Both the position numbers and the translations under genes were made by a program. The notes beneath the pieces were generated by a model. The model was not told where the DNA came from and searched no databases. It saw only the letters and a list, made by a program, of their open reading frames with translations. Shown one piece after another: positions 1-64,000 of a stretch of 64,000 nucleotides of DNA. The number at the start of each line of letters is the position of its first letter. The first letter of the stretch is position 1. Location of the stretch: NCBI GenBank assembly GCA_002011165.2, contig MTMI02000003.1:62001-126000 (forward strand), written 5' to 3'. The stretch comes from Candidatus Mnemosynella biddleae. GTDB lineage: Archaea > Halobacteriota > Archaeoglobi > Mnemosynellales > Mnemosynellaceae.

Positions 1-372
1 TACGTAAAATTGCTTGCAGCACCTTCCTGACGGATTCGTTACCACGCAGTAACCACCATTTCCAATTCCTGTCATATCCTCAACTTCTTTAACGCTTCTA
101 GCTCCTTTTCTTATAGCTTCAATAACATCCTCCTCTGTAACTTGCTTACAGTAACACAACGGCTTTGGAGATCCCTTTTCCTTAAAAAACACCTTTGTCT
201 TCACTTCTTTAACCGTGAAGGTGACTTTTCCGTTGAAATACACGACATTACATTCCGAGTTCGGACAGAAGTAAAAGTCATCGTCGAGCAAATGCCAGTA
301 CTCCGGATTAATGTGGCTCCCTATGGTTATTTTCTTAACTTTCCATCCATCCATTTCACAAACACACTTCAT
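1..372 (-). CDS. CopZ N-domain-like Fe-S/zinc protein (partial, C-terminus outside window)
   Basis: A minus-strand frame opens at an ATG at 372 behind a strong ribosome binding site (GGAGGTGA) and runs off the left edge after 124 codons. Cysteines are seen at residues 3, 5, 36, 41, 73, 75, 109, 118 and 119. The CPNSEC motif, then CYC followed by distant cysteines, matches what I recall of the N-terminal domain of Archaeoglobus CopZ, which binds zinc and a [2Fe-2S] cluster and has a BFD-like fold. In that copper chaperone the domain is fused to an HMA domain; here the HMA domain is the separate gene just upstream (409-651). The ArsR-type gene further upstream suggests a metal-responsive operon. 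The metal (copper, mercury or another soft metal) cannot be read from sequence. Confidence 0.72.
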   Translation of the reverse strand, partial: MKCVCEMDGWKVKKITIGSHINPEYWHLLDDDFYFCPNSECNVVYFNGKVTFTVKEVKTKVFFKEKGSPKPLCYCKQVTEEDVIEAIRKGARSVKEVEDMTGIGNGGYCVVTNPSGRCCKQFYV

Positions 373-408
373 TCTTTCACCTCCTAATTCGGATCTCTTC
401 ATCTGAAA

Positions 409-651
409 TTAGTGTGGCGGAATATGGCTTAGGGACATTCCTATTATCTCCTGCAGGCTGGTTAGTGCCAGATCATAGATAACTATAGGCTCACCTTTGG
501 CGAAGCTAACCTTTGCACTAACGACACCCTTTATCTGCAAAAGAGACTCTCTTATAGCCTCTGCACAACTTTCACAAGTCATACCGTCAATCTTCAGCTT
601 GAGTTCTCGCAGTTCTGAGGTTAAATTGATGTTTAACGTACCATTATTCAT
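409..651 (-). CDS. HMA-domain metallochaperone (CopZ C-domain-like)
   Basis: The protein has 80 residues and one heavy-metal-associated domain with the metal-binding motif GMTCESC (Cys26 and Cys29). It would carry Cu(I), Hg(II) or a similar soft ion to a P-type ATPase or reductase. The frame is open further upstream, but the ATG at 651 overlaps the stop of the ArsR gene as ATGA, which argues for translational coupling and for this start. Together with the downstream CopZ N-domain-like gene it appears to be a split version of archaeal CopZ. No transporting ATPase is within the window; it may lie left of position 1. Confidence 0.8.
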   Translation of the reverse strand: MNNGTLNINLTSELRELKLKIDGMTCESCAEAIRESLLQIKGVVSAKVSFAKGEPIVIYDLALTSLQEIIGMSLSHIPPH

Positions 652-1001
652 CGAACAACATCCTCCAGTATCGCATCTTTTTCGCTCCTCTCCTCTCTCA
701 GAACACCGCAACTAACGAGCCTTTTTTCGTATTCAGCTATATACTCTTCAAGTTCATCGAGAATTCTCTTTACTTCGTCGCTTATTCTGTAAATTCTGTT
801 TTTACCCCTCTGCTCAACATCCACAAACCCACAGTTGAGGAGGCATTTCAAGTTGTGAGACACCCTGCTCTGCTCGTAACCTAACCTCTTACAAATTTCG
901 GAAACGTTAAGCTCTCCTTCTTTCCTGAGAAGTGTTACAATGTCGAATCTTGTTTTGTTGGATAGAACATCCGCGAAGAGTTTCCATGATCCATATATCA
1001 T
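648..1001 (-). CDS. ArsR-family winged-helix transcriptional regulator
   Basis: The protein has 117 residues. It shows the ArsR order: an N-terminal helix, 'LSNKTRFDIVTLLRKEGEL', a recognition-helix region QSRVSHNLKCLLNCGFV, then a wing with 'RGKNRIYRIS'. Cysteines near the recognition helix (KCLLNC) and near the C-terminus (SCGV) could be metal ligands, as in metal-sensing ArsR/SmtB repressors. It is the first gene of a three-gene run with the HMA protein and the CopZ-like protein, so it probably represses its own operon until metal binds. An ATG at 1001 with a TATA-like element 20-26 nt upstream suggests a leaderless mRNA. Confidence 0.82.
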   Translation of the reverse strand: MIYGSWKLFADVLSNKTRFDIVTLLRKEGELNVSEICKRLGYEQSRVSHNLKCLLNCGFVDVEQRGKNRIYRISDEVKRILDELEEYIAEYEKRLVSCGVLREERSEKDAILEDVVR

Positions 1002-1030
1002 ATGATGAAACTATCATTACATGTATATAA
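1002..1030 (-). promoter_or_regulatory. Promoter and candidate operator of the metal operon
   Basis: Just upstream of the ArsR start, inverted arms ATGAT (1002-1006) and ATCAT (1013-1017) flank a 6-base spacer. A TATA-like run (TTATATA on the minus strand) lies at about 1022-1028. The inverted repeat sits between the TATA element and the start codon, where a bound repressor would block initiation. The arms are short, so the operator call is tentative. Confidence 0.45.
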
Positions 1031-1180
1031 GACTTCCGTAAGCTTGAGATCGTAGCGTCAAAATTAGCGCTTACGAATTTGCGGAACGTATCAGAAAAGT
1101 TTGTTATCAGATCAGCTCAAAATTTGAAGCACATTTCAAAAACTTCGCTTACTTTTTGGGTCAGTCACTTGCTGTCGGAA

Positions 1181-1936
1181 CTACTTCTCATGGAGCAAGG
1201 TTATAGGATCCGACAACTCTGCTCCCGCCATGAAAAACACTCCAAGTATCATGCTGAACACCGCAGTAAAGACGGCAAGATACTTGTAAATGGATTTTCC
1301 AGCACTTACGTATCCGTAAGCTCCGAGAACGCCCATTAGCGTATTCGTTATAATGAGGCCCAAAGCGAAAGCTATTACGACGATAGCTGCAATTTCACTG
1401 CTTCTCATTCCTGCTGTAAGTGTTAAAGCAAACATATACATCTGCGACGGTGTTTCAGCTCCGATCCCGTGAATCATTCCTATGGTATAGGCAGATACGT
1501 TTCCGTAATTGAGAACAACCCTTCTCTTTTTTATAGGTCTACCGGTGAGTTTTGCAATCACCCAGTCAAATACTCTCAAAATGCCGTAATAAATAACGGC
1601 CCACCTAGGAAGCAGTCTCAGATGATCACCATGTCGGTGCAAAGCATAGAATACGTAGAGTCCGAGAACGAGTAACGTAAATCCCACAACTCTCGCCATT
1701 AGGGCGTCGAGATTTTTAGGAAATGACAACCCAATGAAAAAGGCGGAAAGGGCTATACCAGTCACCACACTCGCGTGACCTAATGCATACAAGAAACTCT
1801 GAACAATTCCCTTCTTCTTGCTCGTGTTGGTACTGGTGATGTCGAATATAGCTGCTATATGATCCCAATCCACGCCATGTCTCATCCCTACTGCCAAAGC
1901 AAGGAGGACAAGAAAAATTTCATGCTGGAATCTCAA
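1181..1936 (-). CDS. NiCoT-like nickel/cobalt membrane transporter
   Basis: The polytopic protein has about 251 residues and roughly six to seven hydrophobic segments. The first carries RHGVDWDHIAAI, which resembles the RHAxDADHI metal signature of NiCoT (HoxN/NixA) permeases; YALGHASVV matches the second family motif. It would import Ni2+ or Co2+, which fits the nickel enzymes HypF and LarA in this window. I prefer a TTG start at 1936 because a perfect GGAGGTG (1942-1948) sits five bases upstream. An in-frame ATG at 1963 is the alternative and adds nine residues. The family is shorter here than HoxN (about 350 residues), so the exact subfamily is open. Confidence 0.7.
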   Translation of the reverse strand: MRFQHEIFLVLLALAVGMRHGVDWDHIAAIFDITSTNTSKKKGIVQSFLYALGHASVVTGIALSAFFIGLSFPKNLDALMARVVGFTLLVLGLYVFYALHRHGDHLRLLPRWAVIYYGILRVFDWVIAKLTGRPIKKRRVVLNYGNVSAYTIGMIHGIGAETPSQMYMFALTLTAGMRSSEIAAIVVIAFALGLIITNTLMGVLGAYGYVSAGKSIYKYLAVFTAVFSMILGVFFMAGAELSDPITLLHEK

Positions 1937-1963
1937 GGTAACACCTCCATAACGTTTATTCAT

Positions 1964-2232
1964 CTTTCGTATTAACTAATCAATACTTGATAGCACAGAA
2001 TATTTAAATTGTTTACTAATTTTAAGCATGAGTTTAAGTTAGCTGAAATTTGTCGTAGCTGCTAACAACGGTCTTTTTGATGGGAGAACTAAGAGTCAAA
2101 ACGTTTATTATACATTTACTGTGTTAAAATAGAAACTATGAAGATTAAGAAAGTGAACCGAATAAGAGTTGGAATCTGTAAATGCCACAGTTCCTGCAGT
2201 TAAATTTATTTTTTATTTTTTGGGTGATATGA
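1964..2232. other. Intergenic region with divergent promoters
   Basis: This A/T-rich region lies between the transporter gene and the rhodanese gene. A TATA-like run (AATTTAAATATT read on the minus strand, about 1998-2010) is suitably placed for the transporter. On the plus strand an AT-rich stretch (2205-2222) precedes the rhodanese start. I see no RNA gene or coding frame. Confidence 0.35.
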
Positions 2233-2629
2233 ATGTCTAGGAAATTTGTTATTGTTCTCGCTATCGGCGTCATAATTGTTTTTCTGCTCTACAACAGCAA
2301 CGTTTTCTTTTCGAGGGAAAAGGCATACATCTCGATATCACCGAGAGACTCCTACAGACTCATGGAGGATGAAAATGTTTTCGTGATAGACGTCCATGTC
2401 CCAGAGCAGAAACATCTTCCAAGAACTGACGCATGGATACCTTACGAACAGAATTGAGGAATTCGTGAATCTTCTGCCGAAAGATAAAAGTATCACGATT
2501 CTCGTTTATTGCAGATCCGGTCACATGAGCCAAATAGCAGCGTCGAGGCTCGCTGAAATGGGTTACAAGAATATTTACGAACTCGATGGTGGAGTCTTGG
2601 CGTGGCAAAGAGAGGGATTACCGTATTGA
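2233..2629 (+). pseudogene. Exported rhodanese-domain protein, interrupted by a frameshift
   Basis: Two overlapping frames make one rhodanese (sulfurtransferase) protein. The first (2233-2457) has a signal or anchor segment (residues 4-21) and the start of the rhodanese domain, ending in DAWIPYEQ. The second begins in register at IEEFVNLL and continues through the active-site loop YCRSGHMS with its catalytic Cys to GGVLAWQ at 2629. Removing one A at about 2449-2452 joins PYEQ to IEEF. The joined protein would be about 131 residues, normal for a secreted single-domain rhodanese. The active site is intact, so this is either a recent mutation or a one-base sequence error. Confidence 0.8.
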
Positions 2630-2677
2630 TTTTGTTGACCATCGTCTATCGAAAAATTATTTTGACTAAAAAACTTT

Positions 2678-3409
2678 TTAAAAGAACCTCAACCCAGGAA
2701 GCTCTCTGAAGTACAGCATGAGAATTGCACCGAAGATGGGCTGGTGCATAAGATAAACCTCTAGAGTGTGCTTGCCGAGAAAAATGACATAACGAGATAT
2801 TTCTGGAAGTGAAATTTCGAATCTTCTAACACCTTCTGGATAAATTAGAGATCCAACTCCAACTCCAATTAAGAAGACCCCGAACCAAGGAAAGATCGGA
2901 AAGAAATCGAACGTAAAAAATGGAACTGGAGTTACACCGAGAGGAAGTAGGAGGAGATTGTCTGAATGAATACGCTCGACTAAGATTTTGCCAGCTAAAA
3001 ACAGCGGAGCGAGGATTAAATTTTTTGCTTCAAACTTCAGAAATGGTATTACCAGAACGCTTGCAACACCGAGGAAGTGCAGAACTCCAAAATATATCGT
3101 CCCTTCCTCGAAGAAGGCCTTCGTGAAGGCTGTTATAACCAAACCCAGACCGAATAGTTTTGCAAATCGTTTGAAGTATTTTTCATACCCTTTCCACCTG
3201 AAGTGGGAGACCCATACCGAAACACCGGAAATGAAAACGAACATCGACGCGGTAAATAGCGCAAAAACTCTCCAAAATTGATCAAACTCTGAATAACCTG
3301 TAAAATATTGCAGATCAGTTACGAAATTGGAGATCAGCATCATTATGAGAGCAACGCCTCTGAAGAAATCTATTTCGGGATATCTTCTTTTTTGCTCGGA
3401 TTTTTCCAT
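2678..3409 (-). CDS. DUF1624-type membrane acyltransferase (heparan-alpha-glucosaminide N-acetyltransferase-like)
   Basis: The integral membrane protein has 243 residues. The N-terminal motif RYPEIDFFRGVALIMM is typical of the DUF1624/acyltransferase-3-related family, which transfers acyl groups to sugars using an external acyl donor. Seven or so hydrophobic helices follow, and the C-terminal part has LGKHTLEVYLMHQP, the family's conserved His-containing end. The open frame extends upstream into the tRNA-Tyr gene, but that part is not protein-like. The ATG at 3409, next to the conserved motif and about 28 nt after a TTTTTTAAG element, is the better start. The substrate is unknown. Confidence 0.65.
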   Translation of the reverse strand: MEKSEQKRRYPEIDFFRGVALIMMLISNFVTDLQYFTGYSEFDQFWRVFALFTASMFVFISGVSVWVSHFRWKGYEKYFKRFAKLFGLGLVITAFTKAFFEEGTIYFGVLHFLGVASVLVIPFLKFEAKNLILAPLFLAGKILVERIHSDNLLLLPLGVTPVPFFTFDFFPIFPWFGVFLIGVGVGSLIYPEGVRRFEISLPEISRYVIFLGKHTLEVYLMHQPIFGAILMLYFRELPGLRFF

Positions 3410-3588
3410 GCTTGGCTCAGAACTTTTTAGTTTTTTCTTAAAAAATCTTTGCAAAGAACTTTGATTACTGCAAATATGCCCAATTTTATTGAGTTCCCCG
3501 TGGAAAGAAGGGTTTACAAATTTCATCTCTGTTTTTCCGCCAAAAAAGAAGAGTAATAAAATTACGGGGAATTGTACCCCGAATAATA

Positions 3589-3673
3589 TCCCGCCTCCCG
3601 GATTTGAACCGGGGACCACGCGGTTTCCGCTACCTAACTACAGCCGCGCGCTCTACCTCTGAGCTAAGGCGGG
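3589..3673 (-). tRNA. tRNA-Tyr (GUA) with a 13-nt intron
   Basis: A cloverleaf is visible on the minus strand: acceptor CCCGCCT pairs with AGGCGGG, followed by discriminator A. The D-stem is GCTC/GAGC, the anticodon stem CGCGG/CCGCG, and the T-arm CCCGG-TTCAAAT-CCGGG. The C1-G72 first pair is the archaeal tRNA-Tyr identity element. The anticodon loop starts C-T-GTA and is 20 nt long instead of 7, so a 13-nt intron sits at or near the usual 37/38 position. No CCA is encoded. The gene lies upstream of the acyltransferase gene on the same strand. Confidence 0.93.
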
Positions 3674-3749
3674 CACCCGTATTTCTTTAGACTTTCGTGT
3701 TTATAAAAATGTTGTCCTCAATACTTTCAAACTTTTTTAAGCTTTTTTA

Positions 3750-4493
3750 ATGAAGAGAGATGAAATGGATTACATGAACTTGAAAGGAAAAGTAGCTCTT
3801 ATCACCGGAGGGAGTAGAGGAATCGGAAGGGCTATAGCTGTTAAACTCGCTGAAAAGGGATGTAAAGTTGTTGTAAATTACAGAGGAAGAGAAGAAGAGG
3901 CGAAAAGGACGCTCAAAATGATTGAAGAGTTTTCTGAAGGACTGGCACTCAAAGCAAATGTGGGGAATAGGGAAGAAGTAAGAAAAATGGTGGATGAAAC
4001 TGCAAGAGTTTTTGGAGGCATAGATATTCTAGTGAACAATGCAGGAATAGTGGGAGAGCACAGAAGTATTAGAGAGATTACGGATGAAGAGTGGAGAGAA
4101 GTTCTCAGAGTTAATCTCGATTCAATGTTCATAGTCACGCAAGAAGTTCTCAGATACATGAAGAAAGGAAAAATTGTTAATGTATCTTCAGTTGCAGGGA
4201 GGACAGGGGGGAGTGTTGGTGCTCATTACGCAGCCTCGAAAGCCGGAATAATTGGATTTACATTCTCTTTGGCAAGAGAGCTTGCTCCGGACATTCTCGT
4301 GACTGCAATCGCTCCTGGGCCTGTTGAAACTGAGATCATAGATGAAGAGACAAAGAAAAAGCTTGCTACACTCTCTCTTCTAAATAGAGTTGCTCAACCT
4401 GAAGAAATTGCTCATGCGGTAATCTTCCTTCTGGAGAACGACTACATGACAGGGGTTGTTCTTGATATAAATGGGGGAAGATATATGATCTAA
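3750..4493 (+). CDS. Short-chain dehydrogenase/reductase (FabG-like)
   Basis: The protein has 247 residues, the usual length for a classical SDR. It has the cofactor motif TGGSRGIG near residue 20, NNAG near 90, and the catalytic Ser (VSSVAG) followed by YAASK. It reduces or oxidises a carbonyl/alcohol with NAD(P); 3-oxoacyl reductase is the nearest named family, but the substrate is not determined. Archaea do not need FabG for bulk lipids. The first ATG (3750) is used; an ATG at 3774 (MNLKGKVALITGG) matches the family start better and suits a TATA-like run at about 3735-3748. The 3' end overlaps the convergent GlcF-like gene by four bases. Confidence 0.85.
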   Translation: MKRDEMDYMNLKGKVALITGGSRGIGRAIAVKLAEKGCKVVVNYRGREEEAKRTLKMIEEFSEGLALKANVGNREEVRKMVDETARVFGGIDILVNNAGIVGEHRSIREITDEEWREVLRVNLDSMFIVTQEVLRYMKKGKIVNVSSVAGRTGGSVGAHYAASKAGIIGFTFSLARELAPDILVTAIAPGPVETEIIDEETKKKLATLSLLNRVAQPEEIAHAVIFLLENDYMTGVVLDINGGRYMI

Positions 4494-5497
4494 ATTTCAA
4501 GAACATCTATGATATCATAGACCTCGAGGTCTCTGGAGACTTCACTCAAATTCACATGGCAGAAAGGACAGGAGGTTAACAAAACATGAGACACTTTTCT
4601 TGCTTCTTCAATTCTCCTTTCAGCTATCCTCTTTGAAAACTCTGGAAAAGCGGATCTAAAACCACCTCCTCCCCCACAACACCGAGAATTTTCTTTGTTT
4701 GTCTCCATTTCCACAATCTGAATCCCGGATTTTTTCAGAAGATCTCTTGGGGGATCGTAGACTCCAAGATGTCTTCCCAGATGGCATGGATCGTGATAAG
4801 TTGCTTGCTCCAAATGACTGCTAAACTCATATCTGAGAAGAGCCTCAGAAATGTGAACAACATTGAGTTTAAGATTCCTTCTGGAATAATCCTCGACAAA
4901 AGTTCTGTAGCAACCTGCACAGAGGACTACAATCTTTAAGAACTTATTTAGCTTGCTATAATTTTCCTTCATAAGTTTCTCCGCAACTTCAATACTCCCT
5001 ATTCTGAGAAGTGGAGAAGAGCAACACACCTCTTCAATTATGCTCCAGTTTAATACTTCTGCAATTTTAAGAGCTTTTTCGAGAGTTTTTTTCCTTCTGA
5101 ACCTTGTTGTACACCCCAAGAAAAGTGCGGTGTCTCCTTTTCTCTCCTCTCTCATTCTTTTCGCTTCTCCATAAGGATTTCCGAATTTCTCGACATTCCT
5201 CACCATCCTAAGATGGTTTTTATTAACAATTCCTGCTTCATAAGCAATCCTCCTGAACTCTTCAAAAATTCTTGGTATATCAAGACCTGATGGACAATTT
5301 AAAGAACAAGCTCCACATGTCGTACACTGAAGAAGTCTCTCAAGCACTTTTCTGTTCATCTCTAAATAGTCTTCTAGAATGCCACGGAGAAGAATCATCC
5401 TTCCTCTCGGACCAGCACTTTCGATTCCGATCTCTGGAAGAGTTATACATTTTGCCTTGCAAAAGCCGCATCTTATGCAATGATAGATCTCCTCCAT
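4490..5497 (-). CDS. GlcF/LutA-type iron-sulfur subunit of a 2-hydroxyacid dehydrogenase
   Basis: The protein has 335 residues. Two [4Fe-4S] motifs are near the N-terminus (CIRCGFCKAKC, CTTCGACSLNCP). Two cysteine-rich CCG domains follow, with VCCSSPLL...CAGCY and RCCGGGGGFR...SCPFCH, as in GlcF, LutA and heterodisulfide reductase HdrD. It would pass electrons from the FAD subunit encoded directly upstream (5498-6862) to a membrane carrier or ferredoxin. The stop and start of the two genes are adjacent, so they form an operon. The pair resembles D-lactate/glycolate dehydrogenases of Archaeoglobus and bacteria. The electron acceptor cannot be told from sequence. Confidence 0.85.
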   Translation of the reverse strand: MEEIYHCIRCGFCKAKCITLPEIGIESAGPRGRMILLRGILEDYLEMNRKVLERLLQCTTCGACSLNCPSGLDIPRIFEEFRRIAYEAGIVNKNHLRMVRNVEKFGNPYGEAKRMREERKGDTALFLGCTTRFRRKKTLEKALKIAEVLNWSIIEEVCCSSPLLRIGSIEVAEKLMKENYSKLNKFLKIVVLCAGCYRTFVEDYSRRNLKLNVVHISEALLRYEFSSHLEQATYHDPCHLGRHLGVYDPPRDLLKKSGIQIVEMETNKENSRCCGGGGGFRSAFPEFSKRIAERRIEEARKVSHVLLTSCPFCHVNLSEVSRDLEVYDIIDVLEI

Positions 5498-6862
5498 TCA
5501 CACCACCATCTTTCCAGGGTTCATAATGTTGTTTGGATCGAAAATTCTCTTTATTTTCATGTAAATCTCAGAAGATTCTTTCCACTCTAGTGGAAGGAAC
5601 TTATTCTTCTCATATCCTACTCCGTGTTCCGCTGTGACTGAGCCCCCGAGCTCTATCGCCTTCCTGATTATTCTTTCGTTAAGGAGTTGAGCTCTTCTCC
5701 AGAGATCCTCATCCCTCTCATCCGCAAGAATTATCGGATGGATATTCCCATCTCCTGAGTGGCCCAGAAAACTCGTGAGGACATTCATTTCTTCCGATAT
5801 TTTCTTAAAGCTTGTAACCGCCTCTTCAAAGTTCTCGATTGGAACTATAACGTCTCCTGTGATAGGAGAGATGCACCGCTGGACAAGGAGCGGATAGGCC
5901 ATCCTCCTTATACTCCAGAGTTCCTCCCTTTCCTTTTCGCTTTCAGAAGGAACAATTCGAGCCCCATTCTTCTTGCATATCTCAACAGCCACCTCACTTT
6001 CCCTTCTCACGGAATCTTCAAAGAAACCGTCATATTCTATGAGAAGTGCTGCTTCAGTGATCTCGAGATCTTTCTTTCCACTTTTAACTATGGTTTCAAG
6101 AAGAACGTCATCAAGAAACTCCATTGCAGCGGGTGTGAAACCGGAAAGGATTATCTCAGTAACAGAGCGACATGCTTTGGCAAGATCTTCAAAATAAGCC
6201 AGAAAAGTTTTCCGATATTTTGGAAGAGGCTTGAGAGATAATGCGACCTCTGTAATTGCTCCTAAAGTTCCTTCCGATCCAACGAAGAGTTTCACAAGAT
6301 CGTAACCTGCAGAGCTCTTTACAACCTTCCTTCCAATCCTATAGATTTTTCCATTTGCTAATACAACTTCAAGAGTTTTCACGTAATTTTCTGTTGTTCC
6401 ATACTTTACAGCACGCATTCCACTTGCATTATTAGCAACCATACCTCCGATTGTGCAAACATCTGCACTTCCGGGATCGGGAGGGAAGAAAAGATTGAAA
6501 TCAGAAAGAAAATCGTTGAGATGAGAATAAATCACACCGGGTTCAACCGTAACACACATTTTCTTTTCCTCAACTTCCTTTATCCTGTTCATCTCGGTAA
6601 AATCAAGGACGATACCTCCTTCCACTGGAGTGGGAGCACCCGTGATCGAAGTTCCCGCCCCTCTGCAGACAACTGGAATTCTAAGATCATTGCAGATTCT
6701 TAGAATCTCAGAGACTTCCTTGCTATGATGTACTTTTACAACAGCTTCTGGCACCACAAATTTTCCGGGTGCTGCATCAATAGAATACGCAAATAGATCC
6801 TCATACTCACATATGACGTTTTCTTCACCTACAAGCTCGATGAGTCTCTCTGCAATCCCCAT
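5498..6862 (-). CDS. GlcD-type FAD-linked D-2-hydroxyacid (D-lactate-like) dehydrogenase
   Basis: The protein has 454 residues. It carries the VAO-type FAD domain (PVVCRGAGTSITGAPTP near residues 62-80, PPDPGSADVCTIGGMVANNASG near 125-147, VKYGTTENYV) and the C-terminal FAD-oxidase domain ending in GHSGDGNIHP and TAEHGVGYEK. These are the hallmarks of GlcD and D-lactate dehydrogenases, which oxidise D-lactate or glycolate to the 2-oxoacid. The adjacent Fe-S subunit supports a two-subunit enzyme. A lactate racemase homolog (29322-30605) and the Por operon nearby support lactate as a plausible substrate. It shares one AT-rich promoter core with the divergent azlC. Confidence 0.85.
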   Translation of the reverse strand: MGIAERLIELVGEENVICEYEDLFAYSIDAAPGKFVVPEAVVKVHHSKEVSEILRICNDLRIPVVCRGAGTSITGAPTPVEGGIVLDFTEMNRIKEVEEKKMCVTVEPGVIYSHLNDFLSDFNLFFPPDPGSADVCTIGGMVANNASGMRAVKYGTTENYVKTLEVVLANGKIYRIGRKVVKSSAGYDLVKLFVGSEGTLGAITEVALSLKPLPKYRKTFLAYFEDLAKACRSVTEIILSGFTPAAMEFLDDVLLETIVKSGKKDLEITEAALLIEYDGFFEDSVRRESEVAVEICKKNGARIVPSESEKEREELWSIRRMAYPLLVQRCISPITGDVIVPIENFEEAVTSFKKISEEMNVLTSFLGHSGDGNIHPIILADERDEDLWRRAQLLNERIIRKAIELGGSVTAEHGVGYEKNKFLPLEWKESSEIYMKIKRIFDPNNIMNPGKMVV

Positions 6863-6875
6863 GATCTTTAATGAA

Positions 6876-6895
6876 GATAGTGAAATTTAATAACG
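6876..6895. promoter_or_regulatory. Shared divergent promoter core of glcD and azlC
   Basis: Only 55 bases separate the two divergent starts (6862 minus, 6918 plus). The single good TATA-like stretch, AATTTAATAAC (about 6881-6891), is close to self-complementary and lies about 25-30 nt from both start codons, the spacing for leaderless transcripts on either strand. One TATA element may therefore serve both operons. Confidence 0.5.
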
Positions 6896-6917
6896 TTTCG
6901 GAAATAATTCAGAATGC

Positions 6918-7580
6918 ATGGAAGCCTTTAAAAAAGGTTTGAGAGCTTCCATCCCGATTGTAATGGGATACATACCTTTAGGTTTTGCCTTCGGTGCTCT
7001 GGCTGTGCTGAGCGGTTTTAAAGTTTGGGAAGCTTCTGCAATGTCTCTTATCGTCTATGCTGGAGCTTCTCAATTCATAGCTGTGGAAATGATCTCCAAA
7101 GGTGCTGATTTCATCTCAATCACTCTTGTGACTTTCTTTGTAAATCTCAGACACTTGTTAATGAGTGCATCAATTTCTAGATATCTGGGGAGAACAGAAA
7201 GAATTAAAAAAATATTCCTCTCTCACCTCATAACAGATGAGACGTTCTCTCTTTCTTCAACTGTTTTTCCAAAAGATGATGATTTTAAGACGAGATTTTT
7301 TGGATGCGGAGCAAGTGCTTATTTTTCTTGGTTTCTCGGAACACTTTTTGGGGCTTTTACAGCTTCGAATTTTTCCCTTGAGGGTCTTGCTCTGGAGTTC
7401 GCTTTACCTTCGATGTTCTCAGCTCTCCTCGTATGGCAGTTTAGCGAGAGAAAGAACATAGGAATTGCTTTGATTGCAGGAATTCTCACAATCCTAATGT
7501 TTCCCTACACATCCTACGCAACCCTCTTCTTAGCTCCTCTTATTGCCTCTTCTCTGGGGGTGATTTTATGGAGAGGGTGA
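6918..7580 (+). CDS. azlC: AzlC family branched-chain amino acid exporter, large subunit
   Basis: The protein has 220 residues and many hydrophobic helices. The N-terminal ASIPIVMGYIPLGFAFGALA and AGASQFIAVEM are conserved in AzlC/YgaZ proteins, and NLRHLLMSASIS is the family's internal motif. With the small partner AzlD it exports branched-chain amino acids or analogues such as methionine. The downstream azlD start overlaps the azlC end by 13 bases, so the two are translationally coupled. It is divergent from the 2-hydroxyacid dehydrogenase operon. Confidence 0.85.
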   Translation: MEAFKKGLRASIPIVMGYIPLGFAFGALAVLSGFKVWEASAMSLIVYAGASQFIAVEMISKGADFISITLVTFFVNLRHLLMSASISRYLGRTERIKKIFLSHLITDETFSLSSTVFPKDDDFKTRFFGCGASAYFSWFLGTLFGAFTASNFSLEGLALEFALPSMFSALLVWQFSERKNIGIALIAGILTILMFPYTSYATLFLAPLIASSLGVILWRG

Positions 7581-7888
7581 TCACAATCCTGTGCATGGCT
7601 CTTGTAACTTACTTGCCTAGAGCACTTCCTTTGATGATCTTAAAAGGATCAATGAAAAACGAGATTCTCGTAAAATGGCTCTCCTTCATCCCCTCTGCTA
7701 TTCTCTCCTCTCTTCTGATTTCAAGCATACTTATCAAAGACTCGGAAGTTTTCCTTGCTGGTAACATTCAGATAATTGCAATTATCCCCACGATTTTAGT
7801 TGCTTTGAGGACCAAAAGCCTGATTTTAACTGTTTTAGCCGGAGTTTTCAGTTATTTCATTCTTTCGAGGCTTCTTTTCTTTCTCTAA
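7568..7888 (+). CDS. azlD: AzlD family small subunit of branched-chain amino acid exporter
   Basis: The membrane protein has 106 residues and about four helices. The N-terminal TYLPRALPLMIL is the AzlD/YgaH signature (TxxxRxxP), and WLSFIPSAILSSLL follows as in the family. It pairs with AzlC, with which its reading frame overlaps. Confidence 0.83.
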   Translation: MERVITILCMALVTYLPRALPLMILKGSMKNEILVKWLSFIPSAILSSLLISSILIKDSEVFLAGNIQIIAIIPTILVALRTKSLILTVLAGVFSYFILSRLLFFL

Positions 7889-8088
7889 ATTTTCAAACTC
7901 TAATATATATTTGATGTTTTTATTTCAAACTAAAGGATAAAAAATTGAAAGTAAAATAACCTTATAACGGCTTAAAAATGAAGAATCTCTCGCTAAATAC
8001 GTGAAGAACGAATAAAAAGCATTTAAATCTTCAAATAAGCTGAAAAAATGGACATCTATATATACTCGCTCTGTCATAAAAAATCGTG
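7889..8088. promoter_or_regulatory. Intergenic region with the por operon promoter
   Basis: The 200-base AT-rich region holds no coding frame or RNA gene that I can support. A good TATA box (CTATATATAC, 8056-8065) lies about 27 nt upstream of the ATG at 8089, predicting a leaderless porB mRNA. T-rich stretches after azlD (7900-7925) may end the upstream transcript. Confidence 0.55.
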
Positions 8089-8967
8089 ATGACCAAAGAC
8101 GAGGAATTATTCTACAAAGGCAGTCCTGCATGCACAGGCTGTGGGGCTGCTCTTGCTGCAAGACATGTCCTGAGAGCTGCTGGTAAAAGAACCACAATTG
8201 TGATTCCGGCCTCCTGTATGGGTGTAATTGCTGGCGTTTATCCCGTGAGTGCTTTCGGTGTCCCAACCATGCACATAGCTTTTGCTGCTGCTGCACCGAC
8301 GATTGAGGGAATCTCTCTCGGGCTCGAAGCAAAAGGAATTGAGGGCAATGCTATAGCACTTGCCGGAGATGGTGCAACTTTTGATATCGGCCTAGCTGCC
8401 CTTAGCGGAGCTTTGGAGAGGAGTGCAAACTTCCTCTATGTGTGCTACGATAATGAGGCCTATGGAAATACTGGAATGCAGAAGAGTGGTGCAACTCCTT
8501 TTGGAGCGAGCACGAGCACAACTCCAAAAGGGAGAAAGGGAATCAAGAAGAGAATTCTGGACATCGTCGAGGCTCACGATATTCCCTATGTTGCTACAAC
8601 TTCTGTGGGATATCCTCAGGACATCTACGCGAAAACAAAAAGAGCTCTTGAAATAAAGGGTCCGAAATTTCTTCACATTCTCTGCACATGCCCAACTGGA
8701 TGGAGATCAGATCCCGCAAAAACCGTTGAGCTCGGAAGACTTGCGGTTCAAACTGGAGTCTGCTTGATGTACGAGAGAATAAATGGAAAGATTAAGGTGA
8801 GCGGACCAACGAAAAAAGTTCTTGAGGGGGAGAGACTTCCGGTGGAGGAATATCTTAAGCTTCAGGGCAGATTCAGACATATGAGCGAGGACGATATCAG
8901 GATGTTTCAGAAGCTTGTTGACGAAGAGATCGAGAAGTTGAGGAGGAAGGTGGATGAAGAAGTATGA
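8089..8967 (+). CDS. porB: 2-oxoacid (pyruvate) ferredoxin oxidoreductase, beta subunit
   Basis: The protein has 292 residues, the usual PorB length. Cysteines for the [4Fe-4S] cluster are in CTGCGAAL, ASCMG and the later LCTCPTGW. The thiamine pyrophosphate motif is GDGATFDIG, and EAYGNTGMQKSGATP is conserved in PorB. With the other three subunits it oxidises pyruvate and CoA to acetyl-CoA and CO2, reducing ferredoxin. A GTG three bases upstream is possible, but the ATG at 8089 fits the TATA spacing. The alpha gene overlaps its 3' end by 14 bases. Pyruvate is the best guess; 2-ketoisovalerate enzymes are similar. Confidence 0.88.
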   Translation: MTKDEELFYKGSPACTGCGAALAARHVLRAAGKRTTIVIPASCMGVIAGVYPVSAFGVPTMHIAFAAAAPTIEGISLGLEAKGIEGNAIALAGDGATFDIGLAALSGALERSANFLYVCYDNEAYGNTGMQKSGATPFGASTSTTPKGRKGIKKRILDIVEAHDIPYVATTSVGYPQDIYAKTKRALEIKGPKFLHILCTCPTGWRSDPAKTVELGRLAVQTGVCLMYERINGKIKVSGPTKKVLEGERLPVEEYLKLQGRFRHMSEDDIRMFQKLVDEEIEKLRRKVDEEV

Positions 8968-10096
8968 AGGGCATCTCTACATCACCGGAAATCAGGCTGT
9001 TGCCCACGGTGTGAGGCAGTGCAAACCTGATGTTATAGCAGCCTATCCGATAACCCCGCAGACGACGATTATAGAGACTCTTGCAGATTTCGTGGCGGAG
9101 GGCTCTCTCAATGCAAAAATGTCGTTGCTTGAGAGTGAGCACTCAGCGATGGCAGCATGTATAGGAGCTTCCTGGACAGGTGCACGAGTTTTCACGGCGA
9201 CGTCCTCTCAAGGTCTTCTCTACATGTGCGAAATGCTGCACTGGGCCGCGAGGGGGAGATTTCCTATAGTCATGGCAGTTGCCAATAGAGGTATTGCCCC
9301 GAGCTGGACGATAAAAAATGATCACTGCGATGCAATGAGTCAGAGAGAAACTGGATGGATACAGATATACGCCTCAACAGTTCAAGAAGCATATGACTCT
9401 GTTATTCAAGCATTTAAAGTGGCGGAGGACAAAAGAGTTCTTGCACCTGTAATGGTGAATCTCGATGGATTCACATTATCTCACATCATGCAGCCGATGG
9501 AGCTCATTCCAGATGAGTTTGTGGAGGAATTCGTTGGAGAGGTGAACATACCGCACAGGCTGGATTTTGAAAACCCATTTGTTCTCGGTTCAAATATGGA
9601 GCCAGATGATTACATGAAGGAGAAGAAGAGCTTCTCGGAAGGAGTTTCGAGAGCAAAGATAGTTCTTGAGGAGATTGAAAAAGAATTCGAGAAGATTTCT
9701 GGAAGAAGATATGGCTCTGTGGAGAAATACAGAACAGATGATGCGGAGGTAGTGTTCATCTCCGCTGGAACGATAGCAAAGGAAGCTGAGATTGCTGTTG
9801 ACAGACTGAGAGAGAGAGGTGTCAGAGCAGGATCTCTGAGAATAAGGCTCCTTAGACCGTTTCCGAAGAAGGAGATTGGAGAAGTTGAAGCAGAGAAGAT
9901 TATCGTCGCTAACCGTGCCTTTTCCCCAGGATCAGATGCCCAGCTCACACAGGATGTCAAAGCAGCTCTGTTCGACGCGGGCAACACTCCAGAACTCGTC
10001 TCCGTAGTTTGTGGACTCGGTGGAAAAGAGGTAACGGCGGAGGATTTTATGAAGATGAGCAAGCTGAAGGGGAAAGAAGAGGTGTGGTGGATATGA
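8954..10096 (+). CDS. porA: 2-oxoacid (pyruvate) ferredoxin oxidoreductase, alpha subunit
   Basis: The protein has 380 residues. The N-terminal AYPITPQTTIIETLADF is the PorA signature that contacts the substrate and TPP pyrophosphate; EHSAMAACIGASWTGAR and TSSQGLLYM follow. The C-terminal transketolase-like domain has FISAGTIAKEAE and LRPFPKKEI. It forms the active site with PorB. The start overlaps porB, and the stop overlaps the gamma-subunit ATG (ATGA at 10093-10096). Confidence 0.88.
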   Translation: MKKYEGHLYITGNQAVAHGVRQCKPDVIAAYPITPQTTIIETLADFVAEGSLNAKMSLLESEHSAMAACIGASWTGARVFTATSSQGLLYMCEMLHWAARGRFPIVMAVANRGIAPSWTIKNDHCDAMSQRETGWIQIYASTVQEAYDSVIQAFKVAEDKRVLAPVMVNLDGFTLSHIMQPMELIPDEFVEEFVGEVNIPHRLDFENPFVLGSNMEPDDYMKEKKSFSEGVSRAKIVLEEIEKEFEKISGRRYGSVEKYRTDDAEVVFISAGTIAKEAEIAVDRLRERGVRAGSLRIRLLRPFPKKEIGEVEAEKIIVANRAFSPGSDAQLTQDVKAALFDAGNTPELVSVVCGLGGKEVTAEDFMKMSKLKGKEEVWWI

Positions 10097-10653
10097 AGGG
10101 AGATCTGATAGAGATCAGAATCCACTCACGAGGGGGTCAGGGAGGAGTTACGGCTGCAAAGCTCATGGGTCTTGCAGCTTTTCACGAGGGAAAGAAGAGC
10201 TCGGCATTTCCGAAATATGGAGCAGAGAGAAGAGGGGCTCCCGTTGTTTCGTTTGTGAGAATTGGAGAGAGAAGCGTTGGCATGTATTCTGAGGTGAAGA
10301 ATCCAAATGTTGTAGTAATCCTCGATCCCAGTGTAATGGAATCCGTTGATGTTCTTGAAGGTCTGGAAGAGGACGGAATTGTGGTAATGAATGCAAAAGA
10401 CGAGTATGATGCGAAGAAGCTTAAAGGAGATTCAAGACGGGTTTTCCTCTGCGATATTACCGGAATTTCACTCTCTCTGAATCTCACAGTTGCAGGTGCT
10501 CCCATCCTGAATACACCCGTTCTCGGAGCTCTTGCTAGAGCCGGAATTTTTTCAATGGATGCTGTAAGAAAAGCAATAAAGGAGATGTTTCCCAAGGATG
10601 AAAGAAATATAAAGGCTGCGGAGATGGCTTATGAGATTACCAAGGAGGTGTGA
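10093..10653 (+). CDS. porG: 2-oxoacid (pyruvate) ferredoxin oxidoreductase, gamma subunit
   Basis: The protein has 186 residues from the ATG that overlaps the porA stop. It opens with EIRIHSRGGQGGVTAAKL, the conserved start of the gamma subunit, and continues with FPKYGAERRGAPVVSFVRI. This domain binds CoA in related enzymes. The open frame extends upstream inside porA, but homology begins at 10093, so the longer version is rejected. Confidence 0.88.
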   Translation: MKGDLIEIRIHSRGGQGGVTAAKLMGLAAFHEGKKSSAFPKYGAERRGAPVVSFVRIGERSVGMYSEVKNPNVVVILDPSVMESVDVLEGLEEDGIVVMNAKDEYDAKKLKGDSRRVFLCDITGISLSLNLTVAGAPILNTPVLGALARAGIFSMDAVRKAIKEMFPKDERNIKAAEMAYEITKEV

Positions 10654-10656
10654 ACC

Positions 10657-10902
10657 TTGGAGTTCTTTTTCGGTCTATCTCGCGGAGTTCACGGTTCTTC
10701 AGGAAATACAGGAAGCTGGAGGATTTTCAAACCAGTGAGATATGAAGAAAAGTGCAACAACTGCAAAATATGCTACTTGTGCTGTCCAGAAGGATGTATA
10801 AATGAAGAGACTCTGGAGATAGACTATGAATACTGTAAGGGATGCGGTATCTGTGCAAACGAGTGTCCAAAGGATGCCATCGAAATGATAAGGGAAAGGT
10901 AA
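10657..10902 (+). CDS. porD: 2-oxoacid (pyruvate) ferredoxin oxidoreductase, delta (2x[4Fe-4S]) subunit
   Basis: The protein has 81 residues and two ferredoxin motifs (CNNCKICYLCCPEGC and CKGCGICANECP). It links the catalytic core to external ferredoxin. It starts at TTG (10657); a strong AAGGAGGTG ends eight bases upstream and overlaps the porG stop, which supports the non-ATG start. Gene order here is beta-alpha-gamma-delta, whereas many archaea have gamma-delta-alpha-beta. Confidence 0.87.
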   Translation: MEFFFGLSRGVHGSSGNTGSWRIFKPVRYEEKCNNCKICYLCCPEGCINEETLEIDYEYCKGCGICANECPKDAIEMIRER

Positions 10903-10929
10903 ATTAGGAGGTAAGAGAGAAATTAATTT

Positions 10930-11967
10930 ATGGATCTCCTTGTCCCCATCCTGATTTTATTCCTCTATTTACTTATCTTTATTTTCGCATTTCGGATTTA
11001 TCAATCTATGAAGTTTTCTCAATTGAAAAAAATTTACGAGGAGGCTTTGAAACTTGTAGAGATTGAGGAGTATTCCAAGGCTATCGAGCTTTTTAACAAG
11101 ATAATAATGAAAGAAGAGAGAATAAAAGAGGTTTGGATGAATAAAGGTGTTGCATTTGCAAAAATGGGAAAATATGATGAAGCAATTTCATCTCTGAGAG
11201 AGGCAATAAAAATAGATGAGAACTATAAAGATGCCTGGATGAACATAGCAAGAGCTCTAGTGGAATCTGGAAGATTTGAAGAGGCTCTCGAAGCCTATGA
11301 TAAATTGATCTCGCTCGGAGATTCTAAGAAGTGGAGACTGGAGAAAGGTATTACTCTCTATAAAGCGGAAAGATATGAAGAAGCGGTTGAAGTGTTCTCG
11401 TCTCTTGAAGATGTGGATGCCATGATTTATTCTGCCTTAAGTCTCTCAAAAATTGGAAGATTCGATGAAGCTATTGAATTTTATCGAAAAGCTCTCGAAA
11501 AAGATCCAAAAAATGAGATTGCGTTGAACAATGTGGTAACACTTTTCATGAGGCTCGAAAGATGGGATGATGCAACTAAGCTTCTAAAAAAATTACGCGA
11601 GATGAATCCTTCTACTGAGGTGCTGAGACATCTTTCATCAGTTCTCATGCTTTCAAAAGATTACAAGAGCGCTTTGGAGGTTTTTGAAGATCTTCTTCAA
11701 AAAAATAAGGATGACGAGGACGTTTACTACAACTCTGCACTCTGCCACTTTTTTGTTGGAGATTTAGAAAAAGCAAAGAGACTCGTAGACAAAGCAATTG
11801 AATTAAATCCTTATGCGGGGGATTCCTGGCTTTTGAGAGCAAGAATTCACGATGAGATGAAAAATGAAAAAGGAGCTGAATACTCAGTGAAGAGGGCTAT
11901 CCAACTGGATGAGAAATTAAGAAAAATTGTGGAAAAAGATGAAAAATTATCTAAATATTTGGATTAA
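10930..11967 (+). CDS. Membrane-anchored TPR-repeat protein
   Basis: The protein has 345 residues. One N-terminal membrane helix (about residues 4-24) is followed by a tandem array of tetratricopeptide repeats, for example AIELFNKIIMKEERIKEVWMN, DEAISSLREAIKIDENYKDA and GRFDEAIEFYRKALEKDPKN. About eight repeats fill residues 35-335. Such proteins are scaffolds for protein complexes; the partner is not shown. It follows the por operon by 27 bases on the same strand, so it could be co-transcribed, but nothing in its sequence ties it to pyruvate oxidation. Its stop overlaps the stop of the convergent histone gene. Confidence 0.8.
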   Translation: MDLLVPILILFLYLLIFIFAFRIYQSMKFSQLKKIYEEALKLVEIEEYSKAIELFNKIIMKEERIKEVWMNKGVAFAKMGKYDEAISSLREAIKIDENYKDAWMNIARALVESGRFEEALEAYDKLISLGDSKKWRLEKGITLYKAERYEEAVEVFSSLEDVDAMIYSALSLSKIGRFDEAIEFYRKALEKDPKNEIALNNVVTLFMRLERWDDATKLLKKLREMNPSTEVLRHLSSVLMLSKDYKSALEVFEDLLQKNKDDEDVYYNSALCHFFVGDLEKAKRLVDKAIELNPYAGDSWLLRARIHDEMKNEKGAEYSVKRAIQLDEKLRKIVEKDEKLSKYLD

Positions 11968-12170
11968 AGAGATCTCACAGCCTCTTTAATGTCTTCAGCT
12001 CTTACAGTCTTCCTCTTATTTGAGTTGGCTATTTCTATTGCTTTTTTCGCAACCTTAATTCCATATTCCTCAATTACCTCAGCAAGAGCTTGCTTGGCAT
12101 CTTCACCTACTCTTTTTCCTCCTGCATTTTTTATTATTCTCTCCATGGGTGCTAATGGAAGTTCTGCCAT
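11964..12170 (-). CDS. Archaeal histone
   Basis: The protein has 68 residues and a single histone fold: MAELPLAPMERIIKNAGG, then VGEDAKQALAEVIEEYG and NKRKTVRAEDIKEAV. These are the standard HMf-type features, including the RKTVRAEDI DNA-contact loop. It dimerises and wraps DNA. The ATG at 12170 is chosen because AAGGAGGTGA sits five bases upstream; the open frame upstream adds 12 residues without homology. It is the only histone gene seen in the window. Confidence 0.93.
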   Translation of the reverse strand: MAELPLAPMERIIKNAGGKRVGEDAKQALAEVIEEYGIKVAKKAIEIANSNKRKTVRAEDIKEAVRSL

Positions 12171-12211
12171 AAAATTCACCTCCTTTTTTAATCTTTTTTC
12201 CACCACTTTTA

Positions 12212-13426
12212 TTAATATTTTATCGTTTCATCGAGTAGGAGTGATAGGCCGAGAGCTACGAAAGTGGCGGAGAAACTCAAGAAAAATGCACCTTGATAGG
12301 CGAGGAGAAGAGATCCCGTCTTTGAAAGTAGAAAGTCAATGACGTAACCCACGAGAGGCTGAAAAATCGCAGCTCCTATGAAATAGGAAGTGTTTAAAAG
12401 ACCGAGCCCTCTCCCGAGCATTTCCTCAGGAAGACTTTCTTTTGCCATAGTCATGTCTATAACTCTCAAACCCGTGGAAACTCCTATGAGTATTGCTAAG
12501 ATGAAAATCATAAATTCACTAAGACTTCCAGTGAAGAAAGCGAGAGGGATCCAAAAGATGAACATCAAAACGCATGAACTCAGGAGAACTGGTTTTCTTC
12601 TTCTTATAATTCTATCTGAGATGAGACCGCCGAGAGGACTTGCAACCATAACACCGAGAGCTATGAGAAGAAGAATAATGCTTGCCTTTTCCTTTGAAAA
12701 TCCATAAATGTCGCTCAGAAAAGCACCGCCCCAAAGACCTTGAAAAATCATAAGAGAGCCGTAACTCAGAAAAGCAATGATGTAAAGAAGAGTAAAATTC
12801 TTAATTTTGAGTACTGTTTTAACTATCTTCGAAAATGGTATGTGTTCTCTTCTCTTTTCTTTAGTGCTTGGAGAATCAGCAACAAAGAGATGGGCTAAAA
12901 ACGTTGAAAACAAAATAATTACTGCTGTAACTCCGATAGCAAAAGTCCAGCCGAAATTTTCAAGTGCTATAGCTAGAGGAGCGGTGGCAAATAAAGCGCC
13001 TAAATTTCCAGTAAACATGAGCATTCCGGTTACGGTTGCGTATTCTCTTGGTTTGAACCAGTAAGAGAAGAGTCTTAGTGCGGGAATGAATATACCTCCA
13101 GCTCCGAATCCTATCAGAGCTCTTCCAGTTATCAGAACTATTTCAGAATTTCCAAAAGCAAATAGAGAGGTTCCGAGAGCCATGATAAGAGAGAAGATCT
13201 CAAGAGTTTTTTTCGGCCCTATAGAATCTGCGAGAATCCCAACTGGAAGCTGAGCGATAGCATATGAATAGAAATAGGCAGAGGAGATTAAACCTATAAG
13301 AGTTGCTCTGAAGGAGAATAGCTCTATCAAATTGTACACCAAAACTGCAGGTGAAACTCTGTGGAAATATGAAAAGAAATACATGGATGCTGGAAGGAGA
13401 AAAATTATAACTCTGCGAAATCGCAT
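12212..13426 (-). CDS. Major facilitator superfamily transporter
   Basis: The protein has 404 residues and about 12 hydrophobic segments in two halves. MFS signatures are present: PVGILADSIGPKKTLE between helices 2 and 3, GRALIGFGAGGIFIPALRL, and PLGGLISDRIIRRRKPVL in the second half. The substrate is unknown; the first half resembles hexuronate/anion-type MFS carriers. It lies upstream of the histone gene on the same strand, with the histone's own promoter region between them. Confidence 0.8.
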   Translation of the reverse strand: MRFRRVIIFLLPASMYFFSYFHRVSPAVLVYNLIELFSFRATLIGLISSAYFYSYAIAQLPVGILADSIGPKKTLEIFSLIMALGTSLFAFGNSEIVLITGRALIGFGAGGIFIPALRLFSYWFKPREYATVTGMLMFTGNLGALFATAPLAIALENFGWTFAIGVTAVIILFSTFLAHLFVADSPSTKEKRREHIPFSKIVKTVLKIKNFTLLYIIAFLSYGSLMIFQGLWGGAFLSDIYGFSKEKASIILLLIALGVMVASPLGGLISDRIIRRRKPVLLSSCVLMFIFWIPLAFFTGSLSEFMIFILAILIGVSTGLRVIDMTMAKESLPEEMLGRGLGLLNTSYFIGAAIFQPLVGYVIDFLLSKTGSLLLAYQGAFFLSFSATFVALGLSLLLDETIKY

Positions 13427-13560
13427 GGAATTGATATTTAATATGAGCAGTTTTATTAATTTTTTGAATTTAAAGAGTTAAAAAACTCTAAGAAACTCTG
13501 AGAAGAACAAAAGGTTAAAATAAAAGAAGATTGTGAGAATGAGTACTGGGAGTTGATAAA

Positions 13561-13731
13561 ATGCCAGCTGTTGTGGATACCTCTAAATGCAAGGGACACG
13601 GAGAATGCGTTGAAGCTTGTCCAGTTGGAGCTATTACACTTGTGGATGGAAAGGCAGTGATAGATGAGGACGCTTGCGTTGAATGTGGAAGCTGTGTAGA
13701 CGCCTGTCCCGAAGGGGCAATTAGTCTTTAA
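13561..13731 (+). CDS. Small ferredoxin with one altered cluster site (56 aa)
   Basis: The short protein reads [20 protein letters not shown] at its start, then a second, complete site [12 protein letters not shown]. The second site is a normal CxxCxxCxxxCP [4Fe-4S] ligand set. In the first, His13 stands where the second cysteine should be (Cys10, His13, Cys16, Cys20). It could hold a [3Fe-4S] cluster or a His-ligated [4Fe-4S] cluster. Only 56 residues long, it is a typical soluble dicluster ferredoxin in size. It has a GGGAGTTGA-like site upstream of the ATG and stands alone between divergent genes. It is a candidate electron partner for Por or the Fe-S dehydrogenase. Confidence 0.85.
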
Positions 13732-13846
13732 TGTTTCCTTCTTTTTATTTTTCCTTCTTTTTGAGATTTTTGTTAAAATTGATCTCGGCGCTATATTGAA
13801 GTAACTTAAGATCAGAGTTAATCTAAAATTGAGGGAGGGGAGCGGA

Positions 13847-14893
13847 TTGAATGAATATAAGCGGTTCTCAAAGGGAGAGTTATTTAGATTTGCTGTTGAA
13901 GCTTTTTTAAAATCCGGAGTTCCTGAAGAGGATTCCAAACTGGTTGCAGATAGTTTGGTGACTGCAAATTTGAGAGGGGTTGACTCCCACGGGATAATGA
14001 GAGTTCCGTATTATGTGGATGGAATAAGGAGTGGCCTACTCTCTCCCGTTACTCAGATAGAAGTCATCAGAGATACTCCAATTTCCGCAGTAATTAACGG
14101 AAACAGAGGATTCTGCATAGTGGTTGCATATAAAGCAATGAGAGTAGCAAGGAAAAAGCGAAGAAATCTGGTATAGGAATTGTTGGAGCTATAAATCTCG
14201 GGCATATAGGGATGCTGGCGTATTACACGAAGAAGATTGCCGAAGAAGGATTTATAGGGTTTGTATGCACGAACGCTGTTGCAAGAGTTGCTCCATGGGG
14301 TGGAGCAGAGAGAGTATTTGGAACGAATCCTCTCAGCTATGCGTTTCCAGTAGATGATGAGCCAATTGTTTTTGATATTGCAACAAGCGCTACTGCGGGA
14401 TTCAAACTGAGACTTGCTTCACTGAGAGGAGAGAGAATTCCAGAAGGAATGGCTCTGGACAAAGATGGAAACCCAACCACTGACCCAAAAAAAAGCGTTC
14501 CCAGAAGGAATACTTCTTCCTTTTGGAGGTCATAAAGGATATGGAATCTTACTGCTTGTTGAGCTTTTAAGCTCAGTTCTGATTGGAGGAGCTCTGAGTG
14601 CAGAGATGTCTCAACAATTTGTTGTGCAGGGGGGCATGCTCGTTGCTGTAATACGCCCAACAATTTTCAGAAATTACGAGGATTATGTTCGGGATATGAA
14701 GAAATTAAAGATGAGAATTAAAAGTTCCAAACCCGCAAAGGGTTTTAAGGAAGTTCTCCTACCTGGAGAGCCTGAAGAGAGGATTGCCGAAGAAAGGAAG
14801 AAAAAGGGAATTCCGCTTGATGAGGGAACAATAGAAGAGTTGAGTCGAGTTGCGAAGGAGTTGAACATAGATCCGCTGAAAGAGATTGGCTAG
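13847..14893 (+). pseudogene. Ldh2/MdhC-type malate/sulfolactate dehydrogenase with two frameshifts
   Basis: Three pieces in two frames cover one Ldh2-family NAD(P)-dependent dehydrogenase of about 348 residues, the normal length. Piece one (to about 14150) has VDSHGIMRVPYYV with the catalytic His. Piece two covers KKSGIGIVGAINLGHIG and APWGGAERVFGTNPLSYAFP. Piece three has FPEGILLPFGGHKGYGILL to the end. The first shift is a missing base at about 14149-14152; the second is an extra A in an eight-A run (14487-14494). The two shifts compensate. All catalytic regions remain, so the gene is either freshly broken or affected by sequence errors. A TTG at 13847 behind GGGAGGGG is the likely start. 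Confidence 0.8.
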
Positions 14894-14928
14894 AGTTAAA
14901 ACGAGAAAAAAATAAAATTATTATTTAA

Positions 14929-15036
14929 TGCCGGGAGTGGGATTCGAACCCACGGCCTCCAGATGCCTCAGGAAGGACGCCAAAGTTCCCTATGTCCCTA
15001 TGAGTCTGGCGCCCTAACCAGCTAGGCCACCCCGGC
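14929..15036 (-). tRNA. tRNA-Met (CAU), probably elongator, with a 34-nt intron
   Basis: On the minus strand, acceptor GCCGGGG pairs with TCCCGGC (one G-U) and is followed by A73. The D-arm is GCC...GGC with a GGTT loop, the anticodon stem CCAGA/TCTGG, and the T-arm GTGGG-TTCGAAT-CCCAC. The loop begins CTCATA, giving anticodon CAU, and is 41 nt instead of 7, so a 34-nt intron is inserted after position 37. Within the intron AGGGAC and GTCCTT can pair, as expected for the bulge-helix-bulge fold. Elongator Met is preferred over initiator (the first base pair is G-C) or Ile2. Confidence 0.88.
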
Positions 15037-15179
15037 ATCTATGATCTATAGAAAGATCAGAGGTTAATATATATTTTCCCTTCTTTGCCTTCAATTTTAA
15101 AATGCAGTAAAGAGTGAAGATTTTCTTTTTCCATACCTCGCAAAAAATATTAACCTTCACACAAAGAAGATAACTTTTG

Positions 15180-16097
15180 ATGAACTTCAAAAATAGAGAT
15201 ATACTTTCAACACGAGATCTTACGAGAGAGGAGATTGATTATATTCTAAACACAGCTGAAAAATTTGACAAAAACCCACAAGAATTCTCTGATCTTCTTA
15301 AAGGGAGAATTCTTGCGCTGGTTTTCTATGAACCAAGCACAAGAACTAGAATATCGTTTGAGACTGCAATGAAAAAACTCGGAGGAGAGGTTATAAGTCT
15401 TGGAGCGGTTGAGGCCAGTTCAATTGCAAAGGGAGAGAACCTCTCTGATACTATAAGGATCGTCTCGAGCTATGCGGATGCGATAGTTCTTAGACATCCA
15501 AAAGATGGAGCCTCAAAACTGGCTGCAGAAGTTTCTCCTGTTCCTGTGATAAACGGAGGAGATGGTGCAGGGCATCATCCAACACAAACCCTTCTGGATC
15601 TATATACGATGAGAAAAGAGAATAAACTCGAAGGGGTGAGAATTGCACTCGTGGGAGATCTGAAATACGGAAGAACGGTCCACTCACTAATCTACGCTCT
15701 CACCTTTTACAGTGCCAAGATAACTCTCGTTGCTCCTGAAGAGCTTTCGATGCCCAGAGATATAATAGAAGATATAAAGAGAATAGGAGGAGACATCGAG
15801 GAGACGAGTGATCTAAAAGAAGTAATTCCTGAAGTAGATGTTCTTTACATGACAAGAATTCAAAAGGAGAGGTTTCCAGATCCAAATGAATACAGAAAAG
15901 TAGCAGGAATTTACAGATTGACTCCAGAACTTCTTGAGAGTGCGAAAGAAGATATGATAATCATGCATCCACTTCCGAGAGTGGATGAGATTGACCCGAG
16001 AGTAGATGAGACTCCTCAGGCAAAATATTTCGAGCAAGCGAAAAACGGAATTCCTGTTAGGATGGCAATACTTTCACTTGTGATGGGGGCTTTATGA
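15180..16097 (+). CDS. pyrB: Aspartate carbamoyltransferase, catalytic subunit
   Basis: The protein has 305 residues. [13 protein letters not shown] is the carbamoyl-phosphate site, [13 protein letters not shown] the 80s-loop region, and [17 protein letters not shown] and [10 protein letters not shown] the aspartate-site regions. It condenses carbamoyl phosphate and aspartate in pyrimidine synthesis. The ATG at 15180 is used; a TTG three bases earlier is possible. A TATA-like AAAAATATTAA at about 15142-15153 sits suitably upstream. The regulatory subunit pyrI overlaps its stop by four bases. Confidence 0.95.
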
Positions 16098-16558
16098 TGG
16101 AACGAGAACTGAGAGTAAGACCGATAAAGGATGGAACTGTTATAGATCATGTGAAAGCTGGACAGGCTTTAAATGTTCTCAGAATTCTCGGGATAAAGCC
16201 AGGATCGAAAGAGATTGTCAGCATAGTGATGAACGTTCCGAGCAAGAAAATGGGAAAGAAAGATATTGTGAAAGTTGAGAACAGAGAGTTGAGAGAGGAA
16301 GAGGTTGCCCAGATCTCTCTGATATCTCCTGAAGCAACTATTAACATCATAAGAAATTACGAAGTTGTGGAGAAATACAAAGTCACACCTCCTGAATATG
16401 TGATTGGCATGCTTAAATGCCCAAATGTTAATTGCATTTCAAATACTTCGGAGCCTGTGGAATCAAAGTTCATGGTGACGAGAGAGAATGGAATAAAATT
16501 GAGATGCTATTACTGCGAAAGGGTCCTCTCTGAGAACATAGCAGATCACTTGCTCTGA
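16094..16558 (+). CDS. pyrI: Aspartate carbamoyltransferase, regulatory subunit
   Basis: The protein has 154 residues. The N-terminal allosteric domain has [19 protein letters not shown], the nucleotide-binding region. The C-terminal zinc domain has CPNVNCISN and CYYCERVL, giving the four zinc cysteines. It binds CTP/ATP and regulates PyrB in the holoenzyme. Its start overlaps the pyrB stop (ATGA), and its 3' end overlaps the convergent HMG-CoA reductase gene by 13 bases. Confidence 0.95.
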
Positions 16559-17820
16559 AGTTCCTCCAGAAGCTCTCTGGCTCTATCAATTCGAATATTT
16601 CTTTCTTCAACCATTTTTCTGGCTATGATGTCCACAAGTTCTCCTTTAGCCCCCGCCATCATGGCAATATTCCGAGAGTGAAGAGACATGTGACCTCTTT
16701 GAATTCCTTCTGTTGCAAGAGCTCTCAACGCAGCAAAGTTCTGAGCTAAACCAACTGCACCCATAACTTCAGCGAGCTCCCTTGCAGTTTTCACTCCAAG
16801 AATCTTCAAACAAGCTTTAGCAGTTGGATGAACTGCAGTTGCTCCTCCAATTGTTCCAACTGCGAGAGGCATCTCAAGAGTTCCCACAAGATCGCCATCT
16901 TTATTTCTTTCCCAAGTCGTCAGAGGCCTGTAAATACCTGTTCTCGAAGCATAAGCATGAGCTCCAGCCTCAAGAGCTCTTGTGTCATTTCCCGTAGCTA
17001 AAGCAACCGCTATAACCCCATTCATAATCCCTTTATTATGAGTTGCAGCTCTGTATGGGTCTGCAAGAGCAAAAGCGTATGCATTAAGAATTCCTTCAAC
17101 AACCTCCTCACCGCCAATCGCATCTTTGTCAAATACTGCTCTGGCTCTCACGAGCCTTTTATCTGCCAAATTCGAAATGATCCTGAGATAAACCCTTCCA
17201 CCAGTTATCTCTTCGATGAATGGTGCTACAGTTTCAGCCATTGTGTTCACCGCATTTGCACCCATTGCATCCAGACAGTCCACAATAAGATGCACTATAA
17301 CCATCGAACCTCGAATGGAGTCTACAATCCTTGCCTCAACATCAACTGCTCCGCCTCCGAGTCTAACAAGAACCGGGTCCTTTTCATTTGCAATTCTGAT
17401 AATCTCATCTTTGTTTTCGAGAACTCTCATTTTGGCTCCGAAGGGGTCTTCAAGATTGGTTACCTGAATCTGACCAATCATCAGCGACTTTGTGGCTTTT
17501 GAGTAGAAGCCTCCCTTCACTCTCGCCATTTTGGCTGCATTGCTTGCAGCTGCGATGACAGAGGGCTCTTCTATTGCCATCGGAACAATATAGTCCTTTT
17601 CATTTATCCTGAAGTTCACCGCAACTCCCAGAGGTACTTCCATGACTCCGATGACGTTTTCTACCATTCTATTCACCTGATCTAGCTCAAGAGCGCCTGT
17701 GTTGTTCAAAATTTTCATTTCTTCCTCATTCAAATTCGAAAATTCCGCAACAAACTTTAACCTTTCTTCCGGAGTTAATCTGTAGAAACCTTCTATTCTC
17801 GAACTTTTCATTTTAAACAC
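16546..17820 (-). CDS. HMG-CoA reductase, class II type
   Basis: The protein has 424 residues, close to the class II enzyme of Pseudomonas mevalonii (428). The catalytic Glu is in [12 protein letters not shown], the Lys in [10 protein letters not shown], the Asp in ATGNDTRA, and the His in [10 protein letters not shown]. The N-terminal [13 protein letters not shown] and 'LMIGQIQ' are class II features, unlike the class I enzyme of most archaea. It reduces HMG-CoA to mevalonate for isoprenoid lipids. It is the last gene of the operon starting at 21150, one base after the DUF35 gene. Class II reductases in Archaeoglobales and Thermoplasmatales are thought to come from bacteria. Confidence 0.92.
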
Positions 17821-17821
17821 C

Positions 17822-18223
17822 TCAATTGAATCTCTCCTCTGGAATGAATTTTGTTCCGTAATGAATTATCCCTTCTTCTCCTTCCTCGAGAATTTTTCTG
17901 AAGACTGCTTTCACGCGCATTCCTATGTATATTTCCTCAGGTTTGCAATCAACCTGTGCCGTCAATCTAGGTCCCTCATCGAGCTTTATAATTGCAAGAA
18001 CATAAGGTGCACTATACTTGAAATCCCTGGGAGCAGAATGAATCACTGTATATGTTACAACCTCTCCTCTCCCAGAAAATCTATACTCCTCGATCTCACC
18101 TTTTCTCCTGCACTTAGGACAAATGTTGCGTAAAGGAAAATAATAGCTGTCACACTTCTTGCAATGACTTCCCACAAGATTGTATCTGCTCCTTATCTTC
18201 CTCCAAAATCTTGGAACGGCCAT
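17822..18223 (-). CDS. DUF35 zinc-ribbon/OB-fold acyl-CoA-binding protein
   Basis: The protein has 133 residues from the ATG at 18223, which precedes [19 protein letters not shown] rubredoxin-like zinc ribbon ([18 protein letters not shown]) is followed by an OB-fold. In methanogens this protein bridges thiolase and HMG-CoA synthase in a channelling complex and binds CoA. Here it sits directly between the thiolase and HMG-CoA reductase genes, two bases after the thiolase stop. The longer open frame upstream is inside the thiolase gene and is rejected. Confidence 0.9.
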
Positions 18224-18224
18224 C

Positions 18225-19397
18225 TCAATCACCTCTTGCGAGGACATGAACCACAGCAGTTCCGCCAGTTCCTCCAACGTTATGCGTTAATCCGATTTCT
18301 GCTCCATCAACCTGTCTCCTTCCCGCTTCTCCTCTCAGTTGAAAAACTATTTCCACAGCTTGCTTCACTCCTGTAGCTCCAACAGGATGACCGCAGGCTT
18401 TCAGACCGCCACTTGGATTAACTGGGAAGTCTCCATCCAAATTAAAAACACCTTCTTCTATAGCTTTTCCGCCTTCTCCCTTCTTAACAAGTCCAAGATC
18501 CTCGACTGCAAGAATTTCCGCTATCGTAAAACAATCATGCACTTCGAGAACATCCAAATCCTTGGATTCGATCCCAGCCATCTTAAAAGCTGTTCTAGAA
18601 GCATAAACCGTAGCATCCAGAGTTGTAATATCTCTTCGATCATGAAGAGAGATCGTATCTGAAGCTTGTGCCGATGCCAAGATCTTGATGGGAGTGTCCG
18701 TAAATTCCTTTGCTCGTTCCATGGGAGCCAAAATTACCGCGGCCGCTCCATCGCTTATTGGAGAGCAATCCAGAACTCTTAGAGGATGAGCTACTAATGG
18801 AGAGTTCAAAACGTCTTCAAGTTTTATTTTTCTTCTGAAATGAGCATAAGGGTTGTGAAGTGCATTGGAATGATTTTTCACAGAGACCATAGCAATCTGC
18901 TCCCTCGTTGTCCCATAGAGATGCATGTGGAGAGTAGCTATCATGGCATATAAACCAGGAAAGGTTGCACCCATATGGCCTTCCCACTCCCTGTCAGCTG
19001 CAGAAGCAAGAATATCCGAAGCGATCTCACTTCCAACATCGGTCATCTTTTCCACACCCGCCGCAATCACAATATCATGATGACCAGAGGCCACTGCAAG
19101 AAATGCCTGTCTTAGAGCGAGGCCTCCAGAAGCACAAGCAGCCTCCACTCTCGTGCTGGGAATGTGAAGTTCTGAACCCAATCCAGAGTAATCCGCAATG
19201 ATTGAACCTATGTGCTCCTGTTCAATCAGTCTTCCTGCACTCATGTTTCCGACATACATGGCTTCAATCTCATCTCCGTGCATGTTTGCATCTTCGAGTG
19301 CTCTCAAGCCCGCTTCGATGAAAAGCTCTCTGAATGATTTATCCCAGAGCTCTCCGAACTTCGTGCATCCTACTCCAACAATTGCAACATCTCTCAT
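18225..19397 (-). CDS. Archaeal acetyl-CoA C-acetyltransferase (thiolase)
   Basis: The protein has 390 residues. The active-site Cys is in [11 protein letters not shown] near residue 85. Conserved C-terminal motifs are [17 protein letters not shown] (His and the second Cys region) and [12 protein letters not shown]. It condenses two acetyl-CoA to acetoacetyl-CoA. The gene is flanked by HMG-CoA synthase and the DUF35 protein, the arrangement known for the archaeal thiolase/HMGCS complex that drives the unfavourable condensation. The start directly follows the HMG-CoA synthase stop. Confidence 0.92.
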
Positions 19398-20438
19398 TCA
19401 GATCACCCTGATCTTTCTTCTGAGCTTTGCATACATTCCGTAATCCAGATACTCCACGTTTTTCAAATAATCCTCAACTTTAGGACGTGAATTCCTTATT
19501 TCCTCTATCTCCTCAGTAACGATGAAGCTGAAAGCATCACTTCCCGCACCGGAACCAAAAGAGGCCATGAAGATTTTATCCCCAGGTTCTGCTATGTCGA
19601 GGACTGCACATAGACCGAGAAGTGATGATGCAGAGTAAGTGTTTCCGATTTTAGGAACCAAAAGTCCTGGTTTCACCTGTTCTTCTCTGAATCCCAGAAT
19701 CTTGGCAACTCTCAGAGGGAACTTCCCATTGGGCTGATGGAAGATTGCATAATCATAATCATCCGGTGTTCTTCCGAGCTTCTGAAGAAGCATGCGTGAA
19801 GCGGAAAGAATGTGTCTGAAATAAGCTGGTTCTCCCGTAAACCTTCCTCCATGCGAGGGATATGGCCTCCCCTCCCTTCTCCAGAAATCTGGAGTATCAG
19901 TTGTGAACGAACATGTATCTTCAATTTCAGCAATAACTCCCTCTCGTCCAACCAGAAAAGCTGCTCCTCCAGCAGCTGCGGTATATTCAAGAGCGTCTCC
20001 AGGAGCTCCTTGAGATGTATCAGAACCTATAGCGAGAGCAAGATCCATGAGTCCAGATTTCACCAAAGAATAGCAGACTTGAAGTGCAGCGGTTCCGGCT
20101 TTGCATGCGAACTCAAAATCTGCTGCTGTCAATTGATGATCCGAACAGAGAGCCTCAGAGACGATCGTTGCAGTCGGCTTAACAGCATAGGGATGACTCT
20201 CGGAACCAATGTAAATCGCTCCAATTCTTTTTGAATCGATACTCCTTCTCTCTATTGCTATTCTCGAAGCTTCAACTGCCATTGTCGCTGTATCCTCATC
20301 GAAACCCGGAACGGATTTCTGAAACACCATCAAACTGCCTTTTATATCTTCTGGGTCCTCGCCCCACACTCTGGCGATTTCCTCGACTTTTATTCTAAAT
20401 CTCGGAATATAAGCCCCATAACTAACTATTCCCACCAT
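19398..20438 (-). CDS. Hydroxymethylglutaryl-CoA synthase (archaeal type)
   Basis: The protein has 346 residues, the standard archaeal length. It starts [20 protein letters not shown]. The catalytic Cys is in [13 protein letters not shown] near residue 111, the His in [11 protein letters not shown], and the C-terminal [11 protein letters not shown] is conserved. It adds acetyl-CoA to acetoacetyl-CoA to give HMG-CoA. It follows the regulator gene by one base and precedes thiolase directly. Confidence 0.94.
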
Positions 20439-20439
20439 A

Positions 20440-21150
20440 TCAGAACCTCAGCCTTTCTATCATCTCCTCGACATCCATCCTCGTTAATACAAGAGGGATT
20501 TGTTCTATTTCCGCAATTTTCACTGTTATCGGATCAAGATCTTCTCTTTTCAATCCATGAAGCACGACAACACCGGGTTTCAAATTCGTAACCCTCAGAG
20601 CCACCATCGGAGACTTTCCTGTGGAGACCTTGGTGAAAATGAGAGCCCTCTCAGTGCTCCAACCATAAAGTCTGTAGAATTCATCTGAAGAGAGCTTCAG
20701 AATTGCCTTAAGGCTATCTATTATTGTATGCCCATTTATCTGCTTCGAGAGATTTCCGAAGATTATCTCTCCAGAGATTATCTCCACAAAATCCTCAAGT
20801 GAGATAGGAGAAGGATACTCCTTGATATCGTAGATCACATCCATACTGAAATCAGCTCTGAGAATTCTCTCATAAGCTTTTATTGTCTCTCCTCCTCTCT
20901 TCTCGTCTATGTCAAGAAGAGCTTCAACTATCCGCTTTATCACCGCAAGTCCTGGAGATTTCCTTCTTCCGTTCTCATAGTCACTAATAACAGAGGAGGA
21001 GACGCCTATAGCCTCAGCAAGATCGCTTTGAGATACATTAAAGCTAATCCTCCATTTTTTTATTGTTTTTCCTGGATTTTCGGAAAATACTATTTCGCCT
21101 GCAATCTTCTCTCCGAGCCTTCTCCGAACGTCGAAGGTTTCAGCATGCAT
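20440..21150 (-). CDS. HTH (XRE-type) regulator heading the mevalonate operon
   Basis: The protein has 236 residues from the ATG at 21150. An N-terminal leader ([18 protein letters not shown]) precedes a Cro/C1-type HTH ([20 protein letters not shown], about residues 45-65). A C-terminal domain of about 130 residues, of unknown ligand, has [20 protein letters not shown]. The same gene order, regulator then HMG-CoA synthase, is common in euryarchaea, so it probably senses an isoprenoid or acyl-CoA signal and controls the operon. A TATA box (TTTATAATC, about 21175-21183) fits a leaderless start at 21150. The longer open frame to 21171 is less likely. Confidence 0.82.
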
Positions 21151-21172
21151 CAGAGAAAAGAGAGGAATCAAG

Positions 21173-21184
21173 GGATTATAAACT
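21173..21184 (-). promoter_or_regulatory. TATA box of the mevalonate operon
   Basis: GTTTATAATCCC on the minus strand is centred about 28 nt before the ATG at 21150. This is the expected spacing for a leaderless archaeal transcript and supports that start for the regulator gene. Confidence 0.6.
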
Positions 21185-21204
21185 TAGTGGTCAGTCGAAA
21201 GTAT

Positions 21205-21222
21205 ATTCGACGAACGTCGAAT
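21205..21222. promoter_or_regulatory. 18-bp palindromic operator candidate upstream of the mevalonate operon
   Basis: The arms ATTCGACG and CGTCGAAT are perfect inverted repeats around a two-base AA centre. The site is about 22 bp upstream of the TATA box. A related sequence, CGAACGTCGAAGGTTTCA (about 21125-21142), lies at the start of the regulator's coding region and shares CGAACGTCGAA and GTTTCA with the palindrome's right half and flank. A third half-site, GTCGAAAG, is at 21194-21201. Repeated sites around a promoter of an HTH gene point to autoregulation. Confidence 0.62.
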
Positions 21223-21274
21223 GTTTCAAGAAATGGAGGTTTTTTATACATGTAAATGGGAAATTACTTCCCAA

Positions 21275-21348
21275 GGGGCCGTAGGGTAGCCTGGTTATCC
21301 TATGAGACTGGGGGTCTTGTGACCGGAGTTCAAATCTCCGCGGCCCCA
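21275..21348 (+). tRNA. tRNA-Pro (GGG)
   Basis: The 74-nt cloverleaf has acceptor GGGGCCG/CGGCCCC with A73, D-arm GGGT...TCCT, anticodon loop CTGGGGG giving GGG, and T-arm CGGAG-TTCAAAT-CTCCG. There is no intron and no encoded CCA. It is transcribed away from the mevalonate operon. Confidence 0.92.
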
Positions 21349-21359
21349 TAGATCTCTAT

Positions 21360-21764
21360 TTACCCTAAAATCTGTTTCATATACTCCAGCCATCTTTTAT
21401 AGTCCTCGATCTTCAGAGATGTGTCCTTTAGAGAGGTTTTTGAGAGAAGAGACTCGAATTCCAGAAGAGCCCTCTTGAGTATGAGTGTTTCCTCATAAAG
21501 ATTTTTAAACTCCTCATCTGAGATTTCTTCACGCTCCATCGCCTGAATTCTCCTCTCAATTGCATTTTTCAATTTTTTGATGATTTCTCTGATGAACAAA
21601 ACATCTTCATTCGAAAGATCTTTCTTCCCCAGTTTCAGCACGAGTTTTTCAACCGGAATCTCCTCTCCCTCAAGGGTTATCGAAGACGGTAATCTCACGC
21701 CGAAAACCGAAAAAGGACTCCTGAGCTTTTTTACCATTTTATCCCTTTCCTTTCTATCTAGCAT
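21360..21764 (-). CDS. Small helical archaeal protein (DUF5788-like), copy 1
   Basis: The protein has 134 residues. It starts with a short region SPFSVFGVRLPSSITLEGEEI and then is almost all charged alpha helix, with REIIKKLKNAIERRIQAMER and ISDEEFKNLYEETLILKRALLEFE. It ends in a DYKRWLEYMKQI motif. The fold plan matches the gene at 28886-29299 in this window. I believe it belongs to the archaeal DUF5788 family from memory; no function is known to me. It is divergent from the SAH-salvage operon, and an ATG ten codons in (MVKKLRSPF) is another possible start. Confidence 0.6.
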   Translation of the reverse strand: MLDRKERDKMVKKLRSPFSVFGVRLPSSITLEGEEIPVEKLVLKLGKKDLSNEDVLFIREIIKKLKNAIERRIQAMEREEISDEEFKNLYEETLILKRALLEFESLLSKTSLKDTSLKIEDYKRWLEYMKQILG

Positions 21765-21807
21765 TAACCTTTAATACACTCCATCCACCTATAACCCTTT
21801 GGGAAAG

Positions 21808-23061
21808 ATGATCAAAAAAGGATTTGATCTTGCAATTATTAAGGGGAAAGATCTAAGAGGAGAACCCCTGAATGTGGGGATTTCCAATGGAATCATTGAA
21901 TACTGTGGGAGAGGGGAGGTGAGGGGAGGGGAGAATCTCAATGCCGAGGGATGTATTCTCTTACCCGGTTTCGTGAATCTCCATACTCATGTTGGAATGA
22001 CTGTTCTCAGAGGATTTGCAGATGACATGAGACTAGAGAGGTGGCTCAGAGAGAAGATCTGGCCAGTTGAGAAGAGAATGAAAAAAGAGGATGTAAGAAT
22101 TTCCACCCTTCTCGGAATTGCGGAAATGATTAAAAGCGGTACTACGTGCTTCGTTGATATGTATTTCCACATGGATGAGGTCGCAGAAGCTGTAATCTCA
22201 TCTGGAATTAGAGCTGTTCTTTCCTATGGAATGGTGGATCTCGGAGATGAGAAGAAGAGAAGAGCTGAGTTGAAGGAGGCGGATAGATTTTTCAAAAAGT
22301 GGAACGGAAAAAATGAAAGATTGAAGATCTTTTATGCTCCGCATAGCACTTCGACAACCTCTGAAGAGCTCCTTCTCGAAGTAAGAGAGAGAGTGGAAAA
22401 AAATTCCACTGGGGTGACTATACACTGCGCTGAAACAGAGGAAGAGGTTAAAAATGGGTCTCCAGTTGAGCTTTTGAAAAAAATTGGGCTTCTAAATGAG
22501 AGGACAATCCTGAATCATTGTGTTTTCGTTGATAGAAGAGATATCGAAATGATCTCAAAGGGAGGGGCTCATGTTTGTCACTGTCCTACAAGTAACCTAA
22601 AGCTCGGAAATGGAATTGCTCCTATTATGGAGATGATGGGAAGAGGTGTGAATGTCGGACTCGGAACAGATGGATGCGCTTCAAATAACAATCTGGACAT
22701 GATGGAAGAAATGCACATCTGTTCTCTGATTCATAAAGGTGCTAAAAGGGATGCTTCTGTATTTCAAGCAGAGGAGTGCTTGAAAATGGCAACTCTGAAT
22801 GGAGCGAGAGCTTTAGGAATGAAGTATGGTATAGAGGAGGGGGCTCTTGCAGATATAATAGCTTTAGACGTCACAAATCTCAAAGCAATTCCTCAGCATT
22901 CTCTAGTCTCGAACATAGTTTATTCCATGGATAGCAACAGTGTAATTCATGCAGTTGTAAATGGAAGAATTCTGATGGAAGAGAGAGAGCTTCTGACTAT
23001 TGATGAGGAGAGGATCAAAGAGGAGGCCCGAAGAGTTGCAGAGAAATTGAGAGAGGTGTGA
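21808..23061 (+). CDS. Amidohydrolase: 5'-deoxyadenosine/S-adenosylhomocysteine/MTA deaminase type
   Basis: The protein has 417 residues. Metal-binding motifs are [10 protein letters not shown], then [14 protein letters not shown] and [10 protein letters not shown], the layout of the MtaD/DadD family. These enzymes deaminate SAH, methylthioadenosine or 5'-deoxyadenosine to the inosine forms. The gene is directly followed by S-adenosylhomocysteine hydrolase, which supports a role in salvaging SAM by-products. The ATG at 21808 is preferred over an upstream TTG; a TTTAATAC element lies about 30 nt before it. Confidence 0.85.
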
Positions 23062-23063
23062 AG

Positions 23064-24287
23064 ATGAGAAGTGGAGAGATGAAGCTTGAATGGGCAAGAA
23101 GAAATATGAAAGTCCTTACAAAGATCAGAGAGGAGTTTGAAAAAGAGAGACCTCTTGAAGGATTGACTGTGGGAATGGCTCTTCACGTTGAGGCTAAAAC
23201 CGGAGTTCTTGCTGAGACTCTTGTTTCGGGTGGTGCAGAAGTTCATTTAACTGGATGTAACCCACTGAGCACTCAGGAAGATGTTGCAAGAGCTCTTAAT
23301 GAGAGAGCCTCCATTTTCTGTTATGCTAAACGAGGCTGTAATGTGAGAGAATATTACGAAGCAATTGACAGAGTTCTGGATGCGTCTCCAGATATCCTTG
23401 TTGACGATGGTGCAGATATGGTCACGAGAGTTCACGGAGAGAGGAGAGAGCTTATATCTGAAATCATAGGTGCGACTGAGGAGACGACTACTGGTGTGAA
23501 CAGACTTAGAGCAATGGAGAGAAATGGCATCTTGAGCTTTCCGATTATAGCAGTGAATGATGCGAGAACTAAATATCTGTTTGATAATCGTTACGGAACA
23601 GGACAATCAACTTGGGATGCAATAATGAGGAGCACGAATATCTTAATTGCGGGAAAAACAGTTGTCATTGCAGGCTATGGATGGTGCGGAAAGGGAGTTG
23701 CAATGAGGGCAAGAGGTCTCGGAGCAAGAGTGATTGTAACAGAAGTGGATCCTGTTAGAGCGCTTGAGGCGGTAATGGATGGATTTGAAGTGATGAAGAT
23801 GTGGGACGCATCTCCGATCGGAGACATATTCATCACGACAACGGGAAATACAGGGGTGATAAGAGAGGAACACTTTGAGAGGATGAAAGATGGAGCCATC
23901 CTCGCAAACGCAGGTCATTTCAATGTAGAGATAGACGTCGAAGCTTTAAGAAGAAATTCAGAATCATCAAAGAAAGTAAGAGAGAACGTCGAGGAATTTT
24001 CAATCAGGGGAAAGAGGATATATTTGCTTGCTGAAGGTAGGCTCGTTAATCTTGCTGCTGGAGATGGTCATCCGATAGAGGTGATGGATATGAGCTTCTC
24101 AAATCAAGCTCTTTCAGTCAAATATCTGGCGAAACATGGAAGAGAGCTTGAGAAAAGAGTTCATCCAGTGCCTGAGGAGATCGACAGAAGGGTAGCTGAA
24201 TTGAAGTTAGAGAGTATGGGTATTGAAATAGATGAGCTCACGGAAGAGCAGATGAGATATCTCAGCGGGTGGAAAGATGGTACATAG
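23064..24287 (+). CDS. ahcY: S-adenosylhomocysteine/S-inosylhomocysteine hydrolase
   Basis: The protein has 407 residues. The NAD-binding motif is [16 protein letters not shown], with upstream [14 protein letters not shown] and [18 protein letters not shown], and C-terminal [20 protein letters not shown]. It splits SAH (or, in methanogens, S-inosylhomocysteine made by the partner deaminase) into homocysteine and the nucleoside. The ATG at 23064 has GAGGTG five bases upstream; a GTG at 23058 overlapping the deaminase stop is the alternative. The DNA polymerase gene overlaps its end by 11 bases. Confidence 0.92.
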
Positions 24288-26637
24288 AATTGCAAAACTC
24301 GACGAATTCGAGGGTATAAGAATTCACGTGAAGAATGTGGAGTATACGATAATCGACGATGAACCTTGGATTCACGTTTTTGGAAGAGATGAGAATAAAA
24401 GACTCAGAAGAATAGATGTTTTTGGCTTTGAGCCTTATTTCTACGTTCGAGAAGATGAAAAGGTGGAGGATGAGGGAAGAATAAAAAGGATTGAAAACGG
24501 ATATAAAGGAATAGATGGAGCTAATTTGAAGAAGATTATCGTCAAAAGACCTTCTGACGTAAGAGATCTCAGAGGAAGATTTTCGAAGAGTTATGAGGCA
24601 GATATTCTTTTCACCCAAAGATTTCTCATAGACGTGGAGATCAGAAGTTCTCTAATTGCTCCTCGTGAGAAGGTTCATTATTCAGAGCTCAGGCCTTCTG
24701 AAGAGCCTCAGGTGGAGAGCAGAGTTTTCATCGTTGACATCGAATGCGATGATGAACACGGATTTCCCGATCCAAAGAGGGATAAAATCGTATGCATCAC
24801 TGTGTGGGACAGTTACATCAATGAATATGAGACGTTTCTCCTCGGGGAAGCGGAGAATGCGAGATGTTATGATGATGAGGCGAGGATGCTTCAAGATCTC
24901 TTCAAACATATTTCCGAGAGAGATCCAGATATCTTAACTGGATGGAACTTTACTCAATTTGATATGCCTTATCTTTATGAGAGAGCAAAAATTCTCGGAG
25001 TTAATGTTTCTCCCATCTCGAGAATTCAGGGCTACGACGACTCGAGGATCAGAGGAAGGAGTGTTTTCGATCTTCTTGAAGGATATAGAAAAATTCAGGG
25101 TACCCAGAAAGAAAGCTATAGACTGGACGCAATTGCAGAAGAGGAGCTTGGGGAAAGAAAAATCAAGTTCAAAGGTACTCTCAGCGAGCTCTGGAAGAGA
25201 GATCCTCAAAAGCTTGTGGAATACAACAGGAAAGATGTTGAACTTTGCGTAAAGATAAACGAGAAAAACAATATTATAAGATTTTTCGAAGAGCTTGCGA
25301 ATCTTGTTGGATGCAGTATAGAGGATGCATTAAACTCCTCGAGGATTATCGACACATATGTGTTGAGAAAAGCAAAGAACAGATATGCTCTTCCTTCAAA
25401 ACCTCAAGGTGATTTCGAATCAGAGTACGAAGGTGCAATGGTTCTCGAACCGATAAGAGGAGTTAAAGAAAATGTCGTTGTTCTTGATCTGAAATCACTT
25501 TATCCCATGATTCTCATGACTTTAAACGCTTCTCCTGAAACAAAGGACAAAAATGGTGAGATCGTAGCTCCGAATGGTGTGAGGTTTAAAAAACATCCAG
25601 AAAGTCTCACAAGAGAAATTCTCAGAGAGTTAATAGTGCTGAGGGATGAGAGAAAGAGAATGAGAGACAGATATGAATATGGAAGCGAGGAATACAGAAA
25701 GTATGATCTCCAGCAAACAGCTTTGAAGGTGATTGCAAACTCATATTACGGAGTCAGCGGATATCCAAGATTCAGGCTTTATGATAGAGAGATTGCTTCT
25801 GCAGTCACATCAGTTGGAAGAGCCATCATTCAGCATACAAAAAGAGTTATTGAGTCCCTCGGATACGAGGTTGTTTATGGAGATACAGATTCCTGTATGG
25901 TTGCTCTCGGAGAGATGAGCTTAGAGGAAGTGGTCGAAAGAGGTAAAGAGCTCGAAAAAACTTTAAATAAAAGTTATGATGATTTCGCAAAAATTCTGAA
26001 TGTTGATAGGCACTTTTTCCAGATAAAATTCGAAAAGGTTTACAGAAGATTTTTCCAAGTTGGCAGGAAAAAACGATACGCAGGCCATCTTGTCTGGAAG
26101 GAAGGAAAATGGGTTGATGATATAGAGATCGTTGGTTTTGAGTTCAGAAGGAGTGACTTCCCGAAACTCACGAAAAGAGTTCAGAAAGATGTTATCACGA
26201 TGATCATAAAAGGTGAGAGTCTTGAGTCAGTTGGAGCCTATCTGAGAGAAGTTCTCAGAAAGTTCTACAGCGGAGAGTTTAGTTTGGAGGAAATAGGCAT
26301 TCCCGGAGGAATAGGAAAGAATCTGGATGATTATGAGAATGATGATGCTCATGTTAGGGGAGCACTTTATGCCAATAAATTCTTAGGAAAAAACTTCGGA
26401 AGAGGAAGTAAACCCAAAAGAGTTTACATAAGAAAAGTACCTGAGGGTTTCGAGCCAACAGATGTGATTTGTTTTGAATATCCAGAAGATGTCCCTCCAG
26501 GATTCGAGATAGATCTTGAGAAGATGGCGGAAAAGATTCTAAAACAGCCGATTGATAGAATCCTCAGAGGGATAGGATGGTCTTGGAGTGAGATGAGGAA
26601 TGGACAGAGACAGATGAGGCTTGATGTTCTCTTTTAG
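24277..26637 (+). CDS. polB: Family B DNA polymerase
   Basis: The protein has 786 residues with all family B elements. Exonuclease motifs are VDIE (154-156 region), [10 protein letters not shown] and YNRKDVELC. Polymerase motif A is [10 protein letters not shown] (Asp404), motif [15 protein letters not shown], and motif C YGDTDS (from residue 534); RKKRYAGHL is the thumb KKRY motif. Proofreading and polymerase sites look intact and there is no intein. It overlaps the SAH hydrolase gene and precedes hypF by 36 bases. It is the likely replicative or repair polymerase. Confidence 0.96.
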
Positions 26638-26673
26638 TAAATTATTTCTCCGCTCTTTTCGAAGTCTAAGGAG

Positions 26674-28899
26674 ATGAGGACCGCAGTCATAGAAGTTCGA
26701 GGGATCGTTCAAGGTGTGGGGTTCAGACCTTTTGTTTACAACAAAGCCAAAGAGCTTGGGATAAAGGGTTATGTTCAGAACAGAGGAACGAAAGTCAGGA
26801 TTGTTGCTCAAGGAGAGAGAATCGACGAATTTATAAAAGAGATCGAAAAAGGAACTCCACTTTCGAGAATAAACGATCTTTCAGTTGAATTTGTAGAGAT
26901 GGATGAATTCTCTGAGTTTGAGATTAGAAAAAGTGAATTTGATATATCTGATGGATTTCTTCCTGCAGATGTTGCGATTTGCGAGGAATGTATAGAGGAT
27001 ATCACAAATGAGACGAGATTTAAAGGATACTGGGCAACTTCATGTGTGAACTGCGGGCCGAGATTTACGATAATAGAAGAGATTCCCTATGATAGAGAGA
27101 GAACCTCAATGCGAGATTTTCCCATGTGCAAGGATTGTAGAAGAGAGTATGAAGATCCTTTGAATAGAAGATTTCACGCCCAAACCATAGCCTGCGAAAA
27201 GTGTGGACCAAAACTGCGACTTTTGGACAGAGAGGGAAGAGAAATAAAAGGTGATGTGATAAAAAAAGTTGCGGAACTATTGAAAAAGGGGTATTTCGTT
27301 GCGATAAAGGGTATTGGAGGATTTCATATTGCTGGAATTCCAGAAAGAGCAGACGAACTGAGAAGAAGGTTAAGAAGGCCAAGACAGCCTTTCGCTTTGA
27401 TGGCAACGATGAAGATGATAGAGGAGCTTGTTGAAGTGAGTGAAAAGGAGAGAGAGTGGCTTTTCTCTCCTGTGAGACCTATTGTGATAATGAAGAAGAG
27501 AGGGAGGGGGGAGTTTTTGGGGATCTCACATCTTCACACTTTAGGCATCATGCTCCCCTATACTGGTCTGCATCATTTACTCTTTCAGCATCTTGATACA
27601 CCTCTAATCATGACAAGTGCAAACGAGCCTGGTGAGCCAATGATAAAGGATGAGAAAGAGGCACTTGAAAAACTGGGTCACATTTGTGACTTCTTTTTGA
27701 TTCACAACAGACGAATTGTTAACAGATGCGATGATTCGGTTGTGAGAATCAACAATGGAGTTCCGCTTTATCTCAGAATGTCGAGAGGTCTAGCTCCAGC
27801 AAAGATTGAAGTGAGATGGAGAAGTGATCTCAAAATTCTTGCTCTCGGGGCTGAGCTGAACGGATCAGTCTGTATTTATAAGGATGGAAGTTGTTACATT
27901 TCTCAGTATCTAGGTCACGTGAGGAATTATGATGTTATGAGATACCTCGAAGAGACAGTTGATTTCATGATGAGGGTTACTCAGATCCACCCGGAAGTCA
28001 TAGCTCACGACTTACATCCTGCATTTCTCACAACGAGATATGCAAAAGAGCTATCTCAAAAGTTTCAAGCGGAGAGAATTGAAGTTCAACATCATATTGC
28101 TCATGTGGCATCTCTCATGGCTGAAGGAACTGATGAAATTGTCGCTCTGGCGTCTGATGGAGTTGGATATTCTCCAGAGGGTATCTGGGGAGGTGAGGTT
28201 TTCGTCAACTTTCATCGCTATGGAGGTCTCATGAAGGTAAGAATGCCCGGTGGAGATCTCGCAACTAGATATCCCTCAAGAATGGTTGCAGGAATTCTCT
28301 ATGATGTATTGAGTGAAGAAGAATTGAGAGATCTCCTCAAAGACTTATACTTCCCAAGAGGTGAGAGAGAGATTGATGTAGTGATGCGACAGCTCGAGAG
28401 AGACGTTAATGTTGTAATGACTTCCAGCACTGGAAGAGTGCTTGATGCAACTGCTGCTCTTCTCGGAATCTGCAATGAGAGAACTTACGAGGGTGAGCCC
28501 GCGATGTCTTTGGAGGCTTTCGCTCATTACGGAAATGCTGAAAACGTGGAACTCCCAGTTGAGATCAAAAATGGAATTCTTGACACGAGAATGATTCTCC
28601 TCGGTGCTTACGAGGCTTTAAAAGAGGGGAAGAAGAGAGAAGATATTGCCGCTGCAGTTCATAAAGCTTTAGCGGAGGGATTCTCTGAAATAATGTTTGA
28701 AGCGTCTGAAAAGAGCGGGATAAAGATTACTGGAATGAGTGGGGGTGTTGCTTTAAACTCGATAATCCCAAGGATCATAAAAGAGAGGATGGAAAGAGAG
28801 GGGAGGAAGTTTATCCTTAATAAGCTCGTTCCTCCGGGAGATGGAGGAATTTCTTTCGGTCAGTGCATCTACGTGGTGATGATGAATGAAGATAGATGA
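26674..28899 (+). CDS. hypF: HypF carbamoyltransferase for [NiFe] hydrogenase maturation
   Basis: The protein has 741 residues in the HypF order. An acylphosphatase domain (RGIVQGVGFRPFVYNKA, residues 8-24) comes first. Two zinc fingers follow between about 105 and 185 (CEECIEDI...CVNCGP, CKDCRREY...CEKCGP). A YrdC-like domain comes next, then a C-terminal Kae1-like carbamoyltransferase domain with AHDLHPAFLTTRYA and VQHHIAHVASLMAE. It makes thiocarboxamide on HypE from carbamoyl phosphate, the source of the active-site CN ligands. Its presence implies a [NiFe] hydrogenase elsewhere. No other hyp gene is nearby. Confidence 0.95.
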   Translation: MRTAVIEVRGIVQGVGFRPFVYNKAKELGIKGYVQNRGTKVRIVAQGERIDEFIKEIEKGTPLSRINDLSVEFVEMDEFSEFEIRKSEFDISDGFLPADVAICEECIEDITNETRFKGYWATSCVNCGPRFTIIEEIPYDRERTSMRDFPMCKDCRREYEDPLNRRFHAQTIACEKCGPKLRLLDREGREIKGDVIKKVAELLKKGYFVAIKGIGGFHIAGIPERADELRRRLRRPRQPFALMATMKMIEELVEVSEKEREWLFSPVRPIVIMKKRGRGEFLGISHLHTLGIMLPYTGLHHLLFQHLDTPLIMTSANEPGEPMIKDEKEALEKLGHICDFFLIHNRRIVNRCDDSVVRINNGVPLYLRMSRGLAPAKIEVRWRSDLKILALGAELNGSVCIYKDGSCYISQYLGHVRNYDVMRYLEETVDFMMRVTQIHPEVIAHDLHPAFLTTRYAKELSQKFQAERIEVQHHIAHVASLMAEGTDEIVALASDGVGYSPEGIWGGEVFVNFHRYGGLMKVRMPGGDLATRYPSRMVAGILYDVLSEEELRDLLKDLYFPRGEREIDVVMRQLERDVNVVMTSSTGRVLDATAALLGICNERTYEGEPAMSLEAFAHYGNAENVELPVEIKNGILDTRMILLGAYEALKEGKKREDIAAAVHKALAEGFSEIMFEASEKSGIKITGMSGGVALNSIIPRIIKERMEREGRKFILNKLVPPGDGGISFGQCIYVVMMNEDR

Positions 28900-29299
28900 A
28901 ATTCAAAGAGAGAGACTTCTATCGAGACTTGAGAGAGAGTTTCCGAGTGGATTTAGAGTTCCCGAGGAACTAGAAGGTTTGAAGATAAAAAAGAGAGTTT
29001 TAGAGGTTTTGAAAAGCGGAGAGAAGACTAAAAAAGAAGAGCTTATGAAAGAGCTGAAGATGCTTGAATTCAAACTTACTGAGAAGTTGAAGAAGGATGA
29101 CATCAGCTTTGAGGATGGCGAAAAAATCGTTGAAAAATTGATGGGTCTGAGAAAAGCGATTATGATGATCGAAGAAGAGGAGGAATCAATAAACGAGAAA
29201 ATTAAAAAAACAAGAAAAGAGGATTTTCTCAGATGGAAAAAGTTCATTGAGAAGATCAGAGGTTCTGCACCCCCGCATCAGCGGAAATTTGAAAATTGA
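28886..29299 (+). CDS. Small helical archaeal protein (DUF5788-like), copy 2
   Basis: The protein has 137 residues, starting inside the end of hypF (14-base overlap). It begins RLEREFPSGFRVPEELEG, then long charged helices with ISFEDGEKIVEKLMGLRKAIMMIEEEEE, and ends KEDFLRWKKFIEKIRG. The order and spacing parallel the protein at 21360-21764: F-x-G-x-R-x-P near the start, an IS-acidic helix in the middle, and a DxxRW motif near the end. The two are probably paralogs. The function is unknown. Confidence 0.58.
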   Translation: MKIDEIQRERLLSRLEREFPSGFRVPEELEGLKIKKRVLEVLKSGEKTKKEELMKELKMLEFKLTEKLKKDDISFEDGEKIVEKLMGLRKAIMMIEEEEESINEKIKKTRKEDFLRWKKFIEKIRGSAPPHQRKFEN

Positions 29300-29321
29300 A
29301 CAGTAAACGATAAATAGAAGT

Positions 29322-30605
29322 ATGAATGTTAGAGTTGGGGGAGGCGGAGAATTGGTAAGAGTGACTCTCAAATACGGAAGAGGGCATCTTTCCACTAAAA
29401 TTTCTGAAAAGAATATTCTTCAGTTCATCTATCCGGAAGAACTTAAAGGCTTGAAGAACGTTGAGAGAGAGATTCTGAACGTTCTCTCAAATCCAATAGC
29501 ATCACCTCCTCTTGAAGAAGCGGTGAAGGGGAAAAAGAAAGTTGTTATTCTCGCAAGTGATGTCACGAGACCCTGTCCAACAAGAGTTCTCCTGCCTCCA
29601 GTTCTCAAAACTCTTGAAAGAGCTGGAATCTCTAAAGATGATGTCACAATCATCTATGGACTCGGAACTCACAGAAAACAGAGTGAAGAGGAGAAAAGAA
29701 GTATAGTTGGAGATGAAATCTATGAGAATTACAGATGCATTGACAGTGATCTCTACGATGTGGTTCACCTCGGAGAGACCTCTCGAGGGACTCCCGTTGA
29801 GATCTTTAAACCTGTGAGTGAGGCAAATTTCATAATATGCATAGGGAACATTGAGTTCCATTATTTTGCAGGGTATTCGGGTGGGGTGAAGCCCATTGTA
29901 GCAGGTGTGGGTTCAAAGAGAGCGATAGAAAAGAACCACATGCTGATGATCGAAGAAGGGGCAGAAGCAGGAAATCTAGAAAGTCCCGTAAGAAAAGATA
30001 TGGAAGAGTTCGCAGAAATTGTTGGAGTTGATTTTATTCTCAATGTTGTGCTTAACAGTAAAGAAGAAATAGTAAAAGTGGTGGCGGGAGATCCAATCAA
30101 AGCCCATAAAGAAGGTTGTAAAATTGTGGATGCCATGTACAAGAGAAAAGTAAGAGAGAGAGCAGATGTAGTTCTCTGCTCCTCTGGTGGCTATCCAAAT
30201 GATATCAACCTCTATCAGGTGCAGAAAGCAATAGATAACGTGAAGAGGGCTGTGAGAGGAGAGGGTACAATAGTTATGGTTGCTGAGTGTCCTGAAGGAT
30301 TCGGAAATGAGATTTTCGAAAAATGGATGACAGAATATAGCTATTTGGAGGATTTCATGAGGATGAGCGAGAGGGTGAGAAGAGAGTTTACACTTGGAGG
30401 TCATAAGGCAGCTTCGATTTCAATGATTATGAAACATGCCGATATCATGCTTGTGACGAAAATGGAGGAAGAAAGAGTTAGAAGAGCGTTTTTCGAATAT
30501 GCAAGAGATTTAGATGATGCAATGACTCAGATATTCGAAAAATATGGGAAAAACGTGAAAATCACTGTTGTTCCCTTTGCGAGAACAACTCTTTGTGTGG
30601 ACTGA
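29322..30605 (+). CDS. larA: Lactate racemase homolog (LarA, nickel-pincer enzyme family)
   Basis: The protein has 427 residues, the normal LarA length. Residues matching the known active site are visible: His117 in GLGTHR, His180 and Lys190 in FHYFAGYSGGVK, and His206 in KNHM. These correspond to the catalytic histidines, the lysine that covalently holds the nickel pincer cofactor, and a nickel ligand of Lactobacillus LarA. The enzyme racemises D/L-lactate or another 2-hydroxyacid. No larB, larC or larE is in the window. It could supply D-lactate to the GlcDF-type dehydrogenase. Its stop abuts the convergent trmI stop. Confidence 0.87.
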   Translation: MNVRVGGGGELVRVTLKYGRGHLSTKISEKNILQFIYPEELKGLKNVEREILNVLSNPIASPPLEEAVKGKKKVVILASDVTRPCPTRVLLPPVLKTLERAGISKDDVTIIYGLGTHRKQSEEEKRSIVGDEIYENYRCIDSDLYDVVHLGETSRGTPVEIFKPVSEANFIICIGNIEFHYFAGYSGGVKPIVAGVGSKRAIEKNHMLMIEEGAEAGNLESPVRKDMEEFAEIVGVDFILNVVLNSKEEIVKVVAGDPIKAHKEGCKIVDAMYKRKVRERADVVLCSSGGYPNDINLYQVQKAIDNVKRAVRGEGTIVMVAECPEGFGNEIFEKWMTEYSYLEDFMRMSERVRREFTLGGHKAASISMIMKHADIMLVTKMEEERVRRAFFEYARDLDDAMTQIFEKYGKNVKITVVPFARTTLCVD

Positions 30606-31313
30606 TTACTTCCTCGCAATGACAATATAACCCGTGTGAGCCACCCTGGTATTTGGTCTTATTCCTCTTTTCGTTACGTTTATTTCTCTCTCCATGATTT
30701 CAATTCCTCTAACATGTGTAAACTCTTTGAGAGCTCTCATTGCCTCTGTGGCTTTGTCCATATAAGGGGAATAAACTACAAGATAACCTCCTTCTCTTAA
30801 ATATTCGGAAACAATGGGAATCGTCTCATGAGCCTCAGGAAGGTCGAGAGTTATTACATCAAATTTCCTTTTGAACCTCAGCATTCTGATATCCCCTAGA
30901 ATTACCTCAACGTTCTCTATTCCGAAAGTTCTGAAGTTTTTCATCGCCACTCTGGCAGCCTGAGGATTTGTCTCACATGTGACGACCTTTGACGCTATCG
31001 TCGCGAGAAACGCTGCGAGGATTCCGGTTCCAGTTCCCGCATCAAGAACGATGTCAGAAGGTTTCAAACCAGTGTAAGCTATGATTGCCCCTATGTCTTT
31101 TGGCATTAGAGGAGTTCTCGTTCTTATGAAGTGGTGGAAGTAATCCTCTGATCTTGCTTTTCTAACGCTGAACTCATACCCAAGATGAGTTCTGACCTTT
31201 CCATCTTCAGAATTCAGAACATCTTCTGCACGGATAACTCCTCTATCAGTATGAATGTCTTTTCCACGGAAAAGATATCTTCTTTTTCCGTCAGTGATTA
31301 TGATCGGGATCAT
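30606..31313 (-). CDS. trmI: tRNA (adenine-57/58-N1)-methyltransferase TrmI
   Basis: The protein has 235 residues. An N-terminal beta domain precedes a Rossmann SAM-binding domain with VLDAGTGTGILAAFLA near 105 and the TrmI motif LDLPEAHE near 175. PLMPKDIGAIIAYTGL is conserved in archaeal TrmI. It methylates A57 and A58 in the tRNA T-loop, which matters for thermostability. Its ATG overlaps the NAC stop (ATGA), and it is the last gene of the PUA-NAC-TrmI operon. Confidence 0.9.
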   Translation of the reverse strand: MIPIIITDGKRRYLFRGKDIHTDRGVIRAEDVLNSEDGKVRTHLGYEFSVRKARSEDYFHHFIRTRTPLMPKDIGAIIAYTGLKPSDIVLDAGTGTGILAAFLATIASKVVTCETNPQAARVAMKNFRTFGIENVEVILGDIRMLRFKRKFDVITLDLPEAHETIPIVSEYLREGGYLVVYSPYMDKATEAMRALKEFTHVRGIEIMEREINVTKRGIRPNTRVAHTGYIVIARK

Positions 31314-31651
31314 TCCGTCAGCCTGAGTATCGCTTCAGCAAGATCTCCATTCGAATCTTCAAGAGCTTTTCTTGCAGTCTCCTCATCCACTCCCGCCTGT
31401 TCCATGACTATCTTTATATCCTCCTCTGAAATCGAAAGTTTTGGTATCTCCTCAACCTCTCCGACAATCTGAAAGCTCTTGGATCCCTTTGCCGAGATTA
31501 CCATAACCTCTGGATTTTTCACCACGATCTCAGAATTATTTCTGATGATAACTACCTTCTCAACATCCTTCATTTCTTCCACTTCTATGCCCATTTGCTT
31601 CATCATCTTCATCATGGCTCTCGGATTCATACCACCTCGGGGAAACATCAT
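31310..31651 (-). CDS. nac: Archaeal nascent polypeptide-associated complex protein (alpha-NAC)
   Basis: The protein has 113 residues. A NAC beta-barrel (EKVVIIRNNSEIVVKNPEVM) occupies the first 65. A UBA-like C-terminal helical bundle (DIKIVMEQAGVDEETARKAL) ends the protein. It binds ribosomes and shields nascent chains as a homodimer. The ATG at 31651 overlaps the PUA gene's stop; a second ATG lies three bases further in. Confidence 0.92.
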   Translation of the reverse strand: MMFPRGGMNPRAMMKMMKQMGIEVEEMKDVEKVVIIRNNSEIVVKNPEVMVISAKGSKSFQIVGEVEEIPKLSISEEDIKIVMEQAGVDEETARKALEDSNGDLAEAILRLTE

Positions 31652-32124
31652 CCATCGACCTCCTTTTTTATACTCTCTCTCACATCAACTGCCATTCCTC
31701 TCTTAAAAACACCCATCTCAGAAGAGGAAAGGATTGCTCTTCCTGTAGCCAAAAGATTGTCTTCTTCATCAACAACAAGAACTTCATCAAGAGCTCTTAT
31801 CTCTTTATCACATCCAACCACATGCTTCGAAAATACATTCTTCCCTTCTGCGATAAATGGAGCGACTTCAGAATTGATGATGACTCTGAGATGAGGAGAG
31901 GAGAAATAGGAGTGAAGCTTTCTCGCCCCGTATATGCTTAAAGTAAAGAGACCACATTCTGCTCTAAGTGAGGCAAGTCTCTTCCTATCTTCAAAAATTT
32001 GTCTGACCTTTCCAGTGGATGATAAAATGAACTTGCAGTTGTCTGAGAAAAGAGCTTTACCAGCCCCTCTTCCAAACTGATAATCTGCTATAATTCTAAC
32101 TCTTCGAAGCATTTCAGAGCTCAT
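31648..32124 (-). CDS. PUA-domain RNA-binding protein
   Basis: The protein has 158 residues from the ATG at 32124. The C-terminal half is a PUA domain: SPHLRVIINSEVAPFIAEGK, KHVVGCDKEIRALDEVLVV and LLATGRAILSSSEM. The N-terminal half (VRIIADYQFGRGAGKALF) resembles the domain preceding PUA in archaeal TGT-related and translation-associated proteins. It probably binds tRNA or rRNA. The open frame to 32364 overlaps the nnr gene on the other strand and is rejected. The operon mates NAC and TrmI support a role in translation. Confidence 0.8.
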   Translation of the reverse strand: MSSEMLRRVRIIADYQFGRGAGKALFSDNCKFILSSTGKVRQIFEDRKRLASLRAECGLFTLSIYGARKLHSYFSSPHLRVIINSEVAPFIAEGKNVFSKHVVGCDKEIRALDEVLVVDEEDNLLATGRAILSSSEMGVFKRGMAVDVRESIKKEVDG

Positions 32125-32166
32125 GCACATCATATTTATGCGATGAACCAATAAATATCTTTCCTG
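32125..32166. promoter_or_regulatory. Divergent promoters of the PUA-NAC-TrmI and nnr-moaC operons
   Basis: Two TATA-like octamers, ATATTTAT on the plus strand (32132-32139) and the same octamer on the minus strand (32151-32158), are inverted copies of one another. Each lies about 26-30 nt before the start codon it serves (32167 plus, 32124 minus), so both mRNAs would be leaderless and the two initiation complexes would overlap. Confidence 0.55.
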
Positions 32167-33600
32167 ATGATGAAAAGCATAACCTCCTTCGAAATGGATA
32201 TCATAGACATGAATTGTGAGTATCACGGTCTTTCGAGACTTCAGCTCATGGAAAACGCGGGAAGAGGAATTGCAGAGGAGATTGAAAAGAGAGGATTTAA
32301 AAGAGTTGTAATCTTCGCAGGTAAAGGGAACAATGGAGGTGACGCTTTCGTTGCTGCTAGACATCTGAGAGGAGAAATTGAGATCTACCTTCTTGGAAGA
32401 GAGAGCGAGATAAGAACAGAAATAGCGAGAAGAAATTTTGAGATCCTAAAAAGAAGTGGGATCAAAATAAGAGAGATAACAGACTCCTCAATGCTTCCTG
32501 AGAAGGTAAAGGCAGATGTTATCGTTGATGCTATCTTCGGAACTGGAGTAAGGCACCCGATCAGGGAGCCTGAAGCGAGTGCCATTGACCTCATCAACAG
32601 AAGTGACGCCTTCATTCTATCTGTGGATGTTCCGAGTGGAATGAATCCAGATGACGGAAGTGGAGAGAAGTTTGTGCGAGCTGATATCATAGTGACATTT
32701 CACAGAATGAAGAGAGGACTTGAAGGATTTCAGAATGTCGTGATTAAGGATATAGGCATCAGCGAAAGACTTGAAGAGCTTTGTGGACCCGGAGATGTTA
32801 AGATACTCCTGAAGAGGAGAGATGATTCCCACAAAGGAGATAATGGAAGGATACTCGTGGTCGGAGGTGGAGAATTCACAGGAGCGCCTGCACTGACTGC
32901 AATGGCAGCTCTGAGATGTGGAGTTGATTGGGTCACTATAGCGACTCCAGAGAAGATAAAGGAGATTGTCTCATCATTCTCTCCGAATCTCATTGTAAAA
33001 AGCTATAAAGGAGAGATTCTCTCTCCAGAGAATGTTGAATTTCTGAAGAATCTCGTTGAAAAACACGATGTCACGATTATCGGAATGGGTCTTGGAAGAA
33101 AAAAGGGGACGATAGAAGCAGTGAGTGAGATTTTGAAGATGAACGGAAGATTTGTAATTGATGCTGATGCTCTTCACTCAATTTCATCTCCTCTGAACTG
33201 TGAAGCCATTCTCACACCTCACAGAGGAGAGTTCAGAGTTCTTGGAGGAGAAACGAAGGAGACACTTGAGGAGATGAAAGAGGAGGTCAGAAAAGTTGCA
33301 AAAGAGTTGAAAGCAACAATTCTCCTGAAAGGTCCTAAAGACTTGATTTCGGATGGAGAGAGAATTAGAGTGAACCTCACCGGAAATGCAGGTATGACAG
33401 TTGGAGGCACTGGAGATGTTCTTGCAGGAATTGTTGGAGCTCTCTGGACAAAGGAGCCAGCTCTTTATGCCGCTTCCGGTGGAGCTTTTCTGTGTGGATT
33501 GGCTGGAGAGCTTGCTTACTCAAAAAAAGGTTATTCACTTCTTCCAACAGATATTATAGAGAGCATTCCAGAAGCTCTGGAGAGGATAAGATGGATTTAA
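32167..33600 (+). CDS. nnr: Bifunctional NAD(P)H-hydrate epimerase/dehydratase
   Basis: The protein has 477 residues in two domains. The N-terminal YjeF_N epimerase (residues 1-215) has AGKGNNGGDAFVAARHL and VDAIFGTG. The C-terminal ADP-dependent dehydratase, a ribokinase-like fold, has GRILVVGGGEFTGAPALTAM, DADALH, LTPHRGEF and the catalytic NAGMTVGGTGDVLAG. Together they repair hydrated NADH and NADPH, which form readily at high temperature. The moaC start overlaps its stop by 10 bases. Confidence 0.93.
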   Translation: MMKSITSFEMDIIDMNCEYHGLSRLQLMENAGRGIAEEIEKRGFKRVVIFAGKGNNGGDAFVAARHLRGEIEIYLLGRESEIRTEIARRNFEILKRSGIKIREITDSSMLPEKVKADVIVDAIFGTGVRHPIREPEASAIDLINRSDAFILSVDVPSGMNPDDGSGEKFVRADIIVTFHRMKRGLEGFQNVVIKDIGISERLEELCGPGDVKILLKRRDDSHKGDNGRILVVGGGEFTGAPALTAMAALRCGVDWVTIATPEKIKEIVSSFSPNLIVKSYKGEILSPENVEFLKNLVEKHDVTIIGMGLGRKKGTIEAVSEILKMNGRFVIDADALHSISSPLNCEAILTPHRGEFRVLGGETKETLEEMKEEVRKVAKELKATILLKGPKDLISDGERIRVNLTGNAGMTVGGTGDVLAGIVGALWTKEPALYAASGGAFLCGLAGELAYSKKGYSLLPTDIIESIPEALERIRWI

Positions 33601-34070
33601 AGTTCACGCATATAAAAGATGGGAAGATTTCGATGGTTGACATTACTGAAAAAAAGGACGTGCGAAGAGAGGCGATTGCAGAGGGATTTATAAAGCTTAG
33701 AAGAACCACGATAGAAGCAATAAGGAAAAACGAGGTTGCGAAAGGAGACGTTATCTCTGCCTCGATCATCGCAGGGGTTATGGGTGTCAAGAAGACTCCA
33801 GAAATCATACCTCTCTGCCATCAACTGAACATAACTGGAGTGGATGTTGATGTGGAGATCGAAAAGGATGGTGTAAGAGTGATCGTGAAAGTCTCATCAG
33901 TCGGAAAGACAGGAGTTGAGATGGAGGCTCTTACGGGCGTCTCATGTGCTCTTCTTACAATCTGGGACATGGTAAAGTCGCTTGAGAAAGATGAGAGGGG
34001 TAATTATCCAGAAACTAAAATTGAGATGATTAAAGTAGTGGAAAAGAGGAAGGAAAATGGAGACGAATGA
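33591..34070 (+). CDS. moaC: Cyclic pyranopterin monophosphate synthase
   Basis: The protein has 159 residues. Conserved motifs are IMGV-type MGVKKTPEIIPLCHQL and GKTGVEMEALTGVSCALLTIWDMVK, with the C-terminal DERGNYPETKIEMI. It acts with MoaA to form the molybdopterin/tungstopterin precursor. The ATG at 33591 is chosen from homology; the open frame upstream lies inside nnr. The secretion ATPase gene overlaps its 3' end by 14 bases, so the pilus-like locus may be co-transcribed. Confidence 0.93.
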   Translation: MDLKFTHIKDGKISMVDITEKKDVRREAIAEGFIKLRRTTIEAIRKNEVAKGDVISASIIAGVMGVKKTPEIIPLCHQLNITGVDVDVEIEKDGVRVIVKVSSVGKTGVEMEALTGVSCALLTIWDMVKSLEKDERGNYPETKIEMIKVVEKRKENGDE

Positions 34071-35532
34071 ATATGTAGAAGTAGAAAGATATTGGTTAAA
34101 TGAACCCTATTGCTATGCTTCCATAAAATATCATGAAGATCTTCACGATTACTCTTACTTCGTTGTCGAACCAGAGTTAAATGATGACGAGAGAATCATA
34201 CTTCACGAAATAACAGAGAATTTGAGAGATGTTTTGATTTCCTCTGAAATAGAGTCGGAGAATAGCAGTAAAGAAGAAATAATTAGAAGTGTTTTCGATG
34301 AAATAATTTCAGACTACGGTTTTAATCTGAACGAGGCTCAGTATGAGAAAATATTATACTATATTCTCAGAGACTTTCTGGGATTTGGAAAAATAGATGG
34401 TCTGATGAGAGACAGAATGATCGAAGACATATCTTGTAATGGTCCCAGAATCCCTGTTTTTGTCTACCACAGAAACTACGGAAGCCTCGAAACAAACATC
34501 ATTTTCTCAGATGAGAGAGAATTGAACTCCTACGTTATAAAACTAGCTCAAGAAGGTGGAAAACACATCTCAATAGCCGAACCAATAGTGGATGCCACCC
34601 TTAAGGATGGGTCGAGAATTCAACTAACACTCGGAGATGAAATAACAACAAGAGGCAGCACTTTTACAATAAGAAAATTTCAGGACATTCCAATAACTCC
34701 TGTAGATCTAATAAAATGGAATACTTTTTCAGCTGAAGAAATGGCCTATTTCTGGCTCTGTGTTGAAAATAAAAAGAATGTTCTATTTGTGGGTGGCACT
34801 GCTTCCGGAAAAACATCCTCTCTAAATGCAATTTCATTCTTCATACCTCAAAAATCAAAGATAGTTTCAATTGAAGATACAAGGGAGATAAAACTTCTCC
34901 ACCCTAATTGGATCCCAAGCGTCACCAGAGAGACATTTATAGGAGGTGAAAGGGGATCAGTAGACATGTATGACCTTCTCAAAGCTGCTCTGAGACAGAG
35001 ACCAGAATATATTATAGTCGGAGAGGTTAGGGGTTCTGAAGCTGTTACTCTTTTCCAAGCAATGGCCACGGGGCATGCAACTCTTTCAACACTTCATGCT
35101 GATTCGATCGAAGCTGTGATTCACAGGTTAGAGAATCCACCAATAGGTGTCCCGAGAGTTATGATGGAATCTCTCAACATAATCAGCATTCAATCTTTAG
35201 TTCATCGGGACAAAAAGAGGATGAGGAGGAACACAGAAATCTCGGAGATATTGAGGATAGAACCGGTTACAAGGAATGTGAGGACTTCAAGAGTATTTCT
35301 ATGGGACCCTGTCAGAGATGCTCACGTCAGAGTTGGAGGGTCAAAAGCTCTGGAAAGTATAAAAACCATGAAGGGGTGGGAGGCAGAAGATCTAGAAAGA
35401 GAGCTGGAAGACAGAAAAAAAGTGCTTCTTCATCTAGTTTCAAATGATATAACAGACTATAAGGAGATATGGAAAATAATACATGCATACCAGTCAAATA
35501 AAGAAAGGTTGATGGAAAAGCTGGGATTATGA
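34057..35532 (+). CDS. Type II/IV secretion (archaeal pilus-type) ATPase
   Basis: The protein has 491 residues. Walker A is FVGGTASGKTSS (around 244-255), the Asp box SIEDTREI (271-278), Walker B PEYIIVGEVRG (316-326) and the His box TGHATLSTLHAD (338-349). The ATPase looks active. It belongs to the GspE/FlaI/TadA superfamily that drives pilin assembly or secretion. It heads a run with the membrane platform protein and five prepilin-like genes. The archaellum motor gene FlaI is related, but no other archaellum gene (flaG, flaF, flaC/D/E) is here, so a pilus-like role is favoured. Confidence 0.9.
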   Translation: METNEYVEVERYWLNEPYCYASIKYHEDLHDYSYFVVEPELNDDERIILHEITENLRDVLISSEIESENSSKEEIIRSVFDEIISDYGFNLNEAQYEKILYYILRDFLGFGKIDGLMRDRMIEDISCNGPRIPVFVYHRNYGSLETNIIFSDERELNSYVIKLAQEGGKHISIAEPIVDATLKDGSRIQLTLGDEITTRGSTFTIRKFQDIPITPVDLIKWNTFSAEEMAYFWLCVENKKNVLFVGGTASGKTSSLNAISFFIPQKSKIVSIEDTREIKLLHPNWIPSVTRETFIGGERGSVDMYDLLKAALRQRPEYIIVGEVRGSEAVTLFQAMATGHATLSTLHADSIEAVIHRLENPPIGVPRVMMESLNIISIQSLVHRDKKRMRRNTEISEILRIEPVTRNVRTSRVFLWDPVRDAHVRVGGSKALESIKTMKGWEAEDLERELEDRKKVLLHLVSNDITDYKEIWKIIHAYQSNKERLMEKLGL

Positions 35533-37466
35533 AAAAGGTAAATATTAGTTTGATATCAATATCTCTGAAGCTTTTTGGAAATTTGGCTGAGCGTAGAGAG
35601 CGGAAATATGAGGGTCTAAGGAGGGAGTTACGAAGAGCCAGAATACCGATAACTCTTCAAGCGTATGTCTCGCTGACTTATTTTGCATGCTTTCTTGCTT
35701 TTGTAATTTTTCTTCTGATAGGTTTCCTCATAACTTACATGATTGTGGTGATTAGAGGTCTTCCAGAAGTGATTTTTCCTGTTGCAATCCCACAACCACT
35801 TTATCTGCTGAAAGAGTATAGAGATACAATAGTAATGATTTTGTTACCTCCAATAATTGGTTTTGCAGGATCTCTCGTCATTTACTCTCTTTTCCTCTTC
35901 TACCCCAAAATGAAGGTCTCGGACAGAAGAACAAAGATAGATAACACCCTTCCCTATGCGGTGATGTATCTATACGCCCTCTCTCAAGGAGGAATGAATA
36001 TACTTGAAACTTTTCGATCGCTCAGCGAAAAAGTAGAATCATATGGAGAAGTTGCAAGAGAAGCTCTTATGATAATCAGAGATATGGAGTATTTCGGAAA
36101 GGACTTCAGAACTGCACTTGCCGATTGCATGGAGAGTACTCCATCCTCAACATTCTCGGAGTTCCTCCACAATCTTTTGAGCATAATTGAGAGTGGAGGC
36201 AATATCTCTGCATTCATGAAAGAGAAAGCAGAAGATTACTTCCAAAAAGCATTGGTCAAGCAAAAAGAATTTTTAAGTACTTTAGAGCTCATGGCTGAGA
36301 GTTACGTAACCGCTTTCGTAGCAGCGCCTCTTTTTATAATCATAATCTCGAGCATCATGAATGTAATGGGATCAATGAATCTGCTTCTTCTTAAGCTTCT
36401 GGTGTATCTTGTTCTTCCAGTTGGAGGGCTCATGTTTGCTTTTATTGTACAACTCATCTCAGTTGAGAATTCTGAAGACTTCACTTTATTGAAAGTGGAA
36501 AAAAGAGATGAAAAACTGGAGGAGAAACTAAAGGGCAAGGAGATATATAAGAAGATAGTTCGGGGAAGAAGAAAAATCAGGCTTAAAAAATTGATGAGAA
36601 ATCCATTCAGATATTTCATTGAAAGACCTATAGATACTCTTTACATTTCTCTTATTCCTGCACTTATCCTCATTTCTTTTTCACTCTACTCATTCCGTAC
36701 TTATCCTCTCAACATATTGATGAGATATATTGATGACTACATATTTTTCTCGATACTTATAGCACTTCTTCCATTTGCCATTTTTCAGGAAATTTACATG
36801 AGGAATAGACGAAAAATAGAGGAAGAAATTCCAGAGATGTTGAGAAGGCTAGCCAACATAAATGAGACTGGGATGAACATAATTCAATCCGTGGAAATTC
36901 TTGCAAACACTCATACAGGATATTTGAGAGAAGAGATCGTGAAGATGTGGAGAGACATTAAATTGGGTAACAGCATAACAGATGTCTTCACGAGATTTGC
37001 AAATAGACTGAAAATACCCTCGGTAACTAGAACTGTAACTCTCATCACAGAGGCGATAAAATCCAGCGGAAACATAGTTAATGTCTTAAATATCGCAGCT
37101 AATGACGCATATAATGCGGTTACTATGAAAAGAGAGAGAAAAACCAACATGCTAACATACGTAATGATTATTTACATTGCCTTCTTTGTTTTTATTGGCA
37201 TAGTTTTCATACTTTTCAAATATTTTATACCAATTATGTTTGAAATATCTCCCAGTGCTCCTGGAATTGGTTTTGGAGGAGGCATTTCTTTAAAGAGTGG
37301 AAACGTAGATACAATAAAAATGATCTTATTCCACGCTTCCATGATTCAAGGATTTTTCTCTGGAATTAATGCAGGAGTTATGGGAGGAGAGGGAATGAGA
37401 GGAGGCGTAAAACACTCTCTAATTTTAACTTCTTTTGCTTACGCTCTTTTTGCTATATTCGTATGA
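35529..37466 (+). CDS. Membrane platform protein with two T2SSF domains (TadC/FlaJ-like)
   Basis: The protein has 645 residues, with two halves that each hold a GspF-type cytoplasmic domain and membrane helices. First domain: YALSQGGMNILETFRSLSE, then FSEFLHNLLSIIESGGNISA. Second domain: MLRRLANINETGMNIIQSVE, then ITEAIKSSGNIVNVLNIAAND. Helices cluster near residues 40-130, 255-310, 365-420 and 540-645. It anchors the ATPase and moves pilins out of the membrane. Its ATG overlaps the ATPase stop. The double domain is typical of archaeal pilus loci such as those in Halobacteria. Confidence 0.88.
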   Translation: MKKVNISLISISLKLFGNLAERRERKYEGLRRELRRARIPITLQAYVSLTYFACFLAFVIFLLIGFLITYMIVVIRGLPEVIFPVAIPQPLYLLKEYRDTIVMILLPPIIGFAGSLVIYSLFLFYPKMKVSDRRTKIDNTLPYAVMYLYALSQGGMNILETFRSLSEKVESYGEVAREALMIIRDMEYFGKDFRTALADCMESTPSSTFSEFLHNLLSIIESGGNISAFMKEKAEDYFQKALVKQKEFLSTLELMAESYVTAFVAAPLFIIIISSIMNVMGSMNLLLLKLLVYLVLPVGGLMFAFIVQLISVENSEDFTLLKVEKRDEKLEEKLKGKEIYKKIVRGRRKIRLKKLMRNPFRYFIERPIDTLYISLIPALILISFSLYSFRTYPLNILMRYIDDYIFFSILIALLPFAIFQEIYMRNRRKIEEEIPEMLRRLANINETGMNIIQSVEILANTHTGYLREEIVKMWRDIKLGNSITDVFTRFANRLKIPSVTRTVTLITEAIKSSGNIVNVLNIAANDAYNAVTMKRERKTNMLTYVMIIYIAFFVFIGIVFILFKYFIPIMFEISPSAPGIGFGGGISLKSGNVDTIKMILFHASMIQGFFSGINAGVMGGEGMRGGVKHSLILTSFAYALFAIFV

Positions 37467-37509
37467 AAAATAGAAATTATATAGGAGTTTAAAGAAAGAT
37501 AACTCTAAA

Positions 37510-38217
37510 ATGGAAATAGATGAATTTGATGTTCCAGAGAGGAGGAGAAAGAGAGTTTCTACGGGTATAGAGTCACTTGATTTCGCACTTAGAGGTGGAA
37601 TTCCCGAAACTTCGATGGTGAGTGTAGTTTCAGATCCGAGATTCTCTATAGATTCCCTCCTTTTTCGCTTCGCATCTGTGAGGAGAACTTATTATGTTAG
37701 CGTGACGAGAGATCCAAAATACATAAGTTTGGAAATGGATGAAGAGCTGAGAAGAAATGTAAAGTTTATCGATCTGTATTCACATTACTACTCAGATGAA
37801 TTTTTTGAAGATGATGAAAGAGTGCTCTTAACAATGGAAAATGAAATAAAGAGACTGAGAAGTGCGGAAAGGGAGGCAAATATAATATTCGAAAACTTTT
37901 CCTTTTTTCTGAATTTTAATCTCCCAGAGAAATATATATGGAGACTTCTTAGAAAGATATACGAGATCTGCAAAGAAAGATGCATGATTGCCTATCTTCA
38001 TCTTGTAAAAAATGATGAAAGTGGACAGAAAATTGCGCATATAGCCGAATTAAGTGATGTGGTAATTGAAATAGAGCTTGAAACTACAGCTACCGGATAC
38101 ATTTACAGATTATCCATACCAAAGATGCGGGGAGGGGCACTTATAGGAGATTTCATGAAACTTTACGTAACTGAAAGTGGAAAATTAGAAGTGGATACTA
38201 CGAGGGATATCGTGTAA
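37510..38217 (+). CDS. RecA/KaiC-like protein without a P-loop, in the pilus-like locus
   Basis: The protein has 235 residues. It opens like a KaiC/FlaH-type ATPase: RKRVSTGIESLDFALRGGIPE. Where the Walker A motif should be (GxPGxGKT) it reads VVSDPRFSIDSLLFRF, without the GKT. The Walker B region is also weak (NIIFENFSFFLN). It is probably a structural or regulatory pseudo-ATPase. In archaella FlaH is the RecA-like partner of the motor ATPase. Halobacterial pilus loci carry a similar RecA-like protein (DUF7504 as I recall). A 43-base gap precedes it, and the first pilin-like ATG follows its stop by 10 bases. Confidence 0.78.
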   Translation: MEIDEFDVPERRRKRVSTGIESLDFALRGGIPETSMVSVVSDPRFSIDSLLFRFASVRRTYYVSVTRDPKYISLEMDEELRRNVKFIDLYSHYYSDEFFEDDERVLLTMENEIKRLRSAEREANIIFENFSFFLNFNLPEKYIWRLLRKIYEICKERCMIAYLHLVKNDESGQKIAHIAELSDVVIEIELETTATGYIYRLSIPKMRGGALIGDFMKLYVTESGKLEVDTTRDIV

Positions 38218-38227
38218 GGTGAGTTTC

Positions 38228-38932
38228 ATGAGAGTTAACTCAGGTGTAACTCCCATTCTCGGATATATACTACTCCTCACAGTAATTATAAGCGTTATCA
38301 CGATGGTTTATTATGGAGGATTACCAATAATAGTCTCAAAACAGGAGAGCGCGATGGTTGAAAGCTCCGAAAAAGCTTTTTCAGATGCTTTAACTCTCAT
38401 GTGGGATGTAGCAAAAAGTAACTCTCCAGAAATAAGAAGAGAAGCACATTTAAAGATGGGTGGAGGTTTAATTTATTTGGATAACGCTACCGCTCGCTTC
38501 AGAATAATCTCAGATGGAACGGTGATTTACGATGATTACCTTGGTTCCCTAATTTGTAAATATGATAAAAAAGGTGTACTAATTGAAAATGGCGGTGAAA
38601 TCAGATTCTCGGGAGATAAGGGTGTGATGATAGAAGAGCCGAGAATATATGTGAGCGATGACGGAAGTCTCATCCTTTCAATAATGAAATTAAGCGGTAA
38701 TCAAACTTCAAAATCTGGAAATGAGATAAGAGTGATTTTTGGATTTCTTGGATATTCCAGATTTACGAAAGAGGGTGCTCAAAATGTAGTGATAAGCATA
38801 GAAAGCAATTATAAAAATATTTATGACGATTTTTTCCAGTCTATCGGCTTTTCTGGTGAAAATGGAGAGTATTCAGGGACATTTAACAGGGTGGAAATTA
38901 ATATCTACGAGGTGAAGGTGGAAATCAGATGA
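38228..38932 (+). CDS. Pilin-like protein 1 (archaeal class III signal, DUF7289-like)
   Basis: The protein has 234 residues. It begins MRVNSGVTPILGYILLLTVI, with a short positive leader, a Gly before the predicted cleavage site, and a long hydrophobic H-domain, as in archaeal pilins and archaellins. The rest is extracellular and beta-rich in appearance. This start (G-V-x-P-I-L-G-Y) is like the Halobacteria DUF7289 family, from memory. A GTG at 38219 would add three residues and weaken the leader. The next gene overlaps the stop by four bases. Confidence 0.78.
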   Translation: MRVNSGVTPILGYILLLTVIISVITMVYYGGLPIIVSKQESAMVESSEKAFSDALTLMWDVAKSNSPEIRREAHLKMGGGLIYLDNATARFRIISDGTVIYDDYLGSLICKYDKKGVLIENGGEIRFSGDKGVMIEEPRIYVSDDGSLILSIMKLSGNQTSKSGNEIRVIFGFLGYSRFTKEGAQNVVISIESNYKNIYDDFFQSIGFSGENGEYSGTFNRVEINIYEVKVEIR

Positions 38933-39333
38933 GGGATGAGGGCGTCTCTGTCATAGCAGAGTACATGTATATGATTCTCATTTTAACAATTTTCCTATTC
39001 TTTTTCTTGCTATTTTTGAATGGAATTTTTTCAGAAGTGATTAAAGATAATCTTGAGGAGGGTTTGAAGGAAGTCGGAAATGAAGTTGCTGAAAAAGCAA
39101 TTTATCTTTCATCTTTAAATGAGACTGCTAGAGTGAGACTCGAAATACCTAAGGAGTTGGGAGGGAAAGAATACAAAATATATTGGAAGGGAGGCAACAT
39201 TATAGTTGAGATGGAAGAGATGGATTTAAAAATTGCGATAACCTTTCCCATAGAATTAAAAGGTGAGATATATAGCAGAGGTGAACCGTATATTGTGAGA
39301 AACGTAAGCGGAGAATTGGTGTTAGAATCATGA
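38929..39333 (+). CDS. Pilin-like protein 2 (DUF7266-like)
   Basis: The protein has 134 residues. The start MRDEGVSVIAEYMYMILILT shows a charged leader, Gly at the likely cleavage site and a hydrophobic helix to residue 33. The remainder (RVRLEIPKELGGKEYKIYWK) looks like a small beta domain. It overlaps its neighbours by four bases on both sides (ATGA). The N-terminus resembles DUF7266 of halobacterial pilus loci as I recall it. Confidence 0.72.
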   Translation: MRDEGVSVIAEYMYMILILTIFLFFFLLFLNGIFSEVIKDNLEEGLKEVGNEVAEKAIYLSSLNETARVRLEIPKELGGKEYKIYWKGGNIIVEMEEMDLKIAITFPIELKGEIYSRGEPYIVRNVSGELVLES

Positions 39334-40196
39334 GAGAGAGTGCTCAGACCAGTCTTGATTTTCTAACTGCGATAACTCTATTTTCCTTGGTCACAGGATA
39401 TGCGGTCTTCAACCTTATCTCCGTAACCGCTCCGATAAACGACTTTGAGGAAGTTTATAAAGAAGCAGAAAGGATTACAGAACTTCTAATAACGTCACCC
39501 GGATTATGGGAAAACGGAAGTAACTCGGGAAACGACTGGGAAAATCATCTAAACGATGTCGTGTATGTGGGTCTTAATTCAGGAGATCTTTATTTGAATG
39601 CTCTCTCAGAAGAGAAAATAGAGGCTCTTTCAAACAGTGATCTTGAATTGAACACATCCTTTCATTATCGATTGGAGATGACTTCTGAGAGAGGGGACAT
39701 CTGGATTATAGGAGAGGATCTCCCAGAAGGAAGAGAAATTGCCAAGATTGTGAGAATAATAACAACAGTTTTTGAACGAGCTGTGATAGAGGGAAATGAA
39801 CTGGCAGGTCCGAATCCAGAAAATGATAAAGTGCTAATAACGATGAACGAACCTCCTTCTGAAGATATAGAGATCATAATCACAAATTTCGATCCATCTC
39901 AGATACCTTTTAAGATAAACTACGTGAAGTTGAACGGAGTCCAGCAGAGTAATGGAGAGTACTTTCACCTCTATTTAAATGAGGTTGAAACTGAGCTTCC
40001 AGTAACCATCTCTTCTTCCGATGCAGTGATAAGAATAGTAATAACTCTGGATAATCCGTCTCTGAATCTTTCTGGTTCAAATGAGATTGAGATAAAATTT
40101 GTAGATTATCTGATCAAAGAGGGAACTGTCAGCTATGAGGAGAGTTATGAGAGAGTTTTTTCAAGGGGGGTGATGACGCTCTGGATGTGGAGATAG
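39330..40196 (+). CDS. Pilin-like protein 3 (DUF7287-like N-terminus, long ectodomain)
   Basis: The protein has 288 residues. It begins MRESAQTSLDFLTAITLFSL: a charged leader, then an AQTSLDF motif and one membrane helix. The following 250 residues are extracellular in prediction, acidic and probably beta-rich. The AQTSxDF start is what I remember for DUF7287 of halobacterial pilus loci, although the ectodomain here is much longer than those (about 150-180). It may be a larger minor pilin or tip protein. The ends overlap the neighbours by four and ten bases. Confidence 0.7.
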   Translation: MRESAQTSLDFLTAITLFSLVTGYAVFNLISVTAPINDFEEVYKEAERITELLITSPGLWENGSNSGNDWENHLNDVVYVGLNSGDLYLNALSEEKIEALSNSDLELNTSFHYRLEMTSERGDIWIIGEDLPEGREIAKIVRIITTVFERAVIEGNELAGPNPENDKVLITMNEPPSEDIEIIITNFDPSQIPFKINYVKLNGVQQSNGEYFHLYLNEVETELPVTISSSDAVIRIVITLDNPSLNLSGSNEIEIKFVDYLIKEGTVSYEESYERVFSRGVMTLWMWR

Positions 40197-40663
40197 ACGA
40201 AAATGGACAAATTTTCACTTTAGAAGCCTTAATTGCGTCGCTCATCCTTCTAACCTCAATAATCTTCGTCCCTTATGCTATCACCCACTTCATCACAGAA
40301 AATTCTGAGACTCAATTGTTTTACTATTCGCAGGATTTGCTAAGAGTTCTCTCAAATAAAGAGAGCTATGAAAATGCCTCGGAATTGGAGAGAATTGTAA
40401 GTGACTGGTCCACAGATGAGATGAGAACATTTCTGGAGAGCTTTCTTCCGGAAAATGTTGGATATTATGTAGAAATTCAATGGGACAACGGATCTACGAA
40501 ATTTCTCGGAGATAATGTTCCAGAGAATGCCGTATATTCAAAGATTCCGGTTGTAATTCACCAACCCTCCCAGCAATTCATAGAAAATACCGGAATACAA
40601 GATAGGAGTGAAACTGATCTCTATTGCATTGTAGAGGTGGTTTTGATATTATGGTACAGATGA
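40187..40663 (+). CDS. Pilin-like protein 4 (DUF7288-like)
   Basis: The protein has 158 residues, starting at GTG (40187) inside the end of the previous gene. The N-terminus is MEIDENGQIFTLEALIASLIL; Gly followed by Q-x-F-T-L-E-A and a hydrophobic helix is a type IV pilin-like layout with Glu at position 5 or so of the mature protein. This matches the halobacterial DUF7288 start from memory. The ectodomain is acidic and has no cysteine until Cys152. Confidence 0.72.
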   Translation: MEIDENGQIFTLEALIASLILLTSIIFVPYAITHFITENSETQLFYYSQDLLRVLSNKESYENASELERIVSDWSTDEMRTFLESFLPENVGYYVEIQWDNGSTKFLGDNVPENAVYSKIPVVIHQPSQQFIENTGIQDRSETDLYCIVEVVLILWYR

Positions 40664-41046
40664 GAGATGAAGGACAAATAATAATAATAGTTGCATTTTT
40701 AATGACTTTCGCAATTATATCAGTTGTGATAACTGTAAACGAAATATCAGCAATCCAATTAACAATTGAACATGATAGGTTCGACGGCTATTACAGAGCG
40801 GTAAGAATGATCGTCTATGAGGAGATTAAAAAAGCTATGGACGAGAATGACTTGAATTACCTTAATTCTTATCTCCAATCTCTGGAAGATGAATTGAGAA
40901 GTGTGGGATTGAAAAACGGATATTGGTTAACGTTATATTTGAAAAATGTTGAAGTTGTAGATGGAAATATAATTTCTGTTACTTTGGAACTTAAGATGAG
41001 GGATGAACTCCACGAATATTCGGAAGAGCTGATAATTCTGAGGTGA
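40660..41046 (+). CDS. Pilin-like protein 5 (DUF7261-like)
   Basis: The protein has 128 residues from an ATG that overlaps the previous stop as ATGA; two upstream starts (40651 and further) are less likely. It begins MRDEGQIIIIVAFLMTFAII, the same charged leader-Gly-Q pattern as pilin-like protein 4 followed by one membrane helix. The rest is helical (NYLNSYLQSLEDELRSVGLK) then beta-like. It is the last gene of the pilus-like run; the sugar isomerase starts seven bases later on the same strand. The resemblance to DUF7261 is from memory. Confidence 0.7.
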   Translation: MRDEGQIIIIVAFLMTFAIISVVITVNEISAIQLTIEHDRFDGYYRAVRMIVYEEIKKAMDENDLNYLNSYLQSLEDELRSVGLKNGYWLTLYLKNVEVVDGNIISVTLELKMRDELHEYSEELIILR

Positions 41047-41052
41047 TCAGAA

Positions 41053-41748
41053 GTGGAGCTCGAACTCGGTGGAAAGAAGATAAAGGGAGAAGCGAGATAT
41101 CTGGATGAGATGAGAGAAGTTCTTTTCGATAAAGAATATACGAAAAAAGCTGAAAATGAACCACTTTATTACATGTACCGAGATATTTCCTTGAGCAGAA
41201 GAGATAAGGAGATCTTAGATAGATTCAGAATTAGATATGATATTACAATCATTCCCCCAAAAACTCTGGGAGTGGAATACATTAAAACAAAAGGTCATTA
41301 TCATCCAGAGATAAGGAGAGGCTTGAGTTATCCGGAGCTTTATGAAGTTCTCAGCGGAGAGGCTTGTTTTTTGCTTCAAAAACTTGAAGGAGATAAGATA
41401 ACAGATGTTGTAGTTATAGAAGCTTCAGAAGGGGATAAAATCATGATTCCCCCAAATTATGGTCATGTGACAATAAATAAAAGTAGAAAAGTGCTGAAGA
41501 TGGCAAATATCGTTTCAAGAGAGTTTTCCTCAATTTACAGGCCATATGAAGAGATGAAGGGTGCTTGTTACTTTCTAATTTTGGATGGATGGGTGAAAAA
41601 CGAAAGATATGGAGAAATTCCAGAAATTAGGATGGGAGAGAAATGGAAGGAAATCAAAAAAAGAAAGGAAATTTACTCACTTATTAGAGAAGAAGATGAA
41701 ACTCTCAAAATTTTCAACTTTCCCGAAGAATGGAGCTGGGAAATCTAA
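41053..41748 (+). CDS. Cupin-type glucose-6-phosphate isomerase
   Basis: The protein has 231 residues. It carries the archaeal cPGI metal-binding motif TKGHYHPE and YPELYEVLSGEA with downstream GHVTINKS, the two cupin motifs that bind Fe2+ or Mn2+. It interconverts glucose-6-phosphate and fructose-6-phosphate. It starts at GTG (41053), right after the last pilin-like gene. The length is slightly above the usual 190, because of a C-terminal tail rich in Glu and Lys. Its end overlaps the convergent marker-2 gene. Confidence 0.88.
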   Translation: MELELGGKKIKGEARYLDEMREVLFDKEYTKKAENEPLYYMYRDISLSRRDKEILDRFRIRYDITIIPPKTLGVEYIKTKGHYHPEIRRGLSYPELYEVLSGEACFLLQKLEGDKITDVVVIEASEGDKIMIPPNYGHVTINKSRKVLKMANIVSREFSSIYRPYEEMKGACYFLILDGWVKNERYGEIPEIRMGEKWKEIKKRKEIYSLIREEDETLKIFNFPEEWSWEI

Positions 41749-42719
41749 CATTTTGAACCCTTCAAACCAGTTATCGAATCTTCCGGAAACTTGAATAACG
41801 TTTTTTTATCACCTCTGAACTCTAATTTCAATTTCCATTCGTCTTCGATGACTCCAATAACATCGGCACTCATTTCAGCACTCTTGAAGATATTGATTAC
41901 TTCCTCCGCATCCTCTTTTTTTGTAGTAACAACAAAACCCATTCCAGGATAAATCTTAAGCCAGTGCAAAAGTTCAATGTCATCTGGTTTTGGAATTCTC
42001 TCAAGATCTATCACCGCACCTTTTATACTCATCTCGAGAAGCATTCCTATCGTCCCAATTAATCCAGAGTTGCTCACATCCTTTCCAGCAGAGACCAAAT
42101 TCATTTCTCCGAGTTTTTTCATGCATCTTAACTGATTTTTGAGCTCTTTCGAAGATCTTAAAGTTGTAGAATCCCAGTTCAAAGAAAAAGAAGGATGAAT
42201 TCTTCCTTTTAGATCCACTGCATAGATGATTACATCTCCTTCCTTGGCTGTGCTACTGAAGATTACGTGCTCTTTTCTCGCCTTTCCGAGGATCGCTATA
42301 TCTATCGCATCATAGGGGGTGTTTGGATGAACATGACCTCCAACTACAGGCACCTGAAACTTCTCCACAGCCTCCTTCACACCTTTAGAGACTCTTAGGC
42401 ACTGCTCCGAGGAGGAGACTGAAAGAACATCAACCATTGCAATAGGCTCTCCTCCCATCGCCGCTATATCATGAACGTTCACAAGAACTGCACAGTATCC
42501 AGCCCATTCAGGATCTGCTCTCATTACCTTCTCCCAAATACCATCTGCAGCGAGGAGGAGGGCCTCATCTCCGTTATCTATAACCGCTGCATCCTCTCCA
42601 AAAGAGGCTATTATCTTAGAATTATGGAAAAGAAATCTGCTCACAAGAGGAGCTATAATTCTTTTCCTTCGAATTCCTTCGAAATTACGAAGCTCTGATA
42701 CTAGCTGTGAGACTTCCAT
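41745..42719 (-). CDS. Methanogenesis marker protein 2 (AIR synthase-like)
   Basis: The protein has 324 residues. An AIR synthase/HypE-like ATP-binding domain opens with the marker-2 signature [40 protein letters not shown] and [20 protein letters not shown] second domain follows from about residue 160 ([12 protein letters not shown]). The family is found in organisms that have methyl-CoM reductase or close relatives, and its biochemical role is unproven. It stands alone between the sugar isomerase and the RFC gene. Confidence 0.85.
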
Positions 42720-42762
42720 CTAACGATAGTATTATCACAGAGGATAAATTAATTTCCATTGG

Positions 42763-43983
42763 ATGGAGGACTGGTGCGAAAAATACAGACCAAAGAGCCT
42801 CAGTGAAATCGTAGGAAATCGGAACGCAATAGAAGAACTAAAAAAATGGGCTGTTGAATGGAATCACAGAATTCCAGCAAAGAGAGCAGTTATATTTTAT
42901 GGTCCACCTGGAGTTGGAAAAACAAGTTCTGCATATGCTTTAGCGAACGATATGGGATGGGAGATCATAGAACTCAATGCGAGTGATTTCAGAAATCAGA
43001 AGATGATTGAAAAGATAGTGGGACCCGCTTCAAAGACGATGAGTTTCAGTGGAAAAAGAAGAATGATTCTCCTCGATGAAGCGGATAATTTCCATGGAAC
43101 ATTTGACAGAGGAGGGATCAGTGCGGTCATGAAGCTTATAAAAAGTACCCTTCAACCAATGGTTCTCACATGCAACGACTTCTATTCGGTGCCAAAGGAG
43201 TTAAGGGATCTCTGTTTGCAGATTCAATTTAAACACCTTCATCCAAGCTCCATTATGAAGATTCTCCAGAGAATTTGCAGAGAGGAAAAGATTAAATGCA
43301 CTAAAGAGGCTCTTGAAAGGATTGCAAAGAACTCTGGCGGAGATGTTCGGGCAGCTATCAACGACCTTCAATCCTCAGTAATGAGAGGTGACCTGAAGCT
43401 TGAGGATGTGACAGTTGGATTGAGAGATAGGGAGAGAAACGTCTTTGAAGTTGTGAGAAGAATTCTGAAAGATTTCGATGGAAAAGTTATGGAAATACTT
43501 TTCACTCTTGACGAATCTCCAGAGGATCTCATACACTGGATAGATGAAAATATCTGGAGAGAATATGGAGGAGAGGAGCTCATAAAAGCATACGAGAGAC
43601 TTTCGAGAGCGGATGTTTTTCTGGGAAGGGTGAAGAAAAGACAGCAATATGGACTCTGGAGATATGCATCCTTCCTTATGACTCACGGAGTTCAGCATGC
43701 GAAAGAAGGGAAGAAAGGAGGATACACAAAATACAGTGCTCCGATAAGGTGGATAACTGCCTATAGAACTAAGAGTAAGAGAGAGATCAGAAGCAGACTC
43801 GCTGAAAAGATTGCGAAAAACTTGCATCTCTCGAAAAAGAAAGTTCTTAGCGAGGTGCTTTCCTATCTTATGATAATATACTCGCTAAATGAAGAATTAG
43901 CGATTAAAATAGCTGAAGAACTTGAACTTGAAGATGATGAAATCTCATATTTGAAAAAAGGCGAAAAGCTTCTGAGAAGTTAA
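42763..43983 (+). CDS. rfcL: Replication factor C large subunit
   Basis: The protein has 406 residues. It opens WCEKYRPKSLSEIVGN, with Walker A GPPGVGKTSSAY, Walker B ILLDEADN and the sensor-1 region MVLTCNDFYSV. The large-subunit features (NASDFRNQ, KKWAVEWN-like region) separate it from the small subunit. It loads the sliding clamp with RFC small subunits. At 406 residues it is shorter than typical RfcL (about 480-500) and I see no C-terminal PIP box (QxxL/I..FF). Its 3' end overlaps the convergent truA. Confidence 0.92.
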   Translation: MEDWCEKYRPKSLSEIVGNRNAIEELKKWAVEWNHRIPAKRAVIFYGPPGVGKTSSAYALANDMGWEIIELNASDFRNQKMIEKIVGPASKTMSFSGKRRMILLDEADNFHGTFDRGGISAVMKLIKSTLQPMVLTCNDFYSVPKELRDLCLQIQFKHLHPSSIMKILQRICREEKIKCTKEALERIAKNSGGDVRAAINDLQSSVMRGDLKLEDVTVGLRDRERNVFEVVRRILKDFDGKVMEILFTLDESPEDLIHWIDENIWREYGGEELIKAYERLSRADVFLGRVKKRQQYGLWRYASFLMTHGVQHAKEGKKGGYTKYSAPIRWITAYRTKSKREIRSRLAEKIAKNLHLSKKKVLSEVLSYLMIIYSLNEELAIKIAEELELEDDEISYLKKGEKLLRS

Positions 43984-44792
43984 CGTAGTTTTTGAAGGGA
44001 TTCCTCCATATTTTTTATCGACTCCGTAAGGGGTGCCAGAGATGCAAATCTGTTTTTCAACATCAAAATAGCAGATTTTCTCGCATAATCATCAACAGAG
44101 AACTCCACGTCTTTATAGTGAACTTCCTCGAGAATCAATCCCTGAGGTGGAGCTGAAGGAATTCCCTCAGAAAGTTTTTCGGGACAGAGAAGTTCTGATA
44201 TCCACTCTTTAGGCTTTTCACCCTCCCCAACTGCTTTCAAAGCCGTAATGATCTTCCTCGCCATGTTATATAGGAACGAGTTTGCACAGATGTCTATAAT
44301 TGCAAAGGGTGGCTCTAACCTTATTTCAATTGAATGAATTGTCCTGACAGTATTCGTTTCCTTTTCCGATGAGAAATTTCTGAAATCATGAGTTCCCATA
44401 AGAAGTTTCGAGGCTTCTCTCATCTCACGGACATCTAAATTCTCGAAATACAGATAATATCGATATCTCTTATAGAGAGCGTCCCTTCTTGCGTTGAAAT
44501 CAGGAGGAGCTTCGGCTCTTGCATAAACTTTTATATCATCTGGAAGTCTGCTATTTATGATTCTCGGTTCTGCTAGATCGCTTTCTGTCTCGAAGGCTAT
44601 TACTTGAGAGAGAGCATGAACCCCTGCATCTGTTCTCGATGCATATGAAAACTTAGAAGCTTTTTTATCCTTTATTATCTCCAGTTCCTTCAACGCTTTA
44701 AGAATTTCAGCCTCAACTGTCCTGACATTCGGCTGAATCTGAAAACCGTGATAATCGGTTCCAATGTACGCAACTTTGAAAGCAAGCATCAT
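43980..44792 (-). CDS. truA: tRNA pseudouridine(38-40) synthase
   Basis: The protein has 270 residues. It has YIGTDYHGFQIQPNVRTVEAE, then the catalytic Asp in YASRTDAGVHALSQVIAFE, and KRYRYYL and NSFLYNMARKI in the C-terminal half. It modifies positions 38-40 in tRNA anticodon arms. It is the last gene of a minus-strand series that begins with lon, three bases after the NMN adenylyltransferase gene. Confidence 0.93.
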   Translation of the reverse strand: MMLAFKVAYIGTDYHGFQIQPNVRTVEAEILKALKELEIIKDKKASKFSYASRTDAGVHALSQVIAFETESDLAEPRIINSRLPDDIKVYARAEAPPDFNARRDALYKRYRYYLYFENLDVREMREASKLLMGTHDFRNFSSEKETNTVRTIHSIEIRLEPPFAIIDICANSFLYNMARKIITALKAVGEGEKPKEWISELLCPEKLSEGIPSAPPQGLILEEVHYKDVEFSVDDYARKSAILMLKNRFASLAPLTESIKNMEESLQKLR

Positions 44793-44795
44793 ATT

Positions 44796-45338
<543 letters not shown>

Positions 45339-45341
45339 TCA

Positions 45342-46076
45342 TTATAAAACTTTTTCCAGCTCTATTCTATCTCCGGGAGATAAAGAGAACATCGAAGATG
45401 CATTTCCATTTCTCACCGCTATTTCGAAGAATCCAGAACTTCCTTGAAGAATAAGAGATTCACCCTCTTCAACTTCTGCATAAGTTTCTGCCTTTCTCAG
45501 TTTGATACCCCTGAATCGAACTTCTGAGACCTTAAGCTCCTTTACCGAAGTTATCACATTTCCGAATTTATCCACATGAAGAACTTCACAGACGATCTTC
45601 TTTTCATCCTCCTTCAAAAAGAACTCCATATCAACGAAGGTGTCGAGAGGAGTTGTTTCAAGGGGCAATCCTGCAGATATCCTTCCCGCTGCAACTGCAA
45701 AAACATCTCTCCCGTGAAAAGTTTTTGAGTCTGCTCTAAGATGAATTTCCTCAACTCTGAAATCTCCAAGTCTTCTTGCAGCTGGTATAAGAATTCCGTT
45801 ATCCGGGCCTATGAGGATCTGATTCCCCGCTCTGATCAAAATGGCTTTTCTTTCTGTTCCAACTGTTGGATCAACAACCGCAACGTGAATAGTACCTTCT
45901 GGGAAGTAAGGGACTGCGGAATAAAGTAGAAATGCTCCTTCTTTGATATTCTGTGGAGAGATGCTGTGAGTTAGATCCACGATTCTTGCATTTGGATTAA
46001 TCTTCAAAATCACACCTTTCATCACTCCAGGATAAAACTCCCCAAAATCAGTTAGAAGAGTTATAATAGAGCTCAT
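45342..46076 (-). CDS. S-adenosyl-L-methionine hydrolase (SAM hydroxide adenosyltransferase, DUF62)
   Basis: The protein has 244 residues. Characteristic motifs are TLLTDFGEFYPGVMKGVI, then DLTHSISPQNIKEGAFLLY, VVDPTVGTERK and GPDNGIL. The N-terminal Asp and the Arg/Asp/His set fit the adenosyltransferase family that splits SAM into adenosine and methionine with water. Its role in archaea is unclear. Its start overlaps the stop of the pmbA-like gene. Confidence 0.9.
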   Translation of the reverse strand: MSSIITLLTDFGEFYPGVMKGVILKINPNARIVDLTHSISPQNIKEGAFLLYSAVPYFPEGTIHVAVVDPTVGTERKAILIRAGNQILIGPDNGILIPAARRLGDFRVEEIHLRADSKTFHGRDVFAVAAGRISAGLPLETTPLDTFVDMEFFLKEDEKKIVCEVLHVDKFGNVITSVKELKVSEVRFRGIKLRKAETYAEVEEGESLILQGSSGFFEIAVRNGNASSMFSLSPGDRIELEKVL

Positions 46077-47350
46077 GTGACCACCTTCAAAGAGGGAATC
46101 AGGATATCTGGCATGTAAAAGTTATGACTCCGTTTCATCTCCCCTACAGGAAGAGCAGAGAGAAGAATTTCGTAAATGTTCCCCGAGAGCATACAGGAAG
46201 AGATTGGCTTTTCGGAAGTGTTGCTCCACAGAACACAGTTCCTGCCTTCCACCGCAAAATCACCAGTTATCGGATTGGAAGTATGAGCTCCTATAAGATT
46301 CTGCACATATATGAACCGCTCAGGGAGATCTAAAGAAGAGGATGGTTTAAGAACGAGATTTGTCGGAGAAGGTCTCACGGGAAACTCACAGGATTCTCTA
46401 AATCCATTACCCGTGCTCTGAATTTGGAGCTCTGAGGATGTGAGAAGATCATGATAGAATGATTTGAGGACTCCCCTTAAAATGAGGGGAGTCTCTTTGG
46501 TTGGAACTCCCTCGTCGTCAAAAGAAGAAGAGGAAATACCCCCCTCGAGAACTCCAGAGTCATAAAGAGTTATCTCTTCACTTGCAACTTTTTCATCAAT
46601 TTTTCCTGAAAGAGGTGATTTCCCTTTGAGCACATTGTAACCGCTAAGTGCAGGAATTAAAGTATACTCTAAAAGTTCTGAGAGAGCATCTGGATGAAAT
46701 ACAACGGGATAATTTCCAGAAGAGATCTTTGATGATTTCAGAGATTTTTCAGCTTTTTCTTTGGCTCTCTTTCCAAGTTCTTCGAGAGAGAATGAGAGAC
46801 TTCTCGAAGAATTGCTCTGAAACGCAGAGGAGACTTTCCCGAATTCTTTAGAGACAACTTCTATTTCGGCAGAGAGAAGAGTTTCCTTCTCTTTAAGTTC
46901 GCATCCGTAGGAATTGAGGATGGTTTTAGAGCTGGTGCTGAAGGAAAGAGAAGCGTAAGATGGTTTTGAGATTCGAGAGTTCGAAGAACTCAGAAATTCC
47001 CTCATCTTCTCCTCTGCTGTCTTGAGATCAAGATTAGCTAAATCCTCATCGAAAATACCTTTCACTTTCGAGATTTTTAGCGAGGAGGGGAAGGAGAATT
47101 TCACCGGAATTCTTGCATTTTTCACAGCTTTTTTAACTATTTCATCTGGACTCACGGATAGAGATGAGGAGGCATAACCCAGATAACCGTCTTTGATAAC
47201 CCTTACTGCCATCTCCGAAAAACTGTGAAGTTCAACTCGTCTTCTTCCGTCTCCGTGAAAGTTCAGCTCAAGAACTCTTGTTTCTTCAATAAAGATTTCG
47301 GCTTCAAGGCCGAGATTCTCAGCCATTCTCAGAATCTTTTCCACGTTCAT
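46073..47350 (-). CDS. TldE/PmbA-type subunit of a TldD/TldE metalloprotease
   Basis: The protein has 425 residues. It matches the TldD/PmbA family but lacks the HExxxH site of TldD. Motifs are LFGSVAPQNT-equivalent NCVLWSNTSEKP near the end and GFAVEGRN (ITGDFAVEGRNCV). It would pair with the TldD encoded just upstream to form the heterodimer that cleaves unfolded peptides in an inner cavity. The start overlaps the tldD stop by four bases. Confidence 0.88.
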   Translation of the reverse strand: MNVEKILRMAENLGLEAEIFIEETRVLELNFHGDGRRRVELHSFSEMAVRVIKDGYLGYASSSLSVSPDEIVKKAVKNARIPVKFSFPSSLKISKVKGIFDEDLANLDLKTAEEKMREFLSSSNSRISKPSYASLSFSTSSKTILNSYGCELKEKETLLSAEIEVVSKEFGKVSSAFQSNSSRSLSFSLEELGKRAKEKAEKSLKSSKISSGNYPVVFHPDALSELLEYTLIPALSGYNVLKGKSPLSGKIDEKVASEEITLYDSGVLEGGISSSSFDDEGVPTKETPLILRGVLKSFYHDLLTSSELQIQSTGNGFRESCEFPVRPSPTNLVLKPSSSLDLPERFIYVQNLIGAHTSNPITGDFAVEGRNCVLWSNTSEKPISSCMLSGNIYEILLSALPVGEMKRSHNFYMPDILIPSLKVVT

Positions 47351-48651
47351 CCAACAATCGCCTCCTTTAGTTTCACATGCGGTCCCCCATCACTCACCGA
47401 TACAGTTTGATTCTTCTTCCCACATCTACCGGAGTTCAGCTGAAGATCGTCACAAACTGCAACAACATTCTTCAAAAGCTCGATCATATCTCCAGATATT
47501 GATGCATTTTTGAGAGGACATATGATCTCACCTTTTTCAACAAGATAACCTCTTTCTGCATTGAATTGAAAAATTCCATCTGCAGTGCTCACTTGACCAC
47601 CACGAGAACCGAGAAGATAGAGTCCTGAGAAGCCTTCAAATATCTCCTCTTTTTTCATATCTCCGGGAAGCAGGAAAGTGTTACTCATTCTGACAATTGG
47701 AGAAGAATTCCACTGAGCTCTTGCATTTCCTGGAGAGCCTCCAAGCTCCTCAGATGTTTCTCTATTGTTAAGATAAGACTTCAAAACTCCTTCCTCGATG
47801 ATTACTTTTCTTCTGACTCTCACACCCTCATCATCTACTGGATAATATCCAAACGCTCTTACTCTAGGATCATCCACAATGCTCACTAAAGGAGATGCGA
47901 TCTCCTTTCCAATCATCCCCGCAAACTTTGAACTTCCCTCAAGTACGAGATCTCCTTCCGAAGCGTGTCCAACTGCTTCATGAACGAAAACCCCCGTTAA
48001 CTCAGGATCCATGATCACAGAAAATCTTCCAGAGGGGCACATCTTAGCATTTAAAAGCTCAAGAGCGACCTCTTTGGCTTTAAAAGCCAAATTTTCGTGA
48101 GTTTTTTCGACGACTTCAAATCCTCCGAGATCAAAATGAGAGTCATACCCAATTTCTATCTCTCCGTTGCGAGATGCCACGCAACTCAAACTCATTCCTG
48201 TTTTTGAAAGAGAGTACTCAGATTCGCATCCTAAAGAGTTCTCATAAAGCATCTCCAAAAAGAAGTCCGAATAATAAACTCTAGTGCTCTTCATGAGCTC
48301 ATCTTTCAGAAGTTTTTCAGAGTCTCTGAGGAGTTCTAGTTTTTCTTCAATGTCAACATCTCTTGGATCCTTTTTTGGCTTGAGTTTCTCTTTGAACTTA
48401 GATATCTCTTCGTTCAACTTGTACTTTCTTCCCTTTGAAATGGATGATGCAAGTTCAATTGCTCTCCTAACAGCTTCTTCTTCACTCTTTTCTCCTTCAA
48501 AACTGTAAATCCCCCACGTACCGTCAACAAGAGCTCTTGAAATTCCAGAAACTCGAGAAAAAGAGATTAAATGAGAGATTTCTCCATTTTCAACTGATAT
48601 CTCAGTTACCTGAGCCCTCAAAATTCTGAAATCGTAGAAATCGACTCCCAT
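47347..48651 (-). CDS. tldD: TldD-type zinc metalloprotease subunit
   Basis: The protein has 434 residues. The catalytic motif VHEAVGHASEGD (HExxxH) is intact, and the downstream region has PVDDEGVRVRRKVIIEEGVL and RMSNTFLLPG. With the TldE/PmbA-like partner it degrades small unfolded peptides. It starts directly at the end of lon, so an ATP-driven protease and a peptidase are coupled in one operon. In archaea TldD is also linked to peptide processing; I see no precursor peptide here. Confidence 0.9.
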   Translation of the reverse strand: MGVDFYDFRILRAQVTEISVENGEISHLISFSRVSGISRALVDGTWGIYSFEGEKSEEEAVRRAIELASSISKGRKYKLNEEISKFKEKLKPKKDPRDVDIEEKLELLRDSEKLLKDELMKSTRVYYSDFFLEMLYENSLGCESEYSLSKTGMSLSCVASRNGEIEIGYDSHFDLGGFEVVEKTHENLAFKAKEVALELLNAKMCPSGRFSVIMDPELTGVFVHEAVGHASEGDLVLEGSSKFAGMIGKEIASPLVSIVDDPRVRAFGYYPVDDEGVRVRRKVIIEEGVLKSYLNNRETSEELGGSPGNARAQWNSSPIVRMSNTFLLPGDMKKEEIFEGFSGLYLLGSRGGQVSTADGIFQFNAERGYLVEKGEIICPLKNASISGDMIELLKNVVAVCDDLQLNSGRCGKKNQTVSVSDGGPHVKLKEAIVG

Positions 48652-50550
48652 TCACCCACCTTCTGGAGATGGGAAAATTCTAAGATCGCTTCTCGATTTT
48701 CTCATCTCAACATGAGATGCTTTTATCTTCCTCATAAACTCATCTTTCTTTGCTCCAACCAGAGCATGTTCAAGAACTTCTTCTATTGTTGAAACAGGAA
48801 TTATTTCCACTTCGCTCTTGTACCTCTCCTCAATCATCACATCCTCAAGATTAGCTTTTGGGATAATTACTTTCTTTATTCCCGCATTTACCGCAGCCTC
48901 AATCTTGTATGTTATCCCTCCTACTGGAAGAACTTCTCCTCTTACCGAGAGTGAGCCCGTCATCGCAACATTTTGAGCAACTGGAATCTCCTCTAGAGCA
49001 GAGATCACTGCAGTTGCTATGGAGATCGAAGCACTGTCACCTTCAACACCCTCATAAGTTCCGACGAACTGAACATGAACGTCTTTATCGGAGAGATCCT
49101 TGCCATAGGATTTTTTAACCCATGCGAAGACATTTTCAACCGCTTCTTTCGCTATTTCCTGAAGTCTCCCTGTCGCAACGACTCTTCCTCCACTCTTTGA
49201 CATCGAAGGAGTTACTTCAGCGACGATTGGGAGAATAATCCCAGAATCTCCTCCAATGACTGCAAGTCCATTTACCCTTCCTATTGCTTCTCCCTCATTT
49301 ATGAAGAGTCTGTAATCCTTTCTTCTCTCGATATACTGATCTGCAAACTGCTGTTCTATTGAACGAGCCATTCTTTTGGCTCGGATTACGTGTTCGGCGG
49401 TTACAAGTGGTGCTCCCTCAGCTCTTGCAATATCTCCAGCGACTCTCACCAGACCTCCAAGATCTCTGAGATTCAACGTGAGATGACCCCTTCTTGCTGC
49501 TCTTCTTCTTGCCTCTCTTATCACCTCTGCTACTGCTTCTCTCGTGAAATGTGGAATCTTTCCATCCTTTTTCACTTCTTGAGCAACAAATCTCACGAGC
49601 TTTCTTCTGTTCTCTGGAGTGTCCGGCATCGTGTCCCTCATGTAGACTTCATAGCCGTATCCCTTTATCCTCGATCTCAAAGCAGGGTGCATGTTTTGAA
49701 TTGCGTCGAGATTTCCGGCTGCTACGAGAATAAATCTGCATGGAACCGGATCGGTTTTCACCATTGCTCCAGAGCTTCTTTCGGATTGACCCGTGATGGG
49801 AAATTCTCCTTCCTGAAGAGCAGTCAGAAGATGTTGTTGAGACTCTATTCTAAGAGTGTTGATCTCATCTATGAAAAGCACTCCCTTATGGGCCTTATGA
49901 ATTGCTCCTGCTTCTACTCTTTCGTGAGCGGGAGTTTCGAGTCCTCCGCTCTGGAAAGGATCATGTCTAACATCCCCGAGAAGAGCTCCCGCATGGGCTC
50001 CAGTTGCGTCTATAAATGGTGCAGTGGTTTTTCCCTCATTAGAGACAAGAAGTTTGGGAACCATGACGTCTTCTCGAGGCATTGCGTATCTCAGAGCGAG
50101 GAAAATGATGGCAGATGCTATGACTCCCCACAGAAATTGACCAATAATAAAGGAGTAACCGAGGATCATGAAAATGAAAGCCATAATCAGAGTATTTCTA
50201 AACTGCATCTTCTTCATTGCTTCAGCTTTATAAGCTTCGACGATCTCTCTACCCTTTCCTGCGGGAACAACCCTTATTTTAGGATTATTAGGATCGTCAG
50301 GATTGGGATAAACAAGTATATCCTCAAGCTCCTCCCTCGGAAGAAGTTCCGCCATTGCTCTTGCGAGCATTGACTTTCCTGTTCCCGGAGTTCCAATCAT
50401 TAGAACGTGACGATGTTGCCTTGCAGCCTTCTTGATGACTTCGACTGCATGATCCTGGCCTATGACCTGATCCACGAGGAGTTTCGGCACCTCAACCTCT
50501 GCGGTGCTCTTTATTTCAAGACCCCCGAGGAGCTCAGAGACTTCGTCCAT
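48652..50550 (-). CDS. lon: Membrane-bound archaeal Lon protease (LonB)
   Basis: The protein has 632 residues. AAA+ motifs are GTPGTGKSMLARAMA and LFIDEINTL. Two membrane helices (about 118-160) split the ATPase domain, as expected for archaeal LonB. The protease domain has the catalytic Ser in EGDSASIS and Lys in GGITYKIEAA. It is the main energy-dependent membrane protease in archaea. It is the first gene of the minus-strand series lon-tldD-tldE-SAM hydrolase-NMNAT-truA, with a TATA-like element about 28 nt before the ATG at 50550. Confidence 0.94.
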   Translation of the reverse strand: MDEVSELLGGLEIKSTAEVEVPKLLVDQVIGQDHAVEVIKKAARQHRHVLMIGTPGTGKSMLARAMAELLPREELEDILVYPNPDDPNNPKIRVVPAGKGREIVEAYKAEAMKKMQFRNTLIMAFIFMILGYSFIIGQFLWGVIASAIIFLALRYAMPREDVMVPKLLVSNEGKTTAPFIDATGAHAGALLGDVRHDPFQSGGLETPAHERVEAGAIHKAHKGVLFIDEINTLRIESQQHLLTALQEGEFPITGQSERSSGAMVKTDPVPCRFILVAAGNLDAIQNMHPALRSRIKGYGYEVYMRDTMPDTPENRRKLVRFVAQEVKKDGKIPHFTREAVAEVIREARRRAARRGHLTLNLRDLGGLVRVAGDIARAEGAPLVTAEHVIRAKRMARSIEQQFADQYIERRKDYRLFINEGEAIGRVNGLAVIGGDSGIILPIVAEVTPSMSKSGGRVVATGRLQEIAKEAVENVFAWVKKSYGKDLSDKDVHVQFVGTYEGVEGDSASISIATAVISALEEIPVAQNVAMTGSLSVRGEVLPVGGITYKIEAAVNAGIKKVIIPKANLEDVMIEERYKSEVEIIPVSTIEEVLEHALVGAKKDEFMRKIKASHVEMRKSRSDLRIFPSPEGG

Positions 50551-50762
50551 CGAAGATCAAATTTGGATACATGAGTTAAATAGTTTCTGGAAAAGACACA
50601 AGATCGGAAGAGTGAGAGTTTTCTATGTCTCTCAGATCTTTTCCCTTTTTTGAGATGTTGCTCTCTCAGATCTTTAGATAAATTGCATCTTTAAATTTAA
50701 ATAGCTGATAGAGGTCGTTTTAGACGATAGGATTAAAAAGAGAATGAACAATTTAACTCCCA
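50551..50762. promoter_or_regulatory. Divergent promoter region of lon and prs with a 14-bp direct repeat
   Basis: The 212-base region has no coding frame. A TATA-like ACTATTTAACTC (minus strand, about 50574-50585) fits lon. A run GGATTAAAAAGAG (about 50730-50742) is a candidate TATA region for prs. The 14-mer TCTCTCAGATCTTT occurs twice (50628-50641 and 50662-50675), a spacing of 34 bases or roughly three helical turns. This is a possible binding site for a stress regulator. Confidence 0.5.
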
Positions 50763-51614
50763 ATGAGTGAAATGAAGATAATAGCGGGAGCTTCCTCACA
50801 GGTTCTTGCGAAGAGAGTTTCGGATTTAACCCAATGGGATATTGTAGATGTGGAATACAGGAGATTTCCCGATGGAGAGTCTTATCTGAGAGTTTGCGAA
50901 GAAGTTGAAAGAGTTGCAATCATCCAGAGCACGAGAACAAATGATGATATAATCGTTCTTCTCCAGCTTCTTGACGCATGCGAGAGCGCTGAGAAACATG
51001 TTGTAATACCCTATTTCGGATATGCAAGACAGGACAAGAGATTCAAGAATGGGGAGCCCATAAGTTCGAGAGCGATTGCATCTATTTTTAAAGCAGATTC
51101 GATTGCAGTTGTGAATATCCATAGCGAGGAGGTTATGAAATACTTCAGATCTCCCGCAAAAGAGCTAGATGCCTCAGAAGTCATTGGAAAATATATCTCT
51201 TCTCTGAATCTCAGAGATCCTCTGATAATCTCTCCAGACTATGGAGCAATAGAGATGGTTGAAAAGATCTCAAAAGTGGTCAACTGTGAATATGCAGTGA
51301 TGATGAAAGAGAGGATCAGCGACGAAGAAGTGAGAATCTCCGCGGAAGGTCTCGAGGTTAAAGGAAGAGATGTCATCATTGTGGACGACATTATCTCAAC
51401 TGGAGGAACAATTAAAGAAGCGCTCAAGATACTGAAGAAGATGGGAGTGGGGAGAGTTTTTGTGGGATGTGTTCATCCAGTTCTTGTTGGAGACGCTCTT
51501 CTGAAACTCTACAGAACTGGAGCTTATGAAGTATTTGGAACAGACACAATAGAGAGTTCTATAAGTAAAGTTTCTGTAGCCGAGATAATTGCGTCCTATC
51601 TGGAGAGCCTATGA
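50763..51614 (+). CDS. prs: Ribose-phosphate pyrophosphokinase
   Basis: The protein has 283 residues, the archaeal length. Motifs are RFPDGESYLR, YFGYARQDKRF, and the PRPP loop VIIVDDIISTGGTI. It makes PRPP from ribose 5-phosphate and ATP. An internal ATG nine bases in (50772) is also possible. The rtcA start overlaps its stop by four bases. Confidence 0.93.
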   Translation: MSEMKIIAGASSQVLAKRVSDLTQWDIVDVEYRRFPDGESYLRVCEEVERVAIIQSTRTNDDIIVLLQLLDACESAEKHVVIPYFGYARQDKRFKNGEPISSRAIASIFKADSIAVVNIHSEEVMKYFRSPAKELDASEVIGKYISSLNLRDPLIISPDYGAIEMVEKISKVVNCEYAVMMKERISDEEVRISAEGLEVKGRDVIIVDDIISTGGTIKEALKILKKMGVGRVFVGCVHPVLVGDALLKLYRTGAYEVFGTDTIESSISKVSVAEIIASYLESL

Positions 51615-52588
51615 TTGAGATTGATGGATCATACGGAGAGGGTGGAGGTCAGATTCTTAGAGTTGCAATAGCTCTAGCAGGTATTCTGAAAGAGGATCTC
51701 AGAGTCTTTAATATAAGAAAAGGAAGAAAAAATCCGGGATTAGCACCACAACACCTCACAACTCTGAGAACTGCGTCAAAGCTCTGTGATGCAGAATTAA
51801 TTGGAGCTAAATTTAGGTCAACCGAGGTCGTCTTCAAACCCAGAGAGCTGAAAAAGGTTAAGATGAATGTTGATATTGGAACAGCGGGAAGTATAACTCT
51901 GCTTCTCCAGTGTCTCCTTCCGATGATGATGGTAAAAGGAGGGGAGCTCACGATCACAGGAGGAACGGATGTTAAGTGGAGTCCCACAGTGGATTACTTC
52001 TCCAACGTCTTTCTCAAAGCGTTAAACAAGAAAGTTGAACTCAAAGTCATCAGAAGAGGGTTATATCCAGTTGGAGGAGGAAGGGTTCAAATCACAGTGG
52101 AACCATCGGAGTTTAAAAGAGTGAGAATTCTAAAACCTCTCGAAGAGAGGATCAAAGGGGTCTCTCTTTGCTCGAGACTTCCCATACATGTTGCTGAAAG
52201 ACAAAAAAGGAGCGCTCTTGAGATTCTCGGAGATGCAGATATAGAAGTCCTGAACCCAGATGCACCCTCTCCGGGAAGTTCGATAACTATATGGAAGGGT
52301 TACAAAGGAGCATGCGAGCTCGGTGAAAAGGGAAGACCTGCCGAAGAGGTCGGAAGAAGATGTGCAGAGATTCTTAAAGAAGAGCTTATGAACTCTGGGG
52401 CAACAGACTATCACTTAGCTGATCAACTGATAATTTATATGGCTCTTGGTGGATCTTCTGAAATAACAACTTCAAAGATCAGTGATCATACGAAGAGTGC
52501 CATCTGGGTTGTGGAAAAGTTTCTGGATGTAAAATTTGAAATAGAGAGGGTAGAAGATTACTTCCTTATTTCATGCTCTCCGAAATGA
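51611..52588 (+). CDS. rtcA: RNA 3'-terminal phosphate cyclase
   Basis: The protein has 325 residues. It opens IDGSYGEGGGQILRVA and carries NIGTAGS-type VDIGTAGSITLLLQ. The nucleotidyl-accepting His is in DYHLADQLIIYMALGG near residue 270. It converts RNA 3'-phosphate ends to 2',3'-cyclic phosphates using ATP. The convergent KptA gene, another RNA-end enzyme, overlaps its last 23 bases. Confidence 0.93.
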   Translation: MIEIDGSYGEGGGQILRVAIALAGILKEDLRVFNIRKGRKNPGLAPQHLTTLRTASKLCDAELIGAKFRSTEVVFKPRELKKVKMNVDIGTAGSITLLLQCLLPMMMVKGGELTITGGTDVKWSPTVDYFSNVFLKALNKKVELKVIRRGLYPVGGGRVQITVEPSEFKRVRILKPLEERIKGVSLCSRLPIHVAERQKRSALEILGDADIEVLNPDAPSPGSSITIWKGYKGACELGEKGRPAEEVGRRCAEILKEELMNSGATDYHLADQLIIYMALGGSSEITTSKISDHTKSAIWVVEKFLDVKFEIERVEDYFLISCSPK

Positions 52589-53198
52589 TTCTCAGATACT
52601 TCGGAGGTATTTCTTCAGCTAGAGCTATGTGCTCTGTTGCTTTCATAATCCTTATTCCATCCTCCTGAGCCTTTTTAGCGTCAACCTCTATTATTACAGG
52701 ATTATCAGATCTGAGAGATCCAACTTCTATGGCTTTCTCTACGCTCGTGCTGAGATGCACGTATCTCTGCTTCACGGGTTTTAAGCCTATTTCCAGAATT
52801 CTCTCTGCTTCTTCCTCGTTTGAGCCGTAATAGAGTTTTTCAAGTTCATTGTCTTCATAATCGAGATCCACGTTAATGGAGTGGCCGTATCTTGCTCTTA
52901 TCATATTTCTTTTTATTTCATATCTCCCCTTCTCATCCGATTTCACAAGAGCTATGATGTGCTTTTTTCTTACCCAGCGGTTTCTCTTAGAAAGAACTCT
53001 TGCAATGTAATCGAGATTTGCCCATCCTTCCACACTCATCCTCACTCCAAATCTCTCAGGGAAGTGTCTGAGGATCCCCGAAAGGAGTTTTCCAAGCCTT
53101 ACAGCTTTTTCCTCATCCATGATTTCCACACAATTTTCACATCTTTTCTCCTCATCTCTGTAATATCCATGGGTTTTGCAATACCAGACCTTCCACAT
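52566..53198 (-). CDS. kptA: RNA 2'-phosphotransferase (KptA/Tpt1)
   Basis: The protein has 210 residues. A small N-terminal zinc-binding part (CKTHGYYRDEEKRCENC) precedes the Tpt1 fold: KLLSGILRHFPERFGV, ARYGHSINVD, LYYGSNEEEAERIL and KQRYVHLSTSVEKA. It removes an internal 2'-phosphate from RNA with NAD. It follows the cysteine desulfurase gene on the minus strand by a few bases and overlaps rtcA in a convergent arrangement. Confidence 0.92.
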   Translation of the reverse strand: MWKVWYCKTHGYYRDEEKRCENCVEIMDEEKAVRLGKLLSGILRHFPERFGVRMSVEGWANLDYIARVLSKRNRWVRKKHIIALVKSDEKGRYEIKRNMIRARYGHSINVDLDYEDNELEKLYYGSNEEEAERILEIGLKPVKQRYVHLSTSVEKAIEVGSLRSDNPVIIEVDAKKAQEDGIRIMKATEHIALAEEIPPKYLRIISESMK

Positions 53199-53201
53199 AC
53201 T

Positions 53202-54353
53202 TCAACCTCCCTTTGATATTGACTCAATAGCTTCCGCAAGTTTCTCGATCTCATCGAGAGTATTATACAGAGCGAAGGATGCTCTTACGCATCCTTCAAG
53301 CTTAAAATGCTTCATAGCCAAATGAGCGCAATGCTTTCCACTTCTTGTACAGATAGAGTGAAATTCATCGAGAAGAATCGAGACGTCATGAGAATGAAGA
53401 CCCTCGATATTGAATGAGACGATCGAATGAGATCTCTCAGAACTGCAGATGCTCATATTCTCAATTTCGGAGAGTCTATTAAAACATCTTTTTGTGAGTT
53501 CTCTGAGATGTCTCTCAATATTTCTCACTCCGATCTCTTCTAAAAGACTTAAAGATGCTCCAAGGGCTATCACACCCGGAATGTTCGGAGTTCCTGCCTC
53601 AAATCTCTGAGGAGGATCAACCAAGGTGAAAGAATCTTCCTTAACCTCTTCAACCACTCCCCCTCCAAGGAAAAGTGGAGGGTACTCCTCCGGATTTCTC
53701 ACAAATAGTATTCCAACTCCCTGAGGAGCGAGGAGACCCTTATGAGCTGAAATTGCCATAAAATCACATTTTATCTTCTTTAAATTAATCTCCACGTGTC
53801 CCGCAGTCTGAGCTGCGTCTACGAGCACGGGAATGCCATAAGAGGATGCAATCTCACAGATTTTCTCAATAGGCTGTAAATTTCCAAAAACGTTTGAAGC
53901 GTGAGTGATAGAAATGAGTGAGGTATCCTCTCTGATTTCTTTTTCAATATCCTCTGGATTGAGTTCAAAACCTCTCGGTCTAATTAGAGTTCTCTCTCTC
54001 GAATAAAATGGAAGAAGATTGGAGTTATGCTCCAAAACCGTCGTGATGATGTGCCCATGAGGTATGAAGTGTGCAACGAGGTTCACAGCTTCAGTTGTAT
54101 TTCTCACGAAGATTATCTGCTCTGGAGAGGCATTGAAAAAAGATGCAACCCTATCTCGAACCTCCTCATATCTTTCAGTTGTCTCTCTTGAGAGTTTATG
54201 AGCGCTCCTCCCATAGTTCGAAGAGAAATTGATGAAGAGATCCTCAATGGCTCTGATAGCTCTGAGAGGAGTTAAAGTTGTTGCAGCATTATCAAGATAT
54301 ATGAACCTCTCGAGCAGAGGAAACTCCCTTCTGATATCCTTAAGATTCACCAT
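53202..54353 (-). CDS. Cysteine desulfurase (SufS/CsdA type)
   Basis: The protein has 383 residues. The N-terminal FIYLDNAATTLTP and the PLP-lysine motif AISAHKGLLAPQGVG are present. The active Cys lies in CTRSGKHCAH near residue 340. It takes sulfur from cysteine for Fe-S cluster or thiolation pathways. The start at 54353 is preceded by a TATA-like CTTTTAAGT about 26-32 nt away. No SufBC or IscU scaffold gene is adjacent. Confidence 0.9.
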   Translation of the reverse strand: MVNLKDIRREFPLLERFIYLDNAATTLTPLRAIRAIEDLFINFSSNYGRSAHKLSRETTERYEEVRDRVASFFNASPEQIIFVRNTTEAVNLVAHFIPHGHIITTVLEHNSNLLPFYSRERTLIRPRGFELNPEDIEKEIREDTSLISITHASNVFGNLQPIEKICEIASSYGIPVLVDAAQTAGHVEINLKKIKCDFMAISAHKGLLAPQGVGILFVRNPEEYPPLFLGGGVVEEVKEDSFTLVDPPQRFEAGTPNIPGVIALGASLSLLEEIGVRNIERHLRELTKRCFNRLSEIENMSICSSERSHSIVSFNIEGLHSHDVSILLDEFHSICTRSGKHCAHLAMKHFKLEGCVRASFALYNTLDEIEKLAEAIESISKGG

Positions 54354-54443
54354 TCATGAATCGTATTTGAGAGGATACTTAAAAGCATTTTCACAAATCG
54401 AGAAAGGATAATTTTAAATTTCTTTTCGAAAGATTCTCTGAGT

Positions 54444-54593
54444 ATGAGAGTTGAACTTAAAGTAGATGAAAATGAGGTTCCTCTGAATGATTTCGTTCAG
54501 AGGCTTCTTGGAAATCTCTTAGATGGCATTATCAGATCGCTTCATGGAGTTAGAGAAGAGTGGAGTAAAGTGGAGTTGAGGGTGGAAAGATGA
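54444..54593 (+). CDS. 49-residue protein of unknown function, upstream of a radical SAM gene
   Basis: The short frame gives a basic-acidic protein with VELKVDENEVPLNDFVQRL and 'LHGVREEWSKVELRVER'. It is coupled to the radical SAM gene by an ATGA overlap at 54590. A TATA-like AATTTTAAATTTC (54409-54421) is 24-30 nt before the ATG, which suggests a real leaderless gene that leads the operon. I recognise no domain. It could be a small subunit or substrate of the enzyme. Confidence 0.65.
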   Translation: MRVELKVDENEVPLNDFVQRLLGNLLDGIIRSLHGVREEWSKVELRVER

Positions 54594-55630
54594 AGACTGC
54601 AAAACTGAAGAATTTTCTGCTAACTGAAGGTCTGAGGGTGGAAGTGGAAGTTGAGAGTAGAAAGGGAGGAGCGGGACCCACAGGGAGCTATCTTATCTTT
54701 GGAGACTCTATTGTGAATTTTGCAATAAATCCGGAGAGTCCATTGAAGTTAGTGAGGAGAGAGGACGGTTATTTCATCATTGCAGAAGAGGAAATTCCAG
54801 TGGAGCTTCCTCCCAAGCCAAAGTTTCATGAAGAGCTTTATGAAGGTATTCCGATGAAGATGATTGCAAGGAGACATGGAAAGGATGTTCTAGCTTCAAC
54901 TGTTCTCCAGAAGTGCATTCTAAAGGATCTCGGGAAAGGATGTAAATTCTGCGGAATAGAGCTCTCACTGAAAAGTGGGGACACTGTAGAAATGAAACTG
55001 CCGGAAATGCTTGCCGAGGTTTCAAGAACTGCGAAGAAGTATGGAGATGCAACACATGTAACTCTGACGACAGGAAAGTTTGAGGATGAGAGAGAGGAGA
55101 TAATAACTATGAGCAAAGTATCAGAAGCCGTAAATGATGCTTCCGGTATGCCCGTGCATGTTCAGATAACGCCTCCACAGAACGTTGAGCTATTGGAAGA
55201 GCTGAAGTGTGATACTCTTGGAATTCACATCGAGAGTTTCGATGAGAGTGTTCTCAAAAAAGTTGCTCCAGGGAAATTTGAGATGAGAGAGAGATTTGAG
55301 ATCGTTCTCAAAAAAGCTGTTGATATTTTCGGGGAATCTCAGGTCAGCACCTTTGTGATCCTCGGTCTTGGAGAGGATGAAATGAGAACGGTGGAGGGTT
55401 GTAGAAGACTTCTTGAACTTGGAGTCATTCCATATCTTGTTCCCTTCAGGAAGATAAGGGGAACCGAAATGGAGAATTATTCTCAACCATCTCCAGAATA
55501 CACAGAGAGGGTTCTCATAAGAGTTGCAGAGATGATGAAGAATTTTGGGGTTGATCCAAGAAGAAATAAAGCAGGGTGTGTTAAATGCGGAGGATGCTCT
55601 GCAATAGGAGAATACCTGAGGGAGGTGTGA
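54590..55630 (+). CDS. Radical SAM protein (MSMEG_0568-like family), beside marker 11
   Basis: The protein has 346 residues. The cluster cysteines are in KCILKDLGKGCKFCGIE: C-x8-C-x2-C rather than the canonical C-x3-C-x2-C. This wide spacing is what I recall for the MSMEG_0568 radical SAM group. A TIM-barrel region with THVTLTTGKFED and LGIHIESFDE follows, and four C-terminal cysteines (AGCVKCGGCS) may hold a second cluster. The substrate is unknown. It is coupled to the 49-residue gene before it and to marker 11 after it. Confidence 0.8.
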   Translation: MKTAKLKNFLLTEGLRVEVEVESRKGGAGPTGSYLIFGDSIVNFAINPESPLKLVRREDGYFIIAEEEIPVELPPKPKFHEELYEGIPMKMIARRHGKDVLASTVLQKCILKDLGKGCKFCGIELSLKSGDTVEMKLPEMLAEVSRTAKKYGDATHVTLTTGKFEDEREEIITMSKVSEAVNDASGMPVHVQITPPQNVELLEELKCDTLGIHIESFDESVLKKVAPGKFEMRERFEIVLKKAVDIFGESQVSTFVILGLGEDEMRTVEGCRRLLELGVIPYLVPFRKIRGTEMENYSQPSPEYTERVLIRVAEMMKNFGVDPRRNKAGCVKCGGCSAIGEYLREV

Positions 55631-55633
55631 TGT

Positions 55634-56611
55634 TTGCTAACAAGAGATGAGATAATCGAAAAAATTGGAGAGAGACCTTGGGTATCTCCTTACAAAAGGC
55701 TTGTCGCAGTTGCAGATGAGAAAAATCACGTGATTCAGCTCTATGAAGATCACGCAAGAGGTACATGTTTTGGAGGTGCGGGATGGGAAACTTATCACTA
55801 CTTCAGAACGAGTGAGCTTGTGATTGATGCGAGAAGAGACGGAGCAAGAAACGTCTTCACGATTAAAGTGGGGAAAGGTAAGCTTAATCTCATTCCCTCT
55901 TTCGCAGGGGCAGGAATAGAAGAAGCGGAGATCACAGAAGATGAGATCAGGGTTACCTACGCAGGTTTAGCTGGAGGAGGGGTTGCAGTCGCTTTAGCTA
56001 GAGGTCTCGCACCTGGGCCGAAAGGAGTTATAATTCACTCCATGGGAGGAGGGAGACAACTCGGAAGAGCGACCCTCATCTTTCCCAAAATGCTGAAAAT
56101 AACAGTAGGAGTGGATGACACGGATTCAGCAGGAGAGGGCGCCACGTGGGGTCTATGTAACGAAATAGGATATGAAATCTCAGAAAAGATGGGTGGAGTG
56201 GAGTATCTGCACCATACAATAGTTCAACTCTATCCAAAAGCTCCAAAAAAGACTACGAACTGCGTTTCAATAGCTCTAACTTTCGGAGTCCTTCCAGAAG
56301 TTGAAGAGAAGTTCATTGAGGAGATAAAGAGGATGTTCAAAGATAGAACTTCCTCAGATGAGACCGGAATGGCAATTTTCAGAGGAATAATTATTCCTGA
56401 GGAGCTGAAGAAATATGCCGATGAAGTGCGAAGGAGATTCGTTGAGATCGAAGAAACTGAGAGGGTTGCCTCAAACTGTAATGTGGAGCTTCATGAGATA
56501 ACAGGATCTGGAGGTCTCATTGGAGCTCTAGCAGCGATAGGGTATGCTGAGAGAACGGATGAAGCCGTAATTCCGGGAGTTCCTTTCGAGGAAGATGTGG
56601 GAAGAGATTAA
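55634..56611 (+). CDS. Methanogenesis marker protein 11
   Basis: The protein has 325 residues. The N-terminal half holds ARGTCFGGAGWETYHYF and LAGGGVAVALARGLAPG. The C-terminal half has the TiaS/TCKD-type motif VGVDDTDSAGEGATWGL. This two-part structure matches marker 11 (TIGR03280). The start is TTG at 55634, with GGAGGTG six bases upstream; no in-frame ATG is near. Marker 11 is mainly known from organisms with methyl-CoM reductase, and its function is unproven. It is coupled with the radical SAM gene. Confidence 0.85.
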   Translation: MLTRDEIIEKIGERPWVSPYKRLVAVADEKNHVIQLYEDHARGTCFGGAGWETYHYFRTSELVIDARRDGARNVFTIKVGKGKLNLIPSFAGAGIEEAEITEDEIRVTYAGLAGGGVAVALARGLAPGPKGVIIHSMGGGRQLGRATLIFPKMLKITVGVDDTDSAGEGATWGLCNEIGYEISEKMGGVEYLHHTIVQLYPKAPKKTTNCVSIALTFGVLPEVEEKFIEEIKRMFKDRTSSDETGMAIFRGIIIPEELKKYADEVRRRFVEIEETERVASNCNVELHEITGSGGLIGALAAIGYAERTDEAVIPGVPFEEDVGRD

Positions 56612-56933
56612 GAAAAAGAGAGAACTGAAGCCCGAGTTCGAAAAGTGGATAATTGAGAGATATGGTAAGAGAGGGGAGAGAGCTATTAAAGCGGTGAGAG
56701 AGGGAAGAGTTAAGAGATACAAGGATTATTTTGTTGTCGTCGGAAAGGAAGACGAGTACATTGTGGAGGATGATTTCTGCACGTGCAAGGATTTTCTATA
56801 TCGAGGAGAGGAGTGCTGGCACAGCATCGCAGTTAAAATAGCAGAAGCAACCGGAGAATACGACTACTTCGATGTGTGGTATCAGGATCTCAGAGAGATA
56901 CTTCCCAGGAGGGGAAGAGGACGAAGAGAATAG
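56595..56933 (+). CDS. SWIM zinc-finger protein
   Basis: The protein has 112 residues. A SWIM motif, CTCKDFLYRGEECWH (CxCx(n)CxH), lies near residue 65, after an N-terminal helical region and a short beta stretch (RYKDYFVVVGKEDEYIVED). SWIM domains bind nucleic acid or other proteins. Its start overlaps the end of marker 11 by 17 bases and its end overlaps the TrmO-dUTPase gene. The C-terminal tail RRGRGRRE is basic. Confidence 0.82.
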   Translation: MWEEIKKKRELKPEFEKWIIERYGKRGERAIKAVREGRVKRYKDYFVVVGKEDEYIVEDDFCTCKDFLYRGEECWHSIAVKIAEATGEYDYFDVWYQDLREILPRRGRGRRE

Positions 56934-57772
56934 GAATTGTGAAGAAGAGAAGAGATCACGAAGAGATCATCTTGGAAGAGGAGTTCAGAGAAGGGCTGGA
57001 TGGAATAAAAGAAGGAGACTACCTCTGGATTCTCTATCAATTCCACAAATGCGAGTCATACGTTCTTAAAGAGCATCCGAAAGGTGATAAAAAGAGAGAA
57101 AGAAGAGGTATTTTCTCGCTCAGAGGTCCAAGAAGACCCAATTTTATAGGTATGAGTCTCGTGAGGGTTCTCAATGTTGATTTAGAAGGAGGTGTTCTAA
57201 GAGTGAAGGGATTAGATGCTCTTGACGAATCTCCAGTTATAGATTTGAAACCATACTCTCCGCTTTACGATTCGATTTCCCATCTAATCTCTGGAGATGA
57301 ACTTAGAGAGCTTATTGAAAGAGGAATTGTAAGCAATCTGATAGACGAGAGGCAGATCCAACCAAATGGAATTGAGCTCACCTTAGAGTCAATTTACGAG
57401 CTCGAATCAAGTGGAGTGATAGATTACGATAACTCCTCAAGAAGGATTCCAGAAGGAAGAAGAATCGAGTTTGAGGATGAGGTTCACCTCCCTTCTGGAT
57501 GCTACAGAATCAGATTCAATGAAATAGTGAGTATTCCAAAGAACATTGTCGCTATTGCAAGACCGAGATCTTCACTCCTGAGATCGGGTGCAACAGTTGA
57601 AACAGCGGTGTGGGACTCGGGATACCGAGGAAGGAGTGAAGCTCTTCTCATTATCTTTAATCCTCATGGATTGACGCTCAAGAAAAACGCAAGGCTTATT
57701 CAGCTTCTCTTCTTCCACCTTGGAAAGGAGGTCAACGGATATTCTGGAAAATACCAGAATGAGAATCTCTGA
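56876..57772 (+). CDS. TrmO (tRNA N6-t6A methyltransferase)-dUTPase fusion
   Basis: One open frame of 298 residues holds two domains. Residues about 18-133 are TsaA/TrmO-like: EEFREGLDGIKEGDYLWILY, RGIFSLRGPRRPNFIG, DESPVIDLKPYSP. Residues about 137-298 are an archaeal dUTPase/dCTP-deaminase: ISGDELRELIERG, IQPNGIELTL, ARPRSSLLR and VWDSGYRGRSEALL. No ATG, GTG or TTG lies at the junction, so separate translation of the second domain seems unlikely. The start is a GTG at 56876 inside the SWIM gene and is uncertain. TrmO methylates t6A37; dUTPase keeps dUTP out of DNA. Confidence 0.78.
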   Translation: MVSGSQRDTSQEGKRTKRIGIVKKRRDHEEIILEEEFREGLDGIKEGDYLWILYQFHKCESYVLKEHPKGDKKRERRGIFSLRGPRRPNFIGMSLVRVLNVDLEGGVLRVKGLDALDESPVIDLKPYSPLYDSISHLISGDELRELIERGIVSNLIDERQIQPNGIELTLESIYELESSGVIDYDNSSRRIPEGRRIEFEDEVHLPSGCYRIRFNEIVSIPKNIVAIARPRSSLLRSGATVETAVWDSGYRGRSEALLIIFNPHGLTLKKNARLIQLLFFHLGKEVNGYSGKYQNENL

Positions 57773-59066
57773 TTTTCTTAACAATTTCTCTTTTCTTCCT
57801 TAGAGCTTTTTCAAACGCTCCATCCACCTTTTTCTTCATCTCTTCCTCATTTCTCTGAGCGTGAATTCCTACAAGCTTCTTGATCGGAGTATAAGGAGAC
57901 TCTCGGAAGAATGGTTCGATCTTTCTCACTCCTCTCTCTGAGATCATCTCAACTCCTTCTCCTTCTGAGACTTTTCCTACAATTTCACATCTCACATTAG
58001 ATTTCCGAATTGCCATCATAATCTCATCTGCGTCTTCTTCAGAAGCTGTGAGAAGAAGCATATCAAGAGAGACCCCGAGATAGTCTATTTCAAGAGCTTT
58101 GAGCATTTCAAAAACATCTTCATCCACAAGCTCTATGATCTTCTCTTCCTCGAAACTCAACTTCACTGAATTGGAGTTTGAGATCTCCCAAGCATCTCCC
58201 CTTATCCCTCCATTCGTTATGTCTGTCATCGCATGAACCTTTTCAATCGTTCCGCTTCTAAAAAGAGACTCACATGCCAAGAGAAACTTCACATTTAGTG
58301 TTTTCTCCACAACTTCAAAGAAACCGTTGTAGATTGCAGTGGTTGCAATTGTTCCTCCTCCTGCACCTTCACTGAGAATTATCACATCACCTTCCCTTAC
58401 CCCTCTCCTTGGAGTGAGCTTTCTGACTATACCAACTGCACCCACACATCCGCTCATTCTTTCCCCTATTACCATATCTCCTCCGATTCTCAGAGTGCTC
58501 CCAGCAACGACAGGAACTCCTACGAGCTCCGAGACAGCAGAGATTCCAGCAATATGATCAAAGAGCTTTCCCACGTCTCCGTCATCGGCTATGTGAATAT
58601 CAGAGAAGAGAGCGACTGGTTGAGCTCCCATGACGTAAACATCTCTTAAAGTTGCTCTCGTGGCATGAAATCCTGCTAAGAAGGGGAAATCGCTCAATCT
58701 GCTATGAATCCCATCTACTGAAATTGCGAGAGTTACTCCATCACACTTCACTACTCCAGAGTCATCGAGCTCTGATGGTGAAATCTCAGACTTTACCTCA
58801 AGCATTTCTGCAATTTTTCTGTGCACATAGAAATCCCCTCTTCCTCTCGAACCGACTCCAAAGTCACCCATGGAAACTCCTGATCTTGGATAATCGAAGA
58901 TTGACCCTCTTGCAGAAGATGAGATTTTTACCTCATGCAAGATTGCTATAGCAAATTCTCTCGCTTTCTCCTCATCAATATCCTTTATCTCTAGAATCCT
59001 CTCCTTAAGAATCTCAACTGCGTTCTCTTTCTCCAAGATTCTTCTGGCATAACCTTCAAGATCCAT
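57732..59066 (-). CDS. AIR synthase-related protein (HypE/marker-2 superfamily)
   Basis: The protein has 444 residues from the ATG at 59066. After about 55 helical residues it has the AIRS fold: SMGDFGVGSRGRGDFYVHR, the substrate loop KCDGVTLAISVDGIHSR, and then MTDITNGGIRGDAWE. It is larger than PurM or HypE. ATP-dependent phosphorylation of an unknown substrate is expected from the fold. Its start overlaps the HisH stop on the same strand by 11 bases; the longer frame to 59084 is less likely. Its 3' end overlaps the convergent TrmO-dUTPase gene by 41 bases. Confidence 0.82.
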   Translation of the reverse strand: MDLEGYARRILEKENAVEILKERILEIKDIDEEKAREFAIAILHEVKISSSARGSIFDYPRSGVSMGDFGVGSRGRGDFYVHRKIAEMLEVKSEISPSELDDSGVVKCDGVTLAISVDGIHSRLSDFPFLAGFHATRATLRDVYVMGAQPVALFSDIHIADDGDVGKLFDHIAGISAVSELVGVPVVAGSTLRIGGDMVIGERMSGCVGAVGIVRKLTPRRGVREGDVIILSEGAGGGTIATTAIYNGFFEVVEKTLNVKFLLACESLFRSGTIEKVHAMTDITNGGIRGDAWEISNSNSVKLSFEEEKIIELVDEDVFEMLKALEIDYLGVSLDMLLLTASEEDADEIMMAIRKSNVRCEIVGKVSEGEGVEMISERGVRKIEPFFRESPYTPIKKLVGIHAQRNEEEMKKKVDGAFEKALRKKREIVKKIRDSHSGIFQNIR

Positions 59067-59673
59067 CCCTGCACATCTCCGCAAAGTTCTTTATGACTCT
59101 CAAACCGCTTTTTCCGCTCTTCTCAGGATGAAACTGAGTGCCCATGACATTTTCCTTTGAGACGGCAGCGTCAAAGGTTGTTCCATAAGAACAGGTGGCT
59201 ATCGAGAACTCCTCGTTTGTCTTCAGATAATAGGAGTGCACAAAATAGAAATAGTCCTCTCTTTTCAATCCTTTGAATAAAGGATGATCCTTCAGTTTCA
59301 CAAGATTCCATCCCATGTGCGGAGTTTTCACATTCTGAAACCTTATGACTCCTCCGGGAATGACTCCAAGCCCTTCATGATGGCCTCCTTCCTCGCTCCA
59401 TTCCGCAAGCATCTGCATTCCCAAGCATATTCCGAGAAGAGGTTTCCCAGACTCTATGAACTCGTATAGAGCTTTTCTAAACGGCTTGTTCTTTTCCATT
59501 CCCTCGCTGAATGCTCCAACTCCCGGTAAAATTAGACCATCTGCCTTCTCAATCTCTTCAGGTTCTCTCGAAATTCTCACATCTGCTCCAGCATATTCAA
59601 GAGCTTTCCTCACACTTTTGAGGTTTCCGAGTCCGTAATCAACAACAACGATGAGCACATCAAGAAGTTTCAT
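59056..59673 (-). CDS. hisH: Imidazole glycerol phosphate synthase, glutaminase subunit
   Basis: The protein has 205 residues. It begins VVDYGLGNLKSVRKAL; the glutaminase Cys is in KPLLGICLGMQMLAEWSEE, and the His/Glu pair in GTQFHPEKSG. It supplies ammonia to HisF for histidine and AICAR synthesis. No other his gene is near. It lies between the PAPS-reductase-like gene (59674) and the AIR synthase-like gene with touching ends, so these three minus-strand genes are one operon. Confidence 0.93.
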   Translation of the reverse strand: MKLLDVLIVVVDYGLGNLKSVRKALEYAGADVRISREPEEIEKADGLILPGVGAFSEGMEKNKPFRKALYEFIESGKPLLGICLGMQMLAEWSEEGGHHEGLGVIPGGVIRFQNVKTPHMGWNLVKLKDHPLFKGLKREDYFYFVHSYYLKTNEEFSIATCSYGTTFDAAVSKENVMGTQFHPEKSGKSGLRVIKNFAEMCRDGS

Positions 59674-61425
59674 TCAGGAGGAATAAAAAACTAGCGGACA
59701 TGCTTCAATGCACTTACCGCAATGAGTGCAGTCTGAGGAGATCTTCAGTTCCCGATCAACTGAAATAGCATTCCGAGGACAATGAGAAATGCAAAGAGAA
59801 CATCTCAAACATTCCTCCGCTCTTCTGAGAGATGAGGTGATGAGATCAACGAGTTCAGAAGAGTTCTCCCCATAAGAAACTATTCTTCCAGAAGGAAAGA
59901 TGAGAGCTCGAGAATTTCCTCTTCTCACCAATATGTGATCGGAGAACTTCGAGACCTCACCAACCGGGCGAAGGAGCTCAGATGCTCTTTCTAGCTCTAT
60001 AGACTCAACCTTTTTCTCAGCGACTGCATCAATACAACTCCTTTTTCTCCTCTTTTTTCCTCCCTCAAATCTCCAGAGACCATCAGATATCCATCTTTCT
60101 GGCTTTCCTGTTCTCTTTGCGTAATTCTTCAACCATGAGAACCACTTCTCATGAAGCTCAGGATGAGTTATCCTTAAAATCTCGAAATCCGCAAGATCTG
60201 AAGCTGGACACATCCAGCATCCTATCCTTTCGTAACCCATTTCGTAAAGAGGGTTGTAGTCCGCTTTCTTCCAGAAAAGGTATAACCAGATTTCAAGAGC
60301 GTTCCAGCTCTGAACCGGAGACGCTGAGATCTGATTTCCCATCCAGAAGTTTTTCCAGACGTTTCCGCTCAGATATCTGATCTTCGATTCGTATTTCCTC
60401 TGACCAATGAAGCTAAGAGACGAGGAGAAGTTCTCTCTTATTAGTTTCGAGAGAGGTGCAAGCTTGCAGATCTTACAACACCATCTTCTGTTCACAGACG
60501 GAGGACCGAAAATTTCGAGAGCTTTCCAGAAGAGGTCTGAAGAGCTCATAAGGAGAGGTTTTCCAAAGAGTTCAGAGACTCTGAGAACATGTTCGAGAGT
60601 TTCGGGAAACTCCAAACCGGTGTCAACAAAGAGGATGCTGTAATCCTCTATGACCTGATCCACGAGAAGGAGAGTTGCCAGACTGTCCTTCCCTCCTGAA
60701 TATGAGACTGTTACTGGAAGAGAGAACTTCTTCGAGACCTTTTCAATGAATTCAAGAGCGCTCTTTTCAAGCCTTTCCAGCCTACTTGCATTTGCTTCAA
60801 TAACTTCCTTCCACGCAGAATCCTTTTTAGGTCTCTTCTTATTGAAAATACCCTTATGCCTCGTTTTTACAAAGATTCCTCCATTGAGCTCGTTCTCATC
60901 TTTCAGCGCCCTTCCAGTTGCGATGACTCTATCTCTGCACTTCACGATGACCTCGTCTCCTCCCCTCACTTCACTCGCAGAGATTACTCCTCTGCTCATA
61001 ACGTTGGCTCCTCTGAGGATTGGATCAAAAGCTCCCTCATCAACCTCCACAATTCCTTTTGAGGCATTCATCCATGAAGCTCCAGAAATTCTCGGAAGGA
61101 ACTCGTAACCATGATTGAACCTCAGATTTCCAACAACCTCACCGTCAACTATCACCTCATCCATTCTATCCTCGTAAGAGACTCTGTTCAAGAGAACTAT
61201 TTTCTTTGAGATTAGCTCCTCGTCTCCGAAGTTCTTTTTGACGGTTTCCCTCAGAATTCTCACATCCTCTGAAAATGCAACTCTCACATCTCCCGGAGGA
61301 GAGATGTTCACCTTATTTCCCTTATTTCCACAGAGATCACATCTTGAGGAGATGAGAGGAAGATTGCACTCCTGGCACCACCATAGTTTAAGAACTCCAA
61401 GATACATCCCTCTTATCCTCTTCAT
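59674..61425 (-). CDS. PAPS reductase-like PP-loop protein with zinc ribbon, PUA-like region and ferredoxin tail
   Basis: The protein has 583 residues in several parts. A zinc ribbon (CQECNLPL...CDLCG, Cys17, 20, 29, 32) comes first. A PUA-like region lies at about 125-195 (VEVDEGAFDPILRGANVM). An ATP-pyrophosphatase domain follows with the PP-loop SYSGGKDS (241-248) and cysteines in RRWCCKICKLAP and IGCWMCPAS. The C-terminus has two [4Fe-4S] motifs (CLRCSLCISHCP, CTHCGKCIEACP). The family is archaeal; a role in RNA thiolation or sulfur transfer fits the parts, but is not shown. TATA spacing favours an ATG at 61407 over 61425. Confidence 0.85.
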   Translation of the reverse strand: MKRIRGMYLGVLKLWWCQECNLPLISSRCDLCGNKGNKVNISPPGDVRVAFSEDVRILRETVKKNFGDEELISKKIVLLNRVSYEDRMDEVIVDGEVVGNLRFNHGYEFLPRISGASWMNASKGIVEVDEGAFDPILRGANVMSRGVISASEVRGGDEVIVKCRDRVIATGRALKDENELNGGIFVKTRHKGIFNKKRPKKDSAWKEVIEANASRLERLEKSALEFIEKVSKKFSLPVTVSYSGGKDSLATLLLVDQVIEDYSILFVDTGLEFPETLEHVLRVSELFGKPLLMSSSDLFWKALEIFGPPSVNRRWCCKICKLAPLSKLIRENFSSSLSFIGQRKYESKIRYLSGNVWKNFWMGNQISASPVQSWNALEIWLYLFWKKADYNPLYEMGYERIGCWMCPASDLADFEILRITHPELHEKWFSWLKNYAKRTGKPERWISDGLWRFEGGKKRRKRSCIDAVAEKKVESIELERASELLRPVGEVSKFSDHILVRRGNSRALIFPSGRIVSYGENSSELVDLITSSLRRAEECLRCSLCISHCPRNAISVDRELKISSDCTHCGKCIEACPLVFYSS

Positions 61426-61503
61426 CAGAAGGTTTTAAAAGTAGCGATGGAGAGAGGAAACATTATTAATTTTCATGTCCAAAATACGAGGAGAGGAGAT
61501 AAA

Positions 61504-62421
61504 ATGAAGTTCATTACGACTGTTGTAGGAAGCTATCCGACGCACAAGCTGAAGAATGAGGAGGATGTGGATCCATTTAGAAAAGCGATTGAAGAAGCGG
61601 TAAGAGATCAAATAGAGGCAGGAGTTCAACTTATTTCAGATGGACAAGTCAGAGGAGATATGATAACGCTCTTCGCCCGAAAAATTCCGGGTTATAAGAT
61701 TGAGAGGAGACCAGTGGTTGTTGATAGAATTTACCCTCCAAAAGAGGGGATTACAGTTGAGGATTATCTTCTCACGAAAGAACTTGCTGGTGATAAAGCT
61801 GACGTTAAAGGAATCATCACCGGTCCCTTCACGATGGCTCTCGGAAGTGGAGTATCAAGAGAGTCACCTTATAGGAACATCATGGATCCAGAGCTGATTT
61901 TTGATTTAGCCAGAGTTCAGGCTGAAGAGGCCAAAGCTTTAACCAGAGCTGGAGCCGAGGTCATACAGATAGATGAGCCGGCGTTCTCCTTAGGGGTTGA
62001 TCTTGAGCTTGGAAGAGAGGCTGTTGAGATGATTGCAGAGAACATAAAGGTTCCAACCCTTCATGTGTGTGGTGATGTTGCCCATATTTTCGAGAAGCTC
62101 CTCGAGATAGATGTCTCCATTTTAGATCATGAGTTCACAAACACGAGGAATTTGGATGTGATTGAGAGGGAGATGATTGAGCCTTATGATATAAGGATCG
62201 GATACGGATGTGTAAACACTAAATTGAATGAGGTGGAGAGTGTTGAAGTGATTGAAAAGAGAATAGTTGAAGCGGTGAAGAAACTCGGAGCTGAGAATAT
62301 CTGGATTGATCCTGATTGCGGATTGAGACTTCTCTCTAGAGAAGTTGCAAAGAAAAAACTTGAGAATATGGTAATAGCTTCAAAGAATGTTGCTAAAATG
62401 ATTGAGGAGGGTGAACTGTGA
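61504..62421 (+). CDS. Core methionine synthase (MetE C-domain, methylcobamide-dependent type)
   Basis: The protein has 305 residues. It starts MKFITTVVGSYPT and has the zinc-ligand motifs LHVCGDVAH and DPDCGLRLLS, with IQIDEPAFS near residue 156. It lacks the N-terminal folate half of bacterial MetE. Archaeal forms take the methyl group from a corrinoid (methylcobalamin or a corrinoid protein) and give it to homocysteine. The upstream open frame to 61447 has no homology; the ATG at 61504 has GAGGAGA before it. It is coupled to the next gene (four-base overlap). Confidence 0.9.
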   Translation: MKFITTVVGSYPTHKLKNEEDVDPFRKAIEEAVRDQIEAGVQLISDGQVRGDMITLFARKIPGYKIERRPVVVDRIYPPKEGITVEDYLLTKELAGDKADVKGIITGPFTMALGSGVSRESPYRNIMDPELIFDLARVQAEEAKALTRAGAEVIQIDEPAFSLGVDLELGREAVEMIAENIKVPTLHVCGDVAHIFEKLLEIDVSILDHEFTNTRNLDVIEREMIEPYDIRIGYGCVNTKLNEVESVEVIEKRIVEAVKKLGAENIWIDPDCGLRLLSREVAKKKLENMVIASKNVAKMIEEGEL

Positions 62422-63218
62422 GAGCTGAAATTGTGTTGAGCGGTGAGGAAGCCAAGAGAATCATAGCCAAAGGAATTGTCGCTTTAGAAGAGGTTAAAAG
62501 AGCTAAAGAGGATGGAATTGTCTTCGTTTCCAGAGGATCCACTAATGCATACATTCTCGAGGAACTGCTTGGAGAGGAGATCGAAAAGGAGAAATACGCC
62601 GTTGGGATGATTCTGAGAGACAGACTCTGTCTCAACAGAGAGATGATTGGAGAAGTGGCAATCATAAAAGGAGAGGTCATAAAGATGAGTGCCGACGAAG
62701 TCATCGAGAAGATGGACTCCGACGATGTCTTCATAAAAGGAGCAAGCGTCATAGACAGAAACTTCATTCCCGGAGTTCTTTTGGCTAATGAACGAGGGGG
62801 AGTGGTTGGAAAAACGCTTGGTTCGATTTACGCAAGAGGAGTTAACCTCATCATACCGGCTTCAGTCATGAAGTTTCTTCCAGTGGAGCTTAGAGATCTC
62901 GTGAGAGATTCTGGGATCACAAGAGTGGAGTACTCAACGGGAATTCCTGTTGGAATTTCCCCACTCTATGGAAGACTATTCACCGAAATTGATGCCTTTG
63001 AAGTTCTATTTGGAGTCAGAACTTTTCCACTCGGATTTTCCGATCTCGATGGAGCCTGTATTGCTTTTCTTCTTGAAGGAGAGGATGGGGACGTGAGAAG
63101 AGCAATAGATCTAATTAGAGAGATCAAAGGTGAAAAAAAGATGGAGTGGAGATCGAAAGAGTGCAAGAGCTGTAATGAGAAGACCTGCTTCTGGACTGGT
63201 GGAGAGAGACCTTATTGA
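62418..63218 (+). CDS. Conserved archaeal protein of unknown function, coupled to core MetE
   Basis: The protein has 266 residues. The N-terminal GIVFVSRGSTNAYILEELLG recalls the phosphosugar-binding loop of ribose-5-phosphate isomerase and DeoR-like folds. The middle has ERGGVVGKTLGSIYARGVN and IIPASVMKFLPVELRDLV. Three cysteines lie in CKSCNEKTCFW near the end. I do not recognise a named enzyme. It starts within the MetE stop (ATG/TGA overlap), so it probably serves methionine synthesis or the methyl donor. The resemblance to RpiA is by eye only. Confidence 0.72.
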   Translation: MRAEIVLSGEEAKRIIAKGIVALEEVKRAKEDGIVFVSRGSTNAYILEELLGEEIEKEKYAVGMILRDRLCLNREMIGEVAIIKGEVIKMSADEVIEKMDSDDVFIKGASVIDRNFIPGVLLANERGGVVGKTLGSIYARGVNLIIPASVMKFLPVELRDLVRDSGITRVEYSTGIPVGISPLYGRLFTEIDAFEVLFGVRTFPLGFSDLDGACIAFLLEGEDGDVRRAIDLIREIKGEKKMEWRSKECKSCNEKTCFWTGGERPY

Positions 63219-63434
63219 GCTAGTTTCGGCCTGTGCAGAGGTTTTCTGTCCAGGTCATTTTTCCTTTTTAATTCTTGTGTATTATCATCAAACGGGAAAT
63301 GTGATTATGGCAAAAAAACTCGTTTTAAAAAACAGATGACTCACAATGAAGATCCTAAAATGACAGAAAATTTCTAAAAAACGAGGAAAAAGAATTAAAA
63401 ATTTAAAAATTAGAGGATTGGTGGTTTTCTAGCT
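63219..63434. other. Intergenic, AT-rich, probable terminators
   Basis: No gene is supported here. T-rich runs follow the plus-strand gene (63259-63272). On the minus strand the sequence after the surface-protein stop (about 63380-63412) is rich in T, as in archaeal terminators. A short open frame at 63307-63339 (MAKKLVLKNR) is too small to support. Confidence 0.35.
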
Positions 63435-64000
63435 TCACTCCTTTCTCTGGCGAAGCACCAGATATGCAACTGCGAGGAGTCCAACAATTGCGAAGACTGC
63501 CTCGAAGCCAGGCTGTTTTGGCGTTGGTGTTGGTGTCGTCGGAGCTGGTGTAGTCGCAGTTGGCTTAACCTCTTCCTTAACTGTTAGAGTCTTACTGACT
63601 CCATCGACATCAATCGTGTAGGTTCCTGCCTGAGTCTTCGTTATCTCGAAGGTCAGTGTTGTGGACTCTCCTGGAGCGAGAGTGACTTCTTCCTGCATCG
63701 TTGCAACGCCGTTCACGGAGAGTGTGATCGTCTTGGTTCCCTCGGCAACTCCGAGGTTCTTGACTACTGCAGTCACGGTTGCAGTCTCGCCAACCTTCAC
63801 AGATGCTGGTGAGACGTCCACAGACATTACCTGAATGTCCGCAACTGCTGGCTTGAGTTCAATTGTAACCTGATCAATGACGTCATCGGATGCATTCACG
63901 GAGGAGCTCTTGCCTGCCCAGCTGCTCCACTTATAGACAGCTTTGATAGTATATTCGCCTGCTGCTCTACCAGAAGTCTTCCAAGTCTTCTCGAATGCTC
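63435..64000 (-). CDS. PGF-CTERM surface protein with a CARDB-like domain (N-terminus outside window)
   Basis: The frame enters from the right edge and ends at 63435. The visible 188 residues include a CARDB/Ig-like domain (SVDVSPASVKVGETATVTAV, VNGVATMQEEVTLAPGE). A Thr/Pro-rich spacer (TATTPAPTTPTPTPKQ) and a PGF-type sorting signal (QPGFEAVFAIVGLLAVAYLV then basic RQRKE) follow. PGF-CTERM is the archaeosortase A signal, so the mature protein is lipid-anchored in the cell surface or S-layer. The Thr-rich spacer is probably glycosylated. The frame stays open to the window end (codons reading FEKTWKTSGRAAGEY). Confidence 0.85.
   Translation of the reverse strand, partial: AFEKTWKTSGRAAGEYTIKAVYKWSSWAGKSSSVNASDDVIDQVTIELKPAVADIQVMSVDVSPASVKVGETATVTAVVKNLGVAEGTKTITLSVNGVATMQEEVTLAPGESTTLTFEITKTQAGTYTIDVDGVSKTLTVKEEVKPTATTPAPTTPTPTPKQPGFEAVFAIVGLLAVAYLVLRQRKE

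Follow-up and report, generated by a model that had tools for sequence, protein, structure and literature searches.

Makarova, Koonin and Albers (2016) placed the set of small pilins considered here in a euryarchaeal clade-2 system, whose type is the Haloferax PilB4 locus; in their view the PilB4-type set possesses a major pilin of its own, arCOG03926, and does without PilA (PMC4858521). Related pilins occur in clade-4C systems, and deletion of one such locus, pilB1-C1 of H. volcanii, results in less adhesion (PMC6491452). Both PilB1 and PilB4 have been detected in H. volcanii in minimal medium (PMC7305310). Among bacterial systems, four minor pilins of the Com pilus are the likely tip complex (PMC10790768), and a VWA-bearing pilin of Streptococcus sanguinis mediates adhesion and can be accommodated nowhere but at the tip of its pilus (PMC8179133).

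Examined against these systems, a block of about 7 kb in a deep-branching Archaeoglobi genome, lying within a window of 64,000 nucleotides (the whole stretch of DNA analysed), appears to be of a kind already catalogued, namely the euryarchaeal clade-2, PilB4-type type IV pilus. An earlier note on this DNA had treated the function of such blocks as not established; they are not undescribed, given the published classification, and the related PilB1-C1 locus has an adhesion phenotype. New here are the fixed nature of the pilin set, the signatures of its individual families, the large heads grafted onto its members, the absence of all eight genes from a sister genome and the loss of the P-loop in every checked member of the RecA-like protein's family.

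Organization of the locus

The block spans 34057-41046 on the plus strand and encodes a PilB/VirB11-type ATPase, a double T2SSF platform, a RecA/KaiC-like protein devoid of the Walker A motif and five prepilins, in eight co-directional ORFs. Its genes and flanking neighbours are as follows, with a slash marking each predicted cleavage site:

33594..34070, plus strand: moaC (MoaC 1.3e-49), left neighbour outside the system, marking its left edge
34057..35532, plus strand: PilB/VirB11-type ATPase, 491 aa (Pfam T2SSE 1e-36; Walker A GGTASGKT intact)
35529..37466, plus strand: PilC/TadC platform, a single chain of 645 aa with two T2SSF domains (two matching stretches, 3.3e-40)
37510..38217, plus strand: P-loop-less RecA/KaiC-like protein, 235 aa, DUF7125 (DUF7125 1.9e-13; KaiC 2.7e-5)
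38219..38932, plus strand: prepilin 1, DUF7289 (1.9e-23; predicted cleavage NSG/VTPILGYILLL)
38929..39333, plus strand: prepilin 2, DUF7266 (1.9e-6; predicted cleavage DEG/VSVIAEYMY)
39330..40196, plus strand: prepilin 3, DUF7287 (0.0015, below the curated cut-off; assigned by profile and synteny; predicted ESA/QTSLDFLTAI, Asp at +5)
40187..40663, plus strand: prepilin 4, DUF7288 (2.5e-9; predicted cleavage ENG/QIFTLEALIA, Glu at +6)
40660..41046, plus strand: prepilin 5, DUF7261-like (own profile and gene order; predicted MRDEG/QIIIIVAFL, no acid at +5/+6)
41053..41748, plus strand: cupin-type glucose-6-phosphate isomerase (GPI 2.3e-46), right neighbour outside the system, marking its right edge

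The genes are tightly packed, as the earlier note had described: four junctions have a 4-nt overlap (35529, 38929, 39330 and 40660), and at the others the genes overlap by 10 nt (40187), lie 1 nt apart (38218) or leave a gap of 43 nt 5' of the RecA-like gene. The ATGA overlap at 40660-40663 can be read directly in the sequence and suggests that prepilin 5 likely starts at 40660. Together with the T2SSE and T2SSF matches, this organization agrees with the pilus-like assembly locus that had been claimed, and the locus very probably encodes a type IV filament machine. Chance is excluded by the Pfam E-values and by the recurrence of the conserved set of five genes across dozens of genomes. A defence system was considered and rejected, a PADLOC scan giving no match.

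Within the genus these eight genes come and go together. In the sister genome exactly these eight genes are missing between moaC and the cupin gene, which there follows moaC after 9 nt, and the best match to the RecA-like protein in that genome reaches only 1.4e-7. The neighbourhood of moaC is not conserved in eight other genomes of the class, so that the difference may reflect either gain or loss. An origin from a mobile element was considered and rejected: no flanking repeats were found around the block, and its GC content (0.373; flanks 0.42 and 0.40) differs too little to argue from.

Motor, platform and relationship to described systems

In the ATPase tree, a branch with 100/100 support divides the block ATPase from clade-4C-type PilB1 ATPases (L174-L176; a type putatively assigned from ATPase distance and the classification in PMC4858521), to which it has 25% identity; its identity with the JdFR-42 homologue is 60%. 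One large group contains both it and the PilB4-type ATPases, and within that group it forms an unresolved branch of its own; ArlI, whose row was too long, was left out of this tree. A clade-2-like motor may be one feature in common with the PilB4-type locus of H. volcanii (HVO_1160). The pilin set is shared: the five families are those of the haloarchaeal loci L178 and L179, with one falling below Pfam detection in the window, and the variable-length, often duplicated DUF7289 agrees with the published description of arCOG02911. The similar halobacterial block named in the earlier note is real, with the same families beside a motor in the same kind of locus, although its gene order differs (DUF7287-7288-7261-7266-7289 there, DUF7289-7266-7287-7288-7261 in the window). 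The window ATPase also lacks the extra halobacterial domains, and a P-loop-less RecA-like gene lies within the window operon. Of the families listed in that note, Pfam recovered DUF7289, DUF7266, DUF7288 and, below its cut-off, DUF7287, and our own profile DUF7261, but DUF7504 matched neither any window protein nor the haloarchaeal proteins scanned.

Clade-4C loci of haloarchaea resemble the window in their order (motor-7289-7266-x-y-7261) and share DUF7289, DUF7266 and DUF7261, but have DUF7263 and DUF7262 at the places of DUF7287 and DUF7288, in addition to the distant ATPase. The bacterial Com operon (comGA-comGG) likewise combines one ATPase, one two-domain platform and five different pilins with a peptidase encoded elsewhere; this is a likeness of parts lists, and the archaeal genome differs in having PilA elsewhere, an extra RecA-like gene and, in a genome-wide search, no ComEC.

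The archaellum operon (arlB-J) also brings together an ATPase, a platform and a RecA/KaiC-like protein (ArlH). The locus itself, however, has no archaellin, ArlC/D/E, ArlF, ArlG or ArlH with an intact P-loop; all of these are in a complete archaellum operon on contig C10, with a separate ArlI. Membership of the locus in the archaellum, and a role of the block ATPase as archaellum motor, are rejected on these grounds. The same contig encodes the prepilin peptidase, a single PF06847/PF01478 protein (C10:11197), and a stand-alone PilA is also encoded in this genome; of 59 genomes of the class, 52 have one. The reported lack of a prepilin peptidase, major pilin and archaellum genes therefore holds for the locus but not for the genome, which also contains a second, motor-less set of five prepilins.

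The five prepilin families

All five small proteins show the features attributed to them in the earlier note, with a charged leader, Gly or Ala at -1, Gln or Val at +1 and one hydrophobic helix, and at the sequence level all five qualify as prepilins with a class III signal peptide. Across 36 blocks, again at this level, each family has G/A at -1 and a mean hydropathy above 2. Each also has a distinct N-terminal signature: Asp at +5 in DUF7287 (36/36), Glu at +6 in DUF7288 (36/36), and Gln at +1 (36/36) with no acid at +5/+6 in DUF7261. The fifth protein had no match in a Pfam search and joins the DUF7261 family only via profiles built in this analysis and its gene order. Family profiles of DUF7289 match solved type IV pilins (PilA5 8qqj, 7e-4) and those of DUF7266 match the archaeal pilin 8fj5 (0.0044) and Natrinema PilA2 (0.096), the two families being homologous to each other (hhalign 94.5%, 8e-8); the same search against solved pilins gave no match for DUF7287, DUF7288 or DUF7261. 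Structure prediction had been suggested as a check: among the models, all single chains from few sequences, that of DUF7288 (mean pLDDT 68) had nothing better than E 0.2 in Foldseek, and that of DUF7289 (mean pLDDT 42) was unusable and left out of the fold search.

The five prepilins travel as one fixed set across the whole archaeal phylum. Of 45 sampled blocks, 36 contain all five families, each in a single copy apart from DUF7289, the only one to be duplicated, and 31 of these 36 complete blocks have one common gene order. DUF7266 and DUF7288 occur together in 154 of 295 genomes, singly in 59 and not at all in 82, and 83-86 of 107 sampled genera of the phylum are positive. The notion of an ancient, broadly kept machine hence stands within the phylum, but the named controls Methanocaldococcus jannaschii and Sulfolobus acidocaldarius gave no match, the block comes or goes within a genus, and no link was demonstrated to the neighbouring methanogenesis markers that had been read as pointing to antiquity. 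A motor shares the operon of the five-pilin set in this block, in L047, L052, L055 and L059, and in haloarchaea. In 27 of the 36 complete blocks no motor gene lies within 4 kb, suggesting that the five prepilins can work with a motor supplied in trans. A division into two clean subtypes by length (short versus long DUF7261) was discarded, as the lengths cluster on the DUF7288 tree without forming one clade (5 changes).

Relatives bear large grafted heads, and the member that carries them varies with the lineage: in Archaeoglobi DUF7266 has PKD and a MIDAS-containing VWA, in L183 DUF7261 has VWA, and in L161 DUF7288 has FG-GAP. In 12 sampled blocks DUF7266 is a single protein of 767-970 aa that includes VWA/PKD-type modules, and some copies of DUF7289 reach 446-571 aa. 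At 800-1,700 aa, such heads are ill suited to shaft subunits. The VWA with MIDAS on DUF7266 and DUF7261 of relatives recalls the modular tip pilin PilB of S. sanguinis, whereas the window's own five prepilins are small, with no such module or other adhesin domain.

The P-loop-less RecA-like protein

The third gene of the block encodes a RecA homolog without a P-loop, as had been noticed from the sequence. It has GGIPETSMVSVVSDPRFSIDSLL in place of the expected GxxxxGK[ST], and this motif, the Walker A of the KaiC/ArlH ATPase family, is absent from every family member checked. Similarity to that family is nonetheless evident in profiles over the RecA core: the family profile matches archaellum FlaH (4yds, 6e-4) at positions 12-230, nearly full length, and a KaiC-like protein (2zts, 8.6e-5).

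In other Archaeoglobi the gene is mostly not next to type IV pilus genes, which weakens its assignment to the pilus machine, and no conserved partner genes were found among its neighbours in other genomes. It is accordingly conceivable, though rather unlikely, that it is a chance neighbour of a functional unit of seven pilus genes, since in most genomes of the class it stands alone beside unrelated genes. Against this stand its position within the operon here, its absence along with the other seven genes from the sister genome, and its place beside or close to genes for an ATPase and a platform in L059, L199, L052, L055 and L116. Tentatively, and with less than even confidence, we suggest that it may serve the ATPase-platform complex as a structural adaptor.

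Functional interpretation

In light of these observations, we propose that the locus specifies an adhesive pilus in which the five prepilins form a priming or tip complex and PilA the shaft, a reading to which we give about an even chance as a whole. The prepilin peptidase encoded elsewhere would cut the short charged leaders off the five prepilins, and the ATPase (34057) and double platform (35529) would extrude pilins from the membrane. The five prepilins, each different, could constitute one heteromeric set that starts the filament and ends at or near its tip, by likeness to the H-I-J-K minor pilins of bacteria, a role whose probability we put at roughly one half. The shaft would consist mainly of a PilA-type pilin whose gene lies elsewhere, and the RecA-like protein, as a dead, non-nucleotide-binding relative of ArlH/KaiC, might serve as the adaptor. 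Such a pilus would most likely be used for attachment to surfaces or other cells, adhesion itself being an evenly balanced prediction.

The shaft need not be PilA. DUF7289 and DUF7266 are the two families with detectable pilin homology and are related to each other, so that one or both might build the shaft of a self-contained pilus, with the rest as minor pilins and PilA unused. This would be close to the published PilB4-type model with its predicted major pilin (PMC4858521), and it accords with the loci in which motor and set share one operon. We regard it as somewhat improbable: the lengths and modules of DUF7266 and DUF7289 noted above are awkward for a shaft role, most blocks have no motor nearby, and PilA is nearly universal in the class. 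A different use of the same parts, with ATPase, platform and five pilins making a short or retractable pilus that carries DNA to the cell surface, is suggested by the match to ComGA, ComGB, five pilins and a distant peptidase in the comG operon (PMC10790768). Moreover, transformation of Methanoculleus thermophilus is stated to require a type IV-like pilus in an account citing Fonseca et al. 2020 (PMC10133366), although that pilus may come from another kind of locus. The lack of ComEC speaks against DNA uptake, though naturally competent archaea also lack it, and the grafted VWA, PKD and FG-GAP heads point instead to adhesion; we consider this use quite unlikely. Type II secretion systems have five pseudopilins, GspG-K, of which GspK is without the acidic residue. 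By analogy, the five prepilins of this locus, one of which (DUF7261) lacks the acid, might together with their one ATPase and one platform form a short protein-exporting piston, but archaea have no outer membrane or secretin context, no linked substrate genes were seen, and relatives carry adhesin-type heads, making such a secretion device very improbable.

Returning to the adhesive pilus, we suggest more speculatively that DUF7287, DUF7288, DUF7261, DUF7266 and DUF7289 may form a fixed priming or tip complex functionally equivalent to H-I-J-K and exchangeable between several pilus motors, with the dead RecA-like protein a possible non-catalytic stand-in for ArlH in some machines. The five Pfam families are annotated as of unknown function, yet most genera of the phylum have them jointly. 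Viewed as a single complex for which a tip role is predicted, they would become one hypothesis instead of five unknowns, testable in the tractable hosts Haloferax, Methanosarcina and Methanoculleus. If true, archaeal pili would use a multi-subunit priming complex as bacterial pili do, and the RecA-like protein would exemplify how an ATPase associated with a motor can become a structural component.

Gene content and limits of the locus

All eight genes that the earlier note had placed at 34057-41046 on the + strand of the window are present there. The window corresponds to positions 62001-126000 of contig C3 in a genome (G000) of 1.5 Mb that is nominally complete. The class can be placed as Archaeoglobi, since another of its genomes, G056, encodes an ATPase identical to the one in 'Archaeoglobi archaeon JdFR-42'. 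By Pfam, the locus encodes an assembly ATPase, a platform protein in which T2SSF matches twice and a RecA/KaiC-like protein (DUF7125). Of the halobacterial families named in that note, Pfam recovered DUF7289, DUF7266, DUF7288 and, weakly, DUF7287 among the small proteins; the fifth small protein had no match in the Pfam scan, and its placement in the DUF7261 family comes from profiles built in this analysis. Four junctions in the locus are 4-nt overlaps, and the start of the last gene is set by an ATGA at 40660-40663. At the left edge of the operon lie genes for NnrD and MoaC (window 32167-34070), with moaC ending 14 nt within the ATPase gene; given this abutment, a housekeeping promoter may drive the pilus operon by transcriptional read-through.

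The corresponding site was examined in G058, the sole other genome of the genus compared, a draft (94% complete, 7% contamination) in which the junction lies on a single contig. Here NnrD, MoaC and a cupin-type isomerase are consecutive (identities of 77, 86 and 77%, respectively), with 9 nt from MoaC to the isomerase, and all eight pilus genes are absent between these two. The closest G058 match to the window ATPase has 52% identity and adjoins a split platform, while the closest match to the RecA-like protein is at 1.4e-7. As the eight genes are missing together, they were gained or lost jointly, which defines the limits of the unit and ties the RecA-like gene to it. The neighbors of moaC differ in eight more distant relatives.

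Absence of a prepilin peptidase, major pilin and archaellum genes, as reported earlier, holds for the locus and fails for the genome: contig C10 encodes a full archaellum operon, including an ArlH with an intact Walker A motif, and one prepilin peptidase, and a stand-alone PilA with a helix of textbook type is found at C3:321782. Hence, their absence from the locus does not mean that they are missing. Contig C11 codes for a PilB3-like ATPase and a split platform without pilins. On contig C7, all five prepilin families occur once more as a motor-less set, which has a counterpart in G058 (locus L054) and a DUF7261-type member of 364 aa:

L037 7563-11038 (G000:C7:271562-275037), second five-prepilin block, no motor gene across the fetched 19 kb

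The RecA-like protein

The proposal that the RecA homolog is P-loop-less was borne out, in that GxxxxGK[ST] was found in none of the family members checked, the Walker A position reading '[AS][ND]P..MPE.FLYQFA' or similar. Among solved structures, the profile of this family hits archaellum FlaH (4yds) and KaiC-like proteins. Matches of any strength, the weaker of which are perhaps other KaiC-like proteins, occur in 55 of 59 genomes of the class, where the gene is mostly distant from pilus genes; ATPase and platform genes are adjacent or close to it in the window, in L059 and in L199, and to shorter forms of it in L052, L055 and L116. The last of these, on a contig labeled Nitrosotalea, combines the P-loop-less gene with a DUF7289 gene, an ATPase and a platform, so that either the genes were transferred or the contig was misbinned. 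In methanogen and ANME loci (L151, L153, L159, L162, L169), a PilB-type ATPase is accompanied by divergent KaiC-like genes, with a tandem pair in L151, L153 and L162 of which one P-loop is intact and the other decayed (e.g. LLLGELGAGDTEF). By their motifs, these decayed genes appear to be the second instance of pilus loci with a dead RecA-like protein.

Five prepilin families as a set

Loci were sampled via DUF7289 or DUF7266 matches, or the ATPase, with the other three families being no sampling condition; they form a convenience sample, the HMM seeds were partly chosen by eye and start codons in relatives were set mechanically. Three or more members occur in 45 blocks, of which 36 contain all five families; the nine incomplete ones include contig-edge cases, clade-4C-type haloarchaeal loci, L185 (split by strand), L181 (cut by the clustering rule) and L177 (without DUF7261). 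Gene order is 7287-7288-7261-7266-7289 in 31 of the 36, and 174 of 188 intergenic gaps are at most 20 nt. The window order (7289-7266-7287-7288-7261), found complete elsewhere only in L189, agrees with the clade-4C arrangement. In the haloarchaeal clade-4C-type loci, Pfam assigns DUF7263/7262 where 7287/7288 would stand. Only 9 of the 36 blocks have an ATPase or platform gene within 4 kb, a count limited for some loci by a flank that falls short of 4 kb on one side. Among 295 genomes from the phylum, 171 have DUF7266 and 196 match the DUF7288 profile (both in 154, neither in 82). Together these observations suggest that the families form a fixed five-part set. L180 and L181 (genomes G122 and G277) show two or more tandem five-prepilin blocks inside 20 kb.

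Counted from the predicted cleavage site, DUF7287 has Asp at +5 (36/36); DUF7288 has Glu at +6 (36/36) and Thr at +4 (35); DUF7261 has Gln at +1 (36/36) and lacks an acidic residue at both +5 and +6; DUF7266 has V-S and Glu at +6 (18/36); and DUF7289 has V-S, Glu at +3 (41/58) and usually Gly at +6. Such distinct, individually conserved parts argue against five interchangeable shaft subunits. The DUF7289 and DUF7266 profiles match solved type IV pilins and each other; those of DUF7287, DUF7288 and DUF7261 showed no match to solved pilins, and their putative prepilin assignment rests on signature and synteny. Of the two models obtained by structure prediction, which drew on few sequences, one was unusable and the other of moderate quality.

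Grafted heads and relation to known pili

DUF7266 proteins reach 767-970 aa in 11 of the blocks from Archaeoglobi that contain all five families (L042-L047, L049-L051, L056, L058), and likewise in L041, an edge-cut block. Both loci scanned (L042, L045) revealed VWA and PKD domains on them, and most long forms display a MIDAS-type motif (D.SGSM). In L183 the VWA domain is borne by DUF7261, and L161 encodes a DUF7288 of 1,726 aa with FG-GAP repeats. In one bacterium, a pilin bearing a grafted VWA module is adhesive and accommodated only at the filament tip (PMC8179133). Mainly from this parallel with the heads in relatives, we propose that the five prepilins form a tip complex; as the window's own five are small, the reading extends to them by family. 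L146 and L161 (the latter in a bin doubtfully labeled 'Proteobacteria', its genes looking archaeal) each combine DUF7289, DUF7266, an ATPase and two platform genes with a ~1,700-aa protein opening with a DUF7288-like pilin module. The product of L171 (240-4241), 1,333 aa long, has the N-terminus of an archaeal pilin together with PKD, Ig-like and DUF2341 domains and is probably a giant modular pilin.

Makarova et al. 2016 distinguished two types of euryarchaeal pilus within clade 2. The second of these, exemplified by the PilB4 locus of H. volcanii, has a separate pilin set and a predicted major pilin; both types have a variable-length minor pilin, arCOG02911, and KaiC-family ATPases are associated with pilus loci (PMC4858521). 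The arCOG02911 description fits DUF7289. H. volcanii PilB4 and PilC4 are expressed (PMC4371748), detection of PilB1 and PilB4 is limited to one minimal medium (PMC7305310), pilB4-pilC4 decrease upon HFTV1 infection (PMC12542753) and cells deleted for pilB1-pilC1 adhere less (PMC6491452). A full-text literature search by DUF numbers found no paper, and in the ATPase tree the window sequence occupies a separate branch of its own. In light of the 2016 description, this kind of machine was already known; what our analysis adds, by inference from sequence, is the constant set of five parts, the signature of each part and the heads grafted onto some of them.
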